A stretch of 64,000 nucleotides of DNA, from assembly GCA_016928835.1 (NCBI GenBank), contig JAFGJW010000005.1, forward strand, positions 1 through 64,000, given 5' to 3'. Numbering within the stretch: the first letter of the stretch is position 1; each line of letters starts with the position of its first letter. The DNA comes from Candidatus Woesearchaeota archaeon. Lineage in GTDB: Archaea; Nanobdellota; Nanobdellia; Woesearchaeales; GW2011-AR15. Positions 1-64,000 of this stretch are shown piece after piece. A model generated the notes under the pieces. It worked only from the letters and a program-made list of their open reading frames with translations. It made no database searches and was not told the origin of the DNA. The translations under genes were made by a program, and so were the position numbers.

Positions 1-1
1 A

Positions 2-3000
2 CCCAATGTTTCAGCACTGAATAGTCCAGCAAACAACTCAAACCTGTCAGGCAGCATAGTAGAATTCAACTTCACATCATATGATAACCTCGATAATATA
101 TTGAATTATACCTTGTACTTGGACAACTATGCAAACTCCACCGGACTCACCCTTGGCAACAATACAACTACTAACTTCTCAGTTAATGATTTCCAAGAGG
201 GGACATTCCACAACTGGACTATACAAGTAACAGACAATGTTGGAAACACAGCGAATTACTCGGGGATGTTTTTCTTTTATATGAATACCACCTACTCCAA
301 CCAGCCACCAACTTCAAATATTATCAGCCCTGATAATGATGGCTGGATAAGTGACAGCACGCCTGAACTTAGCTTCATTCTAACAGACGATCTTGACATT
401 TATATTAATTATACACTTTTCATTAATGATATAGCCAACTACTCAAATTCGACAGCAAACGCTACACCAACTTATCTTAATCTATCCAGCCTTGGAGAAG
501 GCAGCAATACTATAATTGTTGAGGCTCTGGACAGCAGCAATGAGAGAATAAATTCTTCAATTCTGACATTGAACATAGATACCATACCACCTAGTTCCAC
601 TCTCCATTATCCTATAAATGATACCTGGACAAATGATGACACAATCCAGTTCAATTTTACCTTGATGGACAATTTGGATTCAGAATTGGACTACACTCTT
701 TATCTTGACAACTCTCCAGTGTCCTATGGCTCTGCACAAAATAACTCAATCAAGCTTGTTAATTATACTTTGCCTGACGAAGGATTTTACTTAATTAAGG
801 TGGAAGCAAGAGACCAGGCGAATAACACCTTTAATTCAACCGAGACATTAGTTGTGATGGATGGAAATGACCCCTCATCTACTATTTCTTCGCCTTCTGA
901 TAATTCCTGGATAACAGACGCAACGCCTGAAATTATTTTTATATTAACAGATGATTTTGATCCTGTTCTTAATTATACTGTCTTTGTTAACAATGTATCA
1001 ACAGAGTTTGGTTCAGCATTGAATAATACTCCTACCTCTACTAATCTTACCTTATCCGAGGGAACCTTTAATATAATAATTGAGGCAAGGGATAATGCAA
1101 ATGCAAGGCAGAACTCAACTCCAATCACAATATTTATTGATAACAACACCCCAAGTTCAACAATCAATACTCCCTCAAATCTCACTTGGATAAGCGATAT
1201 AACTCCTGAAATCAGCTTTACTCTTACAGATAGTATGGACTCCATAATAAATTACTCAGTTTTTGTAGACGGCTCGATTAACAGTATTGGCTCTGCGAAC
1301 AACAATACGCCAACATATATTAACCTCTCAACTGTAACAGAAGCGCAACACACTCTTTATGTGGAAGCAAGAGATGAAGCAGATCAAACCTTCAATTCTT
1401 CTGTAATTATAATCACTACAGATGTTTCTGCGCCTGCAGTCAGTAGTCTAAATTCTCCTGCCAATAACACAAATATCAGCTCAAGTGTTATATTCAACTT
1501 CACTTCATATGACAACCTTGACTCAATACTCGATTATACTCTATATCTGAACTCTACAATAAATGAGACAGGAAGCACTGCGGGAAACGATACTACAACA
1601 TCATTCACAGTGTCAGGTTTTGAGACTTTTGGCGCTATCTATTACTGGACAATTGAAGTTAGGGATAATGCGAGCAATGCAGCCAATTACTCAGGTGTGC
1701 ATTATTTTGAAGTATATGATGCGCCCCCGAACACTGCGCCCAATATAACTGAGATTAATGACTCTGATAATGATGGAAATATTGAAATTAGCTGGACTGC
1801 AGATCCAAATGCTGATTACTACAGAATTTACAGGTCTTTATCCAGTATCACAGACGCAACGAGCTTAACAGCACTTGCCACAACCACAGCATTAGCTTAT
1901 GAAGATAATACAACAATACACGATAATACCTATTGGTATGCTGTCACCTCTCTGGATTCTGCCTTGAATGAGAATAAATCTGTTGTTTCTGCAAGTTATA
2001 ATGCTACTGCAAATGATACTATCTTACCAAGGCTACCTGCAAGTTTTGATGCAACAAACCTCAGTGATGGTTCAATAGCCCTCTCCTGGAGCCAAGTCCT
2101 CTTTGATGTCAATGATAATGCAGACACCAACATTACCTACAGGATTTATAGAGGAATAAATATTACAGGCCTTTTCAATGTATCTAACCTGTCTTACATA
2201 ACAAGTACCGCCCTATTTAACTACACAGACACTAATATAACCACGGACTATAATTATACATACGCAGTGACTTCATTGGATGATGCTGGTAATGAAAATA
2301 CTTCAATAGACTCAACCTATCAAGATATTACTGCAACACCATGCGTCAACGGATGGTCAGATTGGTCTGACTGGGGTGCTTGCTCCGGAGGCACTCAATA
2401 CAGAACCAGGACAAGAACATGTTACGGCGGCGGTTTGACCAGTGAAGAGGAGTCTCAGTCATGTGATACTGGTGACGATGATGGGGGGAGAGGAGGGAGA
2501 AGCGGAGGTCCAGGTCCAAGTATTTCATTGCCCAGTGCAATACATGAGTGGACCTTGCTTAATCCAGGCGCTGAAATCTCAATGAAGATTAACAACTCAC
2601 AGATAGGGATAATAAATATCTTTTTTAGTGTTTCCAACCAAGTTAATGATGGAAAACTTACTGTTCAGAGATTATCTGGAAAACCAGCTGCAGTCTCTCA
2701 TGAAATAAGTGGAAAGGTTTACCAGTACCTTAAGATAGATCAAGAGAATCTCGAGAACTCGGTGACAAGTTCATTCAGAATAAGGTTTAAAGTTGAGAAA
2801 GGGTGGCTTGAAGAGAATGGCGTGAACAGCAACAATCTTGTTCTTAAAAAGTACAGTGAAGAATGGAATGACTTGCCTACAAATAAGCTCAACTCTGACT
2901 CAGACTATGTATACTATGAGGCCATAACTTCAGGATTCAGCTACTTTGCAATAGCAGAAAAATCTCAGGTGACGACTTCAACCGAAGTTGCTGCAACCTC

Positions 3001-3304
3001 AACAACCTCAACCACAACAACACTTACAGAAACTGTTACGCTGTCTACAACTACAACAACTACTCCCAAGCGAGCGGAATTCCTTCATTTCTTATTAGGC
3101 TATATCTCACAGAAACTTAACATAATCTTCATAACACTTGCGCTGATGCTGGTGACAATGATATCATCATATATCTTCATTGTGCAGAAAAAGAGATACG
3201 ACCTGGAACAAGAGGATTTTGATATGCTGAAAGCGCATATGGAGACTCAAGATAGATTAGAGAAAATAAGGGAGAAACTAGAGAACATTGATAAAGAAAA
3301 GTGA
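2..3304 (+). CDS. Large surface/S-layer-like protein (5' partial): tandem Ig/FN3-like repeats, TSP1-like segment, PGF-pre-PGF-like region, Thr-rich stalk, C-terminal TM
   Basis: Frame is open from base 2 upstream of the listed ATG at 101; repeated 'SP.D..W..D.TPE..F.LTD..D..LNYT.FV' units; 'WSDWSDWGACSGGTQYRTRTRTC'; hydrophobic segment near the C-terminus. Confidence 0.85.
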   Translation, partial: PNVSALNSPANNSNLSGSIVEFNFTSYDNLDNILNYTLYLDNYANSTGLTLGNNTTTNFSVNDFQEGTFHNWTIQVTDNVGNTANYSGMFFFYMNTTYSNQPPTSNIISPDNDGWISDSTPELSFILTDDLDIYINYTLFINDIANYSNSTANATPTYLNLSSLGEGSNTIIVEALDSSNERINSSILTLNIDTIPPSSTLHYPINDTWTNDDTIQFNFTLMDNLDSELDYTLYLDNSPVSYGSAQNNSIKLVNYTLPDEGFYLIKVEARDQANNTFNSTETLVVMDGNDPSSTISSPSDNSWITDATPEIIFILTDDFDPVLNYTVFVNNVSTEFGSALNNTPTSTNLTLSEGTFNIIIEARDNANARQNSTPITIFIDNNTPSSTINTPSNLTWISDITPEISFTLTDSMDSIINYSVFVDGSINSIGSANNNTPTYINLSTVTEAQHTLYVEARDEADQTFNSSVIIITTDVSAPAVSSLNSPANNTNISSSVIFNFTSYDNLDSILDYTLYLNSTINETGSTAGNDTTTSFTVSGFETFGAIYYWTIEVRDNASNAANYSGVHYFEVYDAPPNTAPNITEINDSDNDGNIEISWTADPNADYYRIYRSLSSITDATSLTALATTTALAYEDNTTIHDNTYWYAVTSLDSALNENKSVVSASYNATANDTILPRLPASFDATNLSDGSIALSWSQVLFDVNDNADTNITYRIYRGINITGLFNVSNLSYITSTALFNYTDTNITTDYNYTYAVTSLDDAGNENTSIDSTYQDITATPCVNGWSDWSDWGACSGGTQYRTRTRTCYGGGLTSEEESQSCDTGDDDGGRGGRSGGPGPSISLPSAIHEWTLLNPGAEISMKINNSQIGIINIFFSVSNQVNDGKLTVQRLSGKPAAVSHEISGKVYQYLKIDQENLENSVTSSFRIRFKVEKGWLEENGVNSNNLVLKKYSEEWNDLPTNKLNSDSDYVYYEAITSGFSYFAIAEKSQVTTSTEVAATSTTSTTTTLTETVTLSTTTTTTPKRAEFLHFLLGYISQKLNIIFITLALMLVTMISSYIFIVQKKRYDLEQEDFDMLKAHMETQDRLEKIREKLENIDKEK

Positions 3305-3363
3305 ATATTATCATTCCAAAACTTTTTTATATATTCACTTCTTCTCACCAATAGTGATTCAAA

Positions 3364-4455
3364 TTGGCAAAAAAATCAACAAGAAAATCTAGATCAAGAC
3401 CAATGCCCAAAAAAGAAAAAACCGAACCCGGGTTAGCAAAGCATAAAGGGAGAAGAAAGAAAAAACTACGTTTAAAACCAATAATTATTGTTTCATTTTT
3501 AGTTATTCTGCTTGGCGCTGCAGCTATTTGGTTAACTACTTCAGGTATTGCAAACCGCCTCATTAGCAAAGAAGACCAGAATAAGGAGATAGCAGCACTT
3601 GTCAATGAGGAACCCATTTACCTGGAAGAGCTTGAGAGAAACTATGCCCGCCTGCCTGATGAATATAAGGCTTTTCTTGATAAAGATCAATTGCTTGACC
3701 AGATGATAGAAGAGAAACTGTTAATGCAGCTTGCAGGGGGAATGGACATAACAGCATCTGATCAGGAGGTTGAGGCCCTGCTTGATGCTCTATTAGAACA
3801 AGTTGGTATGACAGAAGACGAGCTGAAACTAAGGTTTGAAGAACAGAACATATCTCTTGAGGAAGTCAAGGATTTCTATAAGAAGCAGATTACAATAACT
3901 AAACTTGTGAACGAGACTGTGGTGGAAAAAGCTAGAGTCACTCTCAATACTATCAGAGAATATTACGAAGACAACCCTGAATTCTTTGCTGTACCTGAGA
4001 GCGTAAATGTTAGTCATTTGATCATTTGCCATGAGGAGAGCCTCAATTGCGAAAGTGAAAGAACAAAAGAGGAGGCACTTGAGCTCATTAAGGATATTAG
4101 AGCTGAGGTCAATGATACTAATTTTGCTGATCTGGCAGGACAATATTCAGATGAGCCTATGGCGGAAACGACTGGAGGTAACCTTCCGGGAAGAGTACTG
4201 AAAACTGATCCCTATGATGAGACCTTTCTTAATGCTACATTTAGACTCGAGCCTGGAGAATTATCTGAGGTTGTAGAGACAGTATTTGGCTATCATCTCA
4301 TATTGGTATATGAGAAATTTCCTGAAGGGACACTTGAGTTTGATGAGATAAGAGACCAAATAAATGAGACACTTACTCTTGAGAAACAGCAGGAACTTTA
4401 TGATGAATTAATCTCAGAAAAGAAGAATAATTCAAAAATAATAAAAATCTATTAA
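3364..4455 (+). CDS. Membrane-anchored parvulin-type (PpiC/SurA-like) peptidyl-prolyl isomerase
   Basis: N-terminal TM, SurA_N-like helical region, 'VSHLIICHEE...FADLAGQYSDEPMAETTGGNLPGRV...FGYHLILVYE'; TTG start. Confidence 0.85.
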   Translation: MAKKSTRKSRSRPMPKKEKTEPGLAKHKGRRKKKLRLKPIIIVSFLVILLGAAAIWLTTSGIANRLISKEDQNKEIAALVNEEPIYLEELERNYARLPDEYKAFLDKDQLLDQMIEEKLLMQLAGGMDITASDQEVEALLDALLEQVGMTEDELKLRFEEQNISLEEVKDFYKKQITITKLVNETVVEKARVTLNTIREYYEDNPEFFAVPESVNVSHLIICHEESLNCESERTKEEALELIKDIRAEVNDTNFADLAGQYSDEPMAETTGGNLPGRVLKTDPYDETFLNATFRLEPGELSEVVETVFGYHLILVYEKFPEGTLEFDEIRDQINETLTLEKQQELYDELISEKKNNSKIIKIY

Positions 4456-4457
4456 GA

Positions 4458-5702
4458 TTAAAATTCATCAGCAGTCATGATCTTAACTCGGGTTTGGCTA
4501 TCTTTTACTTTTGTATCCATTGCGACAAGATAGTTGACATTTGCTTTTTCTGATATCTCAATCAGATTTTTGTCTATAATCCCATCAAATACAATTGCAT
4601 ATACCCCGCTGCTGAGACTTTTCAAAGTGGAGTGCAGCTCAGATATGGGTACTTTTCCAAGTATATTGAGCGAGTTATCCAGCACATAAGCACCTCTCGT
4701 GCCTATGAGATCTTCTAACATGTCCCCAAATCTGTGTTTCTCCTCTTCACTTAACTCCTTGGTGTCTCTTTTTTGTTGCGGTTTGCCAGTACTTGGTTTT
4801 CTTCTTGACTCATCTCTAATCTGCTCTTTTCTGATGCTTCTTTTATCAGAATGTTCTCTCTTTTGTGAAGGAGATAATTCCATCTCCATTTGTTCAGCTG
4901 AGACCCTGCTCCTTAAAGCTTTATGGATTTCTTTTTTTGTTATCTCTTCTACTTCTTTTCCATCAGGTGCTCTGCATACATAGTCAATGTCTGTGACACT
5001 CATTAGCTCCTGCAATATCAAATCTCCTCCTCTGTCGCCGTCAACAAATGCAGTAACGACCTTCTTTTTTGAAAGGTCAACAATCTCAGGGGGTACTGAA
5101 GTGCCGTTAAGAGCGATAGCATTTTTTATGCCGTGCTTAAGCAAATTAAGTACATCAGCTCTTCCCTCGACAACAATGATTTCGTCAGATTCGTCAATCC
5201 CCGGTCCTGATGGCAGCCTTCCTTTTCCGAATTCCTGGATCTCCATAACCCTAACACTATAAGCTACCTCGTCACTCAATTCCTGAGAGTCTGGCATTAC
5301 AGTGTCCATTAACTGTTTCAGCAGTTCCTTTGCTCTGTCTATTACATAGTGTCTCTTTGATACTCTTACGTCCTCAATATTGTCCACATGAATTTTTGCA
5401 TTGCACGGGCCGATTCTCTGAATTATCTCAAGCGAGGCTCCTACAATTGCGGTCTCTGCCTTGTCCAGGCTTGAAGGGATTATTATCACCCCTTGAGTTT
5501 TTCCGCTTCTTGTCTCTGTCTCGACTTCAATACGACCGATTCTACCAGATCTCTGAAGCTCTCTTAGTTCAAGCTCGCTGCCCAGCAGACCTTCTGTCTG
5601 CCCAAAGACAGCACCTATCACATCAGGTCTGTCTACAACTCCTTCTATGTTGATTGATGCATGAATTATATACTTAGCTGATACTGGGCTTATTTTTCCC
5701 AT
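4458..5702 (-). CDS. dnaG: Archaeal DnaG-type primase (TOPRIM)
   Basis: 'AKYIIHASINIEGVVDRPDVIGAVFGQTEGLLGSELELRELQ'; TOPRIM 'IIVVEGRADVLNLLKHGIKNAIALNGTSVP...FVDGDRGGD'. Confidence 0.95.
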   Translation of the reverse strand: MGKISPVSAKYIIHASINIEGVVDRPDVIGAVFGQTEGLLGSELELRELQRSGRIGRIEVETETRSGKTQGVIIIPSSLDKAETAIVGASLEIIQRIGPCNAKIHVDNIEDVRVSKRHYVIDRAKELLKQLMDTVMPDSQELSDEVAYSVRVMEIQEFGKGRLPSGPGIDESDEIIVVEGRADVLNLLKHGIKNAIALNGTSVPPEIVDLSKKKVVTAFVDGDRGGDLILQELMSVTDIDYVCRAPDGKEVEEITKKEIHKALRSRVSAEQMEMELSPSQKREHSDKRSIRKEQIRDESRRKPSTGKPQQKRDTKELSEEEKHRFGDMLEDLIGTRGAYVLDNSLNILGKVPISELHSTLKSLSSGVYAIVFDGIIDKNLIEISEKANVNYLVAMDTKVKDSQTRVKIMTADEF

Positions 5703-5827
5703 TTTAATAACCTCCTATTTTTCTCAATACAAGAAGGAGCATATCTTACTCAGTCTAATCCAATTTATTGCCTTTGTCTTTTGTGAACTGAGGAGTGTCA
5801 TAGTAAATTCCTTCTATGTATTGGTTA

Positions 5828-6075
5828 CAGAACAAGCAAATTTACAATATTTTATCTTTGTTGGATTTACTTAGTTTCATTCTCAATAAAAGTGAAATGA
5901 TGATAATAATTTACTTGTTCTGGATAATGTCGCCCAGACACCAACCCTCAAGCTCATTGCTTGTTCATCCGTGAGCTCCATTGAGTAACGCTCGTGCCGG
6001 GCTTGTATATGTAAGTGTCTTGTGTCAGTTGGATGAGCAGTATTCTGCCCACACAAGGACCTTATTTACATATAC
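5828..6075 (-). ncRNA. Candidate structured non-coding RNA, unknown family
   Basis: Stem I 6005-6014/6066-6075 with inner stems 6019-6025/6051-6057 and 6035-6040/6045-6050; stem III 5828-5842/5908-5922; G.U wobbles appear only on the minus strand; TATA-like element (ACTTTATATATTAA, minus) about 25 nt before stem I. Confidence 0.55.
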
Positions 6076-6196
6076 AAAAAGGTAATTTTGGTTAATATAT
6101 AAAGTTTTTGGAAATATAGATACATTAGTTATTATCAACTCAACGCTCTCAAATATTCTGCATAAAATTAAATATATTAAAATTATTCTAGGACTT

Positions 6197-7042
6197 ATGA
6201 GGCTGGCTAAATATTGGAAAACATCTTCTTATACTAACAAAGGGATGTTAATTGGTGCTGCCATTTCATTACTTCTGGTTTTAATATTAATTATCTCATC
6301 AGAAAGCAATATTAAAGTTTTAGATAGACTTGGCATTTATTACATATATGTTACTATTCTTGGTGCCCTTGTATTCTGTCCAAAAACATCTAATGCTGTA
6401 ACTCGTCAGTTTTGCAGACCTAGTTGTTATAAATACATCATACTTCCTTGCCTGATATTATGTATTGGTGTGTTTATTGGTGCATTAGTTGGTCTGTTGA
6501 TTGATACAAGGAAGGGAATAAAAAAGAAAGAAACCTATTCAAATGTCTTACCAATTAAAAAATTAGTTATTTACAGTATAGCTACATTAGGTTTTTATAA
6601 CCTCTACTGGTATTACAAAAACTGGCAACTTCTGAAAAAAGCTGGTGATGACATTAGACCAGTTTGGAGGACGTTTGGGTTATTGGTGCCAATTGTTAGC
6701 TATTGGTTCATTTATGATCAGATCAAAAGGATTCTTAGGATTGCACAGGAGAAAAGGTATAAGTCGAAAGCTGATGCTGTTCGATTAATTGCCATAATAT
6801 TTGTGATAAAAAGCCTTGACAGAATCGCTTATAAAGTATCAGACTCATTTCCAATTGCGGGTGATATCCTGGGAATGATCTCATTAATCTTAATGGTTGT
6901 ACCGTTGGCCTCAGTCCAAATAGCCTTTAATTACTATTGGGAGAAAACACAAAAACTGCCAATAAATTCGAAATTTTCTATAAAAGATTATTTTATTGTG
7001 GTTGCAGGATTACTTATTCTGGCCTTGACTTTTATATCTTGA
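6197..7042 (+). CDS. Multi-TM membrane protein, DUF4234-like
   Basis: Several hydrophobic helices; 'LVIYSIATLGFYNLYWYYKNWQ' motif. Confidence 0.55.
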   Translation: MRLAKYWKTSSYTNKGMLIGAAISLLLVLILIISSESNIKVLDRLGIYYIYVTILGALVFCPKTSNAVTRQFCRPSCYKYIILPCLILCIGVFIGALVGLLIDTRKGIKKKETYSNVLPIKKLVIYSIATLGFYNLYWYYKNWQLLKKAGDDIRPVWRTFGLLVPIVSYWFIYDQIKRILRIAQEKRYKSKADAVRLIAIIFVIKSLDRIAYKVSDSFPIAGDILGMISLILMVVPLASVQIAFNYYWEKTQKLPINSKFSIKDYFIVVAGLLILALTFIS

Positions 7043-7095
7043 TGAGATAGACAATATTGGTAATATTTATATACTCTAATTTTATTAAATTTTAA

Positions 7096-7584
7096 GTGGG
7101 GGTGAACCATATGAATAAAGAAGAATGTTGTCCAAAATTTAATCCCGGGCCGTGGGATGGAAAGATATTAGAATGGAAAAACAAGAGATTTGTCAAGGAT
7201 AAAGTTTTTACCCTCTTCTATATGCCAATGAATTTTGGCAGTGTCATAAAAAAATTGCAGAACAAGATGGATGCTGCCAATGCCAAATGCCCAGATTGGA
7301 TGGGGCTTTCAGATCATACCTCAAAATGGAATATGGACATTTATGTGGCGGCTGATAAAGAAATTCCTGATGCAGTAAACGTGACTTTAAGTGGGAAATT
7401 CTTAAGCAAGGTCTATGAAGGAGATTTTAAGGAGACCGGTACATGGTGCAAGGATTTTGAGGCATACGCAAAAAGCAAGAAAATGGAGATAAAAAAACAA
7501 TATATGTGGTACACAACCTGCCCAAAATGCGCCAAGAAATATGGTAAAAATTATGTTGTTATTATAGGAGAGGTAAAAAAATGA
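7096..7584 (+). CDS. Conserved hypothetical protein with C-terminal CxxC
   Basis: Full ORF, 'TTCPKCAKKYGKNYVVIIGEV'; next gene overlaps its stop. Confidence 0.6.
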   Translation: MGVNHMNKEECCPKFNPGPWDGKILEWKNKRFVKDKVFTLFYMPMNFGSVIKKLQNKMDAANAKCPDWMGLSDHTSKWNMDIYVAADKEIPDAVNVTLSGKFLSKVYEGDFKETGTWCKDFEAYAKSKKMEIKKQYMWYTTCPKCAKKYGKNYVVIIGEVKK

Positions 7585-7796
7585 AGAAAGAAACAAAAGA
7601 GAAAATTAAGGAGAACCTATGCAAGCACCGCCCCCACCATTCAGGCCATGCAGTATATGGACTTGGTTTTGTTGGTGCAGTAATATATTATATATCTACT
7701 GCAACTGGATTCTGGATGGGAGTTTTAGGAATTTTGAAAGCTATTGTCTGGCCAGCTCTGCTTGTCTACGGATTGCTGAGATTCTTGGCATTGTAG
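7581..7796 (+). CDS. Small membrane protein
   Basis: 71 aa, two hydrophobic segments, 4-nt overlap with upstream gene. Confidence 0.55.
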   Translation: MKKETKEKIKENLCKHRPHHSGHAVYGLGFVGAVIYYISTATGFWMGVLGILKAIVWPALLVYGLLRFLAL

Positions 7797-8069
7797 AGCA
7801 AGACAAAGCCAATTGCCCCATGCGGAATAGATCGGGCTTTTAGGAAACTTTTCTAGATCCCACAGAAAGAGAAGTCATTATGGAACAAGAATCCCAAAAA
7901 AAGCCTACAAGACACATATCTAATTGAGTTTTTCCTGCCTGCTGCCTTTATGATAATCAAGTTCCACCTGCTTATGAAAACATGGGCACAGAAGGATAAT
8001 TTCTGTTTCTTTTAAGAAATATGCTGCAGTGCCAATATCTTTAAATATAATTTCCCTATCCCTTTATCT

Positions 8070-9281
8070 ATGAAATTCGCCCACATGGCAGACTGCCACA
8101 TCGGAGGCTGGCGTGATCCAAAACTAAAAAAAATCAGTCTAGAAGCCTTTCAAAGAGCTGTTGATATCTGCATCAATAAAGAAGTGGATTTTGTTCTTAT
8201 CTCAGGAGACCTGTTTAATAATAGCTTTCCTCAAATTGATTTGTTAAAAGAAACAGTAAGAAAATTAAAACAGTTGCAGGAAAAAAATATTCCGGTTTAT
8301 ATTATTGCAGGCAGCCATGACTTCTCTCCAAGCGGAAAAACAATATTGGATGTTTTGGAGGAAGCAGGTTTGTGCATTAATGTTGTTCAAGGAAAAGTCG
8401 AAGATAAAAAACTAAAACTAAAATTTACTATAGACAGAAACACAGGAGCAAAAATTACCGGGATGATAGGAAGGAGGGGAATGCTTGAAAGAAGCTATTA
8501 TGAGGTGTTAGATAAAAAACATCTCGAATCAGAGCCAGGATTTAAGATATTCATGTTCCACACTGCTCTAACTGAACTAAAGCCAAAAAATCTTGAGAGG
8601 ATGGATTCTGCTCCGATCTCTTTTTTGCCAAAAAACTTTGATTACTATGCAGGCGGCCACGTCCATATTGTGGAAAAAGCCTCTTTGCATGGCTATACCA
8701 ATGTTGTTTATCCAGGGCCTTTGTTCCCAAACAATTTCTATGAACTAGAAGAGTTGCAGAGGGGCGGATTTTATTTCTATGACAATGGTGAAACAAGCTA
8801 TGAGCCCATTCAGATATATAATGTGCACTCGCTTAAGATTGATGCCAGCCATAAGTTGCCTGAGCAGCTAACTGATGAGATAATAGCTCTTATTAAAGAT
8901 AGAGAATTCAATAAAACTATAGTATTACTCAGAATAAAAGGCACATTAGAATCAGGAAAGACAACTGATATTGATTTCAGGAAAATCACTTCTTTGCTAT
9001 ACAGCAAGTCAGCCTATTTTGTCATGAGAAATACAAATAAGCTAAAAAGCAGGGAATTCGAAGAGATAAAAATCAAGGCAAGCACTGCAGAGGAGATTGA
9101 GGAAAGTGTAATTGAAGAGCACCTTGGCCAGATACCTGTCAAAGCATGGGACCTGGAGGAAGAGAGAAAATTCACACATCAGCTGATGATGCTTTTCAGC
9201 AGGGAAAAAAAAGAAGGCGAGAAAGTATATGAATTTGAGGAGCGGATTAGAAAAGAGGCTGAAGAATTGCTTAGGGTCTAG
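8070..9281 (+). CDS. Mre11/SbcD-type DNA repair exonuclease
   Basis: Metallophosphoesterase motifs 'ADCHIGG', 'ISGDLFN', 'IAGSHD', 'FHTA', 'GGHVH'. Confidence 0.9.
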   Translation: MKFAHMADCHIGGWRDPKLKKISLEAFQRAVDICINKEVDFVLISGDLFNNSFPQIDLLKETVRKLKQLQEKNIPVYIIAGSHDFSPSGKTILDVLEEAGLCINVVQGKVEDKKLKLKFTIDRNTGAKITGMIGRRGMLERSYYEVLDKKHLESEPGFKIFMFHTALTELKPKNLERMDSAPISFLPKNFDYYAGGHVHIVEKASLHGYTNVVYPGPLFPNNFYELEELQRGGFYFYDNGETSYEPIQIYNVHSLKIDASHKLPEQLTDEIIALIKDREFNKTIVLLRIKGTLESGKTTDIDFRKITSLLYSKSAYFVMRNTNKLKSREFEEIKIKASTAEEIEESVIEEHLGQIPVKAWDLEEERKFTHQLMMLFSREKKEGEKVYEFEERIRKEAEELLRV

Positions 9282-9331
9282 TATATAGAATTTTATCCTA
9301 GATATATTCTCCATAGCCCTAACAAAGGTAC

Positions 9332-10609
9332 TTAATGAATCCGGCGCACAATAATCCTGCCCTTGTCATCATGTTCTCCTACAAAGCTATTATAAAATTC
9401 TTCAAAAGAAACTGCACCTAATCCTTGTAGATAGTTCGTAAATCCTACTTGAAGCTCCAAATATCTTGATTCTAGTTTGGAGATTACTGCTGAAATTTTA
9501 CCTTTACGCTTCCCAAATCTTTTTATGGCTTCATTACTCTCTCTCTTAAAACATTCATACCTGATCCATCTCCTAAACTGGAATGCAGGAGGTGCTCCAT
9601 GAGCTTCGTGTTGCATTAGATTATACTTAATTGAGTCTTCCTGGTTCTCAAGTATATGGAGCTCTGTTCTCATGTCTTCAAGCATACGGCCTAAGTCATG
9701 TAGCATATGATATCTTGCCATCACAAGAGATCTGATAATCTCTCCCTTGACCCACAGATAATCTTCATAGACAAGGTTTCCGTCATGTGGGTCCTGTTTA
9801 GCCTGTTCAGATACCCATTTCTCATATAGGTCCAGACAAGCTCGAATGTCACTTGGTTTGATTTTTTGTATTTTCTTATAGTGTTTCGACTCCGAATCCC
9901 CCCCTTCTTGCATCCATCTATCCAAAAGACCATATATCCTTAATGCAGTTTCAGGTTCCATGTCTGATTCCTGACTATCTTGTGAAAGTGTGGGCCAGTA
10001 TGCATAGTATAACTCCGCAATATCTAATCTGGATAAGGCCGCTATCTCTATGTTGGGTCCGTACTTGGCCTTAGTAATATCCTGTTGTTTTCTTAATACT
10101 GCCTGCAAATGAGGGCCCAATATTCCGTTGGACGCAAAAAGACCTATCACAGATACTTGATTGTAGTTCTGTGCAGGGTTTGGACTCGTACCTACACCTG
10201 CTCTTTGGCGGACGTCTATTACAGTCTGGGTAAATCTACCTGTTATGTCTCCATAATATTCAGCGACCTTATTGGCAAAGACATGTGCGTCTCTATAATC
10301 AACACTTTCTTCAGGGTCTATTTTTGCTTTGCACTCAACTAGAATAAATTCAATAGTACTACTGGCATAATCATATGTCTCTACTACAACATCAATTTGA
10401 GTCTCTTCGGAGAGCCTCGCTCCTCTATCAATTAATATAGTTCTTCCGTCTTCTAAATATAATACGGTTTTCTTCTCGTCATTAAAATATCTAACTGTGG
10501 CGCTAGGATATAGTTTGTAATACTTCTGCTGAAAAAGCCTGTAGACAATCTCTTCCAAAATTGGTCCTGCGAACACAGCGCTTTGGTCTTCTTCTGAGTC
10601 CACTGTCAA
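9332..10609 (-). CDS. Hypothetical protein, candidate PD-(D/E)XK nuclease
   Basis: 'QIDVVVETYDYASSTIEFILVECKAKI' resembles a D...ExK motif pair. Confidence 0.5.
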   Translation of the reverse strand: MTVDSEEDQSAVFAGPILEEIVYRLFQQKYYKLYPSATVRYFNDEKKTVLYLEDGRTILIDRGARLSEETQIDVVVETYDYASSTIEFILVECKAKIDPEESVDYRDAHVFANKVAEYYGDITGRFTQTVIDVRQRAGVGTSPNPAQNYNQVSVIGLFASNGILGPHLQAVLRKQQDITKAKYGPNIEIAALSRLDIAELYYAYWPTLSQDSQESDMEPETALRIYGLLDRWMQEGGDSESKHYKKIQKIKPSDIRACLDLYEKWVSEQAKQDPHDGNLVYEDYLWVKGEIIRSLVMARYHMLHDLGRMLEDMRTELHILENQEDSIKYNLMQHEAHGAPPAFQFRRWIRYECFKRESNEAIKRFGKRKGKISAVISKLESRYLELQVGFTNYLQGLGAVSFEEFYNSFVGEHDDKGRIIVRRIH

Positions 10610-10713
10610 TCTTCAAATTCCTCCTTATTACACATTTGTTTAAACCGTGAAATACAAACTATATAAAAATCTAATCTAAAGATTTAAAAAAAATACAATA
10701 ATCTCATTGGTTA

Positions 10714-13197
10714 ATGTCATCAAAACTTGCCAAATATCTTACAAGCTCATTAAAAAAATATTCTCAGAGAAGACTTGTCAGCCTAAAGACAGATTTTATG
10801 ATGCATAGGTATTCATACCATGATATATTCACTTATGCAAGAAAATTTGTTACCTATCTGCAGAATAAAAATATAAAAAAAGGAGATAGGATTGTTATCT
10901 GCTCTTACAACTGCCCTCAATATATATATGCATTTATTGCATCTATCTTATATGGAGCAATTCTAGTCCCCCTTGATTATTCTCTGTCTTCAGATTTTAT
11001 TGAGAAGATAATCAAGGAAACAGATGCAAAGCTCATCATAACATCAATATATAAAATTATTGAGCCAGAGATTGAGATAATTAATGTTGAGGAGCTCGAT
11101 AGTGTCTTGAAAGGGTTAAGAAAAGAAGCAAAGATAAATAAATCCAGTGACAATGACCTACTGCAGATTTTATATACTTCTGGGACTACAAGTGACCCTA
11201 AAGGCGTCCTGCTGACACATGAGAATATATATTCAAACTTAACAGCGATACAACAAGTTATTAATATTAAAGAGAGCTATAAGTTTCTCTCAATAATCCC
11301 TTTAAGCCATTCATTTGAGCAGATCAGCGGTTTTTTTGCAGTGATGACTTCTGGAGCCCAGACAATACACATGCGCGCCAGAAAGCCTTCTCAGATTATC
11401 AAGCTGATGCAGAAAGAAAAAGTAAACACTCTTGTTACTGTACCTGCCTTTCTTGAGCTTTTAAAAAAGAAGATTGAGGAAAAGGCAAGAGAAACCAGAC
11501 GCTATGATAGACTGCAGCATTTACTGTCTGTATCTAAATATATGCCCCTGGCTGTTAGAAAGGCGTTGCTTAGAAGAGTAAGGCAGGCGATTGGCAAAAA
11601 TCTAAACTTAATAGTCTCAGGTGGCGCTCCACTGAATCCCGAAACAGAAATATTCTTTGAAAACATTGGTATGAAGGTTGTACAGGGATATGGACTCACA
11701 GAATGCTCACCTGTGGTGACTGTTAATCATGAGAACTATAAGCAGGTTAATTCAGCAGGTTTGGCCCTGCCAGGAGTCAAGATAAAGTTGGATAAACAAG
11801 GGGAAATCTTAGTTAAGGGAAAAAACATAACAAAAGGCTATTATAAGGATATACCAAAAACAAACAAATTATTTATCAATGGCTGGCTAAAAACAGGCGA
11901 TATAGGCTATTTTGATGATAGAGGTTTTCTTTTTATCAAGGGCAGAAAAAAGGATATAATCTTGAAATCTTCAGGCCTTAATGTTTATCCAGAAGATATT
12001 GAGCTGCTGCTTAATAAGCATCCTCTTGTTCAAGAGAGCTGCGTTATTGGCAGAGAATCAGATGGAGACATAAAAATATGCGCAGTTCTATTGCTCAAGT
12101 CTCATGTCAAGAATCCTGATAAAAGTGCACAAAATATAGTAAACCAGGTTAACAAGAGCTTAGAGCAGCATCAGAAGATACAGGAGCATTTCATCTGGAA
12201 AAAAAAGAATTTTCCAAAGACCCCAACACTAAAAATCCAGAAGAGATTTGTTGTTAATGAGGTAGAAGAATTTTTTAGGGGAAAGATACGGGCTGAAAAA
12301 CAGAAAGATGATTTGCATGTTCTTCTCTCAAAGTTGTCTGGCAGAGAAAGGATAAAGGAAAAAGACTATATCTTTAGGACACTGAGGCTTGATTCAATCC
12401 AGATAATTGAACTCTCATTGATGATAGAAGAGAAATTCCATATTGAGATAGACGAGCAGCAAATCAATAGTAAGACTAGGGTTATGGACCTAAGAAAATT
12501 GATTAAGAGCGCAAAAGCAAAAAAGCCAAGAGTTAGACTAAGTAAAAAATATTATTGGTCAATTGTTACGCCCTTTAGATTTATTCTTCAGGAATTAGTA
12601 TTTCTAGTTGTTAAAAAATACTGTAAGATTACAGTGGAAGGCTATGAGAATATCAAAGGGTTGGAAGGCCAGTTCCTAATAGTTGCAAACCATGAGAGCC
12701 ATATGGATGCCCCTGCAATCCTGAAACATCTTCCAGCAGCTATTAGATTTAAAACTGCGACAGCTGCTGCTGCTGACCATTTCTTCATTAATAAAAGAAT
12801 AATTGACCACAGGATACTACTCTCAAGAATAGTCAAACTGCTCTATGGTGCATATCCTTTTGACAGGAGACAAGACTTTAAGATAAGCCTAGAGTTTACT
12901 GGAGAATTGATTGATCATGGTTTGTCAGTGTTGCTTTTTCCAGAAGGGGGAAGGACCCCAACTGGCAAAATTGGGGCATTTAAAGCAGGTGTAGGGATTA
13001 TTGTGAAGGAATCTTGCTTGCCAGTAATACCTGTTAGAATCAACGGATTTTTTAACATATTCCCAAAAAAGAGTATCTGGCCAAAAAAAACAGGTAAAGT
13101 GGAGATCCTTTTTGGGAGCCCTGTTGAGTACAGGGCAAATGAGTCTGTGATTGACATCACAAAAGATCTAGAGAAGACAATAAGGAGCATGAGATGA
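10714..13197 (+). CDS. Fusion protein: AMP-dependent acyl ligase, acyl carrier protein domain, PlsC-type acyltransferase
   Basis: 'LYTSGTTSDPKGVLLTH', 'GYGLTECSPVV', 'KTGDIGYFDDRGFLFIKGRKKDII'; ACP site 'LDSIQIIELSLMIEEKFHIEI'; PlsC 'NHESHMDAP' and 'FPEGGRTPTGKIGAFKAGVG'. Confidence 0.9.
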   Translation: MSSKLAKYLTSSLKKYSQRRLVSLKTDFMMHRYSYHDIFTYARKFVTYLQNKNIKKGDRIVICSYNCPQYIYAFIASILYGAILVPLDYSLSSDFIEKIIKETDAKLIITSIYKIIEPEIEIINVEELDSVLKGLRKEAKINKSSDNDLLQILYTSGTTSDPKGVLLTHENIYSNLTAIQQVINIKESYKFLSIIPLSHSFEQISGFFAVMTSGAQTIHMRARKPSQIIKLMQKEKVNTLVTVPAFLELLKKKIEEKARETRRYDRLQHLLSVSKYMPLAVRKALLRRVRQAIGKNLNLIVSGGAPLNPETEIFFENIGMKVVQGYGLTECSPVVTVNHENYKQVNSAGLALPGVKIKLDKQGEILVKGKNITKGYYKDIPKTNKLFINGWLKTGDIGYFDDRGFLFIKGRKKDIILKSSGLNVYPEDIELLLNKHPLVQESCVIGRESDGDIKICAVLLLKSHVKNPDKSAQNIVNQVNKSLEQHQKIQEHFIWKKKNFPKTPTLKIQKRFVVNEVEEFFRGKIRAEKQKDDLHVLLSKLSGRERIKEKDYIFRTLRLDSIQIIELSLMIEEKFHIEIDEQQINSKTRVMDLRKLIKSAKAKKPRVRLSKKYYWSIVTPFRFILQELVFLVVKKYCKITVEGYENIKGLEGQFLIVANHESHMDAPAILKHLPAAIRFKTATAAAADHFFINKRIIDHRILLSRIVKLLYGAYPFDRRQDFKISLEFTGELIDHGLSVLLFPEGGRTPTGKIGAFKAGVGIIVKESCLPVIPVRINGFFNIFPKKSIWPKKTGKVEILFGSPVEYRANESVIDITKDLEKTIRSMR

Positions 13198-13535
13198 AAA
13201 TCAGGACAGGAATTGATATAGTTGAATTCGATAGGTTCAAAGAAAGGGTTAACAATCCAGATTTTCTTAAAAAGATATTTACAGACAATGAACTGCATAA
13301 TAAACAAGTTGAGTCATTGGCAGGAACATTTGCATTAAAAGAGGCATTCTTCAAGGCAACACAGATTAAAATAAAAAACTGGAAGGATATAGAAATAAAA
13401 AAATCTAGAATGGGAAAACCAATAATTGATTTCCTTAACTTAAATTTAGAAAAAAATATTCATTCAGTAGATTGCAGTGTCTCCCATGAGAATAAGATGG
13501 TGGTTGCGATTGTTGTACTATTATTAAAATCATAA
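13194..13535 (+). CDS. acpS: Holo-ACP synthase (4'-phosphopantetheinyl transferase, AcpS type)
   Basis: 'GIDIVEFDRF', 'LAGTFALKEAFFKA', 'VSHENKMVVAIVV'; 4-nt overlap with the fusion gene. Confidence 0.85.
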   Translation: MKIRTGIDIVEFDRFKERVNNPDFLKKIFTDNELHNKQVESLAGTFALKEAFFKATQIKIKNWKDIEIKKSRMGKPIIDFLNLNLEKNIHSVDCSVSHENKMVVAIVVLLLKS

Positions 13536-14471
13536 CCAGTCTGAATTCTTGAAATAGATATAGAGAGTGACAGTAATAGTGAGCATAATACCGAGAGTAA
13601 TCCAAAAGCCGTGTTCATGCTGCGCAAGCGGTATAGACTTGAAATTCATCCCATAAATGCCTGATATCATTGTTGGGATAGCCACAATCAATGCTATTGT
13701 AGTGAGCTTTTTTATAAACTCATTAAGTCTGTTCGCTGAAATGACTGACTGCAGGTTAAAGAGATTTGATATGGCCTCTCTCTGAATCTTTTCAGTATCA
13801 AGTATCTGGAGCGCGTCATAATAAAGCTCCTCAAAATAACGTTTATCTCTAGGGCTGATCTGCTTAAAGTAGCCTTTTCTTAATGCATTCAAGACTTCAA
13901 GATTGGCAATTAGCGCATGATTGAAAAAACTTAGGGTAACGCTCTGCTCATAGATATTCTCAAAATCCCTCTTGGTAAGTGTTTTCTTGGTGACTTCTTC
14001 ATAAACATCAATATTAGCTGCAATCTTGTCAATTTTTGCGAGATAGTCGTCATTGATCTTATCTAATATATAGAACACAAAATAAGCCAGCCTCTTTTTG
14101 AAAAGGAACTTGGCTTTGTTCTTTTCCATGAGGAGGCTGATATTTGAGAGAATCTGGTAAGGCTCTTTTTCAACAGAAATAAGTTTATCCTGGAATAAAT
14201 ACAGGTAGATTGGGTATGTTTTAACTTCCTGGTTCTCAATATAAGGCGCCCTGTATATTATCTCCAAATATTTTCCGCTTGATATCTTTGGCCTTTCATC
14301 TTCTTCCAATGGTTCTTCAAGTTCCTCTATCGGAATCCCAATATTTTCACTGACAGCTTCAATGGTTTCTTTATTAGGGCTTATCACCCTTATCCAGGAC
14401 AGCTCTCTATTTAGCTCCTTTAGTTCACCCTGTACAATATTATTTTCTTTAAATGAAAATACCTCTATCAT
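13530..14471 (-). CDS. CorA-family Mg2+/divalent cation transporter
   Basis: C-terminal 'PTMISGIYGMNFKSIP' GMN motif and two TMs. Confidence 0.92.
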   Translation of the reverse strand: MIEVFSFKENNIVQGELKELNRELSWIRVISPNKETIEAVSENIGIPIEELEEPLEEDERPKISSGKYLEIIYRAPYIENQEVKTYPIYLYLFQDKLISVEKEPYQILSNISLLMEKNKAKFLFKKRLAYFVFYILDKINDDYLAKIDKIAANIDVYEEVTKKTLTKRDFENIYEQSVTLSFFNHALIANLEVLNALRKGYFKQISPRDKRYFEELYYDALQILDTEKIQREAISNLFNLQSVISANRLNEFIKKLTTIALIVAIPTMISGIYGMNFKSIPLAQHEHGFWITLGIMLTITVTLYIYFKNSDWL

Positions 14472-14512
14472 GCTTTTGTTAAATTAAAAGAACTATAAAA
14501 AAGTTATTGTAA

Positions 14513-15019
14513 CTATTTTGTCACTTGGGCAAGCAACACTACAATAATAATGGTTAGTACAACATTAAGGATTAGTGAAAGTACAAGTCTCCTGTTCTGC
14601 ATATAAATCTGGTTTGTCGCTTTTAATATGTCTGCTTTTGTAATGTACCCAACCATCTTTCCCTTCTTCACAACCGGCAGCTTGCCAATGTGATGCTTAT
14701 CCATTATGCTGCTGGCCTTGCCAATTGAAATATTTGGAGCTATTGTCATAAGGTTTTTGCTCATAATCTCTTTGATAATAACCTTGCATGGGTCTTTGCC
14801 CTTGGCAATTACAAGCCTCATTATATCTCCTTCTGTAACTATTCCTGCAGGATATCCATTATTCTGCAATATCAGCAGCCCGCCAATTGAATGCTTGGTC
14901 ATAGTTTTAATGGCTTTGTCAACTGTATCATTCTCATTCAGTTTCTTTATGGTTGTTATCATTATCTTTGATACAGGTATGTCTGTCAGTATCCTCCAGC
15001 TGTTGAATATTCTTTTCAT
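14513..15019 (-). CDS. CBS-domain protein with C-terminal TM
   Basis: Two CBS units with 'GGLLILQNNGYPAGIVTEGDI' and 'GKLPVVKKGKMVGYITKADIL'. Confidence 0.85.
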   Translation of the reverse strand: MKRIFNSWRILTDIPVSKIMITTIKKLNENDTVDKAIKTMTKHSIGGLLILQNNGYPAGIVTEGDIMRLVIAKGKDPCKVIIKEIMSKNLMTIAPNISIGKASSIMDKHHIGKLPVVKKGKMVGYITKADILKATNQIYMQNRRLVLSLILNVVLTIIIVVLLAQVTK

Positions 15020-15034
15020 CTTTCTCTCCTCCGG

Positions 15035-15604
15035 TTATGTTAAAATTAAAATTAGTCCATAGAGCAGTGTCATGATCTGCATTGTAATGGCTATATTAAA
15101 CAATGCATCCCCGAAAGAATGCATTATGTTCTCAACCAATCCGGGGTTGAGTGTCGAAAAAGTTGGATAGCCTAGGAAAGCCCTTATAGTGAAACTCACA
15201 ATAAAAGCTCCCTGGAAGCTGAAATTGAGATTATGGAATAGTGCAGCAAGTACACCGCAGAGCCCCATGAAAAGCGCATTGACTATAGTTGTAAGCTTCA
15301 TCAGAGATATCATAATGTAGCCTGCGATTCCGACAATAACACCAAAAGCCAGGCCGACTTGCCACCCGTAAAGATAACCAAACAATATGGCTGATGCGCT
15401 TATTGTCTCAACCGAGATATGCGGTACCATCCTTGTAACCCGCAAGGAGTATACTCCAAGTATGGCCAGCATTAGCATAAGGACAATCTGCACAATATAG
15501 CTATGGAAAACTGCTAATAAAAGCAAGCCTAGAAGTATGAATCTCAAGTTTTTGGTAAGAAAGGTTTTGAGATCTACTTTTTTTGTCATTATCCAATACT
15601 TCAA
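15035..15604 (-). CDS. Multi-TM membrane protein, hypothetical
   Basis: Highly hydrophobic ORF upstream of the CBS gene on the same strand. Confidence 0.6.
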   Translation of the reverse strand: MKYWIMTKKVDLKTFLTKNLRFILLGLLLLAVFHSYIVQIVLMLMLAILGVYSLRVTRMVPHISVETISASAILFGYLYGWQVGLAFGVIVGIAGYIMISLMKLTTIVNALFMGLCGVLAALFHNLNFSFQGAFIVSFTIRAFLGYPTFSTLNPGLVENIMHSFGDALFNIAITMQIMTLLYGLILILT

Positions 15605-15695
15605 TGAATAAAACGCAATTTAAAAGATTTTCTGTTAATAGGAAAAGAAAAGTAAATAATAAGATATATTAATCTGGTTTAAATCTTATAAGTAT

Positions 15696-16157
15696 ATGAA
15701 AAAAACAGAATTAGTGAAATTGATAATATCTATTTTAATTTGCCAGCTGGCAGGCATAATTGGTTCAATATTTACTACTTCTTCAGTCAAGCAATGGTAT
15801 CCTCTGCTGACTAAACCCTGGTTTAATCCTCCTAGCTGGGTATTTGCTCCAGTGTGGACTTTATTGTTCTTGCTTATGGGAATCTCTTTGTATCTTATTT
15901 GGAAGAAAAAGGCAGACAAGGCTTTGATAATATTCGGGATTCAGTTACTTCTGAATTTACTTTGGTCAATCCTGTTTTTTGGTTTTAGGTCGCCATTTTT
16001 TGCATTTGTTGAGATAATGGTCTTGTGGTGTGCAATTCTGCTTACAATATTCTCTTTCTACAGAATAAACAAAATAGCAGCTTATTTGCTCATACCATAT
16101 ATCCTTTGGGTTAGTTTTGCTTCAGTATTGAATTTGTATATTGTAATTCTAAACTGA
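15696..16157 (+). CDS. TspO/MBR family protein
   Basis: 'WYPLLTKPWFNPPSWVFAPVWTLLFLLMGISLYLIW', 'LNLLWSILFFGFRSP'. Confidence 0.92.
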   Translation: MKKTELVKLIISILICQLAGIIGSIFTTSSVKQWYPLLTKPWFNPPSWVFAPVWTLLFLLMGISLYLIWKKKADKALIIFGIQLLLNLLWSILFFGFRSPFFAFVEIMVLWCAILLTIFSFYRINKIAAYLLIPYILWVSFASVLNLYIVILN

Positions 16158-16161
16158 AAAC

Positions 16162-17022
16162 TTATTTCTTCTTTTTGAAAACTGTTGCCACAATCATCAT
16201 TACTATGGCAACAACAATAATAATGGCTGCATAGTATGCCATAATGTCAAGGATAGTGAATATTATTTGCATCAAGAATGCTTTTAATATGTCTATATCC
16301 ACAGGAATATTATCAGGCAGATACCTTTTTATTAAGTAACTGCTTGTCAGCATGCTCAGGCTTACGATAAACAGCTCTGTGTCGACCCATTTAGCAATAG
16401 AGCTTATTGATTTTCTGTTTAGGATAATGATAAGCATTAAGAAGAAAAAAGAGAGTGCAACTGCAGCAATAAGTGCAATCCTGAAAATTCTCACACCTTC
16501 TCTCACAGGACTGAGCATCTTTTCTATGCCAAGTGCTTCTCCAAGGTTAACAGAGGAAATCTGTGCAATGTCAATATCCTGCTGTTCCAGGACTATCTCA
16601 TTAAATTCCTCTGCGCTTAGGTCTGCTGGCCTGCACACAATATCATCTTCTGCAAACGGCATTTGATTGGGCTTGCATGTGTCCAACTCCATTATCCTCT
16701 TTTCAAAAAAAGTAAGAATCGTGTCATTAAATTCAATTGTTAAGTCTAGAACTTCTTCTTCTGCTCTTACATAGGCAAGTGATCTTCTTATAAGCTTGTT
16801 TAGAGTTGCTTTGATGCCTGTCTCTGCAAATATCGGCTCAGGTATATAACCTTGTAAAGCAATCCTCTCCTCAATATAATCATATACATCATTCTCCTCA
16901 AGCGCTGTCTCATATATGTCTGGATAGAGAAGTACCTGAGCGCTGAAACCAGCAATGGCCACGCAAAGAGTCAGACCAAACAAAGAAGATATTAGAATAA
17001 GTGTCAACTTTTTTAGGACCAT
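16162..17022 (-). CDS. Membrane protein, hypothetical
   Basis: N-terminal TM, central soluble region, C-terminal TMs. Confidence 0.6.
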   Translation of the reverse strand: MVLKKLTLILISSLFGLTLCVAIAGFSAQVLLYPDIYETALEENDVYDYIEERIALQGYIPEPIFAETGIKATLNKLIRRSLAYVRAEEEVLDLTIEFNDTILTFFEKRIMELDTCKPNQMPFAEDDIVCRPADLSAEEFNEIVLEQQDIDIAQISSVNLGEALGIEKMLSPVREGVRIFRIALIAAVALSFFFLMLIIILNRKSISSIAKWVDTELFIVSLSMLTSSYLIKRYLPDNIPVDIDILKAFLMQIIFTILDIMAYYAAIIIVVAIVMMIVATVFKKKK

Positions 17023-17101
17023 TTTTTATATTTAGTTTTTTGGTTTTAAATATTTTATTAAAATAAATTATTTATATCACCAGTATTTTATCTAGTAAAT
17101 A

Positions 17102-18193
17102 ATGGAATCCAAAAAAGAGATTTTAGTTGCTATATTGCTTACTATTTTTTTAATTGGCTGCAGCAAGGATACTGCAGAAACAGCAGATACAGCAGCAAAG
17201 GATTGCTCTGACCAGTGCACAGAAGATTCTTGTGCAGGCAATGAATATGTTGCCTGTGTTGAAGCAGATAGCAGCTGCAGAGAAGAACTAAACAAGGGAC
17301 TTACTGTCGGCAAATGCGGTGTAGAATGTTTGAACAATTCAGACTGCGGCGAGGCAGAAGAATGTATCTCCAATACTTGCGAATGCAATATTGTTGAGAA
17401 GCCTATCCCCTATAACCTTTCAGATGAGACAAGCACTATTGACTTGTATTTTGAGGACGGGTCTCCTCCTGGATTTATTTTTGATGAGGGAAGATTTGTT
17501 TTTAGCATTGTTGTTTCTGCTGCCAATATTGGCCAGGGCACTATAAGCGAGAGCTATGTTGAGATTGATGCAGACCCAGATGATTTTGACGCAGATGATT
17601 TCAGGCAGTATATAAAATATCCTTTAAACCCTGGCTCAATCGGACAGGTGAAGTTTGATGAGCTTAGATATATGATAGATGAGCACGGGCCTTCATTCCT
17701 CAAGATAAAGGCTGATTACTGCTACCGCTACAGCACAATCGCAGCAGCAAAAATCTGCATTGATAAAAGTGGGTGCGGAGAATGCGAGATTGATGGCGAA
17801 AAAGAAGTTTTTAATTCAGGCTCTCCAATTCATATCCGATCTGTAAATGAGAAAGAGATTGGCGAAGATGAAATTGAATTAGTTCTGGTAGTTGAAAATT
17901 TGAACAACGGACTTGTGTTTGAGAAAGGTGAAAGGTGTAATTACGAAAAGGTAAATAATACAGACTTGAATAGAGTGTGGCTTGATATACGCACAAATAT
18001 GAGTGGCTTAGAGATTGAATGTTCTGATTTGACGATTCCAGGATTTATTACATTAGAAAATGGCTCTGCTGCGCTTGCCTGTACACTGGATACAAGCGAG
18101 TTGGCAGTTCTGGACCATTGGTTTACCTTTGTCCTTGACTACAATTATATGGAATCTGTGGAAAAAACAATAGAAGTGAGGACAGACAGATAA
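17102..18193 (+). CDS. Cys-rich secreted lipoprotein, hypothetical
   Basis: 'MESKKEILVAILLTIFLIGCSKD' lipobox-like signal; Cys-rich N-terminal region. Confidence 0.65.
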   Translation: MESKKEILVAILLTIFLIGCSKDTAETADTAAKDCSDQCTEDSCAGNEYVACVEADSSCREELNKGLTVGKCGVECLNNSDCGEAEECISNTCECNIVEKPIPYNLSDETSTIDLYFEDGSPPGFIFDEGRFVFSIVVSAANIGQGTISESYVEIDADPDDFDADDFRQYIKYPLNPGSIGQVKFDELRYMIDEHGPSFLKIKADYCYRYSTIAAAKICIDKSGCGECEIDGEKEVFNSGSPIHIRSVNEKEIGEDEIELVLVVENLNNGLVFEKGERCNYEKVNNTDLNRVWLDIRTNMSGLEIECSDLTIPGFITLENGSAALACTLDTSELAVLDHWFTFVLDYNYMESVEKTIEVRTDR

Positions 18194-18195
18194 TA

Positions 18196-18348
18196 TCAGC
18201 TTGTAAATTTTCCTCTGCTGAATCCCAGCACTTTCTTGCATTTAGGGCATGAATACATTGTTTCCTGCTTGAAAAAACCTCTGCCTTCTGTTTCTTTTTC
18301 CAGCTTCTTTAAAGTCAGTTCTGCACTGCAATACGGACACATTGCCAT
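18196..18348 (-). CDS. Small zinc-ribbon protein (50 aa), below the ORF-track cutoff
   Basis: My translation: MAMCPYCSAELTLKKLEKETEGRGFFKQETMYSCPKCKKVLGFSRGKFTS*; two CPxC pairs. Confidence 0.7.
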   Translation of the reverse strand: MAMCPYCSAELTLKKLEKETEGRGFFKQETMYSCPKCKKVLGFSRGKFTS

Positions 18349-18552
18349 ATTACCTAGGTAATTATGTTGCTTATAAATATTATCCTGTGATTATCTATAC
18401 CTCACCTATGTAACAAGATGATATTGGCAGTAAACATATTCCCAACAGTAAGCATAGTTATTAATGCTCTGTTATTATTAGACCTGCCAAGAACCAAAAT
18501 CTATAACAGAATTTATTGATATGGCACAGATAATATTATAAGGAGGATTACT

Positions 18553-18960
18553 TTGCTAGGTCAAATGAAAACTGCCAAACTGAAGCAATACACTATCTCA
18601 TTCATCTTTCTTCTTGCTGTTGACTTTGTCTGGCTGGCTGTGCTCATGAAAGATTTTTATGATATGCAGTTCTCTGTGTTTGAGAGGACACTGGTGGTAT
18701 GGTCCGCTGCCCTTGCCTGGATACTTATTCCCCTTGGAATAGTCCTGTTTGTACTGCCTCTGTCCAAAAAAATATCTGATGCTGCAAAGAACGGCGCATT
18801 CTACGGTTTAATCCTGTATGGAGTCTATGATCTGACAAATTACGCGACGCTGGCAAAATGGCCCATGGGTCTCGTAATTGTAGATACCTTGTGGGGCACT
18901 TTTCTCTGTTTGCTGACTTCTGTTATGGTGTTTGGTCTGTCAAAAAAATGGAACCTCTGA
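18553..18960 (+). CDS. DUF2177-like membrane protein
   Basis: 'DFVWLAVLMKDFY', 'AFYGLILYGVYDLTNYATLAKWP', 'DTLWG'. Confidence 0.85.
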   Translation: MLGQMKTAKLKQYTISFIFLLAVDFVWLAVLMKDFYDMQFSVFERTLVVWSAALAWILIPLGIVLFVLPLSKKISDAAKNGAFYGLILYGVYDLTNYATLAKWPMGLVIVDTLWGTFLCLLTSVMVFGLSKKWNL

Positions 18961-19205
18961 AAATAATCCTGCTGATCGTGATCTTTCTTTATACCAGGCC
19001 TCTCTGGATTTTTCGCTATAAGTTCAGGAGCATTGTCTACAATGATAAGAGCTGGAAGATAAATTTCAGGCCGGTTTTCTGGCAGGAGATAAAGGCATTG
19101 TTGTCTAACAAGTACTTTAAGAAAAAAGAGATGAAGATAGCAAACGGATACAGGGTTTATCTGATTGGATTCCTGTTGCTGTGGTTCCTGTACAGCAATC
19201 TATGA
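18948..19205 (+). CDS. Small membrane-associated hypothetical protein
   Basis: Likely ATG at 18948, overlapping the upstream gene end; MEPLKIILLIVIFLYTRPLW... Confidence 0.5.
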   Translation: MEPLKIILLIVIFLYTRPLWIFRYKFRSIVYNDKSWKINFRPVFWQEIKALLSNKYFKKKEMKIANGYRVYLIGFLLLWFLYSNL

Positions 19206-19210
19206 TAGTG

Positions 19211-19609
19211 TCAGCTAAACCTCAGCAATATCCTGTACACTACAAAATAGATTAAAAGAATGCTGCATATAAGATAGCTCATAAATAAATGATACGGCAT
19301 TGTTATTGGCTTAATTCCATCTATGATCATTATTATGAATGCTGCTGTTACTAATGCTAAAAACGTCATCCTGTTTGCTTTTGCAGCAACAAAATGCATT
19401 CTCTCATCTACTAATTTTTTCTTGCTTATGAATGCCCTTACTGTAGCTATTATTAATCCAACAAAACCAATATAAATAAGCCAGTTGCCAACTGAGCCGA
19501 AACTTGAATAGTCATCTCTTCCGAGCTTGAAGTAATTCAAGAGCATGCCAAGTATCATCCAGGCTATTGAGATAAAATACATATAAGTTGCTTTTTTCTT
19601 TTTTTCCAT
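19211..19609 (-). CDS. DUF2178-like four-TM protein
   Basis: Four hydrophobic helices; next to an XRE regulator on the same strand. Confidence 0.55.
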   Translation of the reverse strand: MEKKKKATYMYFISIAWMILGMLLNYFKLGRDDYSSFGSVGNWLIYIGFVGLIIATVRAFISKKKLVDERMHFVAAKANRMTFLALVTAAFIIMIIDGIKPITMPYHLFMSYLICSILLIYFVVYRILLRFS

Positions 19610-19612
19610 TTT

Positions 19613-19807
19613 TTACACCTCAAATAAATCTGTAACTTTGCATTTGAACAATTTGGCAAATCTGATTGCTAATGGCAAGCTTGGGATATATCTGTTGTTT
19701 TCTATTGAGATTATGGTCTGCCTTGTGACATTTACTTTATACGCTAGCTTTTCCTGCGTTAGGTTGTGTTTTTCCCTGTATTTCTTTAGGTTGTTTTTTC
19801 TTAACAT
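19613..19807 (-). CDS. XRE-family transcriptional regulator
   Basis: 'LKKYREKHNLTQEKLAYKVNVTRQTIISIENNRYIPSLPLAIRFAKLFKCKVTDLF'. Confidence 0.93.
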   Translation of the reverse strand: MLRKNNLKKYREKHNLTQEKLAYKVNVTRQTIISIENNRYIPSLPLAIRFAKLFKCKVTDLFEV

Positions 19808-19808
19808 T

Positions 19809-19840
19809 GTAAAGTATACTTTACGTAAAGTAAGCTTTAC
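19809..19840. promoter_or_regulatory. Two adjacent 16-bp palindromic operator-like sites
   Basis: GTAAAGTATACTTTAC (19809-19824, perfect palindrome) directly followed by GTAAAGTAAGCTTTAC (19825-19840, 6-bp arms), between the regulator start and a TATA-like element. Confidence 0.75.
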
Positions 19841-19950
19841 TATATAAATCTTTTGTTTTTATTGGAGTTTATAAGCCTGGCCTAAGATTTAATTTTTGGT
19901 TAAGTTTAGCCCGATATCAATGTGGGTGGTAGGCATTGCAATAACTCTAT

Positions 19951-20784
19951 ATGAGAATAGGGTATGCTGGGATTAATTTTATATATAAGATTCTTCTACC
20001 CCTGCTCATTGGGGTGGTGTTTATGGCAGAACGTGAAACAATTGAGGATATTGTGTTAACAAAGGAAGAGGGTGATGGCTGGCTTCTTGAGTATGACGAT
20101 GAACAAGGCCCTATTTCTGATGATTTGGTTAATGTGCTAAAACTTCTTCAACGTTCTCCAGGCCAAACAGTTGCATATATACGTATATTTAATGAGTATA
20201 CTGGTGGTGTGGCTGAAGAAGAGTATAAACGTTCCCGTGTATATAATATAATTTACAGGTTGAGACAGGCGCTGCCAGTATCTCTTAGGGGCAGAATAAG
20301 GACAGAACGTGGCCAAGGCTATAAATATCAGCGGCATGAGCATCAGCTACATGTGTATATATTTGCCAAAGAAACTGATGAATATGCGGATTATCTACAA
20401 AACTATTTTATCCAAAAAGGCCACAGGGTTACTCGTAATTTTGTTCTTGGTGAAGGTGGCGAATTTGAGAGATTTAGATCAGATTCACCTGACTTAATAG
20501 TTGCGAATGCCAGACAAGATGGGAATATTCTTCCACTGATCAGATCAGATGGTTATCTTTCTAATATGCTTGAGTTGTGCGCCAGACTAAATATTAAACC
20601 TAATTTCCTTGTTTATGATGGGCGTGCAAATGAAACAGCATATAATCACATAAATGGGTGTTTGTATGGTACTACCTGCTCTCCTAGGCTTGCATATATT
20701 AGGGAAACAAGAGTAGAGATGATGCTTGACAGAGTTTTACGATTTTTTACTGAGGAAACTGATTCAAGATTAAAACGGTTATAG
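19951..20784 (+). CDS. OmpR/PhoB-type winged-helix protein with unknown C-terminal domain
   Basis: 'RVYNIIYRLRQALPVSLRGRIRTERGQGYKY' resembles the Trans_reg_C recognition helix and wing. Confidence 0.65.
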   Translation: MRIGYAGINFIYKILLPLLIGVVFMAERETIEDIVLTKEEGDGWLLEYDDEQGPISDDLVNVLKLLQRSPGQTVAYIRIFNEYTGGVAEEEYKRSRVYNIIYRLRQALPVSLRGRIRTERGQGYKYQRHEHQLHVYIFAKETDEYADYLQNYFIQKGHRVTRNFVLGEGGEFERFRSDSPDLIVANARQDGNILPLIRSDGYLSNMLELCARLNIKPNFLVYDGRANETAYNHINGCLYGTTCSPRLAYIRETRVEMMLDRVLRFFTEETDSRLKRL

Positions 20785-20819
20785 CACAGTGCTCTTTTTT
20801 AGTGAACTAGCCATTGATT

Positions 20820-22157
20820 TTATTTCTTTCTTTTTTTCTTCTTCCTCTTTTTCAGCACAGACAGCATTATGATTACTATAACAATAGCTCCAGTTATCCT
20901 CACAATGGGTATGCTGAAAAACGATGGTGTGTATAGTTCCTCATACTCTATATCTTTTGTCAATGCTTCCCATTCTTCTGTGTCAAGGTCCTGCTTCTCT
21001 CCTTCTGTACCATCATTAAATTTGATCTGTGAGCCAGCTTCAACTATAACTAAGTCTCCATTTCCCTGGACCTCAACCTCTCCTTCATACACCATCAAGA
21101 TATCTGTGTTTGTTTCATTGTCATGGCCTAATATAAATTCTGTGCCCCTAATCCCCAGGACAACTGTTGGTGTCTTATGATAAAGTTCTGGTTTCTGTCC
21201 TGTGAGCCTTCTGTACATGACCTTGACTATTCCTTTTGTGATTACACTTACAGGATACTGGCCTGAATATTCTAAGTTTGGGTCAGTTGAATATGCAGTG
21301 TAGATAGTATTTGGAAGCAGATCCACTATCCTTCTTCCTCCATTTGGCTCCAATACCTCGATCCTTGCCCTGCTCTTGTCGCCAATCTTTAGCATATCCC
21401 CTGGATACAGAGAAGTGCCTGATCCTGCCCTTGTCCATTTATTCTGCTTTTCCCTGAACACAGAAATCCCTGCTTTGTTCAACACGCCAGTAATCCTTGC
21501 TGTGATTGTCCTTGTCACAACAGGCTGCTTTGAAAAGAGCCATTTTATCTTGCTTACTATGCCAGAGTCTGTATCAATCTCTGCGCTTGCAGTTGGTTCA
21601 TCTGACTCCAGTTCTTGATAATGTTCAGGCTCTCCTATTGGTTCGTCTGGAACCGGGTCCCTTATCTTGTTTTCGCATAAGCATGAATCCCATCCATACT
21701 CCTGGGTGTATCTTGCCCATTCTCCTGTCTCATACCCCTTTTCAATGCAGAAATCATGGCATGGGACTTGCTTGCATTCGGTTAATTTTTCATCAAAGAT
21801 CTTATTGCAGTCAGCCCAGCATGTTGACACATCTGATCCAGCTTCCCTTTTTGACTGGCATGTTTTTATGCATCCAGTGTATGTTCCTTTTATTCCTTCA
21901 GCGCATGCCCTGTAATCAGAATATTCAGGACACCATTTGCTATCATAGATATTGCATACATTGCAGTAGCAGAACACATCAAGGGCGCATCCAGAATAAC
22001 CATGCTCCTGGCAGTACTCGTATTTTGTCATCTCGCATTCATCCTCACAGTCAGCAGCACATACATCATACATGCCTGCGCAATCCTCACCAGGAGACAG
22101 TTCAGCATAAACAGCACTCATTAGGATAAGAATTACCAGGAAATGTATAGTTCTCAT
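20820..22157 (-). CDS. Secreted Cys-rich protein with FecR-like domain and C-terminal TM
   Basis: Signal peptide; 'GIRGTEFILGHDNETNTDILMVYEGEVEVQGNGDLVIVEAGSQIKF'. Confidence 0.75.
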   Translation of the reverse strand: MRTIHFLVILILMSAVYAELSPGEDCAGMYDVCAADCEDECEMTKYEYCQEHGYSGCALDVFCYCNVCNIYDSKWCPEYSDYRACAEGIKGTYTGCIKTCQSKREAGSDVSTCWADCNKIFDEKLTECKQVPCHDFCIEKGYETGEWARYTQEYGWDSCLCENKIRDPVPDEPIGEPEHYQELESDEPTASAEIDTDSGIVSKIKWLFSKQPVVTRTITARITGVLNKAGISVFREKQNKWTRAGSGTSLYPGDMLKIGDKSRARIEVLEPNGGRRIVDLLPNTIYTAYSTDPNLEYSGQYPVSVITKGIVKVMYRRLTGQKPELYHKTPTVVLGIRGTEFILGHDNETNTDILMVYEGEVEVQGNGDLVIVEAGSQIKFNDGTEGEKQDLDTEEWEALTKDIEYEELYTPSFFSIPIVRITGAIVIVIIMLSVLKKRKKKKRKK

Positions 22158-22269
22158 AAGATCACCCCATTGTTTTTAATTTAAAGAGAGTATAAATATT
22201 TTTCTTAAAACTGCAGCACTCTGCCTTAGTTTTCAGATTGAGAAATGTTGTTAAGAAAAAAAGAAAAAA

Positions 22270-22845
22270 TTACCAGTTGCCTAAGCCTGGAAATCTTTCA
22301 TGCATTTCATAGCCTGCTTCTGGGTCGCAGGAATCATAATAATTTTCCTGGGTTATAGCAAAAGCGCCCCATATCTCTGCTCCGATTCTGGTGCCGTCTG
22401 CTGCGTACCATACTCCTGTGTCAAGATAAGCATCGCTTGGAGCAGCAACTATCTTCACAAAATAATCATAATAGCATCCTTCTGCATACTCCTCATATTC
22501 ATGGTTTGTGAGCCATGCTCCTGAGCCAATGTAGCCTGCAAAGCCGTAATGCCTGTCCAATAAATTATCTCCGTCACAGTCTTTGTTGCTGAGCCATGCG
22601 TCATTCCATTTCATCATCAATTTTACATCACAATAATCTCCCCCAAGAACCCTGTCATAGTCGCAGTATCTGCCGTTAAACATATGCGCCTGGTAATTAT
22701 ACCCGAACACATCATAACCTGTAGCCAGAGTTTCTCCTGTTGACGATAACAGTTGGCCGCTCTGTATTGTTGTGCATTCCTGTTTTGCTGCTGCCATTGC
22801 CGCCATCAAAAATGCAGCAACTAAAGCCAATAAAACCTTTTTCAT
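22270..22845 (-). CDS. Secreted hypothetical protein
   Basis: Signal peptide 'MKKVLLALVAAFLMAAMAAAKQ'; mature Cys/Tyr-rich. Confidence 0.6.
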   Translation of the reverse strand: MKKVLLALVAAFLMAAMAAAKQECTTIQSGQLLSSTGETLATGYDVFGYNYQAHMFNGRYCDYDRVLGGDYCDVKLMMKWNDAWLSNKDCDGDNLLDRHYGFAGYIGSGAWLTNHEYEEYAEGCYYDYFVKIVAAPSDAYLDTGVWYAADGTRIGAEIWGAFAITQENYYDSCDPEAGYEMHERFPGLGNW

Positions 22846-22980
22846 TGTTTTGCCCTCCTTTATCTTTTGTAATATTATTTAAAAAATTAACATATAAAAA
22901 CTTTATGATAGAAATTTATCCGAAAATTTGGTAAATGAAAATATTTATATATCTTCTTACTTTTCTTACTTTTAAGAAAG

Positions 22981-23232
22981 GTGGTTATTATGATTGATAT
23001 TAAGACTGCAACAATAACAAGCAAAGGCCAGATAGCCTTGCCAAAAGAAATCAGGGAAGAGACAGGGTTTAAAGAAGGGGATAAAGTGGCAGTTGTTTCC
23101 TACGAAGACAGGATTGAGATCAGACCAATGTGGCAGGTAAAGGAGAGGATTGAAACAGCCTATGCAAGTGAAAAATCTCTGGCTAAAGACTGGCTTGTGA
23201 AAGAAGAGGATAAAGCATGGAAAGATCTCTAG
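22981..23232 (+). CDS. AbrB/MazE-type antitoxin
   Basis: 'TATITSKGQIALPKEIREETGFKEGDKVAVVSYEDRIEIRPM'. Confidence 0.88.
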   Translation: MVIMIDIKTATITSKGQIALPKEIREETGFKEGDKVAVVSYEDRIEIRPMWQVKERIETAYASEKSLAKDWLVKEEDKAWKDL

Positions 23233-23292
23233 AAAAAGGAGACATTGTGGTTATTCCTTTTCCATTGCATAGTGGGCAGTTCATTATGTAAT
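23218..23292 (+). pseudogene. Truncated MazF/PemK-type toxin
   Basis: My translation: MERSLEKGDIVVIPFPLHSGQFIM*; 'KGDIVxxPFP' start of MazF followed by an early stop; overlaps the antitoxin end. Confidence 0.65.
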
Positions 23293-23315
23293 ACAAGTAT
23301 ATACAGTTTCTATCT

Positions 23316-23525
23316 CTACCTATTCAGATAATCATACGCCATCTGTATCCTTGCATCCTGAGCAGGATAATCGTTTCTTGTCGTATGGTATTCTAGATTA
23401 AGCCTGTCCATAACCCTCTCTGCTGCCTCTAATCCATGCCTTGCTTTCACAGGATTGCAGTTAAGCCTACGCTCAGCATTGCTGATTAGTTGCTCAAGTC
23501 TTCTTTCAAGTTTAAGCCTGTCCAT
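23316..23525 (-). CDS. Small hypothetical protein
   Basis: 69 aa, Arg-rich helical ORF. Confidence 0.45.
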   Translation of the reverse strand: MDRLKLERRLEQLISNAERRLNCNPVKARHGLEAAERVMDRLNLEYHTTRNDYPAQDARIQMAYDYLNR

Positions 23526-23560
23526 AATGCCTTGTTTGGAGCGATTATATTTAAATTTAT

Positions 23561-24352
23561 GTGGTAAATTTTATAATTAACATATTCTCACCCGAGGCTA
23601 TGGCTGTTCCAAGCATAAGAATAAAAACAGGCAATCCCCGGATAGACGCCCAATGCCTTTACAGATACTATCCAGATTACTGGGAGGGCATTATTGACCA
23701 CCTCTGGCCCAAGCTCGAGCATTTGACTGGGTCAAGGAGAAAGGATCTCAGATACCTGAAGGGTTTTATGGAGGGACAATATGCTTTATTTAAAGGCGAG
23801 TTAGAAGCATTTGCACAAGAATTGCAGACAAGATGGGATAAAATACATGAACCTTTCATGTCTGAGCTTGAACATATCCTTGACATTAAATGGTCAAGGG
23901 GAAGAATAAGTGGCTATGTATCTTTGGCACCCGGCAATCCCAGGAATATACAATCCAGGGAGTTTGTTTTAGATTATAGACAAAATATTGAAGCAGCAAT
24001 ACAGGCATGCGCACACGAGATCATCCATTTCCTCTTTTTTAGAAAATGGAAGCAGATATTCCCTGATCATGACCCAGCCCAGTATGATCGTCCGGCTCTG
24101 GCTTGGCACTTGAGCGAGCTGTTTGTTGTTCTCATGCTTAATGAGCCTTCTATTTCCCAATTAGTATTAACTCAAAGAGCAGAGTATGAAGGGCCTTATC
24201 GATTTTACGAAAGGGCAATGATTGGAGACAAGTCAGTGGCGGAACATTTTGGTGGGCTCTACAGGCAGCATCGTGGAGATATGAAAGCATTATTGGAGCA
24301 AGCATATGCTGATGCGCTGGAATATGCTCGTGTCTTTGAAGGATTCAGGTAA
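23561..24352 (+). CDS. Hypothetical protein with HExxH zincin-like motif
   Basis: 'AIQACAHEIIHFLFFRKW'; long ORF without overlapping alternatives. Confidence 0.55.
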   Translation: MVNFIINIFSPEAMAVPSIRIKTGNPRIDAQCLYRYYPDYWEGIIDHLWPKLEHLTGSRRKDLRYLKGFMEGQYALFKGELEAFAQELQTRWDKIHEPFMSELEHILDIKWSRGRISGYVSLAPGNPRNIQSREFVLDYRQNIEAAIQACAHEIIHFLFFRKWKQIFPDHDPAQYDRPALAWHLSELFVVLMLNEPSISQLVLTQRAEYEGPYRFYERAMIGDKSVAEHFGGLYRQHRGDMKALLEQAYADALEYARVFEGFR

Positions 24353-24403
24353 TGGTAATTAATCTCCTTGCTGAGGCAAAGTATATATGGAAAAAAAGAA
24401 AAA

Positions 24404-24467
24404 GATTACCAGTTGCCTAGGCCTGGAAATCTTTCATGCATGTCATAGCTCGCTTCTGGGTCGCATG
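24404..24467 (-). pseudogene. Partial duplicate of the 3' end of the 22270-22845 gene
   Basis: 'gattaccagttgcctaggcctggaaatctttcatgcatgtcatagctcgcttctgggtcgcatgag' nearly identical to the sequence at ~22269-22332. Confidence 0.75.
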
Positions 24468-24544
24468 AGTTTGATTTTTATTTTTATCCCGGTTCTACAA
24501 CAAAGTTTATAAAACAAGCTAAGATAAGATATAAAAAATGAAGG

Positions 24545-25058
24545 ATGAAATTTGAGAAGCAAAAAATGAGCAATGATTTAACAGTTGATGATAATAAGAT
24601 ACGAAATAGAATCTATACACTTAGAGGAATTCAGGTTATTTTAGATAGGGATTTGGCAACACTTTATGAAATTGAGACAAGAGCATTAAAGCAGGCAGTA
24701 AATAGTAATAAAAACAGGTTTCCAGGTGATTTTATGTTTACATTAACTGAAGAGGAGGCTGATAACCTGGTGTCACAAAATGTGATACCTTCAAAAAAGC
24801 ACCTGGGAGGCGCTCTTCCCTATGCCTTTACAGAACAAGGAGTTGCAAACCTGTCAAGTGTTTTAAACAATTATAAAGCCATTGAAGTAAATATACATAT
24901 TATGAGAGCTTTTGTCTCAATGAGCAAGTTTATTTCAAAAAAATGCGAAAATATTCCTGGGATTGGATAATATTGAGAGGAAGCAGCTGGAATCCCAATT
25001 AGACACAGAGGAAAAATTTAAAAAGATTTTTGAGGCAAGAAGGCGCTTCTATGGATAA
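24545..25058 (+). pseudogene. ORF6N-domain protein, frameshifted at an A7 run
   Basis: 'IYTLRGIQVILDRDLATLYEIETRALKQAVNSNKNRFPGDFMFTLTEEE...GGALPYAFTEQGVANLSSVL'; stop at 24970 but homology-like sequence continues in another frame (AKIFLGLDNIERKQLESQLDTEEKFKKIFEA). Confidence 0.7.
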
Positions 25059-25201
25059 AATACTTAGGAGAGTTTATGAAGAATTAGAATCGCATAAAAA
25101 GGTGCTTGAAGCTTTTAGGTATAGGTAAATTGAAACTAATATATGAATCAAAATGACATTTATTCCTCAGAATCTGGATGAGGTTCCTTGCTTTCAACAC
25201 A

Positions 25202-25531
25202 CTACGACTTTTTTGGGAGTATTCTTATGCCTTCTTTTTCTCTTATGATATATCCTGATTTGCCTTCTGCAATCTTGTATTCATTTGCTATCTCATTCGG
25301 AATTCTCAATGCTAGACTGTTCCCCCATTTTTTGAAAACAACTTCCTTGGCATTTTTTAATTTCCTGTATTTATGTGCCAGGTCCTTCAATTGTGCCATG
25401 GTCATTATCTCTTCACCGCATTCCTGGCATTTGTAAGCCTCGAACTCCACTCCATCCTGTTCTATTTTATCATCTACTTTTTCCATCTTTCCTTTGCATA
25501 CCGGGCAATCCATTTTAATTTCCTCTCTCAA
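25202..25531 (-). CDS. Zinc-ribbon + AbrB-fold protein, likely antitoxin
   Basis: 'DCPVCKGKM...YKCQECGEEIM' then 'FKKWGNSLALRIPNEIANEYKIAEGKSGYIIREKEGIRI'. Confidence 0.75.
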   Translation of the reverse strand: MREEIKMDCPVCKGKMEKVDDKIEQDGVEFEAYKCQECGEEIMTMAQLKDLAHKYRKLKNAKEVVFKKWGNSLALRIPNEIANEYKIAEGKSGYIIREKEGIRILPKKS

Positions 25532-25751
25532 TAGTTTTTATTATGATACTGTGACCAAGGTCTTCGCCAATACAGACTATTGAACCTTTTTTTGATCTTT
25601 TAACAAATTTGATCATGTTTTTTCCGAACCTCACCACTTTTCCTGTTTGAATTGCGCTATACACTTGGTCTGGGAAAGCAATATCCCTTTCTCGCGCTCT
25701 CTTAACTGCATGCACTTTTATCACTATGGGCTTTCCGTCAAAGTGAATCAT
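25515..25751 (-). CDS. DUF4258-like (RelE/MqsR-like) putative toxin
   Basis: 'VKVHAVKRARERDIAFPDQVYSAIQTGKVV..FVKRSKKGSIVCIGEDLGHSIIIKTI'; overlaps the antitoxin gene. Confidence 0.7.
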   Translation of the reverse strand: MIHFDGKPIVIKVHAVKRARERDIAFPDQVYSAIQTGKVVRFGKNMIKFVKRSKKGSIVCIGEDLGHSIIIKTIERGN

Positions 25752-25899
25752 GTAGATACAAGTATATACATGTATATAAATGTTTCTATCTTACAACGGT
25801 TTATCCTGTTTTTGAAGAAAGGTTTATAAGAACTGGTATTAGCTTATGGCCCAATAGTTGAAGCAAAAATATAAAAAGAACAAGGTCTAATTTTAGACC

Positions 25900-26192
25900 A
25901 TGAATGAAATCTACGAAACAGAAACATTTTCAAAGATCTATGCTGCTTCTGATACAAGGGAAAAACAGTTTATTGATAATGTCAAGCAGCAGTTAAGAAA
26001 AACCTTGAATGTCGGAAAGCCGCTGCGTTTTGACTGGTTCAGAGAAAAAAAGTTTGGAAAAGAGTATATTTTCTGATAAATCTCAACAGCAAGAAAGCCA
26101 TTTTTCTAGCTTTTGGAGATAAGAAGGATCAGCAAAAAATAATCAATCATATAATCTTAAACAAAGAAGAATACTTAAGATTGATAGACTAA
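25900..26192 (+). pseudogene. RelE-family toxin with single-base frameshift
   Basis: 'GKPLRFDWFREKKFGKEYIF*'; restoring one T in the T4 run at ~26069-26072 gives '...YIFLINLNSKKAIFLAFGDKKDQQKIINHIILNKEEYLRLID*'. Confidence 0.7.
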
Positions 26193-26326
26193 ACTCTTTT
26201 TATTCTGCCTGCTTTTAGGTCTTTTAGGCTGCTGTCTAACTGGATTAAGATATCATCAGCAATTTCTGCCTTTTTCTTAAGCATATTGTACTCCTCAACC
26301 GGAATAGTCACAGATTCTGTTGCCAT
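26189..26326 (-). CDS. Archaeal RelB-like antitoxin (45 aa), below the ORF-track cutoff
   Basis: My translation: MATESVTIPVEEYNMLKKKAEIADDILIQLDSSLKDLKAGRIKRV*. Confidence 0.75.
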   Translation of the reverse strand: MATESVTIPVEEYNMLKKKAEIADDILIQLDSSLKDLKAGRIKRV

Positions 26327-26411
26327 AATACCTTGATATTTGAATTGTTTATAAATATTTTTCTAAAAAATAGTTTTTGAGGTAAAGATATATAAAATAC
26401 CTCACCCACAT

Positions 26412-26460
26412 CTAATCTTCTCTATATCTCTTCAACATTGTGAGTTTGTGATGGTTATTG
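26412..26460 (+). repeat. Dispersed repeat copy 1
   Basis: ctaatcttctctatatctcttcaacattgtgagtttgtgatggttattg. Confidence 0.8.
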
Positions 26461-26496
26461 AAAACATTTACAATTGTTGTGAAAATAGAATAATAC

Positions 26497-27543
26497 TCAC
26501 TCAACCTCCCTTATACTATGTGTTAAATCCCCTTTCTTTACGTTTATTACTGGCTGTGGTGCATAATCTAATAGAATAGTCATAGTCGCATAATGGCCAA
26601 GATGGTCATACAAAACAGTATCTCTTCCCTCTCTTAAAAAAACTATTGCACTTATGCCGGCACGGACATCGTTTGCAGCTTCTAACTCATCTAGGTCTTC
26701 ATAATAGATATAAGCACATCTTGTCGGATCAATACCTAAGGGAAGCTTTTTGTGAGTTCTCCTTATTCTGTCAAATCCTTCTTTGGTAACCGCCCTTAAC
26801 TCATAAGGCTTTCCTGATGGTTGCATCTGGCCTTGGACCCAGGCACTGAAGTTATGTAGTTCTATCCAGAGGTAGCCTGGATTTTGTGGTTTTAATGTAA
26901 TCCCTTCTATGCGTTCTATACCTCTGTTTGAGATAATGACAATCTCCCTGCCTCCGATATTAGAATCTCTTTCATCTGCTAGATATGCAGAATGCACTTT
27001 TTCTGCTTCCATTACTGCTTCCTGTAAATTAAAGAAAGATCTATCCTCAGCTTGGGCTATGAATACACCATCATGAAGATTCGACAAGATAAATGCTTCA
27101 GCAGGCCTATACGGACCAACTCTCATTACTTCTCTTCTAGAAAGCTGTTCATCCTTGTAAACAATATGGGAGACTATAACTGCATTCTGGGCAGTTTCGT
27201 ACTGAAGAACAGCATACCTCGTTCCATGTTGCAACAAAAAGGCGAGCCCACTTAAATTTCCACTAAGCGTGGCTCGAATTAAAGTTTCTGTTAAATTTTC
27301 CACTGTCTGTCTTACTCCTGGAGATTCACCACGTATGAGGAGCCTGTAACTTCCTTTGATAACAGCTGCCGAACTATCTGTCAAATACAATTTTGAAACA
27401 TCAGCAACGCCAGAAGACTGCGGAACAAGCGCATCAAGAGTTGCGCCTTGTTGCACACTGAACTGCCTGTTCCTATCTGACAGCAAGACAACCCCATAAT
27501 AATCCTGCCTTTGGAACCAGGGGATAGCTGCATTAAGTGTCAT
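26497..27543 (-). CDS. Hypothetical protein
   Basis: 348-aa ORF, no recognisable motif. Confidence 0.55.
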   Translation of the reverse strand: MTLNAAIPWFQRQDYYGVVLLSDRNRQFSVQQGATLDALVPQSSGVADVSKLYLTDSSAAVIKGSYRLLIRGESPGVRQTVENLTETLIRATLSGNLSGLAFLLQHGTRYAVLQYETAQNAVIVSHIVYKDEQLSRREVMRVGPYRPAEAFILSNLHDGVFIAQAEDRSFFNLQEAVMEAEKVHSAYLADERDSNIGGREIVIISNRGIERIEGITLKPQNPGYLWIELHNFSAWVQGQMQPSGKPYELRAVTKEGFDRIRRTHKKLPLGIDPTRCAYIYYEDLDELEAANDVRAGISAIVFLREGRDTVLYDHLGHYATMTILLDYAPQPVINVKKGDLTHSIREVE

Positions 27544-27619
27544 TTTTTAACTGCCAAACATATCTTATTATTAAACCTAACGTTAAATTTTAATATAAAC
27601 TGTTTTTAATGATTTAAAA

Positions 27620-28144
27620 ATGTCAAACTTACCCCGGGAATTGGAACAATATTTAGAAGGATATGAACCCGAATTTCTTGAGCATGCAGGGATGTTTTTT
27701 GACTTGGGTATCCTAGTGCTGCAGTTAGATGATCCCTTGCGGAGGATATACCACCTCACATTTACACAGACGCTCTACGGCGTGATGCTGGCCCAGAGAA
27801 AAGGGATGCAGGACTGTAAACCTGGGGTTGAACAATCTGGCAGCGGGGTCTTGTTTATGGTCAAAGCAACAGAAGAAGGCAGAGAGGCAGTACCTTCTTT
27901 CTATTCTTTTATTGCTCATCCTAATTTTGACATAGAACACTATCGCTCCTTTGTCGCTACAGTCTTTGAATATACAGCAGCAGCACACAGCTATGTTTTA
28001 TCTTTGAGAAGAGATAAGGGCCAATATCTTACCAGAATGCAGAAGTTAGTTGCAGCCTATAATCTTGCGAGAGGCTTTTCCCCGGCGCTTTCTGAACATT
28101 ACTTTGAACAGGCAGTAGCATCTGAGCAGGCAAGAAACAATTAG
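27620..28144 (+). CDS. Hypothetical protein
   Basis: 174-aa ORF, no recognisable motif. Confidence 0.5.
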   Translation: MSNLPRELEQYLEGYEPEFLEHAGMFFDLGILVLQLDDPLRRIYHLTFTQTLYGVMLAQRKGMQDCKPGVEQSGSGVLFMVKATEEGREAVPSFYSFIAHPNFDIEHYRSFVATVFEYTAAAHSYVLSLRRDKGQYLTRMQKLVAAYNLARGFSPALSEHYFEQAVASEQARNN

Positions 28145-28201
28145 GAGATAGGTGTTCTATGGGTTTTGTAATAAACATAAAGTTCTACCAGTTGCCCATT
28201 C

Positions 28202-28273
28202 CAACAATAAGAAATCTCCTTATAACTAATCTTCTCTATATCTCTTCAGCATTATAAGTTTGTGATGGTTATT
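28202..28273 (+). repeat. Dispersed repeat copy 2
   Basis: caacaataagaaatctccttataactaatcttctctatatctcttcagcattataagtttgtgatggttatt. Confidence 0.85.
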
Positions 28274-28313
28274 TATTATGGGAAAGTTTGTAAAAAAATT
28301 ATAAATTACACTA

Positions 28314-29027
28314 TTAATCTGCATAAACCGGTTGGGATGTATCCAGAAATCTAAACCTTTCAGGATGGGGTATCCTTTGTGCAGCATCGTAAACAGTTAC
28401 TATTCCCTGTTCACTCATTCTTCTCTGTTTTTGGGCATAGATTCTTCTGCGTGTCTTATCTTCTGGCCCAATAAACCTTACTTCTGCCATTATCGTATCT
28501 GCACCGTTAAGTGCCAGAAGCATTGCTCTATGGTTCCCATCTGCTAAATATAATTGACCATCAAGCACATCTACTGTTGGAGGGCTATATGCGTTTAATG
28601 AATCAAACCCATCCTCTCTCCTCCAATAATCCATTAAATTTTCAAGTTGAGATAGATTTGGTGTTTCTAGCGGGATGACGTCTAATAGATTGAATTCTTT
28701 TAATCTATGATACCTGTATCCCTGTCCTGCAGCTGTCTCGATTCTATGCCTTAAATCAAGAGGCAATAATCTTCTTAATCTTGACATCACTTTGTATATA
28801 TAATCCTCACTAAAATCTTCCGGGTTCTTGCCTTTAGTTTGAGCATATATTTGCATTAAGTCTTCATAGGATAAAACCTGCCCAGCCTTATCAACTAATT
28901 TTCTAAATACTGCTACAAACCCATATGAGAGAATATAATCCTTTCCTGCGTATCTCAAAACCAATGGTCCGCCAAGTACTTTTTCCTCCAGTGAAAAACC
29001 CTCTTTCAATAGCATATCAATAGGCAT
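28314..29027 (-). CDS. OmpR-like winged-helix protein with ParB/Srx-like C-terminal domain
   Basis: 'YIYKVMSRLRRLLPLDLRHRIETAAGQGYRYHR' and 'LYLADGNHRAMLLALNGADTIMAEV'. Confidence 0.65.
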   Translation of the reverse strand: MPIDMLLKEGFSLEEKVLGGPLVLRYAGKDYILSYGFVAVFRKLVDKAGQVLSYEDLMQIYAQTKGKNPEDFSEDYIYKVMSRLRRLLPLDLRHRIETAAGQGYRYHRLKEFNLLDVIPLETPNLSQLENLMDYWRREDGFDSLNAYSPPTVDVLDGQLYLADGNHRAMLLALNGADTIMAEVRFIGPEDKTRRRIYAQKQRRMSEQGIVTVYDAAQRIPHPERFRFLDTSQPVYAD

Positions 29028-29086
29028 GTTCGAAGTTTAACTGAACTTATATAAAAAATTAATTCGGTTGAGTTTGTCCCAATCCC

Positions 29087-29157
29087 ACAATAAGAAATCT
29101 CCTTATAACTAATCTTCTCTATATCTCTTCAGCATTATAAGTTCGTGATGGTTATTG
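29087..29157 (+). repeat. Dispersed repeat copy 3
   Basis: cacaataagaaatctccttataactaatcttctctatatctcttcagcattataagttcgtgatggttattg; nearly identical to copy 2. Confidence 0.85.
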
Positions 29158-29382
29158 AAAGTGTAGAGAAATAAGCAAGTTCTTTGTTTTTTTATCCTGT
29201 TTTTGTGGCAAAGTTTATAATTGAGAGGCTTAGATTATATTAGGCTTGCCTTGTCTGGATGATATGTAAATAAGATTGTGATGTGTATAATGTTGTTTAT
29301 TCAGATGTTGTGATATTATAAAGGTATTGAGCTGATTTCTTGGGTTAGTTTTATATATAACCTAATTAAATCAGAGACCATA

Positions 29383-30474
29383 ATGTCAGAAAAGGTAGAA
29401 CCAAGTGAACTTGAAGCCACACTGTTTGGTGCGAGTGAATTTCTAGAAGGAGGTCTTGAAGCACTTAGATCTGTTGATTCTTATGTTACTATTCTGCCTG
29501 GCAATTATGATATTCCCTTTGACATCACTGTTCATCCCGGAGGCAGATTAGAAATTTTGCCAGGAACAACACTAAGGTTTGGTCCTGAAGGAGGAATAAT
29601 TTCTTATGGAACTTTGATTGCAAGAGGTGATAAATCAGACAAGATTCGCTTTACAGGAGAGGGATGGAGAAATATTACGCTTGCTGGCGAAGGTTCAAAT
29701 CAGTCTGTACTTGAACATTGTATTATTGAGGGTGGTACAGGCAGGAGTCAACGGAGTACAGGCAGGAGTCAACGGAGTCTTGCATATTTTAAGGCTGGTG
29801 GCGGATTGGGAATCTTTGATTCGTCATCAGAAGTATTAAACTGTGACATAAGGCATAATTCAGCAAGGAAGGGTGGGGGTGTATATGTATCTGGCGGAAA
29901 TCCTAGACTATCAAATAACAAGATCCATAGAAATATAGCCATTTCTTTGGAATCTAGGCTAGGAGAAGGAGGAGGGATTTATTTACAGAGTTCTGATGCA
30001 GTTATAGCTGGTAATACTATTGATCATAATCAGGCTAGATTGGGAGGAGGGATTTGTATTAGAAGAGGAAAACCAACACTCACTGAGAATATGATTCAAC
30101 ATAACTCGGCTTCTCGGAGCGGGGGCGGTATTTTTATTGAATATTCTAATGCAATCTTGTCAACAAACACATTTGAATATAATGAAGGCAAAAGCGGAGC
30201 TGCTATCCACTTGGACGGGCCAGCAACACTAGAGGACAATGTAATCTCTTATAATCGTTCTGAGAGGAATGTTGTTTATGGTCCTGTTTCTGCAGTATTT
30301 GTACAACATTCTGGGTGCCATTTTAGCGGAAACACAATATCTGGCAATACCTCTTACGGCGGAATCCTTGGTAAGCGTGGTGCAGGCTTAGTTCTGGACT
30401 CTGGTCGTTCTATTACCTTTAATGGAGATAGAATATTTGATAATGAACCACTAGACATTCTGCAACTTAAATAA
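29383..30474 (+). CDS. Right-handed parallel beta-helix (NosD-like) repeat protein
   Basis: Repeated 'GGGIY...N.I..N.A..GGGI' coils; no clear signal peptide. Confidence 0.8.
   Translation: MSEKVEPSELEATLFGASEFLEGGLEALRSVDSYVTILPGNYDIPFDITVHPGGRLEILPGTTLRFGPEGGIISYGTLIARGDKSDKIRFTGEGWRNITLAGEGSNQSVLEHCIIEGGTGRSQRSTGRSQRSLAYFKAGGGLGIFDSSSEVLNCDIRHNSARKGGGVYVSGGNPRLSNNKIHRNIAISLESRLGEGGGIYLQSSDAVIAGNTIDHNQARLGGGICIRRGKPTLTENMIQHNSASRSGGGIFIEYSNAILSTNTFEYNEGKSGAAIHLDGPATLEDNVISYNRSERNVVYGPVSAVFVQHSGCHFSGNTISGNTSYGGILGKRGAGLVLDSGRSITFNGDRIFDNEPLDILQLK
29736..29777 (+). repeat. 21-nt in-frame tandem duplication
   Basis: 2x tacaggcaggagtcaacggag, encoding TGRSQRS twice. Confidence 0.95.
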
Positions 30475-30634
30475 GAAATGTCCATATTTATCCTGGTCTC
30501 ACAATGGACTTTATAATAAAGAAATGATTAATAGTTAGTGGGGGGATTGAATATTCTGTTTTATTAGGAGTTAGAATGTCAAGTTATTGACAAGATCATT
30601 AACCTTTATTAATGTCAATCATATTCACTTAATC

Positions 30635-31474
30635 ATGATTAGCATAACCTTACCTGTTTTTGTTAAATGGGCGGGCGGAAAATCTAAGTTAATTCCTCAG
30701 TTTAAGGAGCACTTTCCTGAGAAGGTTGAATCATATTACGAGCCCTTTTTGGGTGGAGGCGCTGTATTCTTTTATTTTACCCAGTTCTACAAACCCAACA
30801 AACTTGTCCTCTCTGACATAAACCATGTTCTTGTTGAGCTTTATAGAAATGTTAAAGAGAATCCAGACCAACTAATTAAACTGTTAAAAGAGCATAAATC
30901 TAAACATACTCCAGATAGTTCAAAATACTACTACAAGATGAGAGAGAGGTATAATCAGTTACACAACACCATAGAAAAATCCGCTTTGTTTCTTTACTTG
31001 AATAAAACTTGCTTTAACGGATTATATCGTGAAAATGCAAAAGGTCATTTTAATGTTCCAATTGGTAGATATAAAAATCCATCAATAGTGAATGCTGGAG
31101 AAATAAAAAAGGCCAGTTCTTTACTCAAAAACGCAGAGGTTTTTGAACAAGATTTTGAAAATATTTTACCTTCGGTTAATAAAAACGATTTTGTTTATTT
31201 GGATCCGCCATACCATCCAGTTTCGGAAACATCAAGTTTTACTTCGTATTCAAAGCAGGATTTTGGAAAAGAAGACCAAAAAAGACTAGCTGAATTTTGT
31301 AAAAAACTCGATAAAAAAGGAGTTAAATTTATGTTAAGTAATAGTGATACCAAATTTGTCAAAGAGTTATACTCTGAATTTAATATTCATTTAGTTAGCA
31401 CAAGAAGAATGATAAGTGCTGATAAAACAAAGAGAAAAACTATAAATGAAGTTGTTGTGAAGAATTATTCATAA
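30635..31474 (+). CDS. D12-class N6-adenine DNA methyltransferase (Dam/DpnM-like)
   Basis: 'FVKWAGGKSKLIPQF', 'YYEPFLGGGAVFF', 'DFVYLDPPYHP'; start chosen from the internal Met of ORF 30587. Confidence 0.9.
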   Translation: MISITLPVFVKWAGGKSKLIPQFKEHFPEKVESYYEPFLGGGAVFFYFTQFYKPNKLVLSDINHVLVELYRNVKENPDQLIKLLKEHKSKHTPDSSKYYYKMRERYNQLHNTIEKSALFLYLNKTCFNGLYRENAKGHFNVPIGRYKNPSIVNAGEIKKASSLLKNAEVFEQDFENILPSVNKNDFVYLDPPYHPVSETSSFTSYSKQDFGKEDQKRLAEFCKKLDKKGVKFMLSNSDTKFVKELYSEFNIHLVSTRRMISADKTKRKTINEVVVKNYS

Positions 31475-32093
31475 TCTCAAAAGCTTTTTCTTCAGTTAGT
31501 TTTTTTCCAGATTCATTTAAAAATTTAAATCCATTTTTTGTGGTTAAATAATTGTAATTATAATGTCTCATAAGATTTAGCCAGTTTACAAACTTTTTTC
31601 TTCCCCAACCATTCCAATATCTTATGTCCATCTCAATTGAAAACCATTTTGACAACTTTAAAATCAGTTCAATTGATAAACCAATGTTCTTGTCTTCTAT
31701 GGTTGGCAAGAGTCTTTCTGGATCTGTTAAATTAATTACCTTAATAATTGCAGTTCTAACAACTTCCGAATATTCTTCATCTCTTTCTTTTTTGTTTTTT
31801 AGATCTTCGAAAAGATCAATATGTTTTGGAGCATTCGGAGTCTTACTTTTTTTATGAAAAATCTTGTTTTCAACGTCAATTCTGAAATCAAATCCTAATT
31901 TAAGATTTGCTGGTCTGACAAGTAATATTCTTCCGTCTTTGGAGTTTTCTACATGGTAAATATATCGATTGTACGTTGCATCTTGAGCGGGCCCAGGGTC
32001 TTCTTCAAAGAATTTCTTAACAACTTTCTCTCTTATCTCTTTTCTGGTCATCCCATCTTGACTAAAGATAAATTCAATAAAATTTGTTGCCAT
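31440..32093 (-). CDS. Hypothetical protein between two DNA methyltransferase genes; candidate RM-associated protein
   Basis: 3' end overlaps the dam-like gene end by ~35 nt; wHTH-like N-terminus. Confidence 0.5.
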   Translation of the reverse strand: MATNFIEFIFSQDGMTRKEIREKVVKKFFEEDPGPAQDATYNRYIYHVENSKDGRILLVRPANLKLGFDFRIDVENKIFHKKSKTPNAPKHIDLFEDLKNKKERDEEYSEVVRTAIIKVINLTDPERLLPTIEDKNIGLSIELILKLSKWFSIEMDIRYWNGWGRKKFVNWLNLMRHYNYNYLTTKNGFKFLNESGKKLTEEKAFEIMNNSSQQLHL

Positions 32094-32141
32094 AAAAATA
32101 AAGTTTAAATCTTATTATATAAAAAAATTACTAAAATTTTT

Positions 32142-32194
32142 GATCAATGATCAAAATATTTGATCGCGTAACCACAATTTTTATTAAGGAGATC
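32142..32194. promoter_or_regulatory. Cluster of four GATC sites upstream of a DNA methyltransferase
   Basis: GATC at 32142, 32149, 32162, 32191; likely start codon at 32210. Confidence 0.7.
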
Positions 32195-32209
32195 TTAATA
32201 AGAAAAAAT

Positions 32210-32992
32210 ATGTCAAATTCTATTTATGACAAAAATAACGTTCAACTATTTAATGGTGACTGTTTAGAAATTCTTCAGCAGATAAAACCAAATTCAGTTA
32301 ATATGATTTTTGCGGATCCTCCCTACTTTCTTTCTAATGGTGGAATAACTTGTAAGGCCGGTAAAATGGTTTCAGTGAATAAAGGGAAGTGGGACAAATC
32401 TAATGGACACGAAGAAGATTTTAAATTCACAAAGAGGTGGCTTAAGGCATGCAGAAGAGTTTTGCATGATAATGGCACGATTTGGATTTCCGGAACACAC
32501 CACAATATATACAAAGTGGGATTTGCGTTAGAACAACTTGGTTATGATATCTTAAACGAAATAGTTTGGTTTAAGCCCAATGGACCTCCAAACTTGGCTT
32601 GTAGATATTTTGCTCATAGTCATGAGACTGTCTTATGGGCAAGAAAATCAAAAAAATCAAAGCATACTTTTAACTATAAACTTATGAAAAATTGGGACGT
32701 TAATGGAGATAAAATTAATAATCAAGGGAAACAAATGAGAAGTGTTTGGTCTATAACTTTGACACCTTTAAAAGAAAAAGAAAATGGAAAGCATCCTACT
32801 CAAAAGCCACTTGAACTTCTTAAAAGGATAATCGCGTCATCAACAAAAAAGGGTGATTTGGTTTTGGATCCTTTTAATGGCTCGGGAACTACTGGCGTTG
32901 CTGCAAGGAGTTTGGGAAGAAGATATGTTGGAATTGAGAAAGAAAAAAAATTTTTGGATATAACTGTTAATAGGTTAAATAGTAATTCTTAA
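32210..32992 (+). CDS. Beta-class site-specific DNA methyltransferase (DpnA-like)
   Basis: 'MIFADPPYFLSNGG', 'HPTQKPLELLKRII', 'VLDPFNGSGTTGVAA'. Confidence 0.9.
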   Translation: MSNSIYDKNNVQLFNGDCLEILQQIKPNSVNMIFADPPYFLSNGGITCKAGKMVSVNKGKWDKSNGHEEDFKFTKRWLKACRRVLHDNGTIWISGTHHNIYKVGFALEQLGYDILNEIVWFKPNGPPNLACRYFAHSHETVLWARKSKKSKHTFNYKLMKNWDVNGDKINNQGKQMRSVWSITLTPLKEKENGKHPTQKPLELLKRIIASSTKKGDLVLDPFNGSGTTGVAARSLGRRYVGIEKEKKFLDITVNRLNSNS

Positions 32993-33073
32993 TTTCCACA
33001 CACTGAAACTCTCCCCCTTCTCTCCCCCTCATTCAACAACAAAACATTTAAATCATATTATCTTAGTTATATC

Positions 33074-33454
33074 ATGAAAACAAAACATCTCTTCTATTCA
33101 TTGCTGATAGCCTTTGCAATTATGCTGTTCTTTTTCTTTATGCAGCCGTTCTTTTATTTTGCTGCTTTTTTCGGCCTTATAGTTACTATCTTGGGAATCA
33201 TGCTTATTATCAAGGCTAGGAAAATTAAAAATAAGCCGGCAAGAAGGTTCCTTTATCTAACTGGTGTAGGAGCTTCTGGAATACTTGTTTGTTCAATCCT
33301 GCATAATCTAGTATATGCCTTATTCATAGTCTTGTTCGGACAAGGCTTCTGGAAAGATGAGCCTGTTTTCTTTATTATAGCTCTTATCATCTGCCCCTTG
33401 CTCTTCCTAATAGGAACAATAGGCACTTTCTTTAATCTGAAGAAGATAAAATAG
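33074..33454 (+). CDS. Small multi-TM protein
   Basis: 126 aa with about four hydrophobic helices. Confidence 0.55.
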   Translation: MKTKHLFYSLLIAFAIMLFFFFMQPFFYFAAFFGLIVTILGIMLIIKARKIKNKPARRFLYLTGVGASGILVCSILHNLVYALFIVLFGQGFWKDEPVFFIIALIICPLLFLIGTIGTFFNLKKIK

Positions 33455-33595
33455 AACTGTTTTCACAACAACATTTATTAACCCCCTAAAAACAAATCAT
33501 GCGCACACCAACATAAACTTAATGAAATAATGTCCTAAATTCTTCTGGCTGCATTACAATAAAGTAAAAGATTGCGAATACTGCAGGTGGGCTGA

Positions 33596-33640
33596 AGTTA
33601 GGTGACCACAAAATAACAATATTTATAAAATGTGGTCACT
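33596..33640. repeat. Palindromic element, left copy (AGTTA+GGTGACCACA-N20-TGTGGTCACT)
   Basis: Arms at 33601-33610 and 33631-33640. Confidence 0.85.
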
Positions 33641-33651
33641 TATTATAAGAT

Positions 33652-34569
33652 ATGTATCTTGAAAAAAGAAAGATAAAAGACAAAGTAAAATATTATCTGG
33701 TTTATTCTTACAGAGAAAAAGACAAAGTAAAAAAGATCAGAAAGTACTTGGGGATAAACCTTTCTGGAGAGGAATTAGAAAAGGAAAAAAAAACAGCAGA
33801 ACAAGAGATTAAGCAGGAAATAGATAAATTAAACACAGAGATATTTGATTTCGCTCTTTCTAAAAAACAGATTGAAAGATTAAACAGATACGATAAGAAA
33901 CTAAAAATACATCATCTTGAAGGATGGGACTGGAAAAAGTTTACTGAACAGTTTACATACAATACAAACGCAATAGAAGGCTCAAGCATCCAACTGGATG
34001 AGCTTCCGGCAATCATGCATAAAAAAAGTGCAGATACCTTCGAAGAGATTGAGACAAGGGGTGTGGCAAAGGCAATTGGCTTTATCAGAGAAACAGACGA
34101 AGAATTATCCCTGCAGTTAATAAAAAAGCTTCACAAAATGTGCTTTCAGGGCTCCAAGCACTTCGCTGGCAATTTTAGAAATGTTGAAGTTGTGATTAAG
34201 GATAGGAAAGGAAAGATAATTCATGAAGGTGTTCCTGTTCCTAAATTACTGGACGCTCTTTATGACCTGATTGATTGGTATAAAAAAAATAGGAAAAAAT
34301 TCAAGCCGCTTGTGTTGGCTGCAATAATCCACAACCAGTTCGAGCACATACATCCTTTCCAAGATGGAAATGGCAGGGTTGGTAGGCTGCTGCTGAATTA
34401 TATTTTAATAAAAAACAAATATCCCCCAATAAATATCTCTCTTGAAAACAGAAAAGAGTACTATAATTCACTGCAAGAATATCATAAGCACCAAATTCTT
34501 GTTCCAACTCTTAAATTTTTAATAAAACAATACAATAAAACTCTTAATCAGGTGACCACAAAAAAATAA
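33652..34569 (+). CDS. Fic/DOC-family protein
   Basis: 'HPFQDGNGRVGRLLLNYILI' Fic motif; 'YNTNAIEGSSI' N-terminal motif. Confidence 0.93.
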   Translation: MYLEKRKIKDKVKYYLVYSYREKDKVKKIRKYLGINLSGEELEKEKKTAEQEIKQEIDKLNTEIFDFALSKKQIERLNRYDKKLKIHHLEGWDWKKFTEQFTYNTNAIEGSSIQLDELPAIMHKKSADTFEEIETRGVAKAIGFIRETDEELSLQLIKKLHKMCFQGSKHFAGNFRNVEVVIKDRKGKIIHEGVPVPKLLDALYDLIDWYKKNRKKFKPLVLAAIIHNQFEHIHPFQDGNGRVGRLLLNYILIKNKYPPINISLENRKEYYNSLQEYHKHQILVPTLKFLIKQYNKTLNQVTTKK

Positions 34570-34595
34570 AAAAATTAATATGTGGTCACCTAACT
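34551..34595. repeat. Palindromic element, right copy (GGTGACCACA-N20-TGTGGTCACC+TAACT)
   Basis: Arms at 34551-34560 and 34581-34590; outer 15 nt AGTTAGGTGACCACA/TGTGGTCACCTAACT is a perfect inverted repeat with the left copy. Confidence 0.85.
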
Positions 34596-34611
34596 AAAAA
34601 CAAAAGCAAAA

Positions 34612-34704
34612 AGACTTTTCAAAAAAGCAATCGAAATTCTAAATAAACCTATCCCAAAAGCAAATAAGGAATGCGAATACTGCAGGCGGGCGAAGGAATA
34701 CTAG
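34612..34704 (+). pseudogene. C-terminal fragment of a CxxC-tailed protein (PD-(D/E)XK nuclease-like tail, tentative)
   Basis: RLFKKAIEILNKPIPKANKECEYCRRAKEY*; the left flank at ~33574-33600 encodes KDCEYCRWAEVR*. Confidence 0.5.
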
Positions 34705-34749
34705 AGACAAACCATCACCCTTATTAACCCTCTCTTCTTTCTTCCTATT

Positions 34750-35193
34750 ATGAAGCCAATCGGAATAATCCGCACTGAATTTCAGACTAAAGATAATATC
34801 CCTATTCAGGGCAGGTTATTCAAGCACAAAGGTAAAATAGAAGTATTTCCAGAATACCAGGAAGGATTAAAGGATTTAGACGGTTTCTCTCATATAATAT
34901 TGATCTATAAATTCCACAAATCTAAAGGTTACAAGCTTAGGGTAAAGCCTTTTTTAGAAAATAGAGAAAAAGGTGTTTTTGCTACAAGAGCACCTAGAAG
35001 ACCAAACCCAATTGGTTTGACCATAGTAAAGCTAATTAAAATAACAGATAACATTATTGAAGTAGAGGGTGTTGATATGCTGGACAAAACACCCTTATTA
35101 GACATAAAACCATATGTACCCCAGTTTGACCATGAAGACATAAAGATAGGATGGCTAAAGGATAAGTTTGTTTCTGATTCTAGGTTTGGATAA
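34750..35193 (+). CDS. tRNA m6t6A37 methyltransferase TrmO-like (YaeB/VirR family)
   Basis: 'IGIIRTEF', 'FATRAPRRPNPIGLTIVKL', 'GVDMLDKTPLLDIKPYVPQFD'. Confidence 0.92.
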   Translation: MKPIGIIRTEFQTKDNIPIQGRLFKHKGKIEVFPEYQEGLKDLDGFSHIILIYKFHKSKGYKLRVKPFLENREKGVFATRAPRRPNPIGLTIVKLIKITDNIIEVEGVDMLDKTPLLDIKPYVPQFDHEDIKIGWLKDKFVSDSRFG

Positions 35194-35239
35194 ATTATTT
35201 ATACTAATCCCTTATCCATTTTCACAGGGGGTAATTAAA

Positions 35240-36124
35240 ATGAAAAAGCACATCTTTCTGTTATTAATTACAGTTCTGCTGGTAACAACATCATGCGAAG
35301 AGATTATGCAGGAGATAATGGAAGATGTCAAAATAAAGCAGAATGCTCTGTTGAAAGGGAAGATATATCTCTGCCCAAAAGATAAACCATTTAGAATAGG
35401 AGGCTTTGGCGGTGTATGTGTTGGCAGCGAGATAATGACAGAGTACTCTGAGAAAGTCAGAAATGATGAAGACACAGATAATTTCATACGGACCCAGAAA
35501 GCATTGCAGTTAGGCGATAAAAAAGACTGCCCGCAGGACAGGCCGTATTATGTAAAGAGGAACTTGTTCAGCGGAGACTGCCTGTCAGCAGAAGACTTCA
35601 AGCCAGAAGAAGTGGAAGTGAAAGGCTGCAAATATGATTCAGAATGCCCAAAATTCTGCGAAGGAAATACTTTGTGGGAGCAGGCCTGCAACCCAAATAC
35701 AGGAGAGTGCTATAAATTAAAAGGGCAGGACTGCACAAAACTAAGCATTACTGTAAAAGGGAGGACCTTTAATAAAATATGTGTAGATTCTGCATGCGTT
35801 ATTGATGAAGAAGACACATACGGGCAGTTCTTAACATACTGCAGGGTGAGGAACGCAGTGCCCATGGGAGACCTGACTGAATTTCCTGCTGAGCCAAAAT
35901 TTTCAGACATATGCGTCTGCAATATGGCTTTCTGCATGAATGAAGCAGGAGACGGTTGCATAGATGAGCCAGTGGTAGACTGCGGAAAACATGCTTTTAG
36001 CAAGCCTAATTTTGACCCCTGTGATTTAATCACAAACCCATATATATTGTTCAGAGAAAAATGCTACTGCGCAACTGGCTACCAGTACACTGTTGACGGC
36101 ACAGGCTGCTATAAAATACCATGA
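35240..36124 (+). CDS. Cys-rich secreted lipoprotein, hypothetical
   Basis: 'MKKHIFLLLITVLLVTTSCEE' signal/lipobox from the internal Met of ORF 35168; many Cys. Confidence 0.6.
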   Translation: MKKHIFLLLITVLLVTTSCEEIMQEIMEDVKIKQNALLKGKIYLCPKDKPFRIGGFGGVCVGSEIMTEYSEKVRNDEDTDNFIRTQKALQLGDKKDCPQDRPYYVKRNLFSGDCLSAEDFKPEEVEVKGCKYDSECPKFCEGNTLWEQACNPNTGECYKLKGQDCTKLSITVKGRTFNKICVDSACVIDEEDTYGQFLTYCRVRNAVPMGDLTEFPAEPKFSDICVCNMAFCMNEAGDGCIDEPVVDCGKHAFSKPNFDPCDLITNPYILFREKCYCATGYQYTVDGTGCYKIP

Positions 36125-36189
36125 AAAAAACAACCTGCTAAAGATTTTTAAGTATTTGGTGTCTTTTTCAGATTATCCGGTAACTTTTT

Positions 36190-36795
36190 TTAAATATATT
36201 CTATGGTTTTAGGCCCACTATCAATTGTATCTGAACCAACACGTGTGCGCTCCACAGTAGATTGATAAGGGAATGCACATACCCCTTGTGGAATAGGAAT
36301 ATTACCAACCAAGCCTCTACTTTGCAAAGCAGCTTCCAAAGATTCCGTTAATTGCTGTGGCACTGGAACAGGTTCTCCTTGAGCATCTGTTCCAGCTATT
36401 AAATAAAACATAGGAGTATTGGATACACTTGCAAGTGTGTCCAGGAAATTATCCCTATATGCAGAGGATATTGCATCAAGCAGATCTCCAAGTGTTGCTT
36501 CCTGTCCTGGTTCTGGAGTAGGACTGACTATTCCCTCACGCATAAGTTCATTACCTGCCAGATCGTTCAATCTTTTTTTTTCTGTTACATAACTATTGAA
36601 ATCTGCTGCTACTGGAATCTCATGTGGATAAGAAGATGTAGCACCAAAATCTATTGGTGTGTTGTCATAAAAATGTTCATGGAAAGCTTATAATTTTTTC
36701 AACTTACCTAGGGTCAAGCCACGCTGCCCTATGGAAATAACTTCATCTTGGCTTGTTAATACATGTACTCCATATAGTGGAATCCTTGGTGTCAT
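36190..36795 (-). pseudogene. Hypothetical protein interrupted by one in-frame TAA
   Basis: ATG at 36795 reads MTPRIPLYGVHVLTSQDEVISIGQRGLTLGKLKKL* then continues in the same frame AFHEHFYDNTPIDFGATSSYPHEIPVAADFNSYVTEKKRLNDLAG... into ORF 36190-36570. Confidence 0.65.
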
Positions 36796-36921
36796 TCTGT
36801 TCAACCTCTTGTTAATTTTCATAGATTAAAAAGCATTTATTTATAAATTTTACTATTTTTTGGTGACTAATTTCCAGAGTCTAAAACAATATTTATATAC
36901 TCTAACTAAATATGAATCATT

Positions 36922-37302
36922 ATGTTCCCAATAATCCTCGTAACCATATTCTTGCTGATCATGATTGGAGCTGTCATTGCCTGGCCTGCGATTAAATTAA
37001 AAAATGAATTGTACAAGAAAACAGGCAAGCACCCGGAAGGGCATTACGTCGGCTTGGGAATGGGTCTCGGCTTAGCTTTAGGAATGCCTCTCGGCATAGC
37101 AATGGATAATATCGCGCTCGGCCCTGGCTTTGGTCTGCCTATTGGCTTGGCAATAGGAACAGCACTGGAAAAAAAGTACAGGCACAAACTGAGAAAACTA
37201 ACTAAAGAAGAGATAAGATATCAGAAAAGAGCAATCCTCTTCGCTATAGTATCATTAGTCCTAGGTGTTTTTGCTGCTCTTACTATTATTCTGCTGAGAT
37301 AA
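36922..37302 (+). CDS. Gly-rich membrane protein
   Basis: 126 aa, 'GLGMGLGLALGMPLGIAMDN..' hydrophobic Gly-rich segment. Confidence 0.55.
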   Translation: MFPIILVTIFLLIMIGAVIAWPAIKLKNELYKKTGKHPEGHYVGLGMGLGLALGMPLGIAMDNIALGPGFGLPIGLAIGTALEKKYRHKLRKLTKEEIRYQKRAILFAIVSLVLGVFAALTIILLR

Positions 37303-37341
37303 AACACAAACTTTTTATACTCTGAAATTTCCCTTTGTTGC

Positions 37342-39663
37342 ATGCGGGGGAGGGAATTATTTTTATTATTCATTCTTCTAGTTGTCATAGTCTCGGCAGA
37401 CCAGTATGGCGGCCTTGATTCAAACTGCGTACAACTGTGCAATGCAGAAGATTATGAAGGCGCGACAAAATGCTTTAGAGAGTCAAGAGACCCGCCAAGC
37501 GCGTATCTTGCCACAGCAACATGCGCTTTTAATGCATATAAGGATGCTGCTGCCGAGGAATATGCGTTAAAGGCAGCCGGCTCTTATCATGAGTGGACAA
37601 CCTTCCTGAACAAGTTTGGAAAGACCTTTATATATACAGGCGGTCTTGGAGAGACATATACTCTGGCTTATGTCGCTTCAGGCGGCGCAAGACATGAAAG
37701 CAAGGCAATGCAGTATCTTAGAACTTCGAGGCAGTGCCAGCAGGCAGATGACACTGAGCTCTGCGCAACACAGTATTTCAACAGTGTTGTTGCCAGATAT
37801 CAGCAGAGGAACATACAGGGAGCAAGAGTAGCATACACAAAGACTGGTCAGGCATTCCAAGGCAAAATAACAGATACAGAAGGCCACCCTATAAAGCATG
37901 CAAAGATAACACTTGTCTGCGGCGCCACAACAGCATCAAGATACCTGGACGCAAATGGCAATTATAAATTCACTGCAGCAGAACTTAATATAACAAGCCC
38001 TATGCAATTATGTACAGAAGCAAAGATTTTTGTAAAATTAGAGTACCATGATCCAACAGACAAGGATGAGATAAAATTTGTGTATTTATGGAACAGCAAC
38101 CCTGTGTACTTTTATAAAAAATTCAATCTCGCAAGCGAAGCAGACCTCACCCAGAATTTCCAATTGAACGAGAGCCTGCCTGCAGCACAATACGGCGGCC
38201 TTCCCAATGACCTTACTGAGATAGATGATTTCGGCATATCATATTATGAGATGGCTCGTGTATATGAATATTATCGCGACATATTAAAAGTAGATATGAA
38301 ATACAAGATGCCTGTCCATGTGCTTATGTTTGTGGGCGGCACAGACAGCACACACTACACTCCTGAGCCTGCAAATTCAAGGATTGTTATTAGGGATATT
38401 GATTCTGACAAGTCCAATTCAAACAGGCCCAAGAACAGAGAATGGCACGAATTTTCTCATTTCGTACAATATAATAATTATGGCAAGTGGCCGCAGCCTC
38501 CAGCAGGAAGTGCAGTACCAGAGGTAAACCATAACGGCTACTCCAATCCAAATACTGCGGACAGCTTCTGCGAGGGATTTGCAGAGTTCATGCCCCTGAT
38601 GATAGCAAAGCATTATGGGGAAGCAGACTGGAGAGTGTATGCGAGCTGGGGCAATATGGACAAGAAGATAAAGGCATGGCAGAATTATGGAAGATCAGAG
38701 GAGATGGCTGTTTCCGCAACCTTCCTTGATTTAGTTGACCCAAAGGATGATGACAATGTTGAGATCCCTTTCATGGACCTCTGGGATATTATCAAGGATT
38801 ACAGGCAGAACAACTATGTTGTGTACACTGCTGTTAAACAAAAATTTGACAAGCAGAAGGATGCAATTGATTTACTGTATATAAACAACGGCTTTTTTAA
38901 TGATAAAACAAGAGGGAATGGAAGCTGGGAGCCGAAGGAAAGCTGGCACAATCTTAATCATGACAATGTTATTGATGCAAACGAATTGAGGATTGATTAT
39001 GCGCAGGAGCCAAATCTTGGAAGGCCATGGATGATCAGGCAGGATAATGAGGAGCCGGGATATTCTGCAAACTACCAGAGGGCAAAAAGAGAGAACGCAG
39101 TCAGGCTTCCAGGCCATTTCATAAAGGTGAACAACAAAGTCCCATTATACAAAGTTAAAGTGACTTTTGCAGATAATCCCGAATACAACTATGATACCAC
39201 TGCTGATAACATTAATGGAATGATATTCTTTGAGATACCTTCCTGGGAAAACAATGCAAAGATAATTGTTGAGCCAATAGGCGTCAAATTCACCAAGCCA
39301 TTAGAATTTACATCGCTGGAATTTGAGGCTGCGGGCAACAAGCCGCTTGAGCAGGGCTATTTTGTGGAGCATAATTTTGGCATAACAGACTCAGTTCCAC
39401 AACCAGCTGCAATCACAACACAGACACTTGATGATGACATCCCTTACTGGGAGACAAAGGATCTTGTGGCAAAGCCAGAGGATTACAAATACACTTATGT
39501 AGAACAGAAGGCAGATTATGAAAAAGGCGAGAAACTAATCTCAACTAATCGAGCAGCGCCAAAATCAGGCTTCTTTTTTATCTGGATAATTGTGGGTATT
39601 GCTTTAATCTTGATTGTGATACTAATCCTTTCCTTAGGGAAAAAGAAAAAACACAGGAAATAA
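37342..39663 (+). CDS. Secreted/TM-anchored protein with HExxH metalloprotease-like motif and carboxypeptidase-regulatory-like domain
   Basis: 'NREWHEFSHFVQYNNYGKW...FCEGFAEFMPLMIAKHYG'; 'FQGKITDTEGHPIKHAKITLVC'; C-terminal TM. Confidence 0.65.
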   Translation: MRGRELFLLFILLVVIVSADQYGGLDSNCVQLCNAEDYEGATKCFRESRDPPSAYLATATCAFNAYKDAAAEEYALKAAGSYHEWTTFLNKFGKTFIYTGGLGETYTLAYVASGGARHESKAMQYLRTSRQCQQADDTELCATQYFNSVVARYQQRNIQGARVAYTKTGQAFQGKITDTEGHPIKHAKITLVCGATTASRYLDANGNYKFTAAELNITSPMQLCTEAKIFVKLEYHDPTDKDEIKFVYLWNSNPVYFYKKFNLASEADLTQNFQLNESLPAAQYGGLPNDLTEIDDFGISYYEMARVYEYYRDILKVDMKYKMPVHVLMFVGGTDSTHYTPEPANSRIVIRDIDSDKSNSNRPKNREWHEFSHFVQYNNYGKWPQPPAGSAVPEVNHNGYSNPNTADSFCEGFAEFMPLMIAKHYGEADWRVYASWGNMDKKIKAWQNYGRSEEMAVSATFLDLVDPKDDDNVEIPFMDLWDIIKDYRQNNYVVYTAVKQKFDKQKDAIDLLYINNGFFNDKTRGNGSWEPKESWHNLNHDNVIDANELRIDYAQEPNLGRPWMIRQDNEEPGYSANYQRAKRENAVRLPGHFIKVNNKVPLYKVKVTFADNPEYNYDTTADNINGMIFFEIPSWENNAKIIVEPIGVKFTKPLEFTSLEFEAAGNKPLEQGYFVEHNFGITDSVPQPAAITTQTLDDDIPYWETKDLVAKPEDYKYTYVEQKADYEKGEKLISTNRAAPKSGFFFIWIIVGIALILIVILILSLGKKKKHRK

Positions 39664-39666
39664 TTT

Positions 39667-40017
39667 TTATTTCCTTTTCTCCATGAACTTCTTCTTGTAG
39701 GGGTTTTTTATGAAATAAAGATATGAAAAAGTGACAGCAAGTACTATGCCTGCCCCGATGATATTAATCCAGTTTAATAGAGGATACTTTCCGAGTATAG
39801 GTCTTGTCAGGAACCCCTTTTCCGAGCGGATATCTACCTTTTTTTCAAATCTTTCTGTGACAGTGGAATTATAGACTGCATCCAGGACAATTGTGTAGGT
39901 CCCTTCAGGCAGCTCTTCCAGAGATGTGTACTCTCTCCACAGAAGAGTGTTGACACTCACTCTGCTGATGTCATGGAAGATGCTATCCCCCTCTTTATTA
40001 ATAACCGCAAGATCCAA
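39667..40017 (-). CDS. Hypothetical protein with C-terminal TM, possibly N-terminally truncated
   Basis: Directly follows the ABC permease stop; beta-rich soluble part plus TM. Confidence 0.4.
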   Translation of the reverse strand: MDLAVINKEGDSIFHDISRVSVNTLLWREYTSLEELPEGTYTIVLDAVYNSTVTERFEKKVDIRSEKGFLTRPILGKYPLLNWINIIGAGIVLAVTFSYLYFIKNPYKKKFMEKRK

Positions 40018-40071
40018 ATCAATTGGCGCTGGACCATCTTCAAAGTTCTCCAGCAGGAGTATTATCTTTTT

Positions 40072-41310
40072 TTACTCATACCTCAACGCGTCCACCGGCT
40101 TTAGCTTAGATGCCTGGAATGCAGGAATAAAGCCTGCAAATATTCCTATGACAACTGAGACAGAAATTGCTATAATTATTGAATGGACTGAAACAAATGT
40201 TCCCTCTCTCAACATCCCGACTTCACCCATCATAGCAGGTAGTATTCCTGAGAGTATTGTTCCGAAAACAATCCCTAAAAAACCTCCGACAAGGCCAATA
40301 AGCGCAGAATTTATTAAAAATATGGTCATAATATCCCTGTTCCGAGCGCCTATAGCTTTCATTATTCCAATCTCTTTTGTTCTTTCCAGAACAGAAGTGA
40401 ACATAGTATTTGCGACACCGACAGCACCCACTATTAGCGAAACTCCTGCTATTGCCACCAGGAATGCATTCATTGATGTCATCATCTCTGACCTTGTCTC
40501 CTGCATCTGTTTGCTAGAGCTTATTGAAAAATCCTGTGTTTTTTCAGTAACATGCCTAACTAGCATAAGCTTGTTCTCAATCTTTTCTATAGTCTCATCT
40601 AATGTGTCCTCGTCCTTGACTTTTATGACAATAGAATCATAAACATTGTTTTCTTTGTCATCAAGCATCTGGTATGCCATCTGTATTGGCATATAAATAT
40701 TAGTGCTGGAGTCATCCAGTATGCCTACAACTCTGAAGACATTTTCTTCGATGGTGATCATCTGATTTATACCGATGGGCTTATCAAAATATGAATCAGC
40801 CAATCTTCCTCCAATAACTACTACATTTTGGTCAGCAGAATCAAGCATTCTCCCTTCTTGTATCTCGGAGGTTGTTATCCTGGACCACACTTTCTGGTCA
40901 ACTCCTGTCAATGAAACTGTGCCAGATTTTCCAAGATAAGCAACTTTAACATTGCCCCTAATATTTGTGTCAATAAGCTCGATGTCTGGGATTCCCCTAA
41001 GAGCTTGCACATCTGTCCTGTCCAGAACAGGCTCCTCTTCAACAGCTGTGCCTCCGCCACTAAATCCTCCTCTCTCGCCCGGCGCACCAAACATTCTAAA
41101 TCCTCTTGAATATCCTGCGCTCAGAGTAAGAATATCCCCGCCCAATCCTCCTAACTGCTGCGTCATTGTCTGCTGCATACCTCCGCCTATTGACATTATT
41201 GCTATGACTGCAGCAACACCAATAACAATACCGAGTATGGTAAGCCAGCTTCTTAGTCTGCTATGCAATACCATAGCAAAAGCATGTTTAAGACATTTGC
41301 TTAGCTTCAT
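40072..41310 (-). CDS. ABC transporter permease, MacB/FtsX family
   Basis: 'RSWLTILGIVIGVAAVIAIMSIGGG', 'EIGIMKAIGARNRDIMTIFLINSALIGLVGGFLG', 'SKLKPVDALRYE'. Confidence 0.93.
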   Translation of the reverse strand: MKLSKCLKHAFAMVLHSRLRSWLTILGIVIGVAAVIAIMSIGGGMQQTMTQQLGGLGGDILTLSAGYSRGFRMFGAPGERGGFSGGGTAVEEEPVLDRTDVQALRGIPDIELIDTNIRGNVKVAYLGKSGTVSLTGVDQKVWSRITTSEIQEGRMLDSADQNVVVIGGRLADSYFDKPIGINQMITIEENVFRVVGILDDSSTNIYMPIQMAYQMLDDKENNVYDSIVIKVKDEDTLDETIEKIENKLMLVRHVTEKTQDFSISSSKQMQETRSEMMTSMNAFLVAIAGVSLIVGAVGVANTMFTSVLERTKEIGIMKAIGARNRDIMTIFLINSALIGLVGGFLGIVFGTILSGILPAMMGEVGMLREGTFVSVHSIIIAISVSVVIGIFAGFIPAFQASKLKPVDALRYE

Positions 41311-42710
41311 CTTGATCTTTTCTTTTTCCTGAGAAGATGCCTTAATCTAAACAAATCTTTGAATCTGAAATTGGGGTTATAGTGTTTCTCTTTTCTGTAT
41401 TTCCAGTATGTGCCTCCAACAAGTGTTAAAACAACCAGGACAGCTATATAGTATTTGTATTTCTCGAAAAAGCTCTCTTGTCTAAATCTAGTTCTAAATG
41501 CTGTCGACATCTGTGTTTCTGTTGACTGGGTTAGTGTTGAGCTTGTTATGGCTTGGGTGTTAATGCTTACCTCTTTCTCAATTAATTCCCTCTGGCCTCT
41601 TGTGTCTGTGTAGGCAATCTGAATTTTCAAGCTAGAGGACGTTTGCATCCTGGATCTCTGCTCCATCAATTCTTCTTGTGTCATGCTCTCCTGCTGCTCT
41701 GCTGTGTATTGTCTTGCTTGTGATGATTGCAGAGCAAAACTTGCTACAGTGTAATCACCTGTGTTTAAGTTCCCAATAATCATTGAGTTGGAGCCGGTGA
41801 CCCTCCATCCTTGTTGTTCTGGGACAATTACTGAGACAGAGAAGGCGGGATTGCTGCCGACATTTGCCACAGTGAAAGAGGTAGTGCCGCTCGAACTCTC
41901 TGAAAAAGCAATGTCAAAATCAGTTCCGCCGCCGACATAGACCCCTGCAATAGTGTCGATTTCTTTTTCAGTATTGCTCATTGGATCATCATAAGTCAGC
42001 TGCAAATTCAGTTCATATAGTCCTGCATCAGCGTTTGTATCAGCAATAACTTTGTATTCCAGTTCAGCACTTTCACCAACATCTATGTATTTAACATATT
42101 TTGTGTTGTCGCTTCCAACAGGAAGAATAATCTTGTCTTCATTTATCCAACTAAAAGTCAGATCTCTTAGGGGGGCATTTCCAACATTGTTGATAGTAAA
42201 TTTAAGAGTATCCTCCTTTCCTGGAATAAGGATGGTCTTATCTATGTAAATTACTTCAGCACTTTCTCTGTTCTTGATATCTATTGAAAAAGAATTTTCA
42301 ACAACCACAATTGAGTCTTTTTTATAACGCAGTACTTTTAAATCATAAGTGCCGGCAACAGCTTCCCTGTTGATTCCTAATCTAAATTTTACTATCTTCA
42401 TATCCTCTCCTTCCATATATCCCATAATCGAGCCGATCTCTTGTACTAGACTCTCCCCAGAAATTTTTTCAAATGGATATTCTGCCTTGATTTCTATGAC
42501 CTGATTTTCAGCCATTTCCCCTCCAATGTTTTCAACACCAATCCTGACCTCCAGGATATTTCCTGCAATAGCAGGGTCAGGATCTTGATTGATCAAACTC
42601 AATATAATAAGCTGCATGTCGCTTGTGTCAGTATAGTCAACGGCAAAAGCAGTGCTGCATAAAAGAATCATTCCGCACAATAAGATTTCAAGATATTTTT
42701 GTTTCTTCAT
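41307..42710 (-). CDS. COG1361/S-layer-like secreted protein with C-terminal TM
   Basis: Signal peptide, CARDB-like repeats, 4-nt overlaps with both ABC genes. Confidence 0.75.
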   Translation of the reverse strand: MKKQKYLEILLCGMILLCSTAFAVDYTDTSDMQLIILSLINQDPDPAIAGNILEVRIGVENIGGEMAENQVIEIKAEYPFEKISGESLVQEIGSIMGYMEGEDMKIVKFRLGINREAVAGTYDLKVLRYKKDSIVVVENSFSIDIKNRESAEVIYIDKTILIPGKEDTLKFTINNVGNAPLRDLTFSWINEDKIILPVGSDNTKYVKYIDVGESAELEYKVIADTNADAGLYELNLQLTYDDPMSNTEKEIDTIAGVYVGGGTDFDIAFSESSSGTTSFTVANVGSNPAFSVSVIVPEQQGWRVTGSNSMIIGNLNTGDYTVASFALQSSQARQYTAEQQESMTQEELMEQRSRMQTSSSLKIQIAYTDTRGQRELIEKEVSINTQAITSSTLTQSTETQMSTAFRTRFRQESFFEKYKYYIAVLVVLTLVGGTYWKYRKEKHYNPNFRFKDLFRLRHLLRKKKRSR

Positions 42711-43411
42711 TTTTTCACCACCTGGTTTTTATTTTCTATTTTAACTATCTGCCCGTCCTTCAGTTCAATAAGAGTATGAGCATATTGGGCAAGCTTAAGA
42801 TCATGCGTAACCATTATAATTGTCTTGTGCTCTTCTTTCCAGAGTCTTAGGAATATGTTAATAATTTCTTTTCCTGTTTTTGAGTCAAGGTTGCCAGTTG
42901 GTTCATCTGCAAGAATCACCTCAGGGTCAGTAACAAGACTTCTGGCAATAGAAACCCTTTGCTGCTGTCCGCCAGAGAGCTGAGAAGGCAAATGGTGCAT
43001 ATGACTTTCCAAGCCGACCATCTTAAGAATCCTGTCTGCTTTTTCAGAAGAAGTTTTATCATCATATTCAAGGAACTCCATTGGTAGCACTACGTTTTGA
43101 TAGGCAGACATGCTTTGCATGAGATTGTACTGCTGGAAGATAAAACCTATTGTCTTGCCCCTCAATGTTGCTAGATCAGATTCAGACAATTCGGTAATCT
43201 CCTGATTTTTAAGAAATATCTTCCCTTTAGATGGAATATCCAGGCAGCCAATCAAGTTCATCATAGTGCTTTTTCCTGAGCCTGAAGCACCTATTATGGC
43301 AACAAAATCTCCTCTCTTGATCTCAACAGTTACCCCTCTTAATGCTGGGACTTCTACTTCACCCATTTGATAAATTTTCCAAACGTCCTTGAGCTTAACC
43401 AATGTTTCCAT
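42707..43411 (-). CDS. ABC transporter ATP-binding protein, LolD/MacB type
   Basis: Walker A 'GASGSGKST', '[15 protein letters not shown]', '[13 protein letters not shown]'. Confidence 0.96.
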
Positions 43412-43502
43412 TGTCTCTTATAATGGTTTATTAACCAGGTTTATAAGCAATATGGATTTATGTTCCATGTTTTTTTGAATTAAAATAGAAAAATAAGGGA
43501 GA

Positions 43503-43952
43503 TTACCATCTCCCCATGCCAAATCCATTATGGTTAGATTGTGGTCCCATACCTATTCGCGGCCCATTCTCAAAATCTTCATCTCCGTTCTGCCTTGCTT
43601 GGTGCATCTCAACAAGTGTGTTGAAATCCACCTCTGATAGGGTGTCCGCAGCAGTCATGCTTTGGACTGCTTCGACATATGCATCATAGTCGTTGTTCTC
43701 AATCGCTTGTCTCATCTCCTCTCTGTTTTCCCACATCTCCATCTTTTTTTGATGCCTCTGCACCATATGTTCAAAATTTTCTTCTGTCAACTCTGCTTCC
43801 ATTGCATTCTTCCATGCCTCGTAGTCATTGTTTTCAATTGCTCCTCTTATATCATCGTTCTGCCCAAAGCCGAAGCCGAAAGCAGATGCACCTGCTGCTA
43901 CTATTCCAACAAGCAACAGCCCAAGCAGCCCTAGTACTAATTCTTTTTTCAT
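43503..43952 (-). CDS. Small secreted repeat protein
   Basis: Start at internal Met 'MKKELVLGLLGLLLVG'; repeats 'AIENNDYEAWKNAM' and 'AIENNDYDAYVEAV'. Confidence 0.65.
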   Translation of the reverse strand: MKKELVLGLLGLLLVGIVAAGASAFGFGFGQNDDIRGAIENNDYEAWKNAMEAELTEENFEHMVQRHQKKMEMWENREEMRQAIENNDYDAYVEAVQSMTAADTLSEVDFNTLVEMHQARQNGDEDFENGPRIGMGPQSNHNGFGMGRW

Positions 43953-44086
43953 TTTTCCGCCTCCAAAATTCATTGTAAAGAGCAGATAGCCAAGCATTCT
44001 TTATAAACAAGAAGAAACAAAAATGTGCACTATAAGTCCATATTTTTTATATACTTTTAAATATCTGCTGTGTTTGGTGAACTAAT

Positions 44087-44767
44087 ATGGACGGCCATAT
44101 GTTTTTCTACAGACCAAATTTCTTAATCGAGACCATATATTCTATGATTGTTACTTTCTCGGTTCTGCTTGTTTTTCTGAAAACAAGAGAGATGCACAAA
44201 CTTACAGACCATAAAGGTATAAAATACTTCAGCCTTACCTTTTTATTTTTTACAATAGCCCACTTTTTTAGATTTTTCTTTAGGATATTTTTCCGTTCCT
44301 TCCTTACCGGGCCTGGGCCCTTTATGCCTGGAAGGCCCCCATTTAGAATAGGAGAATTGGTATTCATATATGCAAGTGTTATGGCTGGCTTGTTCATGTT
44401 TTACAGTGTGATGTGGAAAAAGACAAAAATAAATGAAAAAATTGTGATTCTGCTGTTCAATATCCTTGCATTTTTAACAGTAGTTTCGGACCTTCTGTTT
44501 AGGGATCCTTTTGTCCATATCTCAATAATCACGCTCCTGTTTGCGGCCACTGTATTTATGAGCCTCTTGCTTCAAAAAAAATCCAAGAAAAAGCACTCGT
44601 TTTTTGTCGCTTATATATTGGTTCTGCTTATCTGGATTTTGAATTTGGTGCCAATAGAGATGCCCAGGTTCCTATTTGGGTTAAGAGTTTTTATATATAT
44701 TATATCTGCAGCACTGTATCTCTTGTTAGTCTGGAGAATTCTTAAAAATGGTAAAAAAAAGAGATAG
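44087..44767 (+). CDS. Multi-TM membrane protein
   Basis: Seven or so hydrophobic helices; overlaps wHTH gene. Confidence 0.6.
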   Translation: MDGHMFFYRPNFLIETIYSMIVTFSVLLVFLKTREMHKLTDHKGIKYFSLTFLFFTIAHFFRFFFRIFFRSFLTGPGPFMPGRPPFRIGELVFIYASVMAGLFMFYSVMWKKTKINEKIVILLFNILAFLTVVSDLLFRDPFVHISIITLLFAATVFMSLLLQKKSKKKHSFFVAYILVLLIWILNLVPIEMPRFLFGLRVFIYIISAALYLLLVWRILKNGKKKR

Positions 44768-45023
44768 ATTAGAAGTAATCTATGACATTCTGAGACTGAT
44801 TCAGGATCGGCACAATTCTATCAAACCAACTCCTCTGCTTAGGTACTCTAATCTTTCATCTCAGCGGTTCTCTGAGTATATGGATGAGCTTATCACAAAG
44901 GATTTTGTCAAGGAAATCAAAGATAAGAAAGGGAGAAAATATATTACCTTAACAGATAAAGGTTTTAAGTATTTGGAAAGGTATAAAACAATAATTAATT
45001 TTATTGATGATTTTAATCTGTAG
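44748..45023 (+). CDS. Winged-helix DNA-binding protein
   Basis: 'PTPLLRYSNLSSQRFSEYMDELITKDFVKEIKDKKGRKYITLTDKGFKYLERY'. Confidence 0.85.
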   Translation: MVKKRDRLEVIYDILRLIQDRHNSIKPTPLLRYSNLSSQRFSEYMDELITKDFVKEIKDKKGRKYITLTDKGFKYLERYKTIINFIDDFNL

Positions 45024-45063
45024 CCAGAAAAAATTTTTATTCTTATTCTGTTTTCTATCGCTT

Positions 45064-45582
45064 ATGGTCCATGTTCATTGTGGAAAAAAATCGCATGTCA
45101 ATACTAAAAGGCTTCTAAAGCCATTGAACCTGAATAAAACAGATGTGTTCCTGGATGCAGGCTGCTCAGACGGCTATATCTCAATTGAGGCAGCAAAGCA
45201 GTGTAAGAAAGTATATGCCCTTGACATCCACAAAGAATCAATAGAGAAATTAAAATCAAAAAACATCCCAAATATTATCCCACTGGTTGCAGATATCACT
45301 AAACCATTGCCCATAAAAGAGAAGGTTGATTTCTGCTTATTGTCCAATGTACTGCATGGTCTTGTTGAAAATAATGAACTTATAGCTATTAAAAACATAA
45401 AAAAGATATTAAAAGGAGAATTAATCATAGTAGAGTTCAGAAAAGTTGTAAGCGTATTTGGCCCTTCACATAGTGTTAAGTTGAGCAAGGACAAAATTAT
45501 CTCTATATTAAAAAAATACAATTTCAGAAAAGTTAAGGATTATAATATCAGCCTGTTCCACTTTGCTCTTGTTTTTGAATAA
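45064..45582 (+). CDS. Class I SAM-dependent methyltransferase
   Basis: 'VFLDAGCSDGYISIEAAK', 'VYALDIHKESIEKLK'; start chosen from internal Met of ORF 45004. Confidence 0.85.
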   Translation: MVHVHCGKKSHVNTKRLLKPLNLNKTDVFLDAGCSDGYISIEAAKQCKKVYALDIHKESIEKLKSKNIPNIIPLVADITKPLPIKEKVDFCLLSNVLHGLVENNELIAIKNIKKILKGELIIVEFRKVVSVFGPSHSVKLSKDKIISILKKYNFRKVKDYNISLFHFALVFE

Positions 45583-45645
45583 CTCACCTAAAATTCAGTT
45601 TTCTTAACTGAAACAATTATATACTACCTGTCCTTAGATATACTT

Positions 45646-46185
45646 ATGAAAAAAGAGCCTCTTGAGATCTCAGAAGACAGGCTAAAGAAGATTGAAGAGG
45701 ATTTGGAGAAAAAGGAATATGACTTTATGACCATTTTTCTTTTTGTTGTAGGAACTATTTTGATAGCAAGCATGTTTGTGCTTATCCAGAACCCTTTTTT
45801 TCTATCATGGTTTCACAGGAACAAAACTATAGAGCTGCCAATGCCCACAACTTTACAGACAACTTCCACCACTCTTCAAGAAAGGGCATTTAATCCTTCT
45901 TTCAGGGAATTCTTGGACAACCCCAACAAATATCTCAACACAAAAATCACAGTATATGGAAAGCTGATGCTGAGGAGCAGGGGTACAGACCCATTAGCCA
46001 TATCAGAGCCAATTACAATTGACAGGTACAACAACAGAATAACCTTAAGGGAAGTTAAGGAAGAGCAATATCATCTCTTTCCTAAAAATGTTGAGACAAA
46101 GGATTACTACAAAATTGAAGGCTTGTTCATACAAAGCACAGCAGGCTACATTATTGTTGTTGAAAATCTTGAATTGGCGGGCTGA
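45646..46185 (+). CDS. Hypothetical membrane-anchored protein, possibly OB-fold
   Basis: One TM then beta-rich 'NTKITVYGKLMLRSRGTDPLAI...'. Confidence 0.55.
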   Translation: MKKEPLEISEDRLKKIEEDLEKKEYDFMTIFLFVVGTILIASMFVLIQNPFFLSWFHRNKTIELPMPTTLQTTSTTLQERAFNPSFREFLDNPNKYLNTKITVYGKLMLRSRGTDPLAISEPITIDRYNNRITLREVKEEQYHLFPKNVETKDYYKIEGLFIQSTAGYIIVVENLELAG

Positions 46186-46249
46186 TATTCTGACCAATCT
46201 TTATACATCCGAAAATCATATAAATCTTAAATACAATTGTGTTGAGATT

Positions 46250-46933
46250 ATGAAGGAAAAAATAACTGATTCGTTCAACAAAATTGTTGATCCATGGCAT
46301 ATCCTGCATATAGCAGAGTTGGTTGTGCTCATCTTTTCCTATATTGTTATGTTTCCTGTTCTCATTTATATGCCCTTTATCTTCCTTCTGTTCCTGATAG
46401 AGGGAAATAATTTGTACAAAGATTTTTTTGGAATTTTTATTGTAATCTTTCTCTCTCTCATAACATACTTTGTGTATTGGCTTCTTACCAGAAAATTAAA
46501 AAAATTCTTTATCTTTGCCTATTTTTCAATCTCATTTGTCCTTATCTACCTTTTTTACATAATTAACCTAGATATGGCACAGCTTGGTACTATGTTCCCC
46601 AGCATAAGCAAAGCAATTGTCTATTTTGTAGAAATAGTGCTTGGCCTGGCAATAGTATTCATAACACCTCTTTTTCTTGCGCACAGCCTAAGCAAGTTCC
46701 TTCATAACAAGGCAAGTCCAAAATATCTTTTTTGGATTATCATGCCAATTGTTGCTGTATGCAGCATTTTCCTCTTACCCAGAATAATGGATTTGCTCTA
46801 TAGACAATCAGCATTCTTTGATGCGATAGTAAAAATCCTATTAGGTCCACTGATCATTCCTCATCTTAGATACCTTTTTACAAAGGACTTTAAATTTGAT
46901 TTCAGAAGTGTTAATAATTATACTGAATATTAA
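46250..46933 (+). CDS. Multi-TM protein, hypothetical
   Basis: Start at internal Met of ORF 46088 (MKEKITDSFNKIVDPW...), several TMs. Confidence 0.6.
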   Translation: MKEKITDSFNKIVDPWHILHIAELVVLIFSYIVMFPVLIYMPFIFLLFLIEGNNLYKDFFGIFIVIFLSLITYFVYWLLTRKLKKFFIFAYFSISFVLIYLFYIINLDMAQLGTMFPSISKAIVYFVEIVLGLAIVFITPLFLAHSLSKFLHNKASPKYLFWIIMPIVAVCSIFLLPRIMDLLYRQSAFFDAIVKILLGPLIIPHLRYLFTKDFKFDFRSVNNYTEY

Positions 46934-46964
46934 ACCAAATCGCAAATCAAAAAAAAAGAAAAAC

Positions 46965-47222
46965 ATGACCCTTTTGTCAACCCTGGCATTAATTGTAGGC
47001 AGTATTATGGCTTTATCAGCTCTGCCACAGGCTTATAAGATATTTAGGAGAAAGAGCGCCAAAGATATTGCAATAGTGACTTACATTATTTTGATTATTG
47101 GGGGCTTGGTCTGGCTGTTATATGGGATTGAGATAGATAATTTTGCCTTAATCTTGGCAAACACCCTTGGTATCATAACCTCAACTATAGTGGTCTCTGG
47201 TTGGTTTTTATATGGGAGATAG
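46965..47222 (+). CDS. SemiSWEET/PQ-loop family transporter
   Basis: 'LSALPQAYKIFRRKSAKDIAIVTYIILIIGGLVWLLYGI' PQ-loop; 3 TMs. Confidence 0.85.
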   Translation: MTLLSTLALIVGSIMALSALPQAYKIFRRKSAKDIAIVTYIILIIGGLVWLLYGIEIDNFALILANTLGIITSTIVVSGWFLYGR

Positions 47223-47225
47223 AAC

Positions 47226-47435
47226 TCACTTTTTCTTTTTTTCAATTAACTTTCTTATATCTTTCACTTCATCTGTCAGTTTTCCAATCTCTCTGATAAG
47301 CTCATCCATCTGGTTATTTACCTTGCTCTGCTTCCAGTTCAAGTACATCATGTAGAGCTGGAACAATAGTGCAATAAAATATCCAACAAGTGCAAAGATA
47401 AATGAACCTCCAATAAAATCTGTTGTTAGCTCCAT
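47226..47435 (-). CDS. Small TM + coiled-coil protein
   Basis: 69 aa, TM then charged helix. Confidence 0.5.
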   Translation of the reverse strand: MELTTDFIGGSFIFALVGYFIALLFQLYMMYLNWKQSKVNNQMDELIREIGKLTDEVKDIRKLIEKKKK

Positions 47436-47483
47436 AACTGTTAATTATTGTAAAGAGTATAAATATTTATCTCTTGGATTTTG

Positions 47484-48146
47484 TTAGGCTCTCTGCTCTC
47501 TCCAGCTCCAGTAATTATCTCCAATTATCACATGATCTAATACTAGGATATCCAATAATTTCCCCGCTTCTATTACCCTTTCTGTTATCCTTAGATCTTC
47601 CCTGCTTGGTCTTGCATCCCCGCTTGGGTGATTGTGCAAAAGAATGATTTTGGCAGCAGAGTTCTTGATAGCAGGTTTAAAGATTTCTCTTGGGTGTACA
47701 ATTGCACTGTCCAGTATGCCTATTGAGACAATCTCTTCTCCGATTATATTATTTCTTGTATCAAGCATCACAACCATGAATATTTCCTGTTTCTCACCTT
47801 TGAATTTATTATAGTAAATATCATAGACATCATTTGCGCAATTTATGTATCTTTTTCCATTCGGCCTAGTTCTTTTGGTGAATTCAAATATGGCCTTGAC
47901 CTGCATTGCTTTGGCAGGACCTATGCCATGGATCTTCTTAAGTTCAGCCAATGACAACTGAGACAACTGCTCTATATTATGCTTCTTAAGGAGCCTATTG
48001 CACATATCTACTACATTCTCATTTTTGGTTCCTTTTTGAAGTATCACTGCAAGCAGCTCTGCATCGCTTAAAGCTGAGGCACCCATATTCTCAAACCTAT
48101 GCCTTGGCTGATTCTGCAAAGGAATGTCTTTGATTCTCATGCACAA
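47484..48146 (-). CDS. radC: RadC-family JAB-domain protein
   Basis: 'GASALSDAELLAVIL', 'LLHNHPSGDARPSREDLRITERV', 'ILDHVIIGDNYWSWRE'-type C-terminus. Confidence 0.93.
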   Translation of the reverse strand: MCMRIKDIPLQNQPRHRFENMGASALSDAELLAVILQKGTKNENVVDMCNRLLKKHNIEQLSQLSLAELKKIHGIGPAKAMQVKAIFEFTKRTRPNGKRYINCANDVYDIYYNKFKGEKQEIFMVVMLDTRNNIIGEEIVSIGILDSAIVHPREIFKPAIKNSAAKIILLHNHPSGDARPSREDLRITERVIEAGKLLDILVLDHVIIGDNYWSWREQRA

Positions 48147-48215
48147 AAATCATACAACCTTGTTTTAAAAATATTGTGAGAAGAAAAGGATAATAAAAAG
48201 AAAAATTGGATAAAC

Positions 48216-49049
48216 TTATGGCACCAATCCAGTGCATCTCCAGTTGATTTCTGCTGTCTCTGTCTGCTCATCTACAACACAGGCAGGGTTGCAGCCCTCC
48301 TGTTCTTCATAAGGAGTCAGATCTATCCACCATGTTTTTGTGTTCTCATTGTAAACCATGTTGTCTGTAAGCTCCCCTTCTTCAGTGCAATCGCTGTTCT
48401 GGGCAATAACTAATGCAGCTGCCTTTGAGAGTGCAGGTTCAACAACACATTCTCCTGAAGTCCATGAATCCACATTGCCGCTTGCACACGCAACACATGC
48501 ATTTGAGTATGTTTCACCGTCATTGCCGCAGACCGGCAAATATTCCATTGTGCACATCTCTGCTGTCTTCTCCTCATCTGTGCAAGTATGTCCTTCAATC
48601 TTCTCAATAAATGTCTCGCCGCTGGGCACCGTGCATTTTCTGGGGTAGCTTTCCATCACTGGATAGCCTGCATTCACACAATCTTCAAATGAACCAATCT
48701 CCTCAAGCTGCTCACTAGTATACTCCCATCCTTTGATATTTACTGTCTCTTGCACCTGGTTGTCATTTCTCTGCAGATGAACAACAAAACATCCTTCGCA
48801 GTCGACTTTCACAACTTCAGTGACTGTCACACGATAGCTTAAGGGAGCAACAGCTATTTTTGCAGCAGCTTTTGTATCCTCATCTAACTCCCATGTTCTG
48901 ATACATGCAGCCACCTCGTCATCCCATGAATAACCAGCAGCTACTAGACAACCGTGCTCTTCTCTATCGCCGCCTATGCTCTGCTGCTTTGCACATCCCG
49001 CCATCACCACACAAAACAGAGTAAGCACTGTAACAAGATACTTTTTCAT
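48216..49049 (-). CDS. Lipoprotein with Kazal-type inhibitor-like domain
   Basis: Lipobox 'VVMAGCAKQ'; 'CTMEYLPVCGNDGETYSNACVACASGN'. Confidence 0.75.
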   Translation of the reverse strand: MKKYLVTVLTLFCVVMAGCAKQQSIGGDREEHGCLVAAGYSWDDEVAACIRTWELDEDTKAAAKIAVAPLSYRVTVTEVVKVDCEGCFVVHLQRNDNQVQETVNIKGWEYTSEQLEEIGSFEDCVNAGYPVMESYPRKCTVPSGETFIEKIEGHTCTDEEKTAEMCTMEYLPVCGNDGETYSNACVACASGNVDSWTSGECVVEPALSKAAALVIAQNSDCTEEGELTDNMVYNENTKTWWIDLTPYEEQEGCNPACVVDEQTETAEINWRCTGLVP

Positions 49050-49181
49050 TCATCTCACCTCATCATAACCTATATTATCTGGTATATTATGAAGTATATA
49101 TAAATATTTTTTTGATTTTAGTTTGGGTTAAAGCTATTCCTTTCAAAAGTCTTTTAAATATAATTATTTTACTCCTATTAA

Positions 49182-49748
49182 ATGAGAAGAAAATCACTCT
49201 CTTGGATTGTAATCTCAAAAATAATGGGATTGATGGTTTTCTTGCTTATGCTGTTTCTTGTCAATTTCTTCAATAAATACATTGAAAATCCTATTTACTC
49301 AAATATTGTTGCTTTTATAAACCGGAATGCAGTGCTCCTGGTTGTTATGTCCCTTGTTTTTCTTGTTGGAGAGGTTTTTAATGCTTTGTTTTTTCCATTC
49401 AACCTGCCTGCGCCAATATTCAATTCAGTTGCAGCAGTAATGTTGGTCAAATTTATGCTAAGGATGTTTAGTTTCATAGATCAAGTGATGGAGCTTGGCA
49501 TTACGGATATCTTCGCACCAGCTGCTACACTGATTTACACTCTGATTTTTTTCATTGTTATTATTGCCGGATATGTCTCTATTTTTCATAGGCTTCTTAG
49601 ACATACAAGAAGCAAAGAAAAACCTGTCAAAACCACAGTGAGAAGAACCCGGGAAAAAAAGGCTAAAGACTGGGAAGACATTGGTAATGAGTTCCGGGGG
49701 ACAATCTCTGATATTTTAGCACATATTAGAGACTCAATAAATAAATAA
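49182..49748 (+). CDS. Membrane protein, hypothetical
   Basis: Four hydrophobic helices with basic C-terminal tail. Confidence 0.55.
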   Translation: MRRKSLSWIVISKIMGLMVFLLMLFLVNFFNKYIENPIYSNIVAFINRNAVLLVVMSLVFLVGEVFNALFFPFNLPAPIFNSVAAVMLVKFMLRMFSFIDQVMELGITDIFAPAATLIYTLIFFIVIIAGYVSIFHRLLRHTRSKEKPVKTTVRRTREKKAKDWEDIGNEFRGTISDILAHIRDSINK

Positions 49749-49751
49749 TTC

Positions 49752-50372
49752 TTACACTTTCTCGTGCATATAGTAGTGCAAGTCTCTGATTTTTGCTGTT
49801 TTTTCTCTTTTTTGCTCTAAGAAGAATAGGACGCAGCAACTAATTACTGACATAATTCCAGTAAGTATGAATGTTAACTGAAAGCCAATATATTGGGCAA
49901 CAGCTGCACCGACACCAGCTGTTACTGCAGTACCAAGCCCTGTCAGTGTTGAATAAAGGCTCCACTCAAAACTCTCATGGTGCTTATCAAGGTTAATGCT
50001 CCATAAACCCAGCCATGTCGGATATGCAAGGCCACTGCCTATCCCGAACAAAAATTGTGCTAGATATATATAATAAATATGGGTGGAAAAGATATAGATA
50101 AAGGGCGCTATGCAAATAATAGATGAGCCAATTATGAGCCACTTGACCTTATTATCATGATCATCTACATATTTTGAGAATGGAAGCTGGACAACAGACT
50201 TTGTGATGATGAAGATAGTGCTTGCCAGGCCAGCTGCAAATATTGTTCCTTCAGGAAGATTCTCTTTAATAAAAATTGCCAGTATCGGCTGTATTAGTCC
50301 GAAGCCTGTTAGCATGAAAATATCAGAGAGCATTAATAGCTTGATTGTTCTGTTCACAAGTTTTATTGACAT
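49752..50372 (-). CDS. Half-length MFS-type transporter
   Basis: 206 aa, about 6 TMs, 'LAQFLFGIGSGLAYPTWLGLWS'. Confidence 0.65.
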   Translation of the reverse strand: MSIKLVNRTIKLLMLSDIFMLTGFGLIQPILAIFIKENLPEGTIFAAGLASTIFIITKSVVQLPFSKYVDDHDNKVKWLIIGSSIICIAPFIYIFSTHIYYIYLAQFLFGIGSGLAYPTWLGLWSINLDKHHESFEWSLYSTLTGLGTAVTAGVGAAVAQYIGFQLTFILTGIMSVISCCVLFFLEQKREKTAKIRDLHYYMHEKV

Positions 50373-50406
50373 ACAGGGGGTTTAAATACTTTTCTGAAGA
50401 AGATAA

Positions 50407-50562
50407 TAGCCCTGCCAGGATTATCGTTGAAACCGAAGGATTTGATGATACAGGAAATCCCCGATTTCCGCTTCGAACCTGGGTCGCGTCCTCCAAAGGG
50501 ACGCATGAGTCGGCTCTTCTAAGATGATTCTTACGAAGATTTGACCGCTACACCACAGGGCT
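50407..50562 (-). tRNA. tRNA-Gln (anticodon TTG/UUG) with two non-canonical introns
   Basis: After removing 50509-50540 and 50421-50471, the exons give AGCCCTGTGGTGTAGCGGTCAATCATGCGTCCCTTTGGAGGACGCGACCCAGGTTCGAATCCTGGCAGGGCTA (73 nt): acceptor 7/7, anticodon stem 5/5, T-stem 5/5, T-loop TTCGAAT. Confidence 0.88.
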
Positions 50563-50672
50563 ATGTTTCAAGAGAAATTTAGTCAGCTTTTATAATTTAT
50601 TGTTCCAATAGCGTTATAAATATACTCTACGTTTTATATATTATAAAATAAATAATAAAATATATAAATAAA

Positions 50673-50942
50673 ATGAAAATAATTATATTAATAACAACCT
50701 TGCTGATATCCTGGTTAGTTCTTTTCAGTACAGTAAAAATTTTTAAGATACACAAAAGCTTTCTGTTTGCATTATTTTTACCTCTTTTTTTGTTTAGCTG
50801 TGGATTTTGCTTAAGATTAAATTCTGGTCAAGGATTAATTGACTTAGGCTTTTTCTTTACAGAATTCAGCTATTTGTATGTCTATGTTTTATTTACTGCT
50901 TTCATTGGATTGGGGCAGATAAGGTATTGGAGGATTAAATAG
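50673..50942 (+). CDS. Small multi-TM protein
   Basis: 89 aa, three hydrophobic helices, TATA-like AT-rich upstream. Confidence 0.5.
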   Translation: MKIIILITTLLISWLVLFSTVKIFKIHKSFLFALFLPLFLFSCGFCLRLNSGQGLIDLGFFFTEFSYLYVYVLFTAFIGLGQIRYWRIK

Positions 50943-51690
50943 TCCACAGCTTCAGCATCTCTTCTTCCATGAAATGCAGTTTTCCAGGTATTATTAGGCA
51001 ATGCAATGGCTTTCCGAAATCATAATCCTTTAATTCAGAAACACTGCCATATTTAATTAACTGGGTTTCACTTCCAAGCCTGGCACACCCCACAATCTTT
51101 AGAGTTCTTGTAAGCACTTTTTCTTTTTTTTTTCTTTCTATCTCCAACAACTGGATTATTGCTTCATTTACTGTCATGGATTTATCTTCTTTAATGTCAA
51201 GCAAAACAAGGGTGTGCAAACCAGCTCTTAAATTCTGTTTTACGACCTCATATGGTGTTTCTGGCTTAAATGATTCTTGAAAATAGGGCATTGATGCTGT
51301 TCTCCCATACTTGTACAGCTCCAGACCAACAACACCAACTGCAGTCAGGATGGAAGTATTATTAATGGTCTCAACTTTAATCCCTTTCTCCCTTGCCCTT
51401 AAAAACAAATCAACATGGGTTGTAGCTGAAAAAACATCCCCCACAACTAAAAAACCAATATCCTTTTCCAGTGCCTTATCCAAAATCTGCTCAGCTCTTT
51501 TCTCAACCAACTCACGGCTGGCTGGGAAAACCTTCTTGCCATAGAACTTCTCTAATTTCTCTAAACTTACGCTTAACCTGGAAGTATAACTCTCCAAAAA
51601 CAGATAATCGCACTTCTTCACTGCCTCTAATCCCTTTATGGTAATGTCTTTCTCATCATTAAGGCCGAGGCCGATCATATAGAGTGTCAT
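50935..51690 (-). CDS. dphB: Diphthine synthase
   Basis: 'MTLYMIGLGLNDEKDITIKGLEAVKKCDYLFLESYTS', 'LVVGDVFSATTHVDL', 'NNTSILTAVGVVGLELYKYGRTASMPYF'. Confidence 0.96.
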   Translation of the reverse strand: MTLYMIGLGLNDEKDITIKGLEAVKKCDYLFLESYTSRLSVSLEKLEKFYGKKVFPASRELVEKRAEQILDKALEKDIGFLVVGDVFSATTHVDLFLRAREKGIKVETINNTSILTAVGVVGLELYKYGRTASMPYFQESFKPETPYEVVKQNLRAGLHTLVLLDIKEDKSMTVNEAIIQLLEIERKKKEKVLTRTLKIVGCARLGSETQLIKYGSVSELKDYDFGKPLHCLIIPGKLHFMEEEMLKLWTI

Positions 51691-51732
51691 AAAATTGAGT
51701 AATTTTGGGTTAAATATAAAACTTTTTTTTTA

Positions 51733-51933
51733 CAAGAAGGGGTAAACCCCTTCTTGAGCCTCCCCTGATGTGTTGGGCGTTGGTAAGAGGGTACCCTTCT
51801 TACTAGAATTTATTATTAGATCTTTTATCAGAATTAGTTCAATAAAAAAAAGAAATCTCTCCCCTCCCGAGGAGAGAAAAATTTTCAGTGCCTCTACCAT
51901 AAATTTTTTCGGGGGTGATTTACAGATAGAGGC
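51733..51933. ncRNA. Hairpin-rich intergenic region between ftsZ and dphB, candidate structured RNA
   Basis: Stem-loops 51733-51742/51747-51756 (10 bp perfect), 51783-51803, 51856-51862/51871-51877, 51890-51896/51927-51933. Confidence 0.4.
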
Positions 51934-51965
51934 AAGAACACACGCACACAAAGACTAAGGGAGTA

Positions 51966-53036
51966 TTAGCGTATAATTTCTATGCCTAGCTCATCTGACA
52001 TCTGGAGCATTTGCCTGTTGGGCTGGGTTCTGTCCATTTTCCCTAATATCCATGGACTTTTAACTCCGGTGATGATTGTCATCACAGTGAGCTTCCCTTT
52101 CATATCTTCTGTAATTCTTGCGCCCCATATCACATTGGCATCGTCGTCCAGACTATCTGTAACGAGCTCTCCAACTCTGTTGATTTCCTCCAGAGTCAGG
52201 TCCGGTCCTCCACAGATGTGTATTAATGCTCCTGTGGCACCTTCGTAGTTAATATCTAATAGAGGATTGCTTAATGCACCCTTCACTGCTTCGTCCACTT
52301 TGTTGTTGGTGTCAGATGCACCTACTCCTATGGCAGCTACACCGCCATTGGTCATTATAGCTTTTACATCTGCATAATCCAAGTTGACTAGTGAGGGCAA
52401 AGCTATTGTTTCTACTATTCCTTTTATCATTGTGCTAATCAATTCATTAGCAACTGCAAATGCTTGTCTGATTGGAAGATTTCCTGCGATTTGGACAAGC
52501 CGATTATTATCAATAACAATAACAGTATCACTAACCTGCCTTAGTTGCTGCAAGCCAAACTCAGCTTTGTCAACTCTGGCCCGCTCTATCTTAAAAGGCA
52601 TGGTTACAGTGCCAATTACAATAGATCCTGTCTCGCGGCTTACATTTGCGATTACCGGTGCAGCTCCTGTGCCTGTTCCGCCGCCCATTCCCGCGCATAC
52701 AAAAACCATATCAGCTCCTTTCAAGGATTCCTTGATTTGGTTCAATTGTTCTTGGGCAGCCTCAGCGCCTTTTTCTGGAAAACCTCCGCAGCCGAGTCCA
52801 CGGGTAGTCTCCCTGCCAATGAGGAATTTCCTGTCTGCTTCGGTCACACTAAGATGTTGTTGATCTGTATTACATGCTATTATCTCAGCACCTTTTACTC
52901 CTTTTTGGTACAACCAGTTAACCATATTGTTGCCGGCTCCGCCGACGCCAATAACTTTAATATTAGCCTGTTTAATATCTAATGGTTCGAAATCTGGCTG
53001 TGCGTTTTTCAATGCGTTGTCAACGATGAAGTCCAT
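51966..53036 (-). CDS. ftsZ: Cell division protein FtsZ
   Basis: 'IKVIGVGGAGNNMVNWL', 'CAGMGGGTGTGAAPVIA' tubulin signature; start at internal Met (MDFIVDNALKNAQ). Confidence 0.97.
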   Translation of the reverse strand: MDFIVDNALKNAQPDFEPLDIKQANIKVIGVGGAGNNMVNWLYQKGVKGAEIIACNTDQQHLSVTEADRKFLIGRETTRGLGCGGFPEKGAEAAQEQLNQIKESLKGADMVFVCAGMGGGTGTGAAPVIANVSRETGSIVIGTVTMPFKIERARVDKAEFGLQQLRQVSDTVIVIDNNRLVQIAGNLPIRQAFAVANELISTMIKGIVETIALPSLVNLDYADVKAIMTNGGVAAIGVGASDTNNKVDEAVKGALSNPLLDINYEGATGALIHICGGPDLTLEEINRVGELVTDSLDDDANVIWGARITEDMKGKLTVMTIITGVKSPWILGKMDRTQPNRQMLQMSDELGIEIIR

Positions 53037-53228
53037 TTTTTTACCCCCTTCCTCTTTGTCTTTTGTGTAGAGTATATATCGAATTATATATTTTGTATTA
53101 AACAAAACTTTATATAGGGATTTAGTATATACTCTATTTTAGAACGAGTTAAATATTTCCCACAACCTGTCTTAATTTAAGACAATACAAAGTATTTCTG
53201 GTCGAAACTTAGTGCAAACGAGTTATTT

Positions 53229-53248
53229 AGATTTGTCCCCACAAATCT
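53229..53248. other. Short perfect hairpin upstream of ftsZ
   Basis: AGATTTGT-CCCC-ACAAATCT. Confidence 0.6.
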
Positions 53249-53310
53249 TTAATATACTAATATAGTTTTTTACTTCTATTTAAATTTTTTTATTTTAGAA
53301 TATATATATT

Positions 53311-54102
53311 TTACCTCTTAATGATCTTTCCCTTTGCTTTTTCTGCAATATCCTTGCCAGCTTCTATAGTGGTCTTTACTGCTCCTTGTATCTTTCCGAA
53401 GACGTCAGGGTTCTGGAGGACTCTTTCTAAGTTGGCAATCTTGCTGCCATATCTTTCAAAAAAACATACCGCTTCCAAAGTATAGTGCATAGGCGAGGGA
53501 ACAATTTCATCAGGAAAGCCTATAGGAAGGATAGCCTGGGGCCTTATGTCCTCAGGTATATTTAATATTCTTCTCAGTGCATTTTCATCAAAAGCACCGA
53601 CCCAGCAACTGGCAAGACCAACTGCATGCGCAGCCAGAAGCATGTTTTCTATTGCTGCGGCGCAGTTCTGTATAAGATACAGCCTTTCTCCTCTTACACC
53701 GTAGAACTGAGAAATCTTCTCTGTCTCAGCGCACACTACCACAACAACTGGGGCCTGATTGATCCAAAGTTGCTGCATAGAGGCTTCTGCAATCTTGGCT
53801 ATAGTCTCTCTGTTCTTCACAATAACAAATCTCCAGTTCTGGATATTGCCTGAGCTCGGTGCAAATCTTCCAGCATCAAGTATTGTGCCAAGCATCTCCA
53901 TGGGGATGTCAGACGAAGTAAATTTCCTTATAGATCTTCTTGTTGCCAGGCACTCAAAGATATCCATATTGGATTTCGCTGTAAATTCTGTATCAACTGA
54001 CTTCTCTTGATCCGGTTCCTCAGCCATAATTAGATTAGTAGTCTGCTTCTTTAAATATTTTTTCCCTTGATTTATCATTTCAAAAATGGAACGTTGTTTC
54101 AA
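53311..54102 (-). CDS. Nitroreductase-family flavoprotein
   Basis: 'LATRRSIRKFTSSDIPMEMLGTILDAGRFAPSSGNIQNWRFVIV', 'GLASCWVGAFDENALRRILNIPEDIRPQAILPIGFP'. Confidence 0.93.
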   Translation of the reverse strand: MKQRSIFEMINQGKKYLKKQTTNLIMAEEPDQEKSVDTEFTAKSNMDIFECLATRRSIRKFTSSDIPMEMLGTILDAGRFAPSSGNIQNWRFVIVKNRETIAKIAEASMQQLWINQAPVVVVVCAETEKISQFYGVRGERLYLIQNCAAAIENMLLAAHAVGLASCWVGAFDENALRRILNIPEDIRPQAILPIGFPDEIVPSPMHYTLEAVCFFERYGSKIANLERVLQNPDVFGKIQGAVKTTIEAGKDIAEKAKGKIIKR

Positions 54103-54143
54103 AAATGGAAAAATATTTAAACCTGATTAAAATTATTTTTTGC

Positions 54144-54677
54144 ATGGAGTCACTTGAAATTCTGGAAAACCTCTTTGATACAAAAATGATAGATATACTG
54201 AGGGTTTTCATAAACAATGAATCAAAGCAGTATTATCAAAGAGAAATTGCCAAGATGACAAATACGTCTCCTGCTTCAACCTATCGGATTATGGCAAGGT
54301 TGACTGAGCTTAATATACTAGAGCTGACTCAGATTAAGAAATTGAAGCTGTATAAGCTTGCCCAGAACAAGTCAACCGAGTTTCTTAAGTCCTTCTTGAA
54401 AATAGAGAAAAGAATTGTTGAGGCTTTTGTTGATCAAATTAAATCTTTGCCAGGCCTGCAGCAGGTATTAACAGTGGGTGACGACAAAGAAGATAGAGCT
54501 AACTTGATTCTTATAGGCGAGAATATCGATCCAGCAGAAATTAAGAGGCTCTGCGCTGGAGTAAAGGAAAAATACAGCTTCACAGTATCAACCTTTTCAC
54601 TCACTCTCGAGCAATATGAGCAGATGCTGACAATGGGTCTATACCCAGGTAAGAAAAAGACATTATTCAAGAGATAA
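54144..54677 (+). CDS. Winged-helix transcriptional regulator
   Basis: 'KQYYQREIAKMTNTSPASTYRIMARLTELNILEL'; start at internal Met of ORF 54105. Confidence 0.85.
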   Translation: MESLEILENLFDTKMIDILRVFINNESKQYYQREIAKMTNTSPASTYRIMARLTELNILELTQIKKLKLYKLAQNKSTEFLKSFLKIEKRIVEAFVDQIKSLPGLQQVLTVGDDKEDRANLILIGENIDPAEIKRLCAGVKEKYSFTVSTFSLTLEQYEQMLTMGLYPGKKKTLFKR

Positions 54678-54709
54678 TTTTTTTAACAATCACCTTTTTT
54701 TAACTAAAT

Positions 54710-56596
54710 ATGTCTCCTGAAGAATACAAGCAGCTGCTCTTTCCATTTGAGAATATAAGGGAAGAGCAAGACACTCTACTTATTCTTGTCAGCAAGATCA
54801 TTCAAAAACAGAAAAATCTTCTTGTGCATGCTCCAACTGGTTTAGGAAAGACAGTTGCTGTCCTAGGACCTGCCTTAAACCATGCTTTAAAAAATAATAA
54901 GACTGTTTTTTTTCTTACTTCAAGGCATACCCAGCATAAGATTGCCATAGAGACCCTTGGGCTGATAAAAGAAAAATATAACCCAGGATTCAATGCAGTT
55001 TCAATTATAGGGAAAAAATGGATGTGCCTCCAATCAGGTATCAGGCAGCTCTACAGCAACGAATTCATGGAATATTGCAGAAAGCAGATTGAAGAGAAGA
55101 AATGCGATTTCTACAATAATGTAAAAAAATCGAACAAGCTGACACAAGAGGCAAGGCTTGTGCAAAGCCGTATCCAGCAGCTCTGCCCAATCGCGACTGA
55201 GAAATTTATTGAGATATGTGAACAGGAAAAGATGTGCCCTTATGAGATGTCAACAGAGCTGGCAAAGAAATCACAAGTGATAATCGCAGATTACTATTAT
55301 ATTTTTCATCCACTTGTTGGAAATACCTTCCTCACTAAAATTGGCAAGAGTATTGCTGACCTTATAATCATTGTGGATGAGGCGCATAATCTTCCAAACA
55401 GGCTGAAGGACCTGGCCTCAGAATATCTAAGCAATGTAACACTAAAAAGATCTCTTACAGAAGCTAGAAAGTACGAATACTCCGAAACCCAAGAAGTATT
55501 AGAACAGCTAATTCATCTTCTGAAAGAGATATCCTCAGGGCTTAGCATAAACACTGAGAAACTCATTCTTAAACAAGACTTTGTAAAGAGAATCGAGGAA
55601 TTCATTGACTATGAACAGCTTATTGCAGACCTGGAATTTATTGGCGAGGAAGTTAGAGAAAAGCAGAAGCAATCCTATATTGGCTCAGTGAGCAGGTTTT
55701 TAGAAGCATGGAAAGGTAAGGATGAGGGCTTTGCCAGAATCCTTTCCTTAAAAAAAGGTTTTAATGAGCCTTTCATACAGCTTTCATACAGATGTCTTGA
55801 TCCCAGCATTGTGGCAGCAGATACCATTAATAATTCTTATTCTACTATACTTATGTCAGGAACGCTTATGCCAACATCAATGTACAGAGAGCTCTTAAAC
55901 ATAGAGAACAGTGAAGAGCATGTTTTTAAGGACCCTTTTCCTAAGAAAAATCGACTGAATCTGATAGTGCCGCAGACAACAACAAAATTCATAGCACGGA
56001 GTGAAGCTCAGTATAAAGAGATTTCAAAGGTGTGCTCCCAGCTTGTGGAAAAAATACCTGGCAATACTGCTTTATTCTTTCCAAGCTATTCTGTTCTGGA
56101 TTCAGTGAATAAGTATTTGTCCACTTCAATCACAAAACCTGTTTTTGTGGAAGATCCTGGGATGGGCAAATCAGAAAGGCATAGTGTACTGGAGAAGTTT
56201 AAGTCCTATAAGGATTCCGGTGCAGTTCTTCTTGGAGTTGCATCAGGAAGTTTTGGAGAGGGGATTGATTTGCCAGGCGATTTTCTGAAAGGAGTTATTA
56301 TAGTCGGTCTCCCGCTAGGCCCGCCAGACCTTGAGACAAATGAGCTCATAAAGTATTATGACAAGAAATTTAGCAAAGGATGGCATTATGGCTATATGTT
56401 TCCTGCCATGATTAAGTGCTTTCAAAATGCAGGCCGCTGCATCAGGTCAGAAACAGATACAGGCGTGGTAGTATTCCTTGACAAGAGGTTTGTGTGGAGC
56501 AACTACTACAATTGCTTTCCCAGAGACTGGGACATAAAAATATCAAGAGACTACAATAAAGAAATACCTAGATTCTTCAATAATATTCTTATTTAA
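54710..56596 (+). CDS. XPD/Rad3-family ATP-dependent DNA helicase
   Basis: Walker A 'APTGLGKT', 'IIVDEAHNLPNRL', 'GSFGEGIDLPGDFLKGVIIVGLPL', 'QNAGRCIRSETDTGVVVFLDKRF'; Cys residues consistent with FeS. Confidence 0.94.
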   Translation: MSPEEYKQLLFPFENIREEQDTLLILVSKIIQKQKNLLVHAPTGLGKTVAVLGPALNHALKNNKTVFFLTSRHTQHKIAIETLGLIKEKYNPGFNAVSIIGKKWMCLQSGIRQLYSNEFMEYCRKQIEEKKCDFYNNVKKSNKLTQEARLVQSRIQQLCPIATEKFIEICEQEKMCPYEMSTELAKKSQVIIADYYYIFHPLVGNTFLTKIGKSIADLIIIVDEAHNLPNRLKDLASEYLSNVTLKRSLTEARKYEYSETQEVLEQLIHLLKEISSGLSINTEKLILKQDFVKRIEEFIDYEQLIADLEFIGEEVREKQKQSYIGSVSRFLEAWKGKDEGFARILSLKKGFNEPFIQLSYRCLDPSIVAADTINNSYSTILMSGTLMPTSMYRELLNIENSEEHVFKDPFPKKNRLNLIVPQTTTKFIARSEAQYKEISKVCSQLVEKIPGNTALFFPSYSVLDSVNKYLSTSITKPVFVEDPGMGKSERHSVLEKFKSYKDSGAVLLGVASGSFGEGIDLPGDFLKGVIIVGLPLGPPDLETNELIKYYDKKFSKGWHYGYMFPAMIKCFQNAGRCIRSETDTGVVVFLDKRFVWSNYYNCFPRDWDIKISRDYNKEIPRFFNNILI

Positions 56597-56662
56597 TATA
56601 CTTTTTTGTATACTAATGTAAAAAAGCGTAATATTTATATACTAGTTTATATTTAATATATT

Positions 56663-56800
56663 AAGTGGTTATCAACCTACCACCCCCACGTCTTGCTTAG
56701 GAGGTTGGGATCTCTTAAGCATCATATTTATCAAGGCTCCCTATTGCCCTTTCTTTCTCTCAAACCCCTCCCCCAATAAGAGAATTAGGGAGCCTTTCCT
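56663..56800 (+). ncRNA. Candidate promoter-driven structured ncRNA
   Basis: TATA-like 'aatatttatatac' at ~56630-56642; stems CAACCT/AGGTTG (56673-56678/56702-56707) and AAGGCTCCCTA/TAGGGAGCCTT (56733-56743/56786-56796), then T-rich. Confidence 0.45.
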
Positions 56801-56891
56801 TATTTTTATTGAACTTTAATTGATAAAGAACCTATTGCCATATCCAGCTTCATGAATAAAAATATATATAACAAATTTATCCCCCCTTTTA

Positions 56892-57956
56892 ATGATTGAA
56901 GAAGTAATCTCTGATACACAATTGACTACTTTGGAAGATGTCTTGCAGGCAATTGCTGCTGAATTTACACAACCCCACGGAGAGAATATAGCAGCTGTAA
57001 TCGGATACGGCTCTTTTTTTTATCAAGACCACGCTGCACAATTACCAGGGATTTTAACAAGGGATTTCTTTGACAAACGGCCTGATTTTATTGTTGTTTA
57101 CAGAGACCCAAAAACATTTTTTGAAGCTTTAGGGAAACAATTTGGCTGGGACGCTGAGACAATTGCTTTGCATGTTGAAGATGCTCGAGATAAGATGGCC
57201 TTTTATCTTCCAACAACCAGGAAATACTACCCTGTGCAATTTAATGACAGGAGTGGTGTTGCACGCCTGCCGTTCAGAATTGGGGCAATAAGTCTTGATG
57301 AATTCCAAACAAGAACTGCTCTAGAATCACAAGATATGTATATTAAGATGAGGTTAAGAGGGCTTATAAAACCAGTGAATATAAATCCGGATAGTGAGCA
57401 AGCTATTGATGGGGGAATATCAAATTCAAGAAGAAGATTTGTAGAGCTTGCTTTCCAAATATCTTCTGGGACCATTTCTGGGAGGGAGATATTTGCAAAC
57501 TACATGTGGGCCAGTTATCTTATGGAAGCATGGAGATTTGAAACCTATAAGGCAGATTATCTGATAGGGAGAGCGGTTGGCGATTTGGATTTCAGAAGAA
57601 AGTTGTTTGGTGGGGCAGTTGCTCATATTCAGAAGTATGTGTCTGATAATGAGGTTCCTATAAGAATTGGAGGCTCATCAATTTCTCCACAAGACATAAC
57701 CATAGATAATTTATTTAATGTTGCTTTTGATTTGCCCTCTCTAAGTTTAGGGCAGAGATATAATCAACTCTTTTATTTTACTGGGCAAAATTTAGCCAGT
57801 CTGCGTCAGACCCTTACAATAAACCGTAAATACGTAAACTATACACCCCAATACGAAGAAGTTTCTTCAGGTGAAGGTAGAGAAATAATCGAGCCCCCTA
57901 AGGTGAGTAAATTAAAATATGTTGTCAGAAAGATAAGCAAAATTTTTAAGCATTAG
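56892..57956 (+). CDS. TAM41/Mmp37-like protein (putative phosphatidate cytidylyltransferase-like nucleotidyltransferase)
   Basis: 'AAVIGYGSFFYQDH', 'RPDFIVVYRDPKTFFEALGKQFGWD', 'FRIGAISLDEFQTRTALESQDMYIKMRLRGLIKPVNI' resemble Mmp37 motifs. Confidence 0.55.
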   Translation: MIEEVISDTQLTTLEDVLQAIAAEFTQPHGENIAAVIGYGSFFYQDHAAQLPGILTRDFFDKRPDFIVVYRDPKTFFEALGKQFGWDAETIALHVEDARDKMAFYLPTTRKYYPVQFNDRSGVARLPFRIGAISLDEFQTRTALESQDMYIKMRLRGLIKPVNINPDSEQAIDGGISNSRRRFVELAFQISSGTISGREIFANYMWASYLMEAWRFETYKADYLIGRAVGDLDFRRKLFGGAVAHIQKYVSDNEVPIRIGGSSISPQDITIDNLFNVAFDLPSLSLGQRYNQLFYFTGQNLASLRQTLTINRKYVNYTPQYEEVSSGEGREIIEPPKVSKLKYVVRKISKIFKH

Positions 57957-58044
57957 TTGTGCATATGCAAGAAAAAACCCTAAAATTTAATTTTTGCAGG
58001 TATTTTTAATTAAGTTCTTAAACCTCTTCTACATTCTAATAAAT

Positions 58045-58320
58045 ATGCGCAGAAGGGTCCATATTATTGTCTCAGGCACAGTCCAGGGTGTCTTTTACAG
58101 GTCAGAAACAAAAGAAAAGGCAACTGAACTTGGACTAGTTGGCTGGGTCAGAAATGCAAGTAAGGGTAATGTTGAAATAATAGCAGAAGGCCCAGAGGAA
58201 AATTTAAAGCAACTGATACAATGGTGCCGTCATGGCCCTCCCAATGCAGAAGTGGATGATATTGACATTGAATGGTTCGGTCCAGTTAATGACTTCAGTT
58301 CTTTTAAAATAAGATGCTAA
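58045..58320 (+). CDS. acyP: Acylphosphatase
   Basis: 'VHIIVSGTVQGVFYRSETKEKATELGLVGWVRNASKGNVEIIAEGPEENL'. Confidence 0.95.
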   Translation: MRRRVHIIVSGTVQGVFYRSETKEKATELGLVGWVRNASKGNVEIIAEGPEENLKQLIQWCRHGPPNAEVDDIDIEWFGPVNDFSSFKIRC

Positions 58321-58422
58321 ACAAATACTTTACATAATCCATAGTATATTATCCTTTTTCAAAAAAAAATTCGAAAAGTATTAATACCTTTTCATCTGTA
58401 TTGAGTAATTAGGTGATTAATC

Positions 58423-58782
58423 ATGAAAAAAGTGCTTGTTGTTGAAGACTCAATATACATTACCCGGGCAATCAAAATAATATTAGAGAAAGAAGGAATT
58501 TCTGTTTTAAGTACAAGTGATGGCAGCAAGGTAGTTGAAATTGTTAGGAACAAAGGCATTGACCTTGTTATTTTGGATTTGATGATGCCTGGTGTTTCAG
58601 GAAAAGACGTCTTCAAAATGTTGAAAGCAGATCAAGATACAAAAAATGTGCCTGTTCTAATCCTTTCTGCAAGAATAGATTACTATTTAAACGATGAAGA
58701 ACTAAAGACATGCGATAAATTTATGACCAAGCCTTTTGATAATAAGGAGTTGGTGCAGGAAGTAAAAAAACTCATTGGATAA
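58423..58782 (+). CDS. Response regulator receiver protein
   Basis: 'KKVLVVEDSIYI', 'IDLVILDLMMPGVSGKDVFKMLK', 'MTKPFD'. Confidence 0.95.
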   Translation: MKKVLVVEDSIYITRAIKIILEKEGISVLSTSDGSKVVEIVRNKGIDLVILDLMMPGVSGKDVFKMLKADQDTKNVPVLILSARIDYYLNDEELKTCDKFMTKPFDNKELVQEVKKLIG

Positions 58783-61150
58783 GTTGGACGATTTTGTTAC
58801 ATCTTTTGCAAAAATGAATGGAAAGTCATCGCATCAAATTAAGAGTAGCCCCCACGAACTGGAAGACAAATTTCTAAGAATCTTCGAGTGCGCTCCAGAT
58901 GGAATTATAATCGTAAACTTAAAAGGCAAGGTTGAACTATGCAATCAGGCTTTTATTGATTTGACAGGGTATTCAAAAAAAGATATTGTCGGCAGACATT
59001 TTTCAAAATTACCAACAATAATAAGGCGAGATATTCTTAACTATGTCAGATTATTCAAATCTCTTATTAAAGGGAAGATAAAGAAACCTTTTGAATTTAA
59101 ATGGAGAAGGAAGGACGGGGCTATTCGTTTTGGTGAAATACGAATTAACCTGATTAAGAAAGATAAAAAGGTTATTGGGGTGCAAGCCTTTCTGAGAGAC
59201 ATTACTGAGAGAAAAAAAACAGAAGAAGAGCTGTTCAGTAGCAAGGAGAACTACAAGCTTTTGACAGAAGGGCTACAGGATGTAATATTTAGAGTCTCAA
59301 CCAAAGGCGTGCTTGAATATATCAGCCCAGCAATTAAGGAATTCGGTGGCTACACCCCTGAAAAAGAAGTTGGTAACTTCATTGCAAAGTATTTTGCCAC
59401 AAAAAAGGAGTTTTTGTATGCTTTGCAATTAATAAAAAAGATTACTATAGATAAAAAAAAGGCATCAATTCAATTCCTCTACAAATCAAAAAAAGGAGAA
59501 CCCTTTTATGTAGAGGTTACTGCTAAACCTGTAATTAAAGGCGGGAAAGTGATTACCCTTCAGTGTGTAATGCGGGACATATCTGAGCACAAGAAATCTG
59601 AAGAAATGCTTAAAGAAAGCGAAGAGAGATACAGGACCCTGTTTCACACTGCAGGCGAAGTAGTAATACAAAGTGATCTGACAGGAAAAATCATTGATGT
59701 AAATAAGGCTGTTGAAGAATATGGCTTGCAAAGAGATGAACTTATTGGAAAAACACTCTTTTATTTCCTAACAAGAGAATCTTGGCCACAAGCCAAAAGA
59801 GATTTTCTTGAGCAATTGAGAGGCAAGTCCACTGAAGGAGAAACACAGGTTAGAACTCCCGGAGGAGTCAAAACTGCTTATTATAAAGACAGTCCGATAA
59901 TAAAAAACGGAAAGGTTGTCGGTGTTCTTACAATTATTCGAGACATAACAGAAAGAAAAAAAATTGAACTTAATCTGATGGAGAGTGAGAAGCGTTTTAG
60001 GGATATTTCAAATAGCATGGCAGATTGGATTTGGGAAGTTGATAAAAGTGGAAAATATACATTTGCATCAGGAAAAGTGAAACAAATTTTGGGCTATGCA
60101 TCAGAAGAGCTGATAGGGAAAAAGCCATTTGATTTCATGCCAAAAAGTGAAGCACAACGGGTCAAGGAGATATTCACCAGAATTGCAAAGGAAAAAGGAC
60201 CTTTAATTGATATTGAAAATTGGAACTTGACAAAAAATGGAAAAAGGGTCTGCTTATTGACTAATGGGTTTCCAATTATAGATGATAAAGGAAGTCTGGT
60301 CGGTTATAGGGGTGTTGATAAAGATATCACTGAACGCAAGATGGCAGAAGAGGCACTTAAAAAGAAACACAGAGATTTGATGGAGAAAGAAAAAGAGATA
60401 ATCTCAGTCAATAGACAACTGGAGAAGCTTAACGAAGAGCTTATGCGCCAGGATACCCTGAAAGATACTTTTCTTTCAAATATCTCCCATGAATTGAGAA
60501 CACCTTTGACCTCGATACGCACATATAATCAATTGATCTATGATCAGGTTTTTGGCCCTATCAACAAAAAACAAAAGGAGAGTCTAAAAATAACTTTAGA
60601 AAGTGCAGATTATCTTACTGAGCTAATCAGTAACCTGTTAGAGATATCCAGATTCGAAGTAGGTAAGATGAAAATGCATTTTTCAAGAGAGAATATCATT
60701 GCGGTGGTAAATGAAGTAATCAAAGAGTTTCAGCCAAGAGTTGAGGAGATAAATGGTAACATATTGGTTCACAAAAAAAGATCATATATGTTGAACATTG
60801 ACAAGACCAGAATAAAACAAGTCTATCGAAATGTAATTGAAAATTCAATCAAGTATAGAAGCAAAAGACCATTGCGGATTGAAATTAGGCACAGCAAGAT
60901 AAAAAATTTTGTCAAAATTCAAATTAGAGACAATGGCATTGGAATATCAAAGCGTAATATTAAGCATTTGTTTAATAAATTCTATCAAGCTGAGCAAGCT
61001 ATGACGGAAAAAAGGGGAGGCGTTGGTCTGGGATTATCAATTATAAAACATATTATTGAAGCGCACAAAGGTACAATTATGATTGACAGTAAACTAGGAA
61101 AAGGAACAACAGTCACTATCTGCTTGCCCATTAAACAAAATAGGCAATAA
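58775..61150 (+). CDS. Multi-PAS sensor histidine kinase
   Basis: Repeated PAS/PAC units ('RDITERKK'), HisKA 'FLSNISHELRTPLTSI', HATPase 'IRDNGIGISKRNIKHLFNKFYQ'. Confidence 0.95.
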   Translation: MDKLDDFVTSFAKMNGKSSHQIKSSPHELEDKFLRIFECAPDGIIIVNLKGKVELCNQAFIDLTGYSKKDIVGRHFSKLPTIIRRDILNYVRLFKSLIKGKIKKPFEFKWRRKDGAIRFGEIRINLIKKDKKVIGVQAFLRDITERKKTEEELFSSKENYKLLTEGLQDVIFRVSTKGVLEYISPAIKEFGGYTPEKEVGNFIAKYFATKKEFLYALQLIKKITIDKKKASIQFLYKSKKGEPFYVEVTAKPVIKGGKVITLQCVMRDISEHKKSEEMLKESEERYRTLFHTAGEVVIQSDLTGKIIDVNKAVEEYGLQRDELIGKTLFYFLTRESWPQAKRDFLEQLRGKSTEGETQVRTPGGVKTAYYKDSPIIKNGKVVGVLTIIRDITERKKIELNLMESEKRFRDISNSMADWIWEVDKSGKYTFASGKVKQILGYASEELIGKKPFDFMPKSEAQRVKEIFTRIAKEKGPLIDIENWNLTKNGKRVCLLTNGFPIIDDKGSLVGYRGVDKDITERKMAEEALKKKHRDLMEKEKEIISVNRQLEKLNEELMRQDTLKDTFLSNISHELRTPLTSIRTYNQLIYDQVFGPINKKQKESLKITLESADYLTELISNLLEISRFEVGKMKMHFSRENIIAVVNEVIKEFQPRVEEINGNILVHKKRSYMLNIDKTRIKQVYRNVIENSIKYRSKRPLRIEIRHSKIKNFVKIQIRDNGIGISKRNIKHLFNKFYQAEQAMTEKRGGVGLGLSIIKHIIEAHKGTIMIDSKLGKGTTVTICLPIKQNRQ

Positions 61151-61169
61151 ATTATGGTTGGCTTAAAAA

Positions 61170-62192
61170 ATGAAAGAAGCTATGTTCTACGAAAAAAAAG
61201 AGAAAGATATTGTCCAGTGCACACTCTGTCCTCACAGCTGTATTATTAAACCAGACAACGTTGGTGTCTGCGGAGTAAGAAGAAACAAGGAGGGCATTCT
61301 TTATTCATTAGTGTATGATAATATTGAGACAGTTCATATTGATCCAATAGAAAAAAAGCCGCTCTACCATTTTCTTCCAGGAACAAAGTCTCTATCACTT
61401 TGTACTGTTGGATGCAATTTCAGATGTGAATTCTGCCAGAACTCGACTATATCCCAGGTTACCAAGGATAAAGGATATAACATCGCGGGCGAGAAAGTAA
61501 AGCCAGAGGAAATTGTGGAACTTGCACAAAAGCGGAACTGCGACTCCATCTCTTATACCTATACTGAGCCAACAATATTTTATGAATTAGCTTATGATAC
61601 TGCCAGAGTTGCACATGGAAAGGGCATTAAAAATGTTTTTGTCACAAACGGCTACATAAATGCAGAACCATTAAAAAAAATGCAGCCCTATTTGGATGCA
61701 GCAAATATTGACTTGAAATCCTTCTCAGATGACTTTTATGGGAAAGTCTGTGGTGCAAAACTCAAACCAGTTCTTGATTCAATTAAGGTCTACTATGAAC
61801 TTGGGATTTGGATAGAGATTACAACATTAGTTGTACCTGGGCAGAATGACTCTGAAAAAGAACTTGGACAGATAGCCCAATTTATTGCAGGCATTGATAA
61901 AAACATACCGTGGCATGTCTCCAGATTTCATCCTGACTATAAAATGTATGAGAGCTCAGCAACTCCAGTTGCGACAATCCATAAAGCAGTTGAGCTTGGC
62001 AAAAATGCAGGTCTCAATTATATCTATGTTGGCAATGTCTGGGGGGATGAACATGATAACACATATTGCCCAAATTGTCATAAGCTCCTGATCCGCAGAC
62101 ATGGGTTCAGCATATTGCATAATAATATAAAAGGAGCAAAGTGTAGGCACTGCAATCACACTATCCCTGGGATTTTTTCAAAAAATATTTAA
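61170..62192 (+). CDS. amrS: Radical SAM enzyme, AmmeMemoRadiSam system type (AmrS/PflA-like)
   Basis: 'VQCTLCPHSCIIKPDNVGVCGVRRN', 'CTVGCNFRCEFCQN', 'TYTEPTIFYE'. Confidence 0.92.
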   Translation: MKEAMFYEKKEKDIVQCTLCPHSCIIKPDNVGVCGVRRNKEGILYSLVYDNIETVHIDPIEKKPLYHFLPGTKSLSLCTVGCNFRCEFCQNSTISQVTKDKGYNIAGEKVKPEEIVELAQKRNCDSISYTYTEPTIFYELAYDTARVAHGKGIKNVFVTNGYINAEPLKKMQPYLDAANIDLKSFSDDFYGKVCGAKLKPVLDSIKVYYELGIWIEITTLVVPGQNDSEKELGQIAQFIAGIDKNIPWHVSRFHPDYKMYESSATPVATIHKAVELGKNAGLNYIYVGNVWGDEHDNTYCPNCHKLLIRRHGFSILHNNIKGAKCRHCNHTIPGIFSKNI

Positions 62193-62215
62193 GCTATATC
62201 ATATTAAACTTTCAG

Positions 62216-62665
62216 ATGGAAGAAGTAGCAAGAAAGGCGTTGATGTATGCTGTGTTCTTCATAGTGGGTCTCCTTCTTGTAATATCCGGCCTTCCTGAAT
62301 TTGTGCACGAGCAGTCATTTGAGCTCACAAGAGCAGTGCTGTCTTCTGTTCAGCTGGCTTATGTCCGCGACCTCAAACCAACTATTGGGTTTATTGGACA
62401 ATTGATTATGGCATCCATACTCCTGCTGTTGCCAGGCTGTGTAATAGGCGGGCTATGGTTTGGCAAACTTGGATATGAGATTTTATTTGGGTATCTAAAA
62501 GCCACTGCTCTTTTTGCGCTTCCCCTTTTTGTAAACAAAGTAATTGCATTATTGTGTCTTGCTCTATGTATTTACGGGTTCTACGAGCAATACAAGATAA
62601 TCAATAAAATACCTGTATTTATGGCTCCCAAACAAGAGGACAAAGAGATGCTGAAGTTCATATGA
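62216..62665 (+). CDS. Membrane protein, hypothetical
   Basis: 149 aa with about four hydrophobic segments. Confidence 0.55.
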   Translation: MEEVARKALMYAVFFIVGLLLVISGLPEFVHEQSFELTRAVLSSVQLAYVRDLKPTIGFIGQLIMASILLLLPGCVIGGLWFGKLGYEILFGYLKATALFALPLFVNKVIALLCLALCIYGFYEQYKIINKIPVFMAPKQEDKEMLKFI

Positions 62666-62704
62666 ACCAATAAACTCTTAAATCCTGCTTGTATTATTAT
62701 TCTT

Positions 62705-64000
62705 ATGAAGAATCTTGAAATTGCTAAGATATTCTATGAAATCGCTGATATACTTGAGATACAGGGAATAGATTTTAAACCAAGGGCTTACAGAAAAGCT
62801 GCTAAAAATATTGAGTCTATGCCACAAGACATTGAGGAACTGCACAAAAAAAATAAGCTTGAGGAGATCCCGGGAGTTGGGGAGCACATTGCAAAAAAGA
62901 TTGAAGAGATAATTGAGACAGGCAAATTAAAGTACTTGGAAAAAATAAGAAAGCAGGTACCAGGACATCTTAATGAATTGCTCAAGGTTCAAAGCATAGG
63001 TCCAAAGAAGGCTAAACAGCTCCATGACAAATTAGGAGTAACCACTCTTAAAGATTTAGAAGATGCTGCTAAATCAGGCAAGATTAGAAAATTAGATGGA
63101 TTTGGGGAGACAAGTGAGCTGGATATACTTAAAGGTATTGAAATCTATAAAAAAGGCAAGGAAAGAATACCTCTTGGGTTTGCGCTTCCCATTGCTCGAG
63201 AATTGGAGCATATACTTACGCAGTTGAAAGATACAAGCAAGGTTCTGGTTGCAGGTTCACTTAGAAGAAGAAAATCAACTATAGGCGACCTAGATGTCCT
63301 TGTTGCTTCTAAACAGCCAGAAAAAATAATGGATTTTGTCACAGCAATGAAAAATGTTCAGAGAGTCCTATCAAGAGGAACAACAAAGTCCAGTGTAATA
63401 CTTGAAAACGGAATTCAAGTTGATTTGAGGGTAGTGCATGACTCTGATTTTGGAGCAGCATCACAGTACTTTACTGGCAGCAAGGAACATGGTATTAAAA
63501 CCAGAATTATTGCAAATCAATTAGGGTACAAGCTAAGTGAGTATGGTTTATTTAATAAAAATAATAAGAAAGTGGCTGGAGAAACAGAAGAAGAAATTTA
63601 CAAGAAACTTGGGATGCAGTGTCCTGAGCCTGAGTTGAGGGAGGACAGGGGGGAGATTGAGCTTGCTCAAAAAAACAGGCTTCCAAAGATCATTCCTTAT
63701 AATGCGGTAAAAGGAGATTTCCACGTACATAGCAATTACAGTGACGGCTCAGCAAGCATAGAGGAAGTTGCCAAAGAATGCATCAGGCTTGGTTATGAGT
63801 ATGTTTGTATTGCAGACCATTCAAAATCAACTAGGATTGGCAATGGTTTAACAGAAGAGAGATTATTGAAAAAATGTAAAGAGATTGATCAGATAAATAA
63901 AAAATTAAAAAAAATTAGGATATTAAGAGGAGCTGAAGTTGATATTCTGGCAAATGGAGAGCTTGATTATGATAATAAAATACTAAAACAATTGGATATT
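62705..64000 (+). CDS. PolX-family DNA polymerase with PHP domain (3' partial)
   Basis: Absent from ORF track because it runs off the end; 'EIPGVGEHIAKKIEEII', 'VAGSLRRRKSTIGDLDVLV', 'KGDFHVHSNYSDGSASIEEVAKECIRLGYEYVCIADHS'. Confidence 0.93.
   Translation, partial: MKNLEIAKIFYEIADILEIQGIDFKPRAYRKAAKNIESMPQDIEELHKKNKLEEIPGVGEHIAKKIEEIIETGKLKYLEKIRKQVPGHLNELLKVQSIGPKKAKQLHDKLGVTTLKDLEDAAKSGKIRKLDGFGETSELDILKGIEIYKKGKERIPLGFALPIARELEHILTQLKDTSKVLVAGSLRRRKSTIGDLDVLVASKQPEKIMDFVTAMKNVQRVLSRGTTKSSVILENGIQVDLRVVHDSDFGAASQYFTGSKEHGIKTRIIANQLGYKLSEYGLFNKNNKKVAGETEEEIYKKLGMQCPEPELREDRGEIELAQKNRLPKIIPYNAVKGDFHVHSNYSDGSASIEEVAKECIRLGYEYVCIADHSKSTRIGNGLTEERLLKKCKEIDQINKKLKKIRILRGAEVDILANGELDYDNKILKQLDI

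Follow-up and report, generated by a model that had tools for sequence, protein, structure and literature searches.

H/ACA guide RNAs are poorly conserved in sequence and hence are hard to find. In Haloferax volcanii, the H/ACA motif Hvo2 guides the formation of Psi1956 and Psi1958 of 23S rRNA, equivalent to E. coli positions 1915 and 1917 (PMC4652768, PMC2584109). One Hvo2 pocket serves both uridines, and the published models contain two alternative registers as well as a third target residue that stays unpaired (PMC4652768, PMC2584109), as does hairpin II of the RNA described below. In Pyrococcus abyssi, L2672 is a tested H/ACA target (PMC4652768, PMC2584109), and in Nanoarchaeum equitans an H/ACA sRNA of 159 nt with two hairpins is encoded between NEQ389 and NEQ392 (PMC3491384). 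Kink-turns also occur in the 5' part of protein-coding transcripts, namely, in the archaeal mRNA leaders bound by L7Ae (PMC5539422).

Here we consider a double-hairpin RNA encoded on the minus strand (5928-6075) of the window, that is, of the whole 64,000-nt stretch of a Candidatus Woesearchaeota archaeon genome that was analysed; a third conserved hairpin (5828-5922) is situated between this RNA and dnaG. With a probability of about 0.9, it is a two-hairpin H/ACA guide co-transcribed with dnaG, with hairpin II directed to the decoding bridge, helix 69, of 23S rRNA and the hairpin I family directed to the A-loop. The computed basis of this reading comprises structure, covariation, target complementarity, guide-target covariation, synteny and the promoter position.

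Hvo2 and hairpin II would share the target loop, helix 69. Unlike Hvo2, with which the comparison is by description and not by sequence, the woesearchaeal guide lies in the putative dnaG leader and has a 5' guide that fits the ACUCUC or AUUCUC form of helix 69 found in its own class. The N. equitans sRNA also comes from a DPANN archaeon, has two extended kink-turn hairpins separated by ACA, and is preceded by its own TATA box (PMC3491384), but linkage to dnaG is not described for it; here, too, descriptions and not sequences were compared. In contrast to the L7Ae-bound leaders, the kink-turn in our case is a part of a full guide hairpin with complementarity to rRNA. By arithmetic from the correspondence of P. 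abyssi U2669 to E. coli U2552, L2672 is equivalent to U2555, the same A-loop position as that predicted for the hairpin I family. Yeast snR10, also a guide for this position, and the P. abyssi guides are found in gene contexts unrelated to that of the dnaG-linked hairpin I.

Structure and covariation of the RNA

A preliminary description of the locus had proposed a structured minus-strand RNA of about 250 nt upstream of dnaG. This RNA is confirmed as real: all of the described stems are present, the homologues covary, strongly so in hairpins I and II, and the minus strand folds far better than by chance (z = -5.27; none of 100 shuffles did as well), the fold of the plus strand being weaker (z = -3.83). 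The argument for the minus strand drawn from G.U pairs also held, as the U.G pair of stem III becomes A.C when read on the plus strand. The block 5828-6075 divides into three distinct units, namely, the two H/ACA hairpins and a leader hairpin; a fourth hairpin (5725-5824) comes next on the same strand, and then dnaG (4458-5702). The latter is an ORF encoding the archaeal DnaG, an exosome subunit with a Toprim domain (Pfam Toprim_4, E = 1.8e-9), with a Shine-Dalgarno sequence AGGAGGT at 5716-5710. On the plus strand, divergently from the RNA, a 281-aa protein is encoded at 6197-7042, which apparently spans the membrane and has no Pfam match.

The TATA-like element noted about 25 nt before stem I reads CTTTATATATT (6104-6094, minus strand), the predicted 5' end being at 6075. 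Hairpin I (6004-6075) is closed by the lower stem GTATATGTAA/TTACATATAC (6075-6066 with 6014-6005), contains the internal hairpins as originally described and the 3' guide ACAC in its pocket, and ends with an ACA box (6006-6004). Hairpin II (5928-6002), the conserved core of the RNA, corresponds to the middle domain GCCCGG...CTGGGC (6002-5932). It has the lower stem GCCCGGCAC/GUGUCUGGGC, the 5' guide GAGCGUUA (5993-5986), the 3' guide GGUUG (5946-5942), the upper stem CUCAA/UUGAG, the kink-turn GGA/AAUGA, and an ACA box (5930-5928). The likeness to H/ACA RNAs was missed at first, since the consensus is visible only with homologues, which expose the kink-turn, an ANA box following each hairpin, the spacing of 15-17 nt, and the complementarity of the pocket to 23S rRNA.

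Apart from the copy in the window itself, a BLASTN search over 60 relatives yielded 17 real homologues, with a common core GCCCGNCACGAGAGUACUCAAUGGAGCU...AAGCNAUGAGCUUGGGAGUUAGUGNNNCGGGC, from which we built the covariance model R1 (hairpin II). This model matches 244 of the 288 genomes of the order and, in a phylum-wide draw that included other orders of the class, 193 of 279; the searched genomes were drawn from well over 100 genera. A scan of all GTDB species genomes with a DNA pattern produced 36 loci; almost all of their records are titled Woesearchaeota or Nanoarchaeota archaeon, and on this basis we take the order to be Woesearchaeales. One contig with the woesearchaeal RNA and an archaeal dnaG, JAFCCF010000002.1, is titled Candidatus Aminicenantes bacterium, the bin likely being misnamed or contaminated.

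The plan of hairpin II, considered under the H/ACA definition of PMC4652768 and PMC7991803, includes a 9-bp lower stem, the pocket, a kink-turn (tandem G.A, 3-nt bulge, G-C/C-G) and an ANA box; in the window it scores 72.6 bits with R1. In the alignment of 84 sequences fitted to the covariance model, 96.5% of the pairs are standard and two-sided changes are observed at 17 of the 20 pairs, with 165 two-sided-change cells vs. 36 in shuffles and 27-42% paired in the slid controls. For the lower stem alone the pairing is 98.5%, with two-sided changes at all nine pairs, and an independent MAFFT alignment (n = 17) agrees with the covariation. The kink-turn has the form GGA/NNUGA with G-C and C-G in the C-stem, its GA/UGA being almost invariant. 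The hairpin is followed by ANA in 73 of the 84 sequences (ACA, n = 56; AUA, n = 13; AAA, n = 4) and by NCA in the remaining 11. The distance from the closing pair to the box, with strict Watson-Crick closing, is 17 nt in 80 of 84 sequences and 16 nt in the window; 17 nt is one above the published 14-16 and becomes 16 if an A.A or A.G layer stacks. The GA stem, counted by hand in the alignments of both hairpins, has nine layers, or ten with one non-Watson-Crick closing layer, the published range being 8-11, with 10 in productive folds (PMC4652768). A pairing CAAGC/GCUUG, favoured by energy folding, was dropped, as it is broken in several relatives, and CUCAA/UUGGG was adopted.

Hairpin I occurs only in some lineages, being restricted to a part of the Woesearchaeales. 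In the MAFFT alignment of 25 sequences, 87.4% of positions are paired, with two-sided changes at 14 of the 18 pairs. The lower stem is 9 bp long, the distance from the closing pair to the ANA box is 15 nt in 24 of 25 sequences, inside the 14-16 nt rule, and the box is ACA in 18 of 25. Nearly all sequences contain the kink-turn GAGC/GCNNUGA, the window being an exception.

Predicted targets in 23S rRNA

The consensus strands of hairpin I, AUGGGUC and ACACUC, complement the 23S A-loop GGGUGU-[UC]-ACCCAUU with 13 pairs, one of them G.U. The same site was obtained in three genomes, and for most parsed hairpin I guides the A-loop is the first among all uridines of the genome's own 23S rRNA; shuffled guides reach the A-loop score in two cases of 300. 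The hairpin I family would guide modification of U2555 (or U2554; E. coli numbering assigned by motif).

The window's own hairpin I retains the 3' guide, but its 5' guide matches at three base pairs only; in its target scoring the A-loop ranks second. Given this partial match and the absence of the kink-turn consensus, it is probably a decayed copy of the A-loop guide. The hairpin I model R2, whose training set includes the window sequence, matches the window at 39.4 bits as its sole match in the genome, and hence no other A-loop guide was found there with this model.

For hairpin II, we scored each genome's own guides on the aligned 23S rRNAs, and the top column was in helix 69, GUAACUA-U-A-ACUCUC, with a mean score for U1917 of 17.6 vs. 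14.2 for the next separate site (n = 8 genomes). In Woesearchaeales, the guide GAGAGUA faces ACUCUC in the rRNA (guide G with rRNA C), whereas in the other orders of the class the guide GAGAAUA faces AUUCUC (guide A with rRNA U). At the switched position the guide and the rRNA agree in all genomes in which both could be read (n = 18); the G/A switch itself may represent only one or a few evolutionary events. When a single hairpin II guide is scored over the whole 23S rRNA, 203 of 300 shuffled guides reach the observed best score. As a lone guide is thus too short for significance, the assignment rests on the comparison between genomes, from which hairpin II almost certainly guides pseudouridylation in helix 69, at U1915/U1917 (E. 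coli numbering). In the window, the register GAGCGUUA/GGUUG fits U1915. In 16S rRNA, no convincing target was found.

The dnaG leader and competing explanations

Among the distinct homologues examined, 84 of 85 have dnaG as the next downstream gene, in the same orientation and at a distance of about 170-650 nt. In one relative (G001), the bin contains two dnaG genes with the RNA upstream of each, reflecting either a duplication or a mixed bin. Only one copy departs from the linkage, an additional one in the window's own genome (G000:C16:46948-47026), flanked by rad50 and a gene for an antiporter. The RNA there occupies 2949-3085, minus strand, of the segment G000:C16:44000-51000. It has kept the pocket and gained a different hairpin I; by inspection, it has no GAACAAG stem of hairpin III. 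Its pocket ACUCACU/ACGUUC (minus strand) has GAACG-[UU]-GUGAG as the best candidate in 23S rRNA (own position 2688), with a score not beyond that of shuffled guides.

In most of 31 sequences, the motif TTTAWA peaks 25-39 nt before hairpin I, and in relatives without this hairpin 25-34 nt before GCCCG. No TATA peak was observed before the dnaG start codon in the relatives scanned for TTTAWA, and a Shine-Dalgarno-like motif precedes dnaG in 75 of 84 cases. As the TATA box is found before the RNA and none is enriched before dnaG, the guide and dnaG probably share one transcript, the guide being a part of the dnaG leader.

We infer the following sequence of events. The TATA box at 6104-6094 would drive transcription of the guide and dnaG together, with the guide forming the 5' part of the leader, and an RNP, either processed or formed in place, would be assembled from this transcript. 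Each hairpin would be bound by Cbf5-Nop10-Gar1-L7Ae, with L7Ae on the kink-turn and Cbf5 on the ANA box and the lower stem; Cbf5 is encoded in the genome (TIGR00425, 417 bits, contig C16). The two strands of the pocket would pair with 23S rRNA, placing the target uridine in the active site of Cbf5, so that hairpin II would direct pseudouridylation of helix 69 at U1915 and/or U1917.

Between the guide and dnaG, hairpin III (5828-5922) has the 15-bp stem CAGAACAAGTAAATT/AATTTGCTTGTTCTG (5922-5908 with 5842-5828) and a loop with AUCAUCAUUUCAC. We rejected it as a third H/ACA unit, as it has neither a regular ANA box nor a pocket. Its stem AGRRCAAG/CUUGUUCU recurs in 76 homologues and shows both compensatory and G.U changes. 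The 3' arm is more conserved than the 5' arm, which tolerates A-to-G substitutions resulting in G.U, and this suggests that the sequence of the 3' arm itself matters. Among homologues, hairpin III is situated at very different distances from the start codon. The motif WUCAY is overrepresented in the leader (346 observed vs. 122 expected; window 5703-5925 and its equivalents in 84 homologues), and neither the region upstream of the promoter nor the reverse-complement motif shows such an excess. Our guess is that hairpin III and the WUCAY clusters form a protein-binding element for regulation or processing. Hairpin IV (5725-5824), with the predicted 14-bp fold CAAUACA-U-AGAAGGA/UCCUUCUUGUAUUG, precedes dnaG in the window; at its site, several relatives with long spacers have by eye a hairpin of unrelated sequence, sometimes with AUCAU.

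The position of the RNA directly upstream of dnaG in nearly all homologues could also mean that it is a purely cis-regulatory leader (a riboswitch-like element, or one under autoregulation by DnaG, L7Ae or the exosome), its H/ACA features being a likeness only. Such a leader would agree with dnaG having no TATA box of its own, with the conserved hairpin III and WUCAY clusters, and with the reported regulation of archaeal mRNAs by L7Ae via kink-turns (PMC5539422). However, a pocket complementary to 23S rRNA and covarying with its target is not expected of a cis element, the rad50-side copy has kept its pocket away from dnaG while acquiring a different hairpin I, and hairpin I is gained and lost by lineage like guide modules, which makes the purely cis-regulatory explanation very unlikely. 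We would give still less credence, close to none, to a C/D RNA or to a housekeeping RNA, be it a divergent RNase P RNA, an SRP RNA or another, as might be suggested by the length, the TATA box, the near-universal presence, and weak Rfam matches to C/D snoRNAs (E of 2-10). These matches are at the level of chance, and several fall outside the RNA or on its other strand; moreover, Rfam 15 gave no family at the gathering threshold and nothing meaningful at permissive thresholds. RNase P and SRP RNAs are refuted, since the genome encodes both elsewhere (128.5 and 126.7 bits, respectively) and neither in the window; in this part, unlike that concerning H/ACA, the preliminary description, which had matched the RNA to none of the three, stood. 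C/D RNAs on the opposite strand were rejected as well, the RTGAW motif not being enriched there.

The remaining alternative retains the guide and adds a second role: assembly of the H/ACA RNP, or occupancy of its pocket, would also control dnaG, coupling rRNA modification to the supply of the exosome. The linkage to dnaG throughout the class, seen in genomes from well over 100 genera, points in this direction, as do the conservation of hairpin III between the guide and dnaG together with its absence from the dnaG-independent copy, and the properties of DnaG, which belongs to the exosome, binds rRNA and makes its tailing possible (PMC4227792). On the other hand, a shared promoter alone could explain the linkage, and the variable distance of hairpin III from the start codon speaks against the ribosome-binding site being directly masked. 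On balance, we consider control of dnaG by the guide possible but rather doubtful, and retain the H/ACA guide co-transcribed with dnaG as the preferred reading.

Significance of the guide family

Both target sites were known before, as were H/ACA guide RNAs and the proteins that act with them. The open-licence literature searched mentions neither this RNA nor any H/ACA RNA linked to dnaG. What is new is the RNA family in this archaeal class, with a model invisible to Rfam and near-absolute linkage to dnaG, and also the conserved leader hairpin with clustered WUCAY motifs. The family would provide a class-wide DPANN guide for the near-universal pseudouridines of helix 69, the evidence being guide-target covariation, and the covariance model can be used to annotate hundreds of genomes.

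It is unexpected that the guide should be linked to dnaG, which encodes an exosome subunit, and not to a ribosome gene; this arrangement allows a connection of rRNA modification with RNA turnover to be tested directly. As archaeal DnaG binds rRNA and enables its tailing within the exosome, a functional link of the guide-dnaG locus to rRNA maturation is plausible. More speculatively, and with the odds in our view against it, dnaG mRNA may be a class-wide dual-function molecule, carrying an essential guide in its leader, with RNP assembly, hairpin III and the WUCAY motifs regulating DnaG. If true, such an mRNA would tie ribosome modification to RNA turnover.
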